Assembly (NCBI GenBank): GCA_021162745.1
Contig: JAGGYC010000113.1
Coordinates: 75,476-109,610 of the forward strand
Source: Desulfuromonas sp.
GTDB taxonomy: Bacteria > Desulfobacterota > Desulfuromonadia > Desulfuromonadales > Desulfuromonadaceae
Reading direction: 5' to 3'
Length of the DNA stretch: 34,135 bases
Under the pieces are notes generated by a model. That model saw only the letters and a program-made list of their open reading frames with translations. It was not told the DNA's origin and made no database searches. Position numbers and translations under genes: made by a program. Shown piece after piece: positions 1 through 34,135 of the stretch. Numbering within the stretch: position 1 is the stretch's first letter; each line of letters opens with the position of its first letter.

Positions 1-528
1 TTTTCCGGTCATTGTACTTTTGATCAACTGGTGTTGTTTGCTGCGCGGCAGAATCATACATTCCACAATGCCATCATCCTGGCTGACTAATAGTCGGTCA
101 TGATGAGAGTGGGGAACTTGTTCACTCGTTTCAAAAAGGATGTCATGATTATAGAGATAGTCCTCAACATCATCAGGGTGGTCGGCGTATAAGCGCATGG
201 TTACGCGCGAATAAGGGGTGTCGACGACATCGCCGATCAGGTAAGGGGAGAACGGCTTAAAAAAATCGAGGGCATCAATGGCCAGGGCAATGAGCCGGTT
301 GCGGCGTTGGTTGAGGATCACGGCATCACAGCCGGCCATTAAGAACTTGAGCTGCTGATAGATTTCATTGGCACGCGGCAGGTAATGACCGTGGGCCAGG
401 GATAATTCAGCTCCGAAACGTTTTCCTGCCTTGCGCCTGGCTCTTGTGATGTCAAGGCCTTCGTCATAGATGAGTTTCGCTGTATTTTGAGCGATGAGTA
501 TCCGTATCTCGTCATGGCTTTTCGTCAT
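1..528 (-). CDS. Conserved hypothetical protein, C-terminus beyond window start (partial)
   Basis: An open frame of 176 codons starts at an ATG at 528 and runs off the left edge without a stop, so the C-terminus is missing. The N-terminal part (about residues 1-45) is charged and helical, with a basic stretch RARRKAGKRFG. It is followed by a region with paired hydrophobic strands (around FLMAGCDAVIL and LIGDVVDTPYSRVTMRLYADHPDDVEDYL). From memory it resembles an uncharacterised proteobacterial family sometimes described as nucleotidyltransferase-like, in which a GxV...S.V.LxLF strand follows a basic helical N-terminus. I cannot see a certain catalytic motif. No clear Shine-Dalgarno precedes the start. 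It lies downstream of nqrM on the same strand, but about 100 bp of noncoding DNA with repeated TATAGTC motifs separates them, so it probably has its own promoter. Function unknown. Confidence 0.65.
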   Translation of the reverse strand, partial: MTKSHDEIRILIAQNTAKLIYDEGLDITRARRKAGKRFGAELSLAHGHYLPRANEIYQQLKFLMAGCDAVILNQRRNRLIALAIDALDFFKPFSPYLIGDVVDTPYSRVTMRLYADHPDDVEDYLYNHDILFETSEQVPHSHHDRLLVSQDDGIVECMILPRSKQHQLIKSTMTGK

Positions 529-532
529 ACAA

Positions 533-577
533 TGACTATAGCACGATTATGGCATGACCATAGTCCGTCTATAGTCA
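533..577. promoter_or_regulatory. Repeated (C/T)ATAGTC motifs, operator-like
   Basis: The 104-bp gap upstream of the partial gene contains TGACTATAG at 533-541 and its exact inverted copy CTATAGTCA at 569-577. A further CATAGTC lies at 559-565, 11 bp (about one helical turn) from the last copy. This arrangement is typical of a repressor operator cluster. No regulator is identified and the promoter itself is not obvious. Confidence 0.4.
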
Positions 578-632
578 GGAGTGGGTGAGAGTGTATAGAG
601 GGCTTACAGGGAGAATCTGTCGCTATTCTTGG

Positions 633-902
633 CTATTTTTTGTCGAGATCATTCAGTTGGGTAAGCATCTGTTGATATTTCTCAGGGTCTTGCTCCGGGC
701 AGATCACTTCAACAGCAAAATCATTGTCACAAATGTCAGCAGGATCGTTATCATCACGACCGCAGCTGCATTTCAAATCAGAAAGTTTCCCTTCCTGACT
801 ACTGCATGATCCGGAAATTCCTTTGCGTCCAAACATGATACCGATGGAAAGGCCGATAAAGGCCAGAATGAAAATGATCAGGGCGGGAATAAAAATTTTC
901 AT
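633..902 (-). CDS. nqrM: NqrM, Na+-NQR maturation factor (DUF539 family)
   Basis: This 89-residue protein begins with one hydrophobic membrane helix (about residues 2-24), followed by FGRKGISGSC, the hallmark FGRKxIxGSC segment of NqrM. Further cysteines follow in KCSCGRDD, ADICDN and VICPE. In the family, conserved cysteines are thought to handle iron for insertion into the Nqr iron-sulfur site between NqrD and NqrE. The start at 902 is chosen because AGGAAACAGTT lies directly before it; a longer frame beginning at 968 would overlap apbE and has no such signal. It follows apbE by 13 bp and ends the nqr maturation genes. The acidic stretch between the cysteine groups is longer than I remember for Vibrio NqrM. 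No terminator is visible after it. Confidence 0.85.
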   Translation of the reverse strand: MKIFIPALIIFILAFIGLSIGIMFGRKGISGSCSSQEGKLSDLKCSCGRDDNDPADICDNDFAVEVICPEQDPEKYQQMLTQLNDLDKK

Positions 903-915
903 AACTGTTTCCTGG

Positions 916-1953
916 TTATCTTTGAAAAAAAGGGGCAAAGGCATGGCTTTGACGTTCAGCAAACCCATTTCCCTGTTTTATAATCATAAAGGCGGCGATT
1001 GTGTTGTCTTCGGCAAATTGCATGCCGCGTTCCGGGCCGAGAACCATTAACGCTGTTGCCAGGGCATCGGCTTCCATGCAGCTGTCGGCAATGACTGTCA
1101 CCGATGCCAGTTTATGCCCGATAGGGTAGCCGTTTCGTGGGTCAATGGTGTGGGAGAAACGTTTTCCCTCGTGTTCAAAGTAGTTGCGATAATCGCCGGA
1201 CGTTGCCATGGCAGCGGTGCCCAGGTGGAGCACCTTCTGTACCGCCCGTTCTGTCGTCACCGGACTCTCGACGCCGATAATCCAGGGTTGATTGACATTC
1301 TTATGGCCATGGGTACGAATTTCACCACCGATTTCAACCATATAGTTATCGATGTTGTTTTGTTCCAGAACAAGGGTGACGGCGTCAACGGCGTAGCCCT
1401 TGGCTATGGCGGACAGGTCAATATACACCTGTTCGGAATGCTTGAGGAGAGCCGGTGGCTGTTCTTGAAGTTCAAGTTTTTGATAGCCGATGTTGCTTTG
1501 CAGCTGTTGTATGGTTGCAGGGTCGGGAACCAGTGTCGCGTTGATGGTCGGGCCGAATCCCCACAGGTTAACGAGTTTACCAACGGTGATGTCAAAGGCT
1601 CCATCGCTGAGTTGACTGATTTTTTGACCCGCCTGAATAACGAAGTATGTTTCGCTGGAAATATTGACCCAATTGCCGGCAGACTGGCGGTTAAAACGTG
1701 ACAGGTCCGAGTCTGTCTTGTATGTCGACATTTTATGATCAATGTCATCAAGTCGGGCCGTAATTTGTGCGTTGAGTTGCTGACGATCAATCAAACTGTC
1801 CGGTGTCGGAACAATCTTCAGGTGATAGCTGGTTCCCATGGTGTTCCCACTGATTAGTATGGGGTGATTGTCTGTTGTGCTGAACTTGTTCAAATAGAAG
1901 ATTGAACCCGCTACAGCGATCAGTACGAACAGTACAGCTAGACGTCTTTTCAT
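916..1953 (-). CDS. apbE: ApbE, FAD:protein FMN transferase
   Basis: The 345-residue flavin transferase uses FAD to attach FMN covalently to threonine in target proteins; here the obvious targets are NqrB and NqrC. Visible family motifs, in order, are GNTMGTSYHLKI (about 36-47), DGAFDITVGKLVNLWGFGP, YIDLSAIAKGYAVD, MVEIGGEIRTHG, ATSGDYRNYF, HTIDPRNGYPIG and the Mg-binding-type DSCMEADALATALMVLG near the C-terminus. The N-terminus is a hydrophobic signal or anchor (residues 3-22) with no lipobox cysteine, so it acts outside the cytoplasm as expected. Length is usual for the family. A GGAGT lies some 11 nt upstream of the ATG, rather far. It sits between the ferritin-like gene and nqrM, and a hairpin separates it from the former. 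Confidence 0.93.
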   Translation of the reverse strand: MKRRLAVLFVLIAVAGSIFYLNKFSTTDNHPILISGNTMGTSYHLKIVPTPDSLIDRQQLNAQITARLDDIDHKMSTYKTDSDLSRFNRQSAGNWVNISSETYFVIQAGQKISQLSDGAFDITVGKLVNLWGFGPTINATLVPDPATIQQLQSNIGYQKLELQEQPPALLKHSEQVYIDLSAIAKGYAVDAVTLVLEQNNIDNYMVEIGGEIRTHGHKNVNQPWIIGVESPVTTERAVQKVLHLGTAAMATSGDYRNYFEHEGKRFSHTIDPRNGYPIGHKLASVTVIADSCMEADALATALMVLGPERGMQFAEDNTIAAFMIIKQGNGFAERQSHAFAPFFQR

Positions 1954-1971
1954 TGTTACTTTTTACTCCAT

Positions 1972-2002
1972 AAAAAAAGGCCACATCAGATGACGTGGCC
2001 TT
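1972..2002 (-). terminator. Rho-independent terminator after ferritin-like gene
   Basis: On the minus strand AAGGCCAC (2002-1995) and GTGGCCTT (1984-1977) form an 8-bp stem with a 10-nt loop, followed directly by a run of T. It lies 25 bp after the ferritin-like stop codon and only about 20 bp before the apbE start. Unless a promoter overlaps it, apbE-nqrM must depend on read-through. Confidence 0.85.
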
Positions 2003-2026
2003 CGAAGTGTTGTACAAAGGGATAGA

Positions 2027-2482
2027 TCACATGTCGTTGATCCCGAGTGCGATACGGGCCTTCACATGCTTCTCTTGCTCTTCCATCTGCAGTAGATTCT
2101 CGAAAATCTCACGAACTTCCGGGGTTGTTGCCGTATCGGCAACCCCTTTGTACGATGCGATCAAACAGTTGTCAATGGTCGTGCCGATTTTCATGATATC
2201 TTCGGTCGTCATGGCTGGAGAAATGAGGATGGCATCCAGTGGTGCAAAGGTACGTTGCTCCTTTGAATACTGGTACCAGGTGCTTAATGCTTTCGATGAA
2301 GCTCCCTCTTCAAACTCAGCTAGAGCTTTTTCAAGGTGTTTTTCATGACGGATTATGTAGTCGAGTAATAATTTAACACGGGCACCCTGAGCTTTGTCCG
2401 CCAGTTGCTGGTAAAATTCCCCTGCCTGACGATGAAAGTTGCGTGCGTAGTCCAAAATTTCTTTTGCTTGACCGTATGGCAT
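2027..2482 (-). CDS. Small ferritin-like four-helix protein
   Basis: This 151-residue, largely helical soluble protein has no signal peptide. Its layout suggests a ferritin/rubrerythrin-like bundle: helix A with E22 (AGEFYQQLADKA), helix B with HEKHLEKAL (H46, E47, H49), a long middle part with a break at ISPAMTTED, and a last helix with MEEQEKHVKARIA (E134, E135, E137, H139). Carboxylate/histidine groups in helices B and D fit a di-iron site, but the spacing is E-K-H in both helices rather than the textbook ExxH, so metal binding is an inference. GGGAGGG precedes the ATG. It lies between nqrF and apbE on the same strand, flanked by hairpins on both sides, which suggests a role near Nqr assembly or iron supply. 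A short rubrerythrin-like stress protein is the alternative. Confidence 0.7.
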   Translation of the reverse strand: MPYGQAKEILDYARNFHRQAGEFYQQLADKAQGARVKLLLDYIIRHEKHLEKALAEFEEGASSKALSTWYQYSKEQRTFAPLDAILISPAMTTEDIMKIGTTIDNCLIASYKGVADTATTPEVREIFENLLQMEEQEKHVKARIALGINDM

Positions 2483-2495
2483 AAGATTCCCTCCC

Positions 2496-2556
2496 TAAAT
2501 AAAATTGCCCCCTTATGCAGGCTGATTTTCTTTGCTTAAAGCCTAGCATAAGGGGG
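2496..2556 (-). terminator. Long hairpin between nqrF and ferritin-like gene
   Basis: CCCCCTTATGC (2508-2518) pairs exactly with GCATAAGGGGG (2546-2556), and the stem can extend inward through AGGCT/AGCCT with one bulge. On the minus strand it is followed by CAATTTTATTT, a moderately U-rich tail. It begins 16 bp after the nqrF stop and ends close to the next gene's ribosome site. It may be a partial terminator or an mRNA-stabilising 3' structure. Confidence 0.75.
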
Positions 2557-2571
2557 CGAGATCACAACTAT

Positions 2572-3798
2572 TTAGCCACCGAAGTCGTCAAACATGATGT
2601 TCTCACGTTCAACACCCTGCTCCATGAGCATGTCGGTGACCGCGTTAGCCATCATTGGGGGACCGCACATGTAGTATTCGCAGTCCTCAGGAGCTTCATG
2701 ATCCTTGATGTACTCATCGTACATAACGGTGTGGATAAAGCCAACCGGGCCGGTCCAGTTGTCTTCCGGCGTGGGGTCGGACAGCGCACAGTGCCAAGTG
2801 AAGTTAGGATACTTCTCTTGCAGTCCATTGAGTTCTTCGACGTAGAACATCTCTTTAGCACTACGTGCACCGTAAAAGTAAACCATCTTACGCTTGGTGT
2901 CCAAACGCAGCAGCTGGTCAAGGATGTGGGAACGCATCGGAGCCATACCGGCACCACCACCGATAAAGACCATTTCATTTTCGGTCTCACGGGCGAAGAA
3001 CTCACCGTAAGGACCGGAAATAGTGACCTTGTCGCCGGGCTTGAGGTTAAAGATGAATGAAGACATCTGTCCCGGAGGGGCATCAGGCGCATTTGGCGGT
3101 GGAGGACATACACGCACGTTGAGCATGATGATCCCTTTTTCAAGCGGGAAGCTCGCCATGGAGTAGGCACGCATGATCGGTTCTTTAACCACCGACTTGT
3201 TGTCCCAGATGTTGAACTTGTCCCAGTCCTCGCGGTACTCTTCTTCGATATCGAATTCAGAGTAGGACAGCTCGTGAGCAGGGGCCTCGATCTGAATGTA
3301 ACCACCAGCGCGGAAATCACAATCCTCGCCTTCGGGCAGTTCGACAACCAGCTCCTTGATAAAGGTTGCTTTACCGTCGTTGGATTTAACGGTGCATTCC
3401 CATTTCTTGATGTCAAAAATTTCTGCCGGGATACCCAGCTTCATGTCCTGTTTGACACCTACCTGACAACCTAAGCGCAGACCCTCGCGGGCCTGACCCT
3501 TGGTGATGAAGCCTGTTTCTGTGGGCAGAATGTCACCGCCGCCCTCATAGACGTGAATATGACATTGACCACAGGTGCCACCGCCGCCACAGGCTGAAGG
3601 GATGAAGATCCCCTGCTCAGCCAGAGCGCCGAGCAATTTGCCGCCCGGTTTGGTGGTGATGGTTTTGCTTGGGTCATCGTTGATGAAAAATTGGATGTCA
3701 CCGCTAGGCACCAGACTCTTGCGCGCCAACAAAATGATGGCGACCAGAGTGAGGATGACTCCGGTGAACATGACGGATCCAGCTATTACTAAGTCCAT
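2572..3798 (-). CDS. nqrF: NqrF, NADH-oxidising subunit of Na+-NQR
   Basis: The 408-residue subunit takes electrons from NADH through FAD and a [2Fe-2S] cluster and passes them into the membrane complex. One N-terminal membrane helix (about 4-26) is followed by a plant-ferredoxin-type domain with C70, C76, C79 and C111. Next come the FAD-binding RAYSMAS (210-216) and NADH-binding parts: GGGAG (281-285), [17 protein letters not shown] and YYMCGPPMM near the C-terminus, ending in DDFGG as is usual. Length is standard. It is the last of the six structural genes, 34 bp after nqrE, and is followed by a long hairpin. All key residues appear present, so I expect a functional NADH entry site. Confidence 0.97.
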
Positions 3799-3832
3799 AG
3801 TATCAATCCTTATGATTCAAGTTACGGTGTCG

Positions 3833-4441
3833 TTAAAAACTCAGGCCGGAGAATGCCTTGAACGACATGGCCATCAAGCCAACGATGATGAAGGTGATGC
3901 CAACACCGCGTACCCCTTTAGGAACATCGCTGTAGGTCAGCTTCTCGCGAATACCGGCCAGCAGCATGATGGCGAGCGCAAAACCACAACCGACGCCAAC
4001 ACCGTAGACAGTACTTTCCACGACGTTGTAATCACGCTCGACCATAAAGAGAACGGCACCGAGAATGGCGCAGTTTACAGTGATCAGGGGGAGGAAAATA
4101 CCCAGCGCGTTATACAGTGCCGGCAGATACTTATCCAGTGCCATCTCCAGAATCTGTACGATAGCAGCGATAACGCCGATGTAGCAGATCAGGCCGAGAA
4201 AACTCAGATCCAGATCAGGGTAACCTGCCCAGGCCAGAGCCCCTTTCTTCAAGAGAAAAGTATAGAGCAGGTTGTTAACTGGAACTGTGATGAATTCAAC
4301 TGCGATAACTGCTGCACCAAGCATCATTGCGGTATCAACTTTTTTTGATACTGCAATGAAGGTACACATGCCCAAGAAGAAGGTCAGGGCGATGTTGTCG
4401 ATGAAGACCGAATTGAAAAATATTGTAAAATAATGAGCCAT
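3833..4441 (-). CDS. nqrE: NqrE, membrane subunit of Na+-NQR
   Basis: A 202-residue integral membrane protein with about six transmembrane helices, homologous to NqrD and RnfA/RnfE. It carries the two half-membrane cysteines of the family: C26 in [10 protein letters not shown] and one in TVNCAILG. In the Vibrio enzyme these, with the matching pair in NqrD, hold an intramembrane iron-sulfur centre. The gene is 11 bp downstream of nqrD and 34 bp upstream of nqrF. Length and both cysteine motifs are standard. Confidence 0.97.
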
Positions 4442-4452
4442 GACGTCTATTC

Positions 4453-5067
4453 CTATTCTTGGAGTTCAGGCTTCCAGGTGCGCAGGCCCCAGATGATGAA
4501 GCCGATCAGGAAGAAGGCGCTGGGTGCCAGCAGCATCAGGCCGTTTGTAACATACCAACCGCCATCATTGACAGGGCTGAGAATGGTCAGGCCGAACAGT
4601 TTGCCCGAGCCGAACAGCTCGCGAACAAAGCCAACAGCCAGCAGAACCAGACCGTAACCGAGGCCATTACCAATACCGTCCATGAAACTTTCATAGACTG
4701 GGTTTTTCATGGCGTAGGCTTCAGCGCGACCCATGACGATACAGTTGGTGATGATCAAGCCAACATAGACCGACAGCGCCTTACTCATTTCGTAGGCAAA
4801 AGCCTTAAGCATCTGGTCGATGATGATAACCAGAGTAGCAATGATGGTCATCTGAACGATGATCCGGATGCTGTTAGGAATATGGTTGCGAATCGCACTG
4901 ATTGACGCATTGGAAAAACCGGTAACCAGGGTTACGGCAATGGTCATGGTCAATGCAGTCGACAGTTTATTGGTAACCGCCAAGGCAGAACAGATACCGA
5001 GGATCTGTAGTGCAATGGGGTTATTGTTAAATAACGGATCCAGCAGAGCGTCTTGTGCTTTTGACAT
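4453..5067 (-). CDS. nqrD: NqrD, membrane subunit of Na+-NQR
   Basis: This 204-residue six-helix membrane subunit is the partner of NqrE. Its conserved cysteines lie in GICSALAVT (first helix) and [15 protein letters not shown], the latter being a strong NqrD/RnfE signature. Other family segments are [21 protein letters not shown] and [14 protein letters not shown]. It ends with a short soluble tail after a final helix and WGLRTWKPE. The gene starts 2 bp after the nqrC stop and is followed by nqrE after 11 bp, so translation is probably coupled. Nothing appears truncated. Confidence 0.97.
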
Positions 5068-5069
5068 GA

Positions 5070-5843
5070 TTAACCTCTCTTTGCTTTCTGGTTGGCAAGG
5101 AACTTACCAAATCCGTGTTGGCTAAACCAGTAGCGGACGATCCCCTGTACCTTGTTACCGGTTACCGTAGCACCCGCCAAACCGTCAATGGTGTTGATCG
5201 CATCGGCAGCATTTGGATCCATGCGACCGTTTTTAACGATCTTCAGCGCTAAAGCACCTGAGTTGTCAAATATCTGCTTGCCGGGCCATTGGGCCTTCCA
5301 GCGTGGGTTGTCAACTTCAGCGCCGAGACCAGGGGTTTCAGCGTGCTGATAGAAAGTGAAGCCTTTGATGGTGGTGCAATCATCGGCAACGGCAACATAG
5401 CCGTACATGGGGCCCCACATACCGGCACCACGGATAGGCAGAACGAGGTCGCCATTTGTGGCCTGGTAGACTGCAGCATATTTAGCGCGGGTACCAATGC
5501 CGGCGACGTCGAGATCAGCAGGGATCGCTTCGGACAGAGCTGGATCGCTAACGGCTTCTTTCTGATTGTAGGTTACTGAATCAACAGCCGTGGTGAATTC
5601 ACCACTGTCCAGATCAATCAGTTTCAGTTCCATGTTGGTGGTAAAGAGTTCGTCGATATTGCCGCCATCGTCTATCTGTTGCTGGAAGCCACCAGCTGCG
5701 AGAACCGTTTTACGGATTTCGAGCTGTTTGTTGTAGGCTTCCTTGTCAATGCGAACAAGTGCTGCCATACATACCAGCACCGAGCAGACAACGCACAGTA
5801 AGAATGCGACCAGGAATGTTTTTAAAATAGAATCATTAGACAT
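5070..5843 (-). CDS. nqrC: NqrC, covalent-FMN subunit of Na+-NQR
   Basis: The 257-residue subunit has one N-terminal membrane helix (about 8-30) and an outward-facing FMN domain. It contains family segments [15 protein letters not shown] and [14 protein letters not shown]. The flavinylation site is the C-terminal [10 protein letters not shown], with Thr226 as the expected FMN acceptor for ApbE. The usual motif reads D-x-L-S-G-A-T-x-T, so the Ser is replaced by Ala223 here; the acceptor Thr, Asp220 and GA are intact. The reading frame starts inside the end of nqrB (8-bp overlap), which suggests translational coupling. Confidence 0.96.
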
Positions 5844-6999
5844 GGCGCAACTTCCTTTTCTTGATGTGTGCGTTCACGACCAGGCGGTCAATCAGTGGCG
5901 CAGCAACATTACCGAACAGGATAATAATTCCGACGCTTTCAGGCATCATGGGATTAAATACACGAACGGTAACAACCAGCAGACCAATCAACAAACCGTA
6001 GATCCATTGACCTTTGACGGTCATGGCAGCGGAAGAGTGATCCGTGGCCAAAAAGACCATACCAAAAGCGAGGCCGCCGAGTACCAAGTGCCAGGCCGGG
6101 TTCATTGCTGCAGGGTTGAACATGCACAGCATTGAAGAAAGGCCGATTACACCGATCAGGATCGAGGCGATAATACGCCATGAGGCGATGCCGCTGATCA
6201 GGAGAACCGCTGCACCGAGCAGGCAAGCCAAGGCAGATGTCTCGCCCATGGTGCCGGGGATGGTGCCGAGGAACGCCGATTGCCAGGAGATTCCCTGTGC
6301 CGCCAGGCTGGGAACGCCATCGCTCAGCGCCACGGCCAGTGGTGTTGCGCCGGTGTAGCCGTCAACGGCTGTCCATACTGCATCGCCGCTGATGGAGCCG
6401 GGATAGGCCAAAGACATGAACACCCAGGCTACCAGAGCCGGGTTAAGGAAGTTCATGCCGATGCCGCCAAAGATTTCGCGACCGATAACAACGCCAAACG
6501 AGGTGGCGATAGCTACTTGCCACAGTGGAGCAGTCGGAGGCATGAGCAATGTGATCAGAACGGCTGTGATCAGGAATCCGGCATCAATGTTCTTTTTACG
6601 CATTGATGCAAAGACCGTGACCCAGATTCCCTGGACGATCAAAGCTGTCAGCAGTACCGGCAGAAACATTCCAGCACCGGTGAGCAGGTTTGCCATGATA
6701 GAGTTGCTGTTGCTGAGGCCGGGAAGGCTGTTGATTTGACCGGCAGCCAGCATCTGGTTCAGGGTCAGGTTCTCTTGGTAGCCGGTGTTCCACATGGCCA
6801 TCATGATACAAGGTAATAGCGCCAGCAGAATGATACTCATGACGCGCTTGTGGTTGATGCTGTCACGCACATGTGTTGAACCGGTGGTGACATCGGTGGG
6901 CGAGTACAGGGTTGTATCAATCGCCTCGTGAACGGCGGCGTATTTTTCCCACTTGCCACCCTTTTCAAAGTGAGGTTTCAATTCGTCGAGTAGTTTCAC
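5836..6999 (-). CDS. nqrB: NqrB, covalent-FMN membrane subunit of Na+-NQR
   Basis: The 387-residue polytopic subunit carries a second covalent FMN and forms part of the Na+ and quinone path. About ten hydrophobic helices follow a soluble N-terminus of roughly 50 residues. The FMN site is DGYTGATPLAVALSDG, with Thr219 as acceptor. Family segments GREIFGGIGMNFLNPALVAWVF and GGLAFGMVFLATD are clear. Just after the latter the sequence reads DHSSAAMT where I recall DPVSA in Vibrio-type proteins, a local difference of unknown meaning. Translation starts 5 bp after nqrA and overlaps nqrC by 8 bp. Length is slightly below the roughly 410 residues of gammaproteobacterial NqrB. Confidence 0.96.
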   Translation of the reverse strand: MKLLDELKPHFEKGGKWEKYAAVHEAIDTTLYSPTDVTTGSTHVRDSINHKRVMSIILLALLPCIMMAMWNTGYQENLTLNQMLAAGQINSLPGLSNSNSIMANLLTGAGMFLPVLLTALIVQGIWVTVFASMRKKNIDAGFLITAVLITLLMPPTAPLWQVAIATSFGVVIGREIFGGIGMNFLNPALVAWVFMSLAYPGSISGDAVWTAVDGYTGATPLAVALSDGVPSLAAQGISWQSAFLGTIPGTMGETSALACLLGAAVLLISGIASWRIIASILIGVIGLSSMLCMFNPAAMNPAWHLVLGGLAFGMVFLATDHSSAAMTVKGQWIYGLLIGLLVVTVRVFNPMMPESVGIIILFGNVAAPLIDRLVVNAHIKKRKLRHV

Positions 7000-7004
7000 G
7001 GCTA

Positions 7005-8342
7005 TTATCCCTCTTTCTCGATGGTGATGAGTGTGTCACGCAGCATGATGCCGTAATCGTTCTTGCCCGAGCAGACATAGGTGCACAGAGCCAGATCTTC
7101 TTCGTCCAATTCCATGCAGCCCAGTGCCTGAGCTTCGTCGGTGTCGCCTGCGGCAAGGCTGCGCAGCAGGAAGTTAGGCAGAACGTCCAATGGCATCACT
7201 TTTTCGAACGAGCCGATGACCAGGATGTTTCCTTGGCGGCCATTTTGGCTGGTGTTCATCGGGGCAGAGGGGCCACCGGTAAATGCCGACAGGAACACGC
7301 GCTTGATGGAATACTTGTCAGCTCCGGCAGTCATGGAAGCGAGGAATTCACGATCACGCTTTTCAGCCAGAACGGAAACCTGAAGGTGGAAGCGGCCCAG
7401 GAACGCCAAGGGGCCGGCAGCCGTGGTTCCATGTAGAACAGAGCCGGAAACCACGCGTTGGTTGCCCGCGTTCAATTCACCTTTGGTCAACTCATCAAGA
7501 GACGCGCCGATCCGGGTGCGAATCAGGCGTGGATTCTGGACGCCGGGACCGCCCAGAGCAACGATACGCTCGGTAGGCAGTTGGCCTGAGGTGAAGAATT
7601 TACCGTAAGCGATGACGTCCTGGTAGTTGATTGACCAGACGGTTTTGGTTTCGCAAACCGGATCCAAAAAGTGGATGTGTGTTCCGGCCAGACCCGCAGG
7701 GTGTGGTCCATCGAACTCTTCACAGCTGGTGCCGGCAACCTTGGGCATGACAACGTTCGGCTTTTGGCAGACAAAAACATTGCCGTCAGTCAAACGGGTG
7801 AGAACTTTGAGGCCGTTTGTAAAGGCCTGTTCTTCCTCTTTGATGATCAGCTCTGCTTTGGCAGCCAGGGGGTTGGTGTCCATCGCTGTTACAAAGATGG
7901 AACGGGGTGTGCTGTCGATGGCGGGTGCTTTGCTGTAGGGACGGGTGCGCAAGGCTGTCCACAGCCCGGAGTCAACCAAGTTGCCGACTACTTTGTCGCG
8001 ACCCAGGCCATCCAGTTCAGCTTCAGGGTAAGATGCGAACTTTTCAGCTGCATCGCCTTTGAGTTCAATGACAACCGATTGCAGAGCGCGACGTGCGCCA
8101 CGGTTGATTGCAACAACTTTACCGCAACCGGGAGCTGTGTACTTGACCCCTTCGATTTTTTTGTCGGTGAACAGTTCTTGACCCAGTTTAACCTGGTCTC
8201 CCACCTTTACACTCATGCTCGGCTTCATACCGACATAGTCTGGGCCGAGGACGGCAACGGTTTTGATTGCCGGTCCGTCAGAAATGCTCTGTTCGGGGCT
8301 GCCGGTGATCGGCAGGTCCAAGCCCTTATCAATTTTGATCAT
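7005..8342 (-). CDS. nqrA: NqrA, cytoplasmic subunit of Na+-NQR
   Basis: A 445-residue soluble subunit and first gene of the nqr operon. N-terminal family features include [17 protein letters not shown], the biotinyl-lipoyl-like segment [27 protein letters not shown], and later CHP-like parts [18 protein letters not shown] and [15 protein letters not shown]. The C-terminal half ends with the [24 protein letters not shown]-type segment conserved in NqrA. It docks on NqrB and has been linked to quinone binding. The ribosome site directly before its ATG is weak (AGAAAGTG), which makes the small ORF ending 13 bp upstream a candidate for translational coupling. Expression is probably driven from the palindrome-rich region around 8620-8685. 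Confidence 0.97.
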
Positions 8343-8355
8343 TTCAATGCACTTT

Positions 8356-8496
8356 CTAAAAAGGGTTGTGAATCAATCCATGTTCAACTTTGCACACTCC
8401 GGTCTGAATTGTCAGACGCAGCGCAAAATGGACGCAGTTGATTTTTTCGTCTACTTTTTTTTCCGGACCTGCACGAACAGTTGTAAGCCATCGCAT
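8356..8496 (-). CDS. Candidate 46-residue small ORF upstream of nqrA
   Basis: An ATG at 8496 is preceded by a strong ribosome site GGGGAGG (complement of 8505-8512, about 9 nt spacing). It opens 46 codons ending in TAG at 8356-8358, only 13 bp before the nqrA start. The product begins [10 protein letters not shown], is basic at the start, has two cysteines and a short hydrophobic patch (VHFALRLTI), and shows no signal peptide or domain I recognise. nqrA has a much weaker ribosome site than this ORF, so it might act as a translational enhancer, a leader peptide or a small Nqr-associated protein. It may also be non-functional leader RNA. Homology is untested. Confidence 0.4.
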
Positions 8497-8623
8497 ATGT
8501 ACATACCTCCCCTTTCAAAATAAAACCCACAAAGCCTGTCTCCGAGAGATCTCAAAAACCAAGGCACAACATCATGATGTGAATAAACCTCTGTCTACTC
8601 ACGCAATTACTCTCCGTCGATTG

Positions 8624-8683
8624 TATACAGTATAATGTATATTGTAACAGTTACTATTACGATGTAATGCGCTTGTGTGTCAA
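8624..8683 (-). promoter_or_regulatory. nqr promoter region with two palindromic operators
   Basis: A consensus -35 TTGACA lies on the minus strand at 8683-8678, with TAATAG 18 bp downstream (8659-8654) as a possible -10. Two perfect 5-1-5 palindromes follow: GTAAC-A-GTTAC at 8644-8654, touching the -10, and TATAC-A-GTATA at 8624-8634, centred exactly 20 bp further. This spacing is two helical turns, a repressor-like geometry. Related sites recur ahead of nuoA. Confidence 0.55.
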
Positions 8684-8772
8684 TAGAAGGATGATGAAAA
8701 AGGGGTCGATCGACTTTTTTCAGACGGTTTTTTCACATACGGCCATTTCTGCCGTCAGAAGAAGGGGAGATG

Positions 8773-8783
8773 TATACAGTAAG
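8773..8783. promoter_or_regulatory. Third operator-like half-palindrome upstream of nqr
   Basis: TATACAGTAAG shares TATACAGTA with the perfect site at 8624-8634 but lacks a full right half. It lies 90 bp upstream of the proposed nqr -35. The surrounding 8684-8865 stretch otherwise shows only a short ACGGC/GCCGT stem near 8740-8757 and no gene. Confidence 0.35.
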
Positions 8784-8865
8784 GGGGCTTAGGGCGGCAG
8801 GGGAAATTGACGCCTGTTGGGTGCAGCTCGTCGGTCTTGACAGGTCGTCGGCTTGGCCGCCGATC

Positions 8866-9585
8866 TCAAGAATGTGAGTGCGTGTTATTTTCCCGGCTGT
8901 TGATGTAGCTGCGAATGGCAAACAGGTCGGGAATCTTCAGAGAGAGAAACTGAACACCGTAGCCGGCAGGGATATCGGGATAGGCAGGTTTGTCACAATC
9001 GTTGATCCAGGTGACGATCCCTTCACAGTGGATGGGGTCCTCAGTCGTCGGTAGCTCCAGTATGATGCAGACTTGGGCGTTTATTGGTGGAGGGGTTTCT
9101 GTGGCGATAAAGATTCCGCCTGTGCTTAAGTTGTAGGCGCAGGCTACGCTGAGTGTTTTGAAATTGCTGCCGTGGTGAATCCGCAGGCTTGTCTGTAGAC
9201 GGGGAAAAGAGCGATGAGCAAGGCCGAGGATGCGTCGGGCCGAAGTCGAGAACAGGTGGGTGTTGATGGGGGTGAACAGTATGTCGTCCGGGCGTGCCGT
9301 CTGACAATGATCCAAGTCGGTTGTTTCGGTACTATCGACGATGGCAACAACAGGAATATCACTGAGTCGTGAATCTTCTTTGAGTAAACGACAACAATTG
9401 CGCTGGTCAAGTTCCATGGAGGGGACGAGGAAGATGATGTCTGGACACTCTTTTCTCGCCATGTCGAGGAGCTGGGAGCCGGTGTCGGCGACGAGAATTG
9501 TAAATCCCTCCCGGTCTGAAAAGCTGTCATCGAAGGTGAGCAGAGCTTGCACGTCAGAGGAGATGAGGATGCTGTGTCGAGACAT
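8866..9585 (-). CDS. Pseudo-receiver plus PilZ domain protein (c-di-GMP type)
   Basis: The 239-residue cytoplasmic protein has two parts. Residues 1-115 have a response-regulator receiver pattern (ILISSDVQALL, CPDIIFLVPSMELDQRNCCRLLKED, IPVVAIVDS, DDILFTPI). The position that should hold the phosphorylated Asp after DIIFL is Val, so it is probably not phosphorylated. Residues about 125-230 form a PilZ domain with RSFPR (RxxxR) and NLSTGGIF (NxSxxG), the two c-di-GMP-binding motifs, and the GYGVQFL strand. It belongs to the deltaproteobacterial type in which NLSxGGxFI is followed by PxP and LELP. It likely relays c-di-GMP to motility, adhesion or transcription; the target is not shown. AAAGGGT precedes the ATG. 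Confidence 0.85.
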   Translation of the reverse strand: MSRHSILISSDVQALLTFDDSFSDREGFTILVADTGSQLLDMARKECPDIIFLVPSMELDQRNCCRLLKEDSRLSDIPVVAIVDSTETTDLDHCQTARPDDILFTPINTHLFSTSARRILGLAHRSFPRLQTSLRIHHGSNFKTLSVACAYNLSTGGIFIATETPPPINAQVCIILELPTTEDPIHCEGIVTWINDCDKPAYPDIPAGYGVQFLSLKIPDLFAIRSYINSRENNTHSHS

Positions 9586-9677
9586 GGGGACCCTTTCTCT
9601 GGTTAGTTGATTCTAAGAGATCTTGATTGAATATTTACTTATACCACGCGGTTGTGTTTCATGCCAACGGGCTAAAA

Positions 9678-11792
9678 TCAGGAGAAGCGGCTCCAGTTCA
9701 GGCGTTGCAGGTCGCGGATCAGCTTGATGGCTTCAAGGACATAGGGATCCTTGTGTGTTTTTTCCTGCCAGTCCTTGTCGTTGCTTGAGCTTGAACCCGG
9801 GTGGGTAAGCTCTTTATCTGTTTTTTCATCATCCAGAAGGGTGCGGCGTTCTGCAATGATGTCAGCCATCGTTAAGCTGCGTTGGCTATGCTCAATGCGT
9901 TGTCGAGCTTTGGCTGCAAGCTCGATAATGTGCTGCATCTGCTCATTGTTGGCAATGCGCTGTTGAGTGTTTTTTTTGAGTTGGTCGGTGGGCAATGTGT
10001 CCGGTAGTGGAGCATACTTGGTGCTGAGGATCGTATCCCACGGCATTGAATAGTCGATATACTGCTCTCCGCTCTTAACGGCTTCAAAGCGGTCGGGGAG
10101 AATGACGTCTGGAACGATACCGCGGTATTGGGTGGATCCACCGCTGATACGATAAAATTTCTGTACCGTGATTTTCAGCGCTCCCAGGGGCTTGAATTGT
10201 TCCATGTTGCGCAGCGGCAGATTGTTGTCGAGGTCGATAACGGCCTGAACGGTTCCTTTACCGTGGGTGTGCTTGCTGCCGACAATGATGGCGCGATGGT
10301 AATCCTGGAGGGCGCCGGCGAGGATTTCAGAGGCCGATGCGCTGAATTTATTCACCAGCACGATAAGAGGGCCTGCATAGTTGATCTTGGGATCTTCATC
10401 GGCCAATACCTCAATTTTTCCCGTACTGTCTTTGATCTGAACGATGGGGCCTTGTTCGATAAATAAACCTGACGTATCAACGGCATCGGTCAGTGAGCCA
10501 CCGCCGTTATTGCGTAAATCGATAATCAGGCCACTGATGTTCTGCTTGATGAGCTTATTGAGTTCTTTGCGGGTATCATCCGTTACGTTGCGCGCGTTAT
10601 GGTTGCCGTTTTGGAAGTCGCGGTAAAAGCTGGGGATCTTCAAGTAGCCGTAGGGGATGTCACTGCCCGGCAGGGTGATCACCGTCGACTTAACGAATGT
10701 GTCCTGGATCTGGACAACTTTACGAATGATTGAAATGATGCGCCGGGTACCGTCGGGCTTTTTAACGTGCAGACGTACTTCGGTGTCCTTGGGGCCGCGA
10801 ATCAATGTGACGGCATCACGGATACGGGTATCGGTAATGTCAACCGGCTCGTTGTCCCCTTCTGCAACCTTGAGAATGATGTCTTCACTGCCCAGTTGCC
10901 CCTCTTGCTCAGCGGCACCGCCGGGGATCAGGCTGACAACTTTGATATAGCCATCTTCTTCGCGCAGCAAGGCACCGATCCCTTCCAGGGAGCCGCGCAT
11001 GTGGATGTCGAAATCCTCTTTTTGGGCAGGTGGCAGGTAGTTGCTGTGGGGATCGTATGCCCGTGAAATCGCATTGAGGTAACGGCTGAAATGCTCCTGT
11101 TCCTGTTCTTTGAGCATGCGTGTAAACAGGTGGTTGTAGCGTTTTGCGACCTTTTCCCGCGCTTGTTGCCGCAGTTCGTCGTCTGAAAGTTCTGGCTGTG
11201 GCTTGACGGTGTCGGCGGTTTTGTTCTCGGCCTCTTCGCGGGTTCGATCAGCATCTTCTTTCAGGTCGAGAAAGCGGTTGGCGACCTGGTATTTCAGTGT
11301 CTTGCGCCAGCGCTCACGGAGTTGGTCGCCGTCATTGCAGAACTCGAGTTTCTTGTTGTCGGTTTCCAACTGTTCCGGGCGGTCAAAACTGAAGGGATGG
11401 GTCAGCAGTTGTGCCACCATCTCGCGGACAACCTCAATCCGTTCCGTCATGATCTGGGCGCTGTAGACGGGCAAGTGAATCATGCCGCGGCGGATCTCGT
11501 TGTCAATGTAGCTTTCATAGGCGGCGAGCATTTTGACGTCTGTTGTCAGCAGGAAGCGTTTTTGGGCGTCGAGTTGCTTGAGGTAGAGATCAAAGGCGGC
11601 CACTGAGAGATCGTCATTGAGAATCTTGTGGCTGTAGTGGTGGCGCGTAAGATGTTGACTGACGATAAATCCCAGTAACTTGGCGCGCTGTGGATCAAAT
11701 TCCTGATTAGGCAGCGGACTGGCTGTGGCCAAGCTGGTCAGGGTTGTGCAGAGAATCAGGAGTAGTGGGATAAGTCTTCGGTAGATGGTCAT
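9678..11792 (-). CDS. prc: Tail-specific carboxy-terminal protease (Prc/Tsp, S41)
   Basis: From the chosen ATG the protein has 704 residues. A signal peptide (about 1-25, ending ATA-SP) sends it to the periplasm. A long helical N-terminal domain holds DDLSVAAFDLYLKQLDAQKRFLL. A PDZ domain (about 265-345; GSLEGIGALL...IPGGAAEQEGQLGSEDIILKV) and the S41 peptidase core follow, with GLIIDLRNNGGGSL and the catalytic Ser in SASASE (about Ser486). The general-base Lys lies in HGKGTVQ (about Lys512), and a Tsp-type C-terminal domain follows. It degrades proteins marked by nonpolar C-termini. A GTG at 11825 would add 11 residues ahead of the signal peptide and is less likely. A terminator upstream separates it from dgkA. 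Confidence 0.94.
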   Translation of the reverse strand: MTIYRRLIPLLLILCTTLTSLATASPLPNQEFDPQRAKLLGFIVSQHLTRHHYSHKILNDDLSVAAFDLYLKQLDAQKRFLLTTDVKMLAAYESYIDNEIRRGMIHLPVYSAQIMTERIEVVREMVAQLLTHPFSFDRPEQLETDNKKLEFCNDGDQLRERWRKTLKYQVANRFLDLKEDADRTREEAENKTADTVKPQPELSDDELRQQAREKVAKRYNHLFTRMLKEQEQEHFSRYLNAISRAYDPHSNYLPPAQKEDFDIHMRGSLEGIGALLREEDGYIKVVSLIPGGAAEQEGQLGSEDIILKVAEGDNEPVDITDTRIRDAVTLIRGPKDTEVRLHVKKPDGTRRIISIIRKVVQIQDTFVKSTVITLPGSDIPYGYLKIPSFYRDFQNGNHNARNVTDDTRKELNKLIKQNISGLIIDLRNNGGGSLTDAVDTSGLFIEQGPIVQIKDSTGKIEVLADEDPKINYAGPLIVLVNKFSASASEILAGALQDYHRAIIVGSKHTHGKGTVQAVIDLDNNLPLRNMEQFKPLGALKITVQKFYRISGGSTQYRGIVPDVILPDRFEAVKSGEQYIDYSMPWDTILSTKYAPLPDTLPTDQLKKNTQQRIANNEQMQHIIELAAKARQRIEHSQRSLTMADIIAERRTLLDDEKTDKELTHPGSSSSNDKDWQEKTHKDPYVLEAIKLIRDLQRLNWSRFS

Positions 11793-11960
11793 GGAGTTGT
11801 CAGTCCTTATGTCTGTGACCAGCACAATCGAGCTGGATTGTGATTGTTGTTTGTCTATGTCGGGCCAACAGTCGCCCGGGGAGTCTGTTGGCGGTTTTTC
11901 CGGAGTTTGTTGTCTGCCCCCAGCCTGTGCTTAGCCTAGCATAGTCTTGTGCCGGGGGAT

Positions 11961-11992
11961 AAAAAAAGGCCGGCAAGGGGAGGTTGCCGGCC
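11961..11992 (-). terminator. Rho-independent terminator after dgkA
   Basis: On the minus strand GGCCGGCAA (11992-11984) and TTGCCGGCC (11976-11968) make a perfect 9-bp GC-rich stem with a 7-nt loop, followed by seven T. It ends transcription of the dinG-like/dgkA pair about 140 bp past the dgkA stop. A small AT stem GGTTTTT/AAAAACC at 12003-12020 lies in the same 340-bp noncoding stretch, which otherwise holds no gene. Confidence 0.92.
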
Positions 11993-12134
11993 AAAAGTAG
12001 GAGGTTTTTGTGGAAAAACCGTTTCCTGCTGTTGATGGTTAAACTATAGCGTATCGATGGTGTCTGTGCCACGTGGGAACTCGTAAACTTTTGGGGATGA
12101 GTTCCTGTTTTTTTACTGTGTATTTGCACAGCGA

Positions 12135-12506
12135 TTAAGCGAATCGTTGTATGGCGATGAGTAGCCAGGTCAGTGTTGCGCCAAGCAGGGCAACAAAAAC
12201 CATGGCCGAGCCCAGGTCTTTGGCTCGGCCGGCCAGCGGGTGATGTTCATCGCTGATGCGATCAACCACCGCCTCAATGGCTGAGTTGGCCAGCTCGGCG
12301 ATCACTACGCTGTACAGGGTTGTTAACAGCAGTGCTGTCTGGGTGAGGGTTTCTCCGACAATGAAGGCGAAGGGGGTGAGCAGTGCCGCCATGATGATCT
12401 CCTGGCGAAAGGCGGCTTCATGTTTCCAGGCAGCCTGTAGTCCTTGCCAGGAGTAACCGGCGGCATTGATGAGTCGGGATAGTCCCGTTTTGTCAGGTTT
12501 TGCCAT
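12135..12506 (-). CDS. dgkA: Diacylglycerol kinase
   Basis: The 123-residue integral membrane enzyme phosphorylates diacylglycerol to phosphatidic acid. It has an amphipathic N-terminus (RLINAAGYSWQGLQAAWKHEAAFRQE), three transmembrane helices and the signature ELANSAIEAVVDRISDEHHPLAGRAKDLGSAMVF. The first Glu and Asn of ELANSAIE and the following Asp belong to the conserved active site. Length is typical of the small DgkA family. It begins 2 bp after the stop of the helicase gene on the same strand, so the two are cotranscribed; I see no functional link. Confidence 0.95.
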   Translation of the reverse strand: MAKPDKTGLSRLINAAGYSWQGLQAAWKHEAAFRQEIIMAALLTPFAFIVGETLTQTALLLTTLYSVVIAELANSAIEAVVDRISDEHHPLAGRAKDLGSAMVFVALLGATLTWLLIAIQRFA

Positions 12507-12508
12507 CG

Positions 12509-15103
12509 TTAGTCATGCTCCGTTATGGGAGGATCTTCTCCGCTGGAAGAGGGTGGATTGAAAAAATCGATCAGCGCCTGTTGAATCTGAACTGCTGGCG
12601 CTATGATCCGACGAGCGGGGGGGAGTGAGTTGAGGAAGATACGCCCATAGCCTTTGCTTGCCACGCGCTGGTCGAGGATCAGCACCACGCCACGATCCTG
12701 CCGATGACGGATCAGGCGACCAAAGCCCTGTTTCAGGCGTAGTACGGCCTGGGGAACTGTGTAGTGCATGAACGGATCACGTCCCTGCTGTTTTAGGAAC
12801 TCGCTACGGGCAATCTGGATCGGTTCCGTTGGGACACGAAACGGCAGGCGGGTGATGATCACCTGTTCAAGGGCTCTTCCCGGCACGTCAACGCCTTCCC
12901 AGAATGAATCGGTGCCAAACAGGATGTTCTGGTGGCTTTGACGGAACTTCTTCAGCAGCAGGTGGCGGGCGCTCTGTCCCTGACAGAGGCAGTTGAGTCC
13001 TCGGGCATGTAGGGGGGGCTCAAGTTCGTTGTATAGTTTTCGCAGTAAGGAGTAGGCGGTAAAAAGGACAAAGCTGCGGCCGTTTGAAGCCTGGACGGCT
13101 TGTTCAATTTGACTGCTGAGCATGGCGGCATAGCTGTTGTGGGTTGGGGGAGCAATATCTGTTGGCACGGCGACGATGGCTTGCGTGGCAAAATCAAATG
13201 GTGATTCCAACAACAGTTCACTGCGGCGCACATCGGGACAGAGGTCAAGGCCGGTGCGTTGATTGAAAAAAGTAAAGCGATGATTGACGGTCAGGGTGGC
13301 ACTGGTGAGGATAATGCTGCGAAAGCGGTCGTAGACGGCCTCTTTGAGGGTATTGGCGACACTGATCGGGGCGGTGTTGAGCCACAAAACGGGGTCCTTG
13401 CGCTGGGCGGCGGGACGGATAATCTCCAGCCAGGTGCAGGCGCTGCTGTTGGCGCTCAAGAAATAACTGAGGTCAGCGCTGAGACAACTCAGGCGGCCAC
13501 GCATGCCGCGAATATCAATTAACTGCGGGGTGATTTTTTCGGCGGCGTCATCGGGGAGCTGTTCACACAATTTGATGAGCAGTTCAAGTTGTAATGCTAC
13601 TTGACTGCTGCTTTTGGTCAACGGTTGCAGGCTGTCCTGTAAGTGTTGCCAGCGTTCGCCCTGGGTCTGATCGGGGGTGATCCGCCAGCGTAACTTATCA
13701 TTTCTCCAGCGTGTCTCGCGTGCGTCGGGAGACAGCAGGTTCCGTTGGCGGCTGAATTGCTCCATCGCCTCATCACGTAACTGTCGGCAATGGGCGAGCA
13801 GTTCCTCAATGCGTTGATAGAGGCTGTCGTACAGGGGACCGTGGCTATCGGGGAGTTCTTTGGCCAAGCTGCTTAACAGTCGGGACAGCATGCCGCGATC
13901 CTGCTTGCGGGGGTGGACCAGGCGATTGAGGATATAGCCGAAACTGTGTGCGCTGATGCGGATGGAAAAATTGCGTGTCGCCGCATCTTCGAGGTGATGA
14001 GCCTCGTCGATGATGATGCGGCTGTATGGTGGCAGGACGGCTGCCGAGCTGTAGTTTTCCGTCTGGGCGCGAACGGCCAGATCCGCAAGGAGAAGGGCGT
14101 GATTGACGATGAGCAGATCGGCGTGGGAAGCGCGACGTCGGGCTTTGTGGAAAAAGCAATTGCTGTAATGGGGGCAGCGGGTGCGAGGGCATTGATCTAT
14201 CTCACAGCACACCTCCGCCCAGACGGCTGCGGCAGGGATAAAGGTCAGCTCGTCGCGGCTACCGGCTTTTGTCGTTGTTGCCCACTCGCTGAGGTGGTTG
14301 AGTTCGCTGGTGTGCTCCGACTGGAACAGTTCTGGTTCGCGGCAGGCGTTGTCCGTGCGGCGCAGGCACAGGTAGTTATTGCGCCCCTTGACCAGCACGG
14401 CAATGAAGTCGTCGTTGAGGGCTTTTTTAAGCAGTGGCAGGTCTTTGCTGATCAGCTGTTCCTGCAGGTTGATGGTGTTGGTTGAGATCGCCACCGGTTG
14501 TTCATTGCGGAGAGACCAGAGGATGGCTGGAACCAGGTAGGCAAGGCTTTTGCCGGTGCCGGTTCCTGCTTCGATGGCCGCCAGGCCATCATTGTTGAAT
14601 GCTTCTGCGGCGGCAAAGGCCATGCGTAATTGCTCGGGGCGCTCTTCGTAGTTATCCAGGTGGGTTGCCAGAGCCCCTTCAGGGCCAAGTAGCTCGGCAA
14701 TGGTGTCCGGTTGGATCGCGCGGTGTTGTGGAGCCGGGCAGGCATCGACAATCTTGTACACGTTTTCAACAGAGTTATCCACAATGTGGAAGCCGACGCC
14801 CATTTCGCCGAGGCGAGCTGCGATGGTAAGGTCGGCACTGGAAGGTGTCAGGTTGCCTGAGGGGTGGTTGTGGATAACGGTATCGCCGCTGCAGCAGCGG
14901 CTGGTGATGGCCGGAACGGCTTGGTGGTTGCCGCGGGCCAGAATGGTGGCACCGTTGATAGCGAGGGTGGGATCGGTGTGGCCAAGAAAGAAAACCTCGT
15001 TGCCGTCGCTTTTGGCGATGGCATGGCGCATGAGATCCCGGCATGTAGTCGAGTAATTTTTTAGCGTGTTATCAGTAAGTGACATGGCTGGCGAGTGTAG
15101 CAT
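12509..15103 (-). CDS. RadC-like JAMM domain fused to DinG/XPD-type helicase
   Basis: The 864-residue protein joins two enzymes. Residues about 15-125 are a RadC-like JAB domain with a complete JAMM metal set: E36 in GNEVFFLG, then HNHPSGNLTPSSAD with H78, H80 and D91. From about 140 on it is a superfamily 2 DinG-type helicase. Walker A is AIEAGTGTGKS (about 177-186), a cysteine group (VCCEIDQCPRTRCPHYSNC) fits the [4Fe-4S] domain of XPD/DinG, IIIDEAHH is the DEAH box, and QGFGRLIRHRQDRGVVLILDQR is motif VI. It is expected to unwind DNA 5' to 3' in repair or R-loop removal. An ATG at 15085 is an alternative start; neither has a clear ribosome site. No frameshift is seen. Confidence 0.9.
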   Translation of the reverse strand: MLHSPAMSLTDNTLKNYSTTCRDLMRHAIAKSDGNEVFFLGHTDPTLAINGATILARGNHQAVPAITSRCCSGDTVIHNHPSGNLTPSSADLTIAARLGEMGVGFHIVDNSVENVYKIVDACPAPQHRAIQPDTIAELLGPEGALATHLDNYEERPEQLRMAFAAAEAFNNDGLAAIEAGTGTGKSLAYLVPAILWSLRNEQPVAISTNTINLQEQLISKDLPLLKKALNDDFIAVLVKGRNNYLCLRRTDNACREPELFQSEHTSELNHLSEWATTTKAGSRDELTFIPAAAVWAEVCCEIDQCPRTRCPHYSNCFFHKARRRASHADLLIVNHALLLADLAVRAQTENYSSAAVLPPYSRIIIDEAHHLEDAATRNFSIRISAHSFGYILNRLVHPRKQDRGMLSRLLSSLAKELPDSHGPLYDSLYQRIEELLAHCRQLRDEAMEQFSRQRNLLSPDARETRWRNDKLRWRITPDQTQGERWQHLQDSLQPLTKSSSQVALQLELLIKLCEQLPDDAAEKITPQLIDIRGMRGRLSCLSADLSYFLSANSSACTWLEIIRPAAQRKDPVLWLNTAPISVANTLKEAVYDRFRSIILTSATLTVNHRFTFFNQRTGLDLCPDVRRSELLLESPFDFATQAIVAVPTDIAPPTHNSYAAMLSSQIEQAVQASNGRSFVLFTAYSLLRKLYNELEPPLHARGLNCLCQGQSARHLLLKKFRQSHQNILFGTDSFWEGVDVPGRALEQVIITRLPFRVPTEPIQIARSEFLKQQGRDPFMHYTVPQAVLRLKQGFGRLIRHRQDRGVVLILDQRVASKGYGRIFLNSLPPARRIIAPAVQIQQALIDFFNPPSSSGEDPPITEHD

Positions 15104-15167
15104 TGGACGGCAAGGAAGGTGCGTAAATTTTACCGGCAGGCAAAAAAATATGCTATGTAGCTTGGTC

Positions 15168-15196
15168 TTGACTCTTAAGCTCAGGCGTTCTAGGAT
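15168..15196 (+). promoter_or_regulatory. Sigma70-type promoter for the IscU-like gene
   Basis: TTGACT (15168-15173) and TAGGAT (15191-15196) are separated by exactly 17 bp, a good vegetative promoter, about 57 bp before the ATG at 15260. A ribosome site AGGAG follows near 15250. No convincing IscR-type palindrome was recognised. Confidence 0.6.
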
Positions 15197-15259
15197 GAAT
15201 AAAACAAATCAGATGATTTTACTCGGATTAATCGGGATTGTCAAACAGGAGTAATTTTT

Positions 15260-15646
15260 ATGTACACCGATAAAGTGATGGAGCACTTCTCTAACCCGCG
15301 AAACGTTGGCCAGATCGAGAACCCCAATGTGGTTGTCAAGGTGGGGGATCCCGGCTGTGGGGATGCGGTGCTGATTTTTCTCAAAATTGACAATAATATC
15401 ATTACCGATATTAAATATAAGGTCTACGGCTGTGGCGCGGCAATTGCGACAACATCGATGGCCAGCACGATGGTTATGGGGAAGTCTCTCGATGAGGCCC
15501 TGGAGGTGACGGACGAAAAGGTCGCCGGGGCGCTCGGTGGTCTTCCTGAAAATAAGCAGCATTGTTCCAATCTGGCAGCCACAGCTATTCGGGCGGCCGT
15601 AACGCGCTATCTTCATCCTCCCGAGGAGGAGGTTTCCGCCTCCTAA
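15260..15646 (+). CDS. IscU/NifU N-terminal type Fe-S cluster scaffold
   Basis: The 128-residue protein assembles Fe-S clusters for transfer to apoproteins. The three ligand cysteines are present: C33 in DPGCGD, C58 in YGCGAAIA and C102 in KQHCSNLA. D35, the conserved residue that makes the cluster labile, is also present. The start MYTDKVMEHFSNPRNVG is typical for NifU-like scaffolds of anaerobes. The C-terminus is a short acidic tail and lacks the Nfu domain of full NifU. It stands alone here with its own promoter and terminator and no cysteine desulfurase beside it. Sitting between two respiratory operons rich in Fe-S proteins, it may serve Nuo and Nqr, but that is inference. Confidence 0.93.
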   Translation: MYTDKVMEHFSNPRNVGQIENPNVVVKVGDPGCGDAVLIFLKIDNNIITDIKYKVYGCGAAIATTSMASTMVMGKSLDEALEVTDEKVAGALGGLPENKQHCSNLAATAIRAAVTRYLHPPEEEVSAS

Positions 15647-15683
15647 CCGCCTGTCAAAATTTAGATACTCGAGAAAGCCCTGT

Positions 15684-15712
15684 CCCTGTTTTAGCCGGTC
15701 AGGGTTTTTTTT
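15684..15712 (+). terminator. Terminator after the IscU-like gene
   Basis: CCCTG (15684-15688) pairs with CAGGG (15700-15704), followed by eight T. The short stem overlaps the last codons of the convergent SDR gene. Confidence 0.65.
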
Positions 15713-16584
15713 ATCCCTTCTTCGAGAGCGGTCGGTGTGATGTGGAGATCATGTGACCAGATGCGAGGATCGCAGACATTGCCGTTGGTCAGCATGCTGA
15801 TCTGCTCGCTGGTGACCGGGTAGGCCGGGAATCTTTCGAGGTAGTGCGTTATCCGGCGCATGAGTGACAATGGCTGGTGGAGCTTGGTCGGTTTTTTTCT
15901 GCCCAGAGCGGTGGCAAACAGGTCGATGAGCTCGTCGTAGCTGCACTGGTCGGGGCCGCAGCAGTGATAGGTGTTGTGAATGCTGCTCGGGGTGCTCAGG
16001 GCATTGGCGAAGCCGGTAACGACATCGGTAATGTAGACGGGGGACAGCTGATATTGACCGTTGCCGATAATGGGAATGATCGGCAGCAATCGTACCTGCT
16101 GGCTGAGCATGTGGGTGAATTCACCTCCTGATCCATAGATCAGCGATGGTCGGAAGATTGTCCATTCCAGGCGGGAGTGGCGAGCCAGCTGTTCAGCATG
16201 CCATTTGCTGGTTAGGTAGTTGCCGTCAGCCGTTTCACAGGCGCCGTTAGCGCTCATGTGCAGATAGCGGGAGATCCCGGCCTGTTCTGCGGCCTCAATG
16301 ATGTTGCGCGTTGCTTCAACGTGGAGTCGTTCGAAGGTGATATTGCGCTGAGGGAATGCTCGAATGATTCCCACCAGGTGGATGATGGCATCACAACCTG
16401 CCAAGCTGGCGACCAGACTGGCTTTATCGGTAATGTCACCGCTGTGGTATTCGATGTTGGTGCGGTATGGTTGGAATGTCGGGGTAGAGCGAGCCAGGCA
16501 GCGAACTTGATGATTGTTGCTGGCTAGGTAACGTATGAGGTGGCTGCCGACAAAGCCGGTGCCCCCGGTGATGAAAATGCGCAT
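15691..16584 (-). CDS. Atypical SDR protein, complex I NDUFA9-like
   Basis: The 297-residue NAD(P)-binding protein has an N-terminal Rossmann motif TGGTGFVGSHLIRYL (7-21), HLVGIIR in the middle, and a YxxxK pair in NYLTSKWHAEQ followed by TIFRPSLIYGSGG. This is the atypical short-chain dehydrogenase group that includes mitochondrial complex I subunit NDUFA9. Bacterial members are often found near or annotated after complex I, though a role there is not proven; nucleotide-sugar epimerase is the generic alternative. It is divergent from the nuo operon across a 435-bp regulatory region and convergent with the IscU-like gene. GGAGGGT precedes its ATG. The YxxxK pair suggests it may keep enzyme activity, unlike NDUFA9. 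Confidence 0.85.
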   Translation of the reverse strand: MRIFITGGTGFVGSHLIRYLASNNHQVRCLARSTPTFQPYRTNIEYHSGDITDKASLVASLAGCDAIIHLVGIIRAFPQRNITFERLHVEATRNIIEAAEQAGISRYLHMSANGACETADGNYLTSKWHAEQLARHSRLEWTIFRPSLIYGSGGEFTHMLSQQVRLLPIIPIIGNGQYQLSPVYITDVVTGFANALSTPSSIHNTYHCCGPDQCSYDELIDLFATALGRKKPTKLHQPLSLMRRITHYLERFPAYPVTSEQISMLTNGNVCDPRIWSHDLHITPTALEEGIKKTLTG

Positions 16585-16777
16585 AGGTCGGACCCTCCGA
16601 TCAAGGTAGGTTAAGTGACCGCCGACATCTCGTCGTTTGCCGATTGTTGAGCAAAGTATAGCAAAAAAATCGCTGCGAATTAAAAACTGAGTAAGATTTC
16701 CTGTAAATCGTCATCTGGCCGTATATAATCGATTTTTCCACTGAAAAGCTGTTTTATTTGTATGGGAAGTGGTTGAG

Positions 16778-16788
16778 TATACGGTATT
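16778..16788. promoter_or_regulatory. Operator-like palindrome upstream of nuoA (distal)
   Basis: TATACGGTATT contains the perfect 9-bp palindrome ATAC-G-GTAT. It matches the nqr sites at 8624-8634 in all but two positions. It lies about 140 bp upstream of the proposed nuo -35. Confidence 0.45.
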
Positions 16789-16875
16789 TTTTTGGATTTT
16801 TTGCGCCCGAAAACAGGAGGCGAAATGAAGGGTAAAACTCCACTGTATGCTGCGTAAGTATCTGTAAAATTAGGG

Positions 16876-16947
16876 TATAATCGTTCGGAGATTGCATACA
16901 GTATACTCTATTTTTCCCTTGACAAAGGAGGCGTTTTGACTTAACTT
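16876..16947 (+). promoter_or_regulatory. nuo promoter region with proximal operator
   Basis: Two promoter candidates exist. TTGACA (16919-16924) with TAACTT (16942-16947) at 17 bp is the better -35; a perfect TATAAT stands at 16876-16881 without a good -35. Between them lies CATACAGTATA (16895-16905), one mismatch from the perfect nqr operator TATACAGTATA. It would sit just upstream of the first promoter or just downstream of the second. Another related half-site, TATACAGTTTT, is in the leader at 16971-16981. Confidence 0.5.
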
Positions 16948-17019
16948 GCACGACGCTAAAATTATTGATTTATACAGTTTTTAAGACATTGAGTTAACCC
17001 TGTCAGGAGGCGCTGTTCC

Positions 17020-17376
17020 ATGCTTGAGAGTTATCTACCGATACTCGTCCTCATAACCATTGCAGTACTGTTTGCAGTGGGTTCGGTGACTTTTTCATTT
17101 ATTTTTGGTCCCAAAAAGCCCAGTGCGGTCAAGCTCGCCCCATACGAATGCGGGATGCCCCTTATTGGTACTGCACGGGAACGGTTTTCCGTTAAATTCT
17201 ATATCGTGGCGATGTTGTTCATTTTGTTCGATATAGAAGCGGTATTTCTGTACCCATGGGCAGTTGTATTTAAGCGGTTAGGCATGTTCGGCTTTATTGA
17301 GATGGGTGTGTTTATCATCATCTTGCTGGTCGGTTATGTTTATGTTTGGAAAAAAGGAGCTCTGGAATGGGAGTAA
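17020..17376 (+). CDS. nuoA: NuoA, complex I membrane subunit
   Basis: The 118-residue subunit has three membrane helices. The loop after helix 1 carries the family signature [22 protein letters not shown], including the cysteine that lines the quinone-site loop. Helix 2 holds [16 protein letters not shown] with its conserved acidic pair. AGGAGG precedes the ATG with good spacing. It is the first gene of the nuo operon and its last codons overlap the nuoB start by 10 bp. Confidence 0.97.
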
Positions 17377-17912
17377 CACAAGCCACGGAACAGGTCTCAG
17401 GAGTAGAGAATTACAATAACGTCCTGGGCAACAATATTTTGACCACATCGCTGGACAAGGTGGTTAACTGGTCTCGTTCCCGTTCGTTATGGCCGATGAC
17501 CTTTGGTCTGGCCTGTTGTGCGATCGAGATGATGGCGACCGGTGCGGCCCGTTTTGACCTCGACCGTATGGGCGTTTTGTTTCGTGCTTCGCCACGTCAG
17601 GCCGATGTAATCATCATTGCCGGAACCGTTACTCATAAGATGCTGCCTGTTATTGAGGTCGTCTATGAGCAGATGCCTGAACCCAAGTATGTGGTTGCCA
17701 TGGGTGCTTGTGCATCATCCGGCGGTGTGTTTGACACCTATAGTGTTGTGCAGGGGATCGATCAGGTCCTCCCTGTTGATGTTTATGTGCCAGGCTGTCC
17801 GCCGCGTCCGGAAAGTTTGTTGTACGGTCTGATCAAGCTTCAGGAAAAGATCATGCGCGAACGTAATAGCTTCGGTGCTGCTATCGGCGCCGGTGATGTT
17901 ATCCCGGGTTAG
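17367..17912 (+). CDS. nuoB: NuoB, cluster N2 subunit of complex I
   Basis: The 181-residue subunit binds the terminal [4Fe-4S] cluster N2 that reduces quinone. The ligands are the tandem C50-C51 in [11 protein letters not shown]115 in MGACASSGG and C144 in VPGCPPRPE, all intact. The start at 17367 is chosen because AAGGAG stands 8 nt before it; an in-frame ATG at 17346 lies deeper in nuoA and is less likely. The overlap with nuoA implies coupled translation. Length is standard for bacterial NuoB. Confidence 0.97.
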
Positions 17913-17953
17913 TTAAGTTTTCCGGTTGAAACCGATCGAATAGGGAAAAGAAA

Positions 17954-18433
17954 ATGAGCCAAGCTGTCGTAGCAAAGCTGAAGGGAGCCTTCGCCGCATC
18001 CGTGCTGGACGTTAAAGAGCACCGTGGCGAAGTCACAGTCACTGTAAAAAAAGACGAAATTGTCGCCATTTGCCAATTCTTGAAAGATGAGGCCGGCTAC
18101 AACTTTCTGTGTGATCTGTGTGGTGTTGATTATCTCGGTCAGGAACCCCGTTTTATGGTGGTGTACAACCTGTACAACATTACCACCAAGGAGCGCTTGC
18201 GGATCAAAACACCCGTTGAGGAGCAGGGTGCCTGTGTCGATACGGTCAGTGGTGTTTGGTCAACGGCCAACTGGCACGAACGTGAGTGTTGGGATCTGAT
18301 GGGAATTAAATTCGCCGGTCATCCTGATCTGCGTCGTATTCTTATGCCGGCTGACTGGGAGGGCCATCCATTACGCAAGGATTACCCCTTGCAAGGACCT
18401 GGTCGCGATCCATATCAGGGTCGACTTTCCTAA
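17954..18433 (+). CDS. nuoC: NuoC, hydrophilic subunit of complex I
   Basis: The 159-residue subunit is separate from NuoD, unlike the fused NuoCD of Escherichia coli. The family signature WHERECWDLMGIKFAGHPDLRRILMPADWEGHPLRKDYPL is complete near the C-terminus. It forms part of the connecting arm between the Fe-S chain and the quinone site. It begins 42 bp after nuoB and ends 32 bp before nuoD. Nothing unusual is visible. Confidence 0.96.
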   Translation: MSQAVVAKLKGAFAASVLDVKEHRGEVTVTVKKDEIVAICQFLKDEAGYNFLCDLCGVDYLGQEPRFMVVYNLYNITTKERLRIKTPVEEQGACVDTVSGVWSTANWHERECWDLMGIKFAGHPDLRRILMPADWEGHPLRKDYPLQGPGRDPYQGRLS

Positions 18434-18465
18434 TTTCAGCGTAACTGATCAAAACGAGGCTTGAA

Positions 18466-19644
18466 ATGGCAAAAAAAGAGACGATGACAATCAATATGGG
18501 CCCTCAGCATCCGTCAACGCACGGTGTGTTGCAGTTGGTCCTGGAACTGGACGGTGAAACCGTTGTTAATGCGGTTCCCCATGTTGGGTTTTTGCACCGT
18601 GGTGTCGAAAAGTTGGCAGAAAATCGCAGTTACCACCGTGCTTTACCGCTGACCGATCGCCTGGACTATCTGGCGCCGATGAGCAACAATCTCGGTTACG
18701 TGCTGGCTGTTGAGAAGCTGCTGGGTATTACCGATCAGATTCCCGAACGCGCAAAAGTCGTGCGGGTCATGATGGCGGAGATCACCCGGATCAAGAGTCA
18801 CCTGGTGTGGTTGGCGACTCATGCTCTGGATATCGGCGCGATGACCGTATTCTTGTACTGCTTCCGTGAGCGCGAAGCGATCATGGATATGTACGAGAAG
18901 CTCTCGGGCGCTCGGATGACCTCCAACTATTTCCGTGTTGGCGGCCTGTCGTTGGATTTGCCGGAAGGCTTCGAAAACGATGTGCTTGAATTTATCGATG
19001 CCATGCCTGGTCATCTCAATACCTATGAAGGCTTGCTTACTGGTAACAAAATCTGGCAAAAGCGGACCATCGGTGTTGCCAAGATCAGTGCCGAAGATGC
19101 GATTGATATCGGCCTGACCGGCCCGGCCTTGCGTGCCAGCGGTGTCGATTGGGACCTGCGTCGCGATAATCCCTACAGTGGCTACGAGGATTACGATTTC
19201 AAGGTTATTACCCGTGACGGTTGCGACACTTTTGATCGTTACACGGCTCGCCTTGATGAGATGCGTGAGTCCTGCAAGATTATCCGTCAAGCGTTGGATA
19301 AATTGCAGCCGGGACCAATCCTGGCCGATGAGCCTTCCGTTTGTTTGCCTGCAAAGAAAGATGTTGTGAACAGTATCGAAGGGCTGATCCACCAGTTTAA
19401 AATCATCACCGAAGGTTTTAAGCCGGAGGAGGGTGAAATATACCAAGGGGTTGAGGCACCAAAAGGTGAGCTCGGGTACTACATGGTTTCTGATGGTACT
19501 GCAAATCCATTCCGTATGAAGGTCAGGCCACCATCCTTTGTTAACCTTCAAGCTTTACCGCAAATGATTGAAGGTTCAATGATCGCTGATGTTGTTGCGG
19601 CAATCGGTACGCTCGATATTGTTTTGGGTGAAATTGACCGCTAA
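18466..19644 (+). CDS. nuoD: NuoD, quinone-site subunit of complex I
   Basis: The 392-residue subunit is related to the large subunit of NiFe hydrogenases and, with NuoB, builds the quinone-reduction site. The N-terminal loop NMGPQHPSTHGVLQLVLELDGE holds the conserved histidines near quinone, and PHVGFLHRGVEKLAENRSY and LDYLAPMSNNLGY follow. The C-terminus ends in GTLDIVLGEIDR as expected. The nickel-binding cysteine pairs of hydrogenases are absent, as in all complex I NuoD. The next gene is nuoH, after a 96-bp gap with two stem-loops; nuoE, nuoF and nuoG are missing from this place. Confidence 0.97.
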   Translation: MAKKETMTINMGPQHPSTHGVLQLVLELDGETVVNAVPHVGFLHRGVEKLAENRSYHRALPLTDRLDYLAPMSNNLGYVLAVEKLLGITDQIPERAKVVRVMMAEITRIKSHLVWLATHALDIGAMTVFLYCFREREAIMDMYEKLSGARMTSNYFRVGGLSLDLPEGFENDVLEFIDAMPGHLNTYEGLLTGNKIWQKRTIGVAKISAEDAIDIGLTGPALRASGVDWDLRRDNPYSGYEDYDFKVITRDGCDTFDRYTARLDEMRESCKIIRQALDKLQPGPILADEPSVCLPAKKDVVNSIEGLIHQFKIITEGFKPEEGEIYQGVEAPKGELGYYMVSDGTANPFRMKVRPPSFVNLQALPQMIEGSMIADVVAAIGTLDIVLGEIDR

Positions 19645-19690
19645 ACGTTAAGTGCTGACACGCCTTGTTATGTGATGTGTCATTAAGTTT

Positions 19691-19713
19691 CCTGCCTGAA
19701 CAAATGCGGCAGG
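19691..19713 (+). other. Stem-loop in the nuoD-nuoH gap
   Basis: CCTGCC (19691-19696) pairs with GGCAGG (19708-19713) around an 11-nt loop, and a GACAC/GTGTC pair lies just before it (about 19657-19681). No T-run follows, so it is not an evident terminator. It may be an mRNA processing or stability structure at the point where E, F and G are absent. Confidence 0.4.
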
Positions 19714-19740
19714 TATAGAGAAGAAGGAAAGAGGAAAATC

Positions 19741-20754
19741 ATGCCAGAAATGCTTAGCCTCTCGAACGACCCGATACTGTTTCTCAGTGTGATGGTCGCC
19801 AAGATTTTGGTCGTATTTATCGTGGTGGTTCTGATCGTTGCTTATGCGACCTATGCCGAGCGGAAAATTATCGGTCGTATGCAGACTCGTCTGGGACCGA
19901 CCATGACCGGACCTCTGGGCTTGTTGCAGCCGATTGCTGACGGTCTCAAGTTGTTTTTCAAGGAAGATATCATCCCGGCGCAATCGAGTAAGTTTGCGTT
20001 TATTCTTGCTCCGATGATGATCCTTGTTCCGGCATTTATCACCGTTGCCGTTATCCCTTTTGGTGATTTTATCACTGTCGGTGGATACCTTGTCCCGCTG
20101 CACATTACCGATCTTAATGTCGGTATCCTGTATATCCTGGCCATGGCCGGACTGGGTGTGTACGGTATTGTTCTGGCTGGTTGGGCATCAAATAACAAGT
20201 ATTCCCTGATCGGTGGTATCCGTTCTGCGGCACAGATGGTGTCCTATGAATTGGCCGCCGGATTGTCAATGATTGCTGTCTTTATGCTGTCGGAGACCTT
20301 AAGTCTGCGTGGGATTGTTGATGCACAGGCCGGTTCGGTTTTGAACTGGTATATTTTCTCACAACCGCTGGCATTCTGTCTGTTTGTGATTACCTCTCTG
20401 GCTGAAATTAACCGGACACCGTTTGACCTTCCCGAGGCCGAGACTGAGCTTGTATCCGGTTTCTGTACCGAGTATTCATCCATGAAATATGCACTCTTTT
20501 TTATGGCGGAATATGCCAACATGATCGTTGTTTCAGCGATTACGGCAACTCTGTTTCTCGGTGGGCCAGCGGGACCATTTGCCGGACCGATTAATCTGCT
20601 GCTTAAAATCTTCTTTTTCATGTTCCTGTTCATCTGGATTCGTGCCACGTTCCCGCGTGTTCGTTACGATCAGTTGATGTTCATGGGCTGGAAGGTGTTC
20701 CTGCCGTTGGCATTGTTGAATATTGTTATTACTGGTGCTGTTATCGTTTTTTAA
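19741..20754 (+). CDS. nuoH: NuoH, membrane subunit of complex I
   Basis: The 337-residue subunit has about eight membrane helices and links the quinone chamber to the proton channels. Signatures are [36 protein letters not shown] and the strongly conserved [37 protein letters not shown], whose acidic residues sit in the E-channel. [20 protein letters not shown] near the end is also standard. It is preceded by AAGGAAAGAGG and followed by nuoI after 30 bp. Confidence 0.97.
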   Translation: [337 protein letters not shown]

Positions 20755-20784
20755 CGTAGTACCCTCTGTTCAAAGGATCGACCC

Positions 20785-21180
20785 ATGATTAAAGAGTTTA
20801 TTCAGGGCTTGAGCATAACCGCAAAGCACCTTTTGCCGGGACATACAACGACTGTTGAGTATCCTAAACAAAAGCTGGAAATTGCAGAACGTTTTCGTGG
20901 CCTACACCGTCTGGTGCCCGACCATGATCGTGAAAAATGTGTTGCCTGTGGTCTGTGCCCGACCGTGTGCCCGGCAAAATGTATTACCGTTGAGGCCGGG
21001 GAAGATGAGAACGGCGTTAAGTATCCGAAGGTTTATCAAATCGACATGCTGCGTTGTATCTTTTGCGGTTACTGTGTCGAGGCCTGTCCCGTTGAGGCCA
21101 TTGAGATGACCGGCGAGTATGAATTGGCCAGTTATAAGCGTGAAGATTTCTGCTTCACCAAGGAGCGTTTGCTTAAATAA
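20785..21180 (+). CDS. nuoI: NuoI, two-[4Fe-4S] subunit of complex I
   Basis: The 131-residue ferredoxin-like subunit binds clusters N6a and N6b and passes electrons to NuoB. The two motifs are CVACGLCPTVCP (C52, C55, C58, C62) and CIFCGYCVEACP (C91, C94, C97, C101). A short helical N-terminus precedes them, lacking a membrane segment as is usual in bacteria. As NuoE, F and G are absent from the operon, NuoI could be the entry point for a ferredoxin or another donor protein; this is inference. Confidence 0.97.
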   Translation: MIKEFIQGLSITAKHLLPGHTTTVEYPKQKLEIAERFRGLHRLVPDHDREKCVACGLCPTVCPAKCITVEAGEDENGVKYPKVYQIDMLRCIFCGYCVEACPVEAIEMTGEYELASYKREDFCFTKERLLK

Positions 21181-21200
21181 TCGCTATAGGAGCCACACTC

Positions 21201-21713
21201 ATGGAATATTTGCAGTTATTCTTCTTTTATCTAGTTGCGCTGGTCGCTATTGTTGCCGGATTTTGCGTGATTTCATGTAAAAACCCGATCAACAGCGCCA
21301 TTTCACTGGTAATGACATTTTTCTGCCTGGCGATTTTTTACGTGATGCTTCATGCACCGTTTATGGCTGCGATTCAGATTATGGTTTACGCCGGTGCCAT
21401 TATGGTGCTGATCATCTTCGTTATGATGTTGTTGAATCAGGGTGCAGAGGTGATCGCGCGTTATCGTCATGCAGTGATCGGGGCATTTGTCGCCGCCGCC
21501 TTGATGATGGTTCAGATTATCGTGCTTATCAAGCAGGGTGCAGTCAGTGCTACCGTTGGTCCTATCAGTTCAGATGTGATTGAAACGGTTGGGCACACCG
21601 AGTTGATCGGTCAGGCACTGTTTACCGATTTTCTGCTGCCGTTTGAAATTGCTTCGATTCTGCTCCTGGTTGCCATAGTCGGTGCCGTAGTACTGGCGAA
21701 GCGGGAAGTTTAA
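21201..21713 (+). CDS. nuoJ: NuoJ, membrane subunit of complex I
   Basis: The 170-residue subunit has five predicted membrane helices. The third contains MVYAGAIMVLIIFVMMLLNQG, the family motif with a pi-bulge helix and conserved Tyr. The first part SCKNPINSAISLVMTFFCLAIFYVML is also typical. ATAGGAGCC precedes the ATG. It follows nuoI by 20 bp and precedes nuoK by 20 bp. Confidence 0.95.
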   Translation: MEYLQLFFFYLVALVAIVAGFCVISCKNPINSAISLVMTFFCLAIFYVMLHAPFMAAIQIMVYAGAIMVLIIFVMMLLNQGAEVIARYRHAVIGAFVAAALMMVQIIVLIKQGAVSATVGPISSDVIETVGHTELIGQALFTDFLLPFEIASILLLVAIVGAVVLAKREV

Positions 21714-21733
21714 ATACAGGGACAGGAGATATC

Positions 21734-22036
21734 ATGATTACGATCACTCACTATATGGTTCTGAGCGCCATTTTGTTTTCCATGGGAACCGTCGGCGTAC
21801 TGACCCGTAGAAATGCCATTGTTGTTTTTATGTGCGTAGAGTTGATGCTCAATTCGGTCAATCTCACATTTATCGCACTTTCAAGTCATCTCGGTAATAT
21901 GGATGGTCAGATTTTTGTATTTTTTATCATGACCGTTGCGGCGGCTGAAGCTGCTGTTGGTCTGGCACTGATGATCGCCTACTTCCGTAACAGAGAATCC
22001 ATCGACGTTGAGGAATTCAGCCTGTTGAAATGGTAA
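21734..22036 (+). CDS. nuoK: NuoK, membrane subunit of complex I
   Basis: The 100-residue, three-helix subunit is related to MrpC of Na+/H+ antiporters. The two buried glutamates of its proton path are visible in CVELMLNSVNL and in MTVAAAEAAVGLALMI. The C-terminus RNRESIDVEEFSLLKW is a normal NuoK end. ACAGGAGAT precedes the start. Confidence 0.97.
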   Translation: MITITHYMVLSAILFSMGTVGVLTRRNAIVVFMCVELMLNSVNLTFIALSSHLGNMDGQIFVFFIMTVAAAEAAVGLALMIAYFRNRESIDVEEFSLLKW

Positions 22037-22082
22037 CTTCTTCAGGGCTGTCTAAGGTTCAGTCCGCCTAGAGGAGATGTAG

Positions 22083-24062
22083 ATGTACGATAAATTATGG
22101 CTTATTCCGTTGTTTCCCTTTGTGGGATTCTTGATCAACGGGTTGTTGGGCAAAAAAATTAAAAATGAAAAGGTGATCGGGGCCATTGGCACCTTGGCAA
22201 TCTTCTCTTCATTTGTAGTGTCCTGCAAATATTTCCTTCAGTTACTTGAAGATAGTAACAAGGTTCACGAAGTGGTCGTGACCAGTTGGATGTCGGTTGG
22301 TCAGTTGCAAGTGGACTGGGGGCTGCTGCTGGATCCATTGTCCGCTTTGATGATCATGAATGTTACCGGTTTGGCGACATTGATCACCTTCTATTCTATC
22401 GGCTACATGCATGGTGAGGAGGGGTACTTCCGTTTCTTCTCCTACCTTAACCTGTTTAGCTTTGCCATGTTAATGCTGGTACTTGGCAGTAACGCTCTGG
22501 TGATGTTTGTCGGCTGGGAGGGTGTTGGGCTCTGTTCCTACCTGCTGATCGGCTACTACTACGAAAAGAAGAGTGCAAGCGACGCCGGTAAGAAAGCGTT
22601 TGTTGTCAACCGTGTTGGTGACTTCGGCTTTTTGCTTGGTTTGTTTTTACTGTTCTGGTCACTCGGCCAGAAAGGGGTATGGACGATCCGCTTTACCGAG
22701 ATCGCGGCTAATGCTCATCTGCTGGAAAATGGTGGTCTGATTGTAACGATCATCACATTGTGCTTTTTCCTCGGCGCTACCGGTAAATCGGCTCAGATTC
22801 CTCTGTATACTTGGTTGCCTGATGCCATGGAAGGCCCGACTCCGGTTTCGGCCCTGATCCATGCGGCGACCATGGTTACCGCCGGTGTCTATATGATCGC
22901 TCGTATGAATGGTCTGTTCGCCATGGCACCTGATACGATGATGGTTATTGCCATTGTCGGTGGGGCGACAGCATTGTTTGCGGCGACCATCGGTCTGGCA
23001 CAGAATGATATTAAGCGTGTTTTGGCGTATTCAACGGTTTCACAGCTCGGTTATATGTTCCTGGCTATGGGAGTTGGCGCATTTACCGCAGGTATCTTCC
23101 ATCTGTTGACTCACGCATTCTTCAAAGCCTGCCTGTTCCTCGGTTCAGGTTCGGTTATTCACGGTATGCACCATGCCTATCATCATGCTCACTTGGATGA
23201 TGATCCTCAGGACATGCGTAACATGGGTGGCCTGCGCAAGAAGATGCCGATTACATTTTATACTTTCTTGTTTTCGACTCTGGCCATTTCCGGGATCCCA
23301 TTTTTCTCAGCTTTCTTTTCCAAAGATGAAATCCTGTGGTGGTCACTGTCATCAACACGTGGTCATTGGGCGCTGTGGTTGATGGGTGCTCTTGCAGCAT
23401 TGATGACCGCCTTCTACATGTTCCGTCTGGTGTTCATGACGTTCTTTGGTGAGCAGAAAACTGATGCGCGTGCAAAGGATCACATTCCCGAGTCTCCATT
23501 GGTTATTACCTTGCCGCTGATGATTCTGGCGGCGCTGGCAACCTTTGGTGGTTTGATGGGTGTTCCTCATGTTCTGGGTCAATATATTGGCCATTTTCCG
23601 AATGCCATTGAGAATTTCTTGGCACCGATCTTTGAGCATACTCAGCATCTGCATCATATTGAAGCGCACGGCGCAGCAGCGACCGAATTTACGTTCATGG
23701 GTATATCCGTTGGTATCGCTGTCGTCGGTATCGGCCTGGCTTGGTTGATGTATTGTAAAAAGCCTCAGCTGCCTGGTCTGATCGTGGCAAAATTCCCAGC
23801 TCTTCATCGAGCCATATACAACAAGTGGTATATTGATGAGTTTTACGATGCCATGGTTGTTAACCCGACGAAAAAATTGGGTACAACCCTGTGGCTGATT
23901 TTTGATGTACGTCTGGTTGATGGTTTGGTCAATGGCGTGGCCTGGGTTGTTAAGGGGAGTGGACGTGCGCTGCGTTACACACAAACCGGTTATACACACA
24001 ACTATGCCATGTCAATGGTGGCTGGTGTCGTGGCTATCATTGCCATCTACGTCTTCAATTAA
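22083..24062 (+). CDS. nuoL: NuoL, antiporter-like subunit of complex I
   Basis: The 659-residue subunit has about sixteen membrane helices and the long lateral helix. Key elements are the glutamate in FVGWEGVGLCSYLLIGYYY, the lysine in GATGKSAQIPLYTWLPDAMEGPTPVSALIHAATMVTAG, the histidine-rich HAFFKACLFLGSGSVIHGMHH, and the Lys of FFSKDEIL in a later helix. It pumps protons in the distal arm. GAGGAGATG precedes the start, 46 bp after nuoK. A histidine-rich loop (HTQHLHHIEAHGA) lies before the lateral helix region. Length is slightly above the usual 610-650. Confidence 0.97.
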   Translation: MYDKLWLIPLFPFVGFLINGLLGKKIKNEKVIGAIGTLAIFSSFVVSCKYFLQLLEDSNKVHEVVVTSWMSVGQLQVDWGLLLDPLSALMIMNVTGLATLITFYSIGYMHGEEGYFRFFSYLNLFSFAMLMLVLGSNALVMFVGWEGVGLCSYLLIGYYYEKKSASDAGKKAFVVNRVGDFGFLLGLFLLFWSLGQKGVWTIRFTEIAANAHLLENGGLIVTIITLCFFLGATGKSAQIPLYTWLPDAMEGPTPVSALIHAATMVTAGVYMIARMNGLFAMAPDTMMVIAIVGGATALFAATIGLAQNDIKRVLAYSTVSQLGYMFLAMGVGAFTAGIFHLLTHAFFKACLFLGSGSVIHGMHHAYHHAHLDDDPQDMRNMGGLRKKMPITFYTFLFSTLAISGIPFFSAFFSKDEILWWSLSSTRGHWALWLMGALAALMTAFYMFRLVFMTFFGEQKTDARAKDHIPESPLVITLPLMILAALATFGGLMGVPHVLGQYIGHFPNAIENFLAPIFEHTQHLHHIEAHGAAATEFTFMGISVGIAVVGIGLAWLMYCKKPQLPGLIVAKFPALHRAIYNKWYIDEFYDAMVVNPTKKLGTTLWLIFDVRLVDGLVNGVAWVVKGSGRALRYTQTGYTHNYAMSMVAGVVAIIAIYVFN

Positions 24063-24105
24063 TGACGGCTGTGACTAGGATCTCATATACAAGGAGCAAC
24101 TTCTA

Positions 24106-25713
24106 ATGTCAGAACATCTACTCAGCCTGATGACATTCTTCCCCATTTTGGGCATGCTGATCGTATTGATGCTGCCCAAGGGTAATGGCGGACTGCTTAA
24201 GAGTGTGACGCTGGTTTTTACCCTGATTACTTTTGTAATCAGCATGCCTCTGGCGCTTGATCCGATTTTTAAAACATCGGGTGCCATGCATTACACTGAA
24301 TTTGCAGAATGGATCAGTGTCGGCAACTATTTTCAGATGAACTATAGCGTGGGTATCGACGGCATCAGCTTATGGCTGGTGATGTTGACCACCTTTATTA
24401 TGCCGATCGCCGTGCTGTCGACCTGGCAAGCTGTGACCAAAAACGTCAAAGGCTACATGGCGTTGATGTTACTGCTTGAAACAGCAATGCTCGGTGCGTT
24501 TATCGCCTTGGATCTGTTCCTGTTCTATGTGTTCTGGGAATTGATGCTGATTCCGATGTACTTCATGATTGGTATCTGGGGTGGCGCTAACCGTATTTAT
24601 GCAGCGGTTAAGTTCTTCATCTATACCGCTGTGGGTTCATTGTTGATGTTGGTAGCGATTATCTACATCTACTATACCGCTGTAAATTCCGGTATGGATA
24701 TCAATGGCTTCAGTATCGCTGATTTTTATAACCTGTCACTTGATCCTGAGTTGCAGAAATGGTTGTTCCTCGCATTTGCCTTGAGCTTTGCGATCAAGGT
24801 TCCCATGTTCCCGGTTCACACCTGGTTGGCTGATGCTCACACCGAGGCACCGACAGCCGGTTCAGTCATTCTGGCTGCCGTGATGTTGAAAATGGGTACT
24901 TACGGTTATGTCCGTTTTGCCATGCCGCTGTTCCCCGACGCGCTGAAATATTACCTGCCCTACCTGGCTGGTCTGGCCGTTATCGGTATTGTCTATGGTG
25001 CCCTGGTGGCGATGATGCAGAAGGATGTCAAGAAGCTGGTTGCTTACTCCTCTGTTTCGCACCTTGGCTTCGTTATGCTGGGTATCTTCGCATTGAATAC
25101 CATTGGTGTCAGTGGCGCGGTACTACAGATGGTCAACCACGGTGTCTCTACCGGTGCACTGTTCCTTATCGTTGGCTTTATCTACGAGCGCCGTCATACT
25201 CGCTTGATCAGCGATTTTGGTGGCCTGTCGAAGCAGATGCCGGTGTTTGCCACCATCTTTATGATTGTTACCCTGTCTTCAATCGGTCTGCCTGGTACCA
25301 ACGGCTTCGTCGGTGAGTTCATGATCCTGCTGGGTGCTTTCCAGAGTGAGTTGCGCTGGTTTGCCGTCATAGCGACAACGGGAGTTATCCTTGCTGCAGT
25401 CTACATGCTATGGATGTTCCAGCGTGTCATGTTTGGAAAACTGGATAATCCGAAAAACCAGAATCTCAAAGACCTGTCGTTTCGTGAACTGTGTGTCGTT
25501 GCGCCGCTGTTGATCTTTGTCTTCTGGATCGGTGTTTATCCCAACACCTTCCTTGAGAAAATGGAGCCCGCAGTTAATCAGATGATCGTCCAGGTTACGG
25601 GCGAACAGCCTGTTGTTGTGAAAGCGGTACCTGTAGCGGCTCCTGCACCTGTTCATGCCGAAGAGGCTGTACACGGTCATGCAGAAGAACCTGCACACGG
25701 TCACAGTCATTAA
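24106..25713 (+). CDS. nuoM: NuoM, antiporter-like subunit with His-rich tail
   Basis: The 535-residue subunit has about fourteen membrane helices. Conserved features are the glutamate in FYVFWELMLIPMYFMIGIWGG, the lysine in AIKVPMFPVHTWLADAHTEAPTAGSVILA, and KLVAYSSVSHLGFVMLG. The last 24 residues (from about 512) are a soluble Ala/Pro/His/Glu tail with two copies of HAEE(A/P)(V/A)HGH, ending HSH. This is beyond the usual NuoM end and resembles metal-binding tails. AAGGAG precedes the start. The core looks fully functional. Confidence 0.97.
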   Translation: MSEHLLSLMTFFPILGMLIVLMLPKGNGGLLKSVTLVFTLITFVISMPLALDPIFKTSGAMHYTEFAEWISVGNYFQMNYSVGIDGISLWLVMLTTFIMPIAVLSTWQAVTKNVKGYMALMLLLETAMLGAFIALDLFLFYVFWELMLIPMYFMIGIWGGANRIYAAVKFFIYTAVGSLLMLVAIIYIYYTAVNSGMDINGFSIADFYNLSLDPELQKWLFLAFALSFAIKVPMFPVHTWLADAHTEAPTAGSVILAAVMLKMGTYGYVRFAMPLFPDALKYYLPYLAGLAVIGIVYGALVAMMQKDVKKLVAYSSVSHLGFVMLGIFALNTIGVSGAVLQMVNHGVSTGALFLIVGFIYERRHTRLISDFGGLSKQMPVFATIFMIVTLSSIGLPGTNGFVGEFMILLGAFQSELRWFAVIATTGVILAAVYMLWMFQRVMFGKLDNPKNQNLKDLSFRELCVVAPLLIFVFWIGVYPNTFLEKMEPAVNQMIVQVTGEQPVVVKAVPVAAPAPVHAEEAVHGHAEEPAHGHSH

Positions 25714-25779
25714 GCTCATCAAGCTTTAAGGCTGTTTGAATACGTTATTGCGTTAAATCGCTTCTAAAGGAGCATCTAC

Positions 25780-27240
25780 ATGGAAAATCTGGTGCAAACT
25801 GCCATGCAAAATGTCAATTTTGCAGCCATTATGCCTTCGCTGGTTCTGGCATGCTTTGGCATGGTGCTGTTACTGATCAACGCTTTTTCACGGCGTGGAG
25901 CAACAGCTCATGTTGCTTTAATCAGTCTGGTGGCCCTGCTGACATCCGGTTACACAGCGGTTATGGGCTGGAACAACCCCCAAGCCGGTTTTGCCGGTCA
26001 TGCTGTTCTTGACAACTATGCGATCTTCTTCACCATCATCTTTCTGATTGCAGCTGGGTTGACGATCTTGATGTCTGACAGCTATCTCAAGCGTGAAGGC
26101 TATCCGGTTGGTGAGTATTATACGCTGATTGTTTTCAGTACCGTAGGTGCCATGTTGATGGCTTCCGGTACGGATTTGATGACCATCTTCCTGGGGTTGG
26201 AAGTGTTGTCGGTATCCCTCTATGTGCTGGCGGGCTTCTTCCGTGGTCAACTCCGTTCCAACGAGGCAGGACTCAAGTATTTTCTGCTCGGCGCGTTTTC
26301 GACCGGCTTCCTGCTCTATGGCATGGCCTTGATCTACGGCGTTTCCGGAACAACCAATCTTGTTGATATCGGAGCGTTCTTCGCGGCATCTCCCGCTGCG
26401 GCGACCAATCCCGTTGCGATTGCCGGCATGCTGCTGATGTCTACCGGCTTCCTGTTCAAAATTGCCATCGCGCCATTCCACATGTGGGCTCCCGATGTTT
26501 ATGAGGGCTCGCCGACACCGATTACAGCATTTATGAGTGCCGGTCCCAAGGCCGCTGCTTTTGCTGCTTTACTACGTATCTTTCTGGTCAGCCTCGGTTC
26601 GATGGAGGGCACATGGTCTTCAATGCTGTGGGTTCTGGCGGTCTTGACCATGATCACAGGTAACTTCCTGGCTCTGAATCAGGACAATCTCAAGCGTATG
26701 CTGGCTTATTCGTCGATTGCCCATGCCGGTTATGCACTTGTTGGTTTGGTTGCTGCCAATGAGATCGGTATTTCAGGTGTTCTGTTCTACATGCTTGCAT
26801 ATACCTTCATGAATATTGGTGCCTTTGCGGTGCTGGTGCTGGTGGGTAAGCAGGGCGAAGAAAACTTGACATTACAGGGTTTTGCCGGTTTTGGTTATAA
26901 GAGGCCGCTGTTGGCTGTGTTGATGACTATCTGCCTGTTTTCACTGATGGGTATTCCGCCATCAGCAGGATTCAGCGGCAAATTCTTTATCTTTGCCGGA
27001 GCGCTGGATGCCGGTTATGTATGGCTGGCTATTCTTGGTGTTCTCAATTCTGCGGTCTCACTGTACTACTACCTGCGGGTCATGGTATTCATGTACTTCA
27101 AGGATCCAGAAGAGGATTTCGAGTGGATTCAACTTAAGCCTGGGGCAACGATCTGTATCGTCCTGTCAGTAATTGCCGTGCTTTATATGGGAATTGTTCC
27201 TAGCGGAGTGATGTCCTTGGCACGCCAAGCACTGTTTTAG
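25780..27240 (+). CDS. nuoN: NuoN, antiporter-like subunit of complex I
   Basis: The 486-residue membrane subunit is the last of the operon. It has the glutamate in IFLGLEVLSVSLYVLAGF, the lysine in LFKIAIAPFHMWAPDVYEGSPTPITAFMS, and KRMLAYSSIAHAGYALVGL. SLMGIPPSAGFSGKFFIF contains the later channel lysine. AAAGGAG precedes the ATG, 66 bp after nuoM. A strong terminator follows 24 bp downstream. Confidence 0.97.
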   Translation: MENLVQTAMQNVNFAAIMPSLVLACFGMVLLLINAFSRRGATAHVALISLVALLTSGYTAVMGWNNPQAGFAGHAVLDNYAIFFTIIFLIAAGLTILMSDSYLKREGYPVGEYYTLIVFSTVGAMLMASGTDLMTIFLGLEVLSVSLYVLAGFFRGQLRSNEAGLKYFLLGAFSTGFLLYGMALIYGVSGTTNLVDIGAFFAASPAAATNPVAIAGMLLMSTGFLFKIAIAPFHMWAPDVYEGSPTPITAFMSAGPKAAAFAALLRIFLVSLGSMEGTWSSMLWVLAVLTMITGNFLALNQDNLKRMLAYSSIAHAGYALVGLVAANEIGISGVLFYMLAYTFMNIGAFAVLVLVGKQGEENLTLQGFAGFGYKRPLLAVLMTICLFSLMGIPPSAGFSGKFFIFAGALDAGYVWLAILGVLNSAVSLYYYLRVMVFMYFKDPEEDFEWIQLKPGATICIVLSVIAVLYMGIVPSGVMSLARQALF

Positions 27241-27257
27241 ACCGTTCGACATATTTG

Positions 27258-27293
27258 TAAAAAAAGCCCCGGATTTATTCTGGGGCTTTTTTT
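27258..27293 (+). terminator. Rho-independent terminator of the nuo operon
   Basis: AAGCCCC (27264-27270) pairs with GGGGCTT (27282-27288) around an 11-nt loop and is followed by seven T (27287-27293). An A-run in front makes it potentially active on both strands. It separates nuoN from the UbiD-family gene. Confidence 0.93.
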
Positions 27294-27322
27294 ATGGTGG
27301 TTTTTGGGGCGGGGTGTTTTTT

Positions 27323-28696
27323 ATGGATTTTCGGCAGTCGTTACAGTGGGTAGAGCAAAATAATGAACTTGTAAAGGTTTCTGTACCGGTCAGTGGTGAC
27401 CTCGAAATTGCGACAATCATCAACCGGCTGTGTAAGGAATATACCGATCCACCAGTGGTTCTTTTTTCAAATGTTGATCATGGTCGTTATGCTGTCGTGG
27501 CCAATCTGTTTGCCGGTCGTCGGCGTATGCAGCAAATGATTCAAGGTCAGGATGGCTTGAGTCTTGCTCAGCGCTCAGCTGCCTTGCCTGATACCGTTAG
27601 CGGATGGGAGAGTTTTGCCAGCTGGTTGGCGCAGAAGTCACATTATGCCCCCCATCATGTTCCTAATGATCATTCGCGGTTGCTACCTGATAATCAGGGT
27701 TTTTTTGAACTGCCACAGCTTAAAATGTGGCCGGATGATGCCGGTTGTTACCTCTCTCTGGCAACGATGATCAGTCGTTCTGTCTCAAGTGAAGAGATCA
27801 ACTGCGGGATTTACCGCTTACAGATCATCGATAACCGGCATGCTGCCGTCCATTGGCGTCCCGGTTCCGATGCTGCATCTCAATTTGAACACTATCGGGC
27901 TCACAATCAGAAGATGCCGGTGGTGATTGTTGTCGGCTGCGATCCGCTGATTACATTCGCCTCCTGTACACCATTGCCTGCAACGGTAGATGAGCTGACC
28001 TTCGCCGGGTGGGTAAACAATGCCCCTGTCAACGTGTATCAGAGTGAAATTCACGGCCTGCCTGTACCCGTTGATTGTGAATTTGTTCTGGAAGGGGAGA
28101 TTGACCCGCAATCGCTGTCGACGGATGGACCCTTTGCCAATCATAGTGGCTATTATTCTGAGCCTGTCTCCTGTCCGACATTCACATTGCAACGGCTATC
28201 GCTACGTAATGCTTTCAATGGTGGTGGCAATGATGGTCGTGGTGCCCATGGTGTAGTTTGGCCAATCACCGTCGTCGGTCCACCACCGATGGAGAATATC
28301 CAGTTGGCCAAGGCCGCCGAACCGCTGCTGCGCACTCTGCTGTGCCGTGAGTTTGAACAGGTTGTCGATGTTGTTTTTATTGATCAGGCGATTTTTCATG
28401 GTGCTTTGATTGTGCAGCTCAACGTTGTCTTGGGTGCGGAATTGAGGAAACAATTGCTCGCCCATCCTCTACTTTGTCGCAGTCGCTGTGTGGTCTTTGT
28501 CGATGCCGAGATCGATATTAGGCAACCGGCTGCTGTTTTCTGGCGTTGTCTTAATCAGCCGATAAAACAGGCCGTTGAGTGCCGTGATGGACGATTGATT
28601 GTTGATACCACCTCGAATGGTGGGCGACGGCTCGTTAAGGGTGATGCGCAGATGGAGCAGTTGGTGTCATCACGCTGGGCTGAATATGGGTTGTAA
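27323..28696 (+). CDS. UbiD-family decarboxylase
   Basis: The 457-residue protein belongs to the prenylated-FMN-dependent UbiD family, which decarboxylates aromatic or unsaturated acids, for example in ubiquinone or futalosine-type menaquinone synthesis. Family features are VVLFSNVDHGRYAVVANLFAGR near the N-terminus, INCGIYRLQIIDNRHAAVHW, VVIVVGCDPLI, PVDCEFVLEGEI, GPFANHSGYYSEP and HGVVWPITVVGPPPMENIQLAK. The usual G-(D/E)-H-T of the GPxG(D/E)HTGYY loop is A-N-H-S here, a possible sign of altered substrate or activity. A GTG nine bases upstream (27314) is an alternative start and the ribosome site is weak. It lies after the nuo terminator, so the quinone link is contextual only. Its stop codon overlaps the start of an inverted repeat. 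Confidence 0.85.
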   Translation: MDFRQSLQWVEQNNELVKVSVPVSGDLEIATIINRLCKEYTDPPVVLFSNVDHGRYAVVANLFAGRRRMQQMIQGQDGLSLAQRSAALPDTVSGWESFASWLAQKSHYAPHHVPNDHSRLLPDNQGFFELPQLKMWPDDAGCYLSLATMISRSVSSEEINCGIYRLQIIDNRHAAVHWRPGSDAASQFEHYRAHNQKMPVVIVVGCDPLITFASCTPLPATVDELTFAGWVNNAPVNVYQSEIHGLPVPVDCEFVLEGEIDPQSLSTDGPFANHSGYYSEPVSCPTFTLQRLSLRNAFNGGGNDGRGAHGVVWPITVVGPPPMENIQLAKAAEPLLRTLLCREFEQVVDVVFIDQAIFHGALIVQLNVVLGAELRKQLLAHPLLCRSRCVVFVDAEIDIRQPAAVFWRCLNQPIKQAVECRDGRLIVDTTSNGGRRLVKGDAQMEQLVSSRWAEYGL

Positions 28697-28834
28697 CTAT
28701 TCAGCCCGATACGCAGGCAACGCCCATTCCAAGGGACGTCAAGCCCATCCATGGGTACTTAACTGCCGCCATCCGGGCGACAGATTCCCTTTCCATGGGC
28801 GTCGCCTGCGTATCTACAGTTTTGATGAATAGTT
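28695..28834. repeat. 140-bp imperfect inverted repeat between ubiD-like gene and rsmE
   Basis: Left arm 28695-28736 and right arm 28786-28834 are near-complements. AACTATTCA matches TGAATAGTT at the tips, ATACGCAGGC matches GCCTGCGTAT, ACGCCCAT matches ATGGGCGT, and AAGGGA matches TCCCTT. The mismatches are at a few positions and one uneven bulge. The centre has smaller pairs such as CCCAT/ATGGG. The tip falls on the TAA of the UbiD-family gene and the other end stops 32 bp before rsmE. It resembles a REP/MITE-type fold-back element or a structured RNA; no protein is encoded. Confidence 0.75.
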
Positions 28835-28865
28835 ACGCTGATAGTGGCGATAAAGGAATCATATT

Positions 28866-29573
28866 GTGAATCTTATTTTGTTGTTTGAGCACGACTATAT
28901 TGATGAACAGACCGTATGCCTGCAAGGGCGTCGCTTACAGCATGTGACTGACGTGCATCGGGCGCAACTGGGCGATAGCTTGCGGGTTGGTGATCTCAAC
29001 GGCAAGGTAGGGCGCGGTGTGATTACTTGCTTGACCAGCGAAAAGCTGGTGATGACGGTTTGTTGTCGTCAGTCACCGCCACAACCCGTTGATCTGATCT
29101 TGGTCTTGGCGCTGCCGCGCCCTAAAGTGCTGAAACGAACGTTGCTTACCGCCACGACATTGGGCCTCAAGTATATTGCCCTGATCAATTCCTGGCGCGT
29201 TGATAAAAGCTATTGGGGTAGTCCCGCATTGACACAGAATAAGGTGGATGAGCAGCTCATTCTCGGCCTGGAACAGTGCTGTGATACCCGGTTGCCGGAA
29301 GTGAGTATGTACAAGGGGTTTAAACCCTTTGTTGAAGATCGTCTTCCGGAACTGATGGCGGGGCGACAGGGCTATGTTGCCCATCCTGAGTCTGAGTGTT
29401 GCTGTCCAGAGCGCCCTGGTGGCCCTTTATTGCTGGTTGTTGGACCTGAAGGTGGGTTCAACCCTTATGAGATTGCAAAGCTCAAGGAACAAGGTGTTAA
29501 TGCCGTAACCATTGGCGAGCGTATTCTGCGGGTCGAAACGGCGGTTACATTTCTTGCGGCGCGCTTGCTCTGA
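28866..29573 (+). CDS. rsmE: RsmE, 16S rRNA m3U1498 methyltransferase
   Basis: The 235-residue SPOUT-class enzyme methylates N3 of U1498 in 16S rRNA using S-adenosylmethionine. The N-terminal PUA-like part has GRRLQHVTDVHRAQLGDSLRVGDLNG. The C-terminal trefoil-knot part has LVVGPEGGFNPYEIAKLKEQG and TIGERILRVETAVTFLAARLL, the SAM-binding signatures. Length is close to the usual 240-250. The start codon is preceded by AAAGGAATCA. Its last 29 bp overlap the end of the convergent MFS transporter gene. Confidence 0.95.
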   Translation: MNLILLFEHDYIDEQTVCLQGRRLQHVTDVHRAQLGDSLRVGDLNGKVGRGVITCLTSEKLVMTVCCRQSPPQPVDLILVLALPRPKVLKRTLLTATTLGLKYIALINSWRVDKSYWGSPALTQNKVDEQLILGLEQCCDTRLPEVSMYKGFKPFVEDRLPELMAGRQGYVAHPESECCCPERPGGPLLLVVGPEGGFNPYEIAKLKEQGVNAVTIGERILRVETAVTFLAARLL

Positions 29574-30720
29574 TTGCGGCACTGCGTTTAAGAGCCGGTG
29601 TTAGGAGTATCCCCGACAGAACGGCCGCGGCGGCGACGGAGAACAGTGCTGTCCAGCCCAGATATTCACCAAGCACACCACAGAGCAAAGAGCCGAGAAA
29701 AATTCCTAAATCAAGGCTGCCGGTAAAAATGCCGGTGAGTTTGCCACGGATCGCCATTGGTGAATGGCGCAGTGTCAAACTGTTGAGGGCCGGAAACAGC
29801 AAGCCGTGGCCACAGCCGATCACCAGTCCAGCCAACATCACCGTCCACAGGTCCGTAATGATCAAAATCGACAAAATTCCCGCCGCCGTTAAGGTAATCG
29901 CATAGGGAAGAACCTGTTCTTCTCCATAGCGATCGCCAAGGTGTCCGGCTAAAAAACGGATCATGATTGCCGCAGCTGAATAGGCAAAATAATAAAGAGC
30001 AATCGACGGCAGTTGATGAGCTTCCAAATAGGTGGCGATAAATGCACCGGGCGCGGCGAGACCGATGCCAAATAAAAATGTCGTCAGGGCGCAATTGCGA
30101 AAATGAGGGCGCCGGAGCAGTTCAAAAAAACCTGTCGCAATGCTGTTGGCATGGTGTGCTGTTGTTTCCTGTAGGCGGGTGACCAGAAACAGGCTGAGTA
30201 ATGCCAACAGGCTGGCAGCGATAAAAAATTGGGTAAAACCAAAGTGGTCAAGGATCATCTCGCCGATAAAAGGGCCAACGGCCAGCCCCACGAGTCCCGA
30301 CACGCCGAATACGCCCAGACCTTCGTTCAACCGTTCTTTGGGTAGCAAGTCGGCAACCCAGGTGAATACCGTGGTAAAGCACAGCGCGAGACCCACGCCG
30401 TGGATGCCGCGAACGACGGCAAAAAGAATGTGGTTAAGATCACTGCTGCTGATAAATGGCAGGTAGCACAATGGCAGCAGGACCATGAGCGAACATCCCC
30501 ACAGGTAACAACGCCGACGGCCAAAATGATCAATGGCAGGGGCAATCCATGGCCGACATAAAGCAGACGTTAAAGCAAAAATGCCCATATGGATGCCAAT
30601 CCATTTTTCCGAGCCACCCCTTGCTATGATAAACAGGGGGAGAAGAAAGAACGCTCCGTAGCTGGAAATGAGAAGCATGTTGGTAATAAACAGCGTTATA
30701 AATTTTTTTGAATATGACAT
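29545..30720 (-). CDS. MFS transporter
   Basis: The 391-residue protein has twelve predicted membrane helices in two halves. The loop between helices 2 and 3 carries DHFGRRRCYLWG, a form of the MFS A motif, and the matching loop in the second half reads AGHLGDRYGEEQVL. RGIHGVGLALCFTTVFTWVADLLPKERLNEGLG is typical of small drug or metabolite exporters, but the substrate cannot be told. It converges on rsmE with a 29-bp overlap of the coding ends. The promoter region holds a perfect FNR-type box about 30 bp before the ATG, suggesting control by oxygen or a related CRP/FNR signal. Confidence 0.92.
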   Translation of the reverse strand: MSYSKKFITLFITNMLLISSYGAFFLLPLFIIARGGSEKWIGIHMGIFALTSALCRPWIAPAIDHFGRRRCYLWGCSLMVLLPLCYLPFISSSDLNHILFAVVRGIHGVGLALCFTTVFTWVADLLPKERLNEGLGVFGVSGLVGLAVGPFIGEMILDHFGFTQFFIAASLLALLSLFLVTRLQETTAHHANSIATGFFELLRRPHFRNCALTTFLFGIGLAAPGAFIATYLEAHQLPSIALYYFAYSAAAIMIRFLAGHLGDRYGEEQVLPYAITLTAAGILSILIITDLWTVMLAGLVIGCGHGLLFPALNSLTLRHSPMAIRGKLTGIFTGSLDLGIFLGSLLCGVLGEYLGWTALFSVAAAAVLSGILLTPALKRSAAIRASAPQEM

Positions 30721-30749
30721 TTGTCAGCAATAAATTTAAGTGATAGTGA

Positions 30750-30763
30750 TTGATAAAAATCAA
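30750..30763. promoter_or_regulatory. FNR/CRP-family box upstream of the MFS gene
   Basis: TTGATAAAAATCAA is a perfect match to the FNR consensus TTGATnnnnATCAA. On the minus strand it also supplies a TTGATT -35-like hexamer with TTAAAT 18 bp downstream. The box therefore overlaps the probable MFS promoter, a repressing position. Confidence 0.6.
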
Positions 30764-30799
30764 ACAGTCTTTTTTGTATTAAAGAACGCTTGATGTAGT

Positions 30800-30821
30800 G
30801 GTCAGTATTACTGACCTTTTT
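30800..30821. promoter_or_regulatory. GGTCAGT-ATT-ACTGACC palindrome with T-run
   Basis: A perfect 7-bp inverted repeat with a 3-nt centre (30800-30816) is followed by TTTTT. No plus-strand gene ends nearby, so an operator is more likely than a terminator. The 450-bp region 30721-31173 holds this, the FNR box and no gene that I can support. Confidence 0.4.
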
Positions 30822-31173
30822 ATGGTAACGACTTGTGAGGATAGATACTCATCGGTCTGATGTGCTGTGTCGGTTTTGGCCAATGAAAACAGCGGCAGGC
30901 AGTGTGGTTGGTTAGAGCTCTATCTTAGATTAATGGGCTTATTTTTGAAAGATGGAAAAAACTTGCGCAACGAAAAAACAAACGCTATTTTATTTTATAA
31001 GTAATGAGTTGTATATGTTTTATTATTTGGAGAGGTTATCGTGCTAGCGGGGGGCGGTCGACAGAATAAAACATAGGTAAATATCAAAATGGTTTGGTAT
31101 GAGAGTTTTTCTGCTGAGTCCATGTGGGGGACGTAACAGCAGGTCACAAAACCGACAAGAAGGGAAGCAGATC

Positions 31174-31779
31174 ATGAGCGATTGTACTGTGAAAGACTGC
31201 GATTTTCGAGGGTTGATCGAAAAAACAAGAAACTATCATTACTTTGTCGAGTCTGAGAAGGTGACTGAAGAGGTGCTGCGTGAGCTGGTTGATTATGCCC
31301 GCATGGCGCCTTCAACTAGTAACATGAATATGCAGCCGTTGCGTTATCTGATCTCCTGTGATGAACAGCGTAACGAAGCTATCTTTGACACCTTGTCTTG
31401 GCAGGGCTATCTGCACGGCTGGGGTGGACCGATCAAAGGGGGCAAGCCGGCAGGCTATATCATTGTTCTTGGCGATAAGACCGTCTGCAGCAGTTATGTC
31501 GCTGATCAGGGGATCGCTGCTCAGTCTATTTTGCTTGGTGCCACCCAACAGGGACTTGGCGGTTGTATCGCGGCCAAGGTGCAACGACGCAAGCTGCGTG
31601 AGGCCCTCGATCTGCCGACCCGTTATGAAATTCTGTTGGTTATCGCCATTGGTAAGCCGGGCGAAGAGATTATTCTCGAAGAGCAGAAGTCGGGTGAAGA
31701 TGCTTACGGCTGGCATGATGAAGAAGGAAACTATCATCTGCCCAAGCGCAGTCTTGAGAGTGTTATCCTCAAGTATTGA
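31174..31779 (+). CDS. Nitroreductase-family FMN protein
   Basis: The 201-residue protein has the nitroreductase fold: KTRNYHYFVESEKV at the N-terminus with the basic FMN phosphate contacts, ARMAPSTSNMNMQPLRYLI with FMN-binding Ser/Asn, and LGATQQGLGGCIAA for the second FMN half-site, ending EILLVIAIGKPGE. It likely dimerises and uses NAD(P)H; the natural substrate is unknown. The ATG at 31174 is preceded by AGAAGGGAAG; an upstream in-frame ATG at 31099 gives a low-complexity extension and is unlikely. The N-terminus has two extra cysteines (SDCTVKDC). It is convergent with the FAD enzyme, sharing a strong terminator. Confidence 0.9.
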   Translation: MSDCTVKDCDFRGLIEKTRNYHYFVESEKVTEEVLRELVDYARMAPSTSNMNMQPLRYLISCDEQRNEAIFDTLSWQGYLHGWGGPIKGGKPAGYIIVLGDKTVCSSYVADQGIAAQSILLGATQQGLGGCIAAKVQRRKLREALDLPTRYEILLVIAIGKPGEEIILEEQKSGEDAYGWHDEEGNYHLPKRSLESVILKY

Positions 31780-31800
31780 TTTGCAGATACAGTTGATCGA

Positions 31801-31833
31801 AAAAAAGCAGGCCCAGCGGGCCTGCTTTTTTTT
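31801..31833. terminator. Bidirectional terminator between nitroreductase and FAD enzyme
   Basis: GCAGGCCC (31807-31814) and GGGCCTGC (31818-31825) form a perfect 8-bp stem with a 3-nt loop. Eight T follow on the plus strand and an A-run precedes it, so it can act for both convergent genes. Confidence 0.95.
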
Positions 31834-31862
31834 GTGCGTTCGGGAACGGGTTTCAGTGAAAA

Positions 31863-33215
31863 TCAGTGCGTGTACTGCATTACGACGGCCTCTGCGGCTT
31901 TTATCAATGGATACGCGGTGGGTGGAGCCGTCAACAACGGATGGGTGCCGATTTGAAATGTGAGCAGGGAACTGACGGTCATCCGGTTTTGAATCATCAA
32001 TCCGATCATATTGATCAGTTCACCGGTGGTCGCACCGCCGATAATTTCTCCGCCCAGAATCACTCCAGACTCATTGTCAACAATCAACTTGACCACCTGT
32101 TTATGCGTACCGGGCAGGGTTCCTGGATGCTTGTCCATCCCTTCGAAGGTTCCGGTACTTATGGTAAAACCCCTTTCTTTGGCCAAGGTTTCGGTGACTC
32201 CGGCGGCACCAAAAGCCGTACCGCCTATGCAGGTACAAAAAATTGAGATATTGCCTGTAAAAGATCGCAGGGTGGACAATTTATACAGATTCATGCCAGC
32301 GATTCTTGCTTCGGCACAGGCCGCCGATGCCAGCATGACTCCCTTCAATGAACGGGTAATAAAGCTGTGTTTCTCCGCGCAGTCACCCACTGCAAAAATA
32401 TCTTCATTGGTGGTGGTGCGCATGTATTCATTTACTTCGATGAACCCCATATCATTGATTTTCAGGTCGGCTGTTTCAGCGAGTGTGACATTGGGGTGAT
32501 AGCCGGTTGACAGAATAACGGCATCGGCATCAATAGTTTCTCCGTTACTCAGCACAACCTTTTCGATCTTTTTATCGCCGATCAGCTCTTTTACCCGGCT
32601 GTTGCTTCTCACCAAAACACCTCTCGATTCGAGAAGCTCTTGGGCTTTGATTGCTAGTTCTGGATCAAAAGCAAGACTGAGTACGTGTGGCAGCATCTCA
32701 ACAATCGTGACATCTTTACCTGTTTTGTTAAGTTCATCGGCCATCTCAACACCGATAAAACCACCACCCAGAACCACGATTTTACTGAATCCGTCAAGAC
32801 GGTTGCCAAGTTGATCCAGATAGTTTTTATCTTTGGGAATGGTAAAAACATTTTCCAGCTCGGCTCCTTTGAGCCAACTAGGCCTTATAGGCTCCGATCC
32901 CGTTGCGATGACGGCTTTTTCAAACTCGATTTCCGATCCGTCAGCCAGTCGACATATCTTCTTGTCCTGATCCAGAGAAACGGCCTCACCGATTTTCAGT
33001 TCAACTCCGGCATTGCTTAACACCGCATCAGGAACAACATTCTGTTCACTACTTTCGAGGGAGCCGAAAATGTACGGAATACCGCATGGCACCAGCACCT
33101 TGACCTCTTTTCTCACCAGCGTGACTTTTTTATCCTTATGAAAAGCTTTGCCTGTTGTCGCCGCAACGATTCCTGCCGCACTTCCACCAATGACCAAAAT
33201 ATCTGTCTTTTCCAT
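31863..33215 (-). CDS. FAD-dependent NAD(P)H disulfide reductase (CoADR/NADH oxidase type)
   Basis: The 450-residue flavoenzyme has an N-terminal FAD site DILVIGGSAAGIVAA (5-19) and the single redox cysteine C44 in VPCGIPYIFG. This is the signature of coenzyme A-disulfide reductase, NADH oxidase/peroxidase and sulfur reductase. The NAD(P)H site is KIVVLGGGFIGVEMADEL, and the second FAD motif is NEDIFAVGDCAE. The dimerisation domain ends IGTHPLLTAPPTAYPLIKAAE. Likely substrates are CoA disulfide, polysulfide or oxygen; sulfur reduction would fit the suggested organism but is inference. A CTC pair (IFCTCIGG) in the C-terminal domain is unusual to my knowledge. The ATG at 33215 has a very good AGGAGGG; an upstream in-frame ATG at 33269 is less likely. 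No rhodanese domain is fused. Confidence 0.88.
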   Translation of the reverse strand: MEKTDILVIGGSAAGIVAATTGKAFHKDKKVTLVRKEVKVLVPCGIPYIFGSLESSEQNVVPDAVLSNAGVELKIGEAVSLDQDKKICRLADGSEIEFEKAVIATGSEPIRPSWLKGAELENVFTIPKDKNYLDQLGNRLDGFSKIVVLGGGFIGVEMADELNKTGKDVTIVEMLPHVLSLAFDPELAIKAQELLESRGVLVRSNSRVKELIGDKKIEKVVLSNGETIDADAVILSTGYHPNVTLAETADLKINDMGFIEVNEYMRTTTNEDIFAVGDCAEKHSFITRSLKGVMLASAACAEARIAGMNLYKLSTLRSFTGNISIFCTCIGGTAFGAAGVTETLAKERGFTISTGTFEGMDKHPGTLPGTHKQVVKLIVDNESGVILGGEIIGGATTGELINMIGLMIQNRMTVSSLLTFQIGTHPLLTAPPTAYPLIKAAEAVVMQYTH

Positions 33216-33269
33216 TGCGCTACCCTCCTGTTTTATCAGTTGCACCGTCTCTGCAATTTCAGTGTTCAT

Positions 33270-33621
33270 CCAGTTTGTTGCAAATTTCCAGTCCTGTCAA
33301 ATTACCACGCAAGGTGGACCATGTTCATAAGTTAGTACATTAAGAATTTTTTGCAATCATTTCCACGTAGCACCTCATATCACTGATGGGTCGCAGTGCG
33401 TTTGAATTGCGTAAAAGAGGATGGTTATAAAATTCTGGTCGTGCAAAAGTGCTTGAATGATCAGTGTGTTGGGTTTTTCAGCAGGTCAGCGGATTGGAGT
33501 TTTTTTCAGTGAGTCAACAGCGTCCCGTCGCTTTTCGAAATATTGCAACATAAGACCTGACCCCGTTACTGACCTGGGCTGCGAAAAGTGCCAATAATGT
33601 TGGTCTCGCAAAAACGAATTA
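33270..33621. other. Gene-free stretch upstream of the FAD enzyme
   Basis: About 350 bp without a supportable gene. On the minus strand TTGACA (33300-33295) is a possible -35 for the FAD enzyme, but the -10 is poor. At about 33536-33567 there is a CGAAATATTGCAACATAAG block followed by ACCTGACCCCG; from memory AGACCTGACCCC-type motifs occur at ends of REP-transposase elements, which would fit the transposase remnant to the right. Confidence 0.35.
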
Positions 33622-33748
33622 GATGGCTAAGCAAAAATTTCGACCTACAAGGCGTAGTGGTTTTTCAAGGGTGAAGGCATACATGTTGTATGTCGAAGTC
33701 TTGAAAAAACGCTGCAACGCAGGAGGGCGGACTTTTTGCTTAGCCATC
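33622..33748. repeat. 127-bp palindromic fold-back element
   Basis: The ends are a perfect 16-bp inverted repeat, GATGGCTAAGCAAAAA (33622-33637) and its complement (33733-33748). The interior continues as an imperfect palindrome with TTTTTCAA/TTGAAAAA and a CATAC/GTATG pair (33678-33682, 33688-33692) centred exactly on the midpoint, 33685. It encodes no protein and has the form of a MITE or REP-derived element. Its right end abuts the transposase remnant. Confidence 0.8.
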
Positions 33749-34135
33749 AAAGTTCAATCATCGCCATAAACGATCCGGCCACCTGTTTCAGAATCGTTAC
33801 AAATCAATCATCTGTCAGGACGATCTCTATCTGCTGGAACTGATCCGTTATATTCACCTGAATCCATTGAGGGCGGGATTGGTTCAATCTTTCGAAGACT
33901 TGTCCTCTTGCCCCGATAGCGGTCACCGGCAGCTGCTCGGCAAATCAGAATCGGGCATTGTTGCTGCGGATGAGGTGCTGTCGCTGTTCGGCAAAAAACA
34001 ATCAACGGCCCGAAAACACTATGCTGCATTTATTGCCGATGGTGTGGATCAAGGCAAGCGGCCAGAGTTGGTCGGGGGAGGGTTGGTGCGTAGCTTGATC
34101 GGTCAGGTGGAACAGGCGGGGTGTGCCATTGATTA
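33744..34135 (+). pseudogene. 5'-truncated REP-associated Y1-type transposase, runs off window
   Basis: The frame reads FNHRHKRSGHLFQNRYKS, then DDLYLLELIRYIHLNPLRAGLV, and later RPELVGGGLVRSLIGQ. These are the C-terminal segments of REP-associated (IS200/IS605-like) transposases. The N-terminal region with the HUH metal motif (expected before FNHRH) is absent. An in-frame TAG at 33741 closes the frame inside the adjoining palindrome. The start is therefore lost, probably by insertion or deletion at the palindromic element. The 3' end continues beyond the window. The remaining 130 codons are open, so the event may be recent. Confidence 0.85.

Follow-up and report, generated by a model that had tools for sequence, protein, structure and literature searches.

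A palindromic repeat beside a truncated transposase

The window, by which we mean the whole stretch of 34,135 nucleotides analysed here, ends where its contig ends (C36, 109,610 bases). Its right-hand part holds an oxidoreductase gene, a palindromic repeat and, opening immediately right of the repeat as the preliminary description had said, a REP-associated tyrosine transposase frame starting PSKFNHRHKRSGHLFQNRYK, which reaches the window end (Table 1). Contig C148 overlaps the window end by exactly 127 bases, and there the sequence past the end carries the rest of the frame (C148:3-500) through to a stop codon. Just past this stop, two copies of TTATGAACGTCCCGCCGATTTTT were seen (G000:C148:503-549, L055), possibly a transposase-associated edge repeat.

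Table 1. Features around the repeat, in window positions.
Feature	Position	Strand	Remark
27-nt sequence ending AAGACCTGACCCC	33538..33564	+	also inverted at both edges of the C67 REP-transposase gene
Left flanking 6-mer AATAAT	33593..33598	+	matches the right flank at the C144 end (orphan MITE half), not that of this copy
MITE copy, whole element, 150 bp	33599..33748	+	36 own-genome loci aligned; outer end backed by the target duplications that further copies carry
Outer 5′ terminal repeat GTTGGTCTCGCAAAAA, one substitution from the consensus GATGGTCTCGCAAAAA	33599..33614	+	
Internal 5′ repeat GATGGCTAAGCAAAAA	33622..33637	+	the "terminal" arm of the preliminary description
3′ terminal arm TTTTTGCTTAGCCATC, rewritten (usually TTTTTGCGACGCCATC)	33733..33748	+	
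Right flanking 6-mer AAAGTT	33749..33754	+	within the transposase frame
C-terminal part of REP-associated tyrosine transposase (KFNHRHKRSGHLFQNRYK..., with YIHLNP)	33750..34135	+	runs off the contig end

The repeat had been described as a 127-bp palindrome with a 16-bp terminal repeat. The arms GATGGCTAAGCAAAAA and TTTTTGCTTAGCCATC are indeed a perfect 16-bp inverted match, 127 bp from end to end, and the fold is strong, but the 5′ arm is internal. In the alignment, most copies of the same genome begin 23 bp outside that boundary with GATGGTCTCGCAAAAA and finish with TTTTTGCGACGCCATC. The element is 150 bp long and the 127 bp are its inner portion; the outer boundary is real because target duplications accompany the outer end and not the inner start. 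In their usual form the terminal inverted repeats, GATGGTCTCGCAAAAA and GATGGCGTCGCAAAAA, are identical at 14 of 16 positions. With these repeats, family-level target duplication and multiple dispersed copies, and with a size of 150 bp without a transposase gene (below 500 bp, as for MITEs), the element is a non-autonomous MITE. The same properties bear out the earlier view of the repeat as MITE-like. A minimal MITE of 58 bp, with both ends, a short core and ATGTGT on either side by eye, lies at G000:C21:24482-24539 (L051).

An open frame, MAKQKFRPTR...FCDAI, crosses the element (window 33622-33748; positions 3728-4129 of reversed C144). A coding role was rejected, as indels of 1-2 nt near the frame start shift the frame in several divergent rows of the alignment. 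The frame can continue into adjacent genes, where an annotation might falsely take it for a protein or an N-terminal extension. A search of 33300-34135 for known RNAs gave no Rfam match (E up to 1).

Copies, target duplications and hairpin

The preliminary description had called for a genome-wide count of the palindrome, and the element is far from unique, so that the absence elsewhere named there as a refutation does not apply. The search of its own genome returned 39 alignments, in which some places appear twice, and gave 36 loci with a copy or a piece, 33 of which aligned over at least 120 nt; the 36 are loci and not insertions, some being halves at contig ends. MITE matches were found in 24 of the 58 genomes searched, own included (E 0.001), and a pattern scan of named genomes recovered the usual 3′ end in at least 113 stretches. 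Among 83 sites from the first 80 of these stretches, 22 match the MITE over less than 110 nt, several of these 22 being cut by a contig end. Going by record titles, most hosts among the matches listed are MAGs of Desulfuromonadales, Desulfuromonadaceae, Desulfuromusa, Pelobacter, Geobacteraceae and Desulfobulbaceae. Three outliers, single MAGs of Chloroflexi, Bacteroidales and Sideroxydans, may be binning errors. Plasmids and phages gave no match to a related copy, L152 (E 1e-3), and viral contigs none to one exact MITE pattern. The element is common in sulfur- and metal-reducing bacteria and crosses families.

Target duplications could be scored for 27 of the 36 copies in the own genome, the remaining nine being without a readable flank. 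At least 6 bases matched in 14 of the 27 copies and at least 5 bases in 18, compared with 1.3 % and 7.7 % of 702 crossed left-right pairs. The scoring seems to misplace at least two ends (L024 and L046), whose duplications look good by eye. Of 133 sites in other genomes, 29 without the internal repeat and one more were left unscored; copies with the outer end matched at 6 bases or more in 55 of 83 cases (0.4 % of 6806 crossed pairs), whereas none of the 20 copies with the inner start only had a 6-bp duplication and one had 5 of 6. The duplicated target is 6 bp, sometimes 7, and often has the form A....T. The family, its ends and its duplications are directly observed.

The sequence 33599-33750 folds far better than its shuffles, with z-scores of -8.2 as DNA and -8.0 as RNA, and none of the 200 shuffles was as good in either case. 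We examined the predicted 41-pair hairpin in an alignment of the window copy with 23 others; 24 of 104 met the divergence filter, and one of these, L250, was left out because it has a deletion. Every row except that of the window was required to have the usual 3′ end, so that its conservation is by construction. In these 24 divergent copies, standard pairs occupy 94.0 % of cells against 87.0 % in shuffled and 35-45 % in slid controls, a percentage favoured by predicting the structure from the same alignment on which it was tested. Pairs changed on both sides number 17 of 41 (shuffled mean 9.6, slid 5-10), and for covariation the score is 0.286, against 0.148 in shuffled and 0.055-0.075 in slid controls. 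In the central helix (columns 45-51 with 83-89) all seven pairs show compensated changes.

The 3′ arm in the window ends GCTTAGCCATC, the exact complement of the internal repeat, where the usual reading is GCGACGCCATC, found in 179 matches in the loci examined, duplicates included. Searched as an exact pattern in the loci examined, the perfectly matching 3′ variant is confined to the window (C36) and the end of contig C137. The perfect 16-bp palindrome arose when the 3′ arm was rewritten with the internal 5′ repeat, presumably by template switching in the hairpin. Selection on the fold and copying from arm to arm both predict compensated changes. We tentatively propose that the family in Desulfuromonadales and Desulfobulbaceae keeps a long hairpin while its stem changes, through selection on a folded strand or through template-switch rewriting of the arms, and that the window and C137 copies would be an instance of such rewriting. 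A selected folded strand would be either RNA or single-stranded DNA during transposition.

Similar elements are known from other bacteria. Chunjie-1, a MITE of Geobacter uraniireducens (Chen et al. 2008), is 235 bp long and has 37 further copies of 178-235 bp, according to PMC10969869. Chunjie is, like the window element, a MITE of a metal-reducing bacterium of the old Deltaproteobacteria with tens of mostly intergenic copies, terminal repeats and flanking direct repeats, but with 178-235 bp it is longer than the approximately 150 bp found here, a comparison made by description only (PMC10969869). The Correia/NEMIS elements of Neisseria also have approximately 100-200 bp, terminal repeats, a hairpin and no transposase of their own (in part from PMC10969869), but they live in different hosts and are likened here by description, not by sequence. 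Among the papers listed on MITEs in Desulfo- and Geobacter-type hosts, on target duplications, ISDol1 and Chunjie, no title or opening of an abstract describes the window element. We consider it a probably new MITE family of a familiar type, set apart from Chunjie by its length.

The transposase remnant and a putative mobilising enzyme

Judged from its sequence, the frame beside the MITE is the C-terminal part of a REP-associated tyrosine transposase, and the HUH part is missing at the window. The remnant matched positions 96-142 of the 146 in NF047646 with 33.7 bits, below the 80-bit cut-off, and had no Pfam match. It aligns with intact homologues from residue 90 of 333 (L074) or 112 of 364 (L077), both approximately 62 % identical; its relatives are 43-78 % identical overall, and the first five rows from other genomes 59-63 %. 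Three full-length relatives all matched PF01797 above cut-off and scored 68.5, 56 and 80.7 bits against NF047646, only the last passing its cut-off. Transposases of this type combine an HUH motif and a catalytic tyrosine in one gene; the remnant has the tyrosine region YIHLNP, whose tyrosine we take to be the catalytic one, and not both parts. The residues preceding the junction in most intact homologues read NHFHLLL...FMRRLLTGYAVSF, and those in L077 RRLLTGYSVKF.

The absence of the N-terminal HUH half beside the remnant, claimed from the start, was confirmed: no HxH or other N-terminal part, and no intact N-terminus upstream, was found in 33000-33600 (best tblastn E 0.16). The search for the N-terminal half covered 277.7 kb of loci from the own genome, with overlaps counted separately and the loci of its other six Y1 genes left out, and returned only the intact C141 gene and chance matches (best E 0.031, 16 residues). 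A Y1_Tnp search of the genome gave seven matches, and the gene of the remnant or its missing half was not among them. Besides the intact C141 gene, the own-genome stretches tested contain no such N-terminal half and no left partner with a transposase N-terminus ending AAAGTT. The N-terminal half may simply lie elsewhere.

The repeat adjoins the transposase, forms a hairpin and is multi-copy, and the preliminary description had seen in it a REP/REPIN-type substrate of the neighbouring tyrosine transposase. We regard this as highly improbable. The element duplicates 6 bp of its target, and Y1/HUH transposases are not known to make target duplications. None of 36 other Y1/REP-transposase loci (108.6 kb) contains a MITE copy. 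With presence of the transposase defined as a close homologue of the window transposase at E 1e-20, 16 of the 58 genomes have both MITE and transposase, 8 the MITE only, 19 the transposase only and 15 neither (Fisher p 0.43), so that 8 of the 24 MITE-bearing genomes are without such a homologue. The REP-transposase gene on C67 has different edge sequences; on either side of it stand, in inverted orientation, copies of a 27-29 nt sequence that is unlike the MITE ends and finishes with AAGACCTGACCCC. These 13 bases have four exact copies in the genome, one of them at 33552-33564. REP/REPIN systems share with the window element hairpin repeats and a RAYT-type gene next door, but REPs are palindromes of 20-40 bp, usually in more than 100 copies, according to PMC2817692, PMC3116915 and PMC3733652, against 150 bp, 36 loci and target duplications here. 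At sequence level, the 36 loci and 58 genomes also suggest no link to a cognate RAYT. The idea of an own substrate is unsupported because of the 6-bp duplications, the empty Y1/REP loci and the lack of association at the genome level.

The MITE would rather be moved in trans by a putative cut-and-paste (DDE-type) transposase, which would recognise GATGG...TCGCAAAAA ends and duplicate 6 bp, sometimes 7 bp, of the target. We looked for the autonomous partner as a transposase-bearing inward pair of ends 350-3200 bp apart and found none in the loci examined. L160 is a partly repeated MITE, L272 is an 843-bp pair without a recognisable transposase, and L197 has two MITE ends around a gene that is not transposase-like in translation. 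This last locus (L197:96-1806, JAUWLU010000034.1) is a possible composite, with 1.7 kb between two inverted MITE 3′ ends and a longest frame that resembles a ThiF-type enzyme in translation. The IS1595-type gene on C126 begins within the remnant of a MITE terminus, but its ends are distinct (CCTGATAAGCACTAATCTTCCGCC and counterpart, by eye), and it was rejected as the partner. It is a decayed transposase with an in-frame stop, and its left end lies approximately 20 nt inside the MITE-like end GATGGTTTCGCAAAAA (G000:C126:30854-31836, L110); C102:414 resembles this arrangement. A repeat starting GATGGYCTCGCAAAATCC is present at three contig ends (G000:C94:46160-46345, C149:12768-12892 and C57:1-88) and may be one end of an autonomous element, the body of which is missing from the bin. 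The end frame of this repeat, 33 residues long, belongs to no Pfam family by search, and its single plasmid match, at E 5, is irrelevant.

Origin of the junction

The copy in the window has no target duplication. Its flanks, AATAAT and AAAGTT, are identical at 3 of 6 positions, which is the commonest score of unrelated flanks (31 % of crossed pairs; 4 of 6 in 23 %). AATAAT, the left flank in the window, recurs as the right flank of an orphan MITE half that lies at the end of contig C144. Both this match and the mismatch of the flanks are direct observations. The flanks at the C31 and C137 ends are both AACTGT. A resolved copy, C21:37924, is likewise unmatched (AATTTT and AACTGT, 4 of 6); because its right flank is also AACTGT, it is a possible partner of C31, and the pairing of C31 with C137 is not unique. 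If C31 and C137 are the halves of one AACTGT insertion, the rewritten element seems to have moved after the rewriting. The window MITE is identical to the end copies of C31, C137 and C144 over 124, 123 and 115 nt, and the C144 end is identical to the C21 copy over 126 nt.

In our best explanation, to which we give a probability of roughly two in three, the window junction joins the halves of two insertions across near-identical MITEs, with the assembler as the most likely cause and real recombination as the less likely one. It is favoured because the window copy lacks a duplication and its left 6-mer is that of the C144 orphan. One MITE copy would have landed in the middle of a REP-associated tyrosine transposase gene (at KF in ...LLTGYAVKFN...), whose downstream part would now stand to the right of the window MITE. 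The left half of the window MITE and its left flank would come from another copy (target AATAAT), the right half of which would stand at the C144 end. The preliminary description had the element truncating the gene; this is half borne out, as the MITE 3′ end does lie within the frame but the left side has the look of a separate insertion. Since the 3′ end sits within the frame, a MITE insertion into the transposase gene probably happened, whether the join is a misjoin or a recombination.

A misjoin and a real recombination between MITEs would leave the same bases in the assembly sequence analysed here. Two MITEs may have recombined by inversion or exchange, joining the oxidoreductase side to the transposase side and parting the transposase from its N-terminus. 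We consider this rather unlikely, although the unmatched flanks fit it, copies up to 100 % identical over more than 120 nt are sufficient for homologous recombination, and neither reading supplies a left partner for the transposase. Direct neighbours in one assembly graph should overlap by 127 bases, as C36 and C148 alone do; the dangling MITE ends have 97-126 nt in common with one another and with the window copy, which speaks against a misjoin and for recombination. However, a simple deletion would remove the C144 flank, which is still in the assembly, and the unmatched C36 and C21 copies share long identical stretches with the three dangling halves, as in an assembly tangle. The identical stretches of 97-126 nt and the two unmatched resolved copies together resemble a repeat tangle in which the left part of C36 was led into the wrong exit.

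A single MITE insertion into the transposase gene, followed by an adjacent deletion of the N-terminal half, appears improbable. It would account for the right junction within the transposase frame, and 34 bp to the left of the MITE is the 27-nt edge sequence associated with transposases, so that such a unit may once have stood there. In comparison with C67, however, the orientation of this sequence is that of a right-hand edge and not that of the left edge of the unit to which the remnant belongs, and the AATAAT flank of the C144 half would then be a coincidence (approximately 1.3 % per pair, from the crossed pairs).

Several results also weigh against the joining of two insertion halves. A left partner with the transposase N-terminus and AAAGTT is missing, the C31-C137 pairing is ambiguous, and the loci examined contain no autonomous element having the MITE ends. 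The oxidoreductase gene on the left is 83 % and 80 % identical in the two closest relatives having it (G003 and G013), and the gene order around it in these genomes does not favour C144 over C148 or the reverse. The flank on C144 resembles an intron. When the left part of C36 was joined to C144 as a query, the matches in the best 20 of 86 plasmid records began at base 68 or later, so that these introns did not extend into the left flank of the MITE in the window. The left flank alone gave chance matches only. The group II intron-like sequence itself lies beside the AATAAT flank at G000:C144:13926-14077 (L281) and matched RF00029 with 32.6 bits, below the gathering threshold of 40.

These results dispose of an apparent case in which a REP transposase was lost to its own substrate, and they warn that junctions inside MITEs of draft genomes need a check of the target duplications. 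For the family itself, a covarying MITE offers many natural arm pairs on which selection can be tested against template-switch copying.
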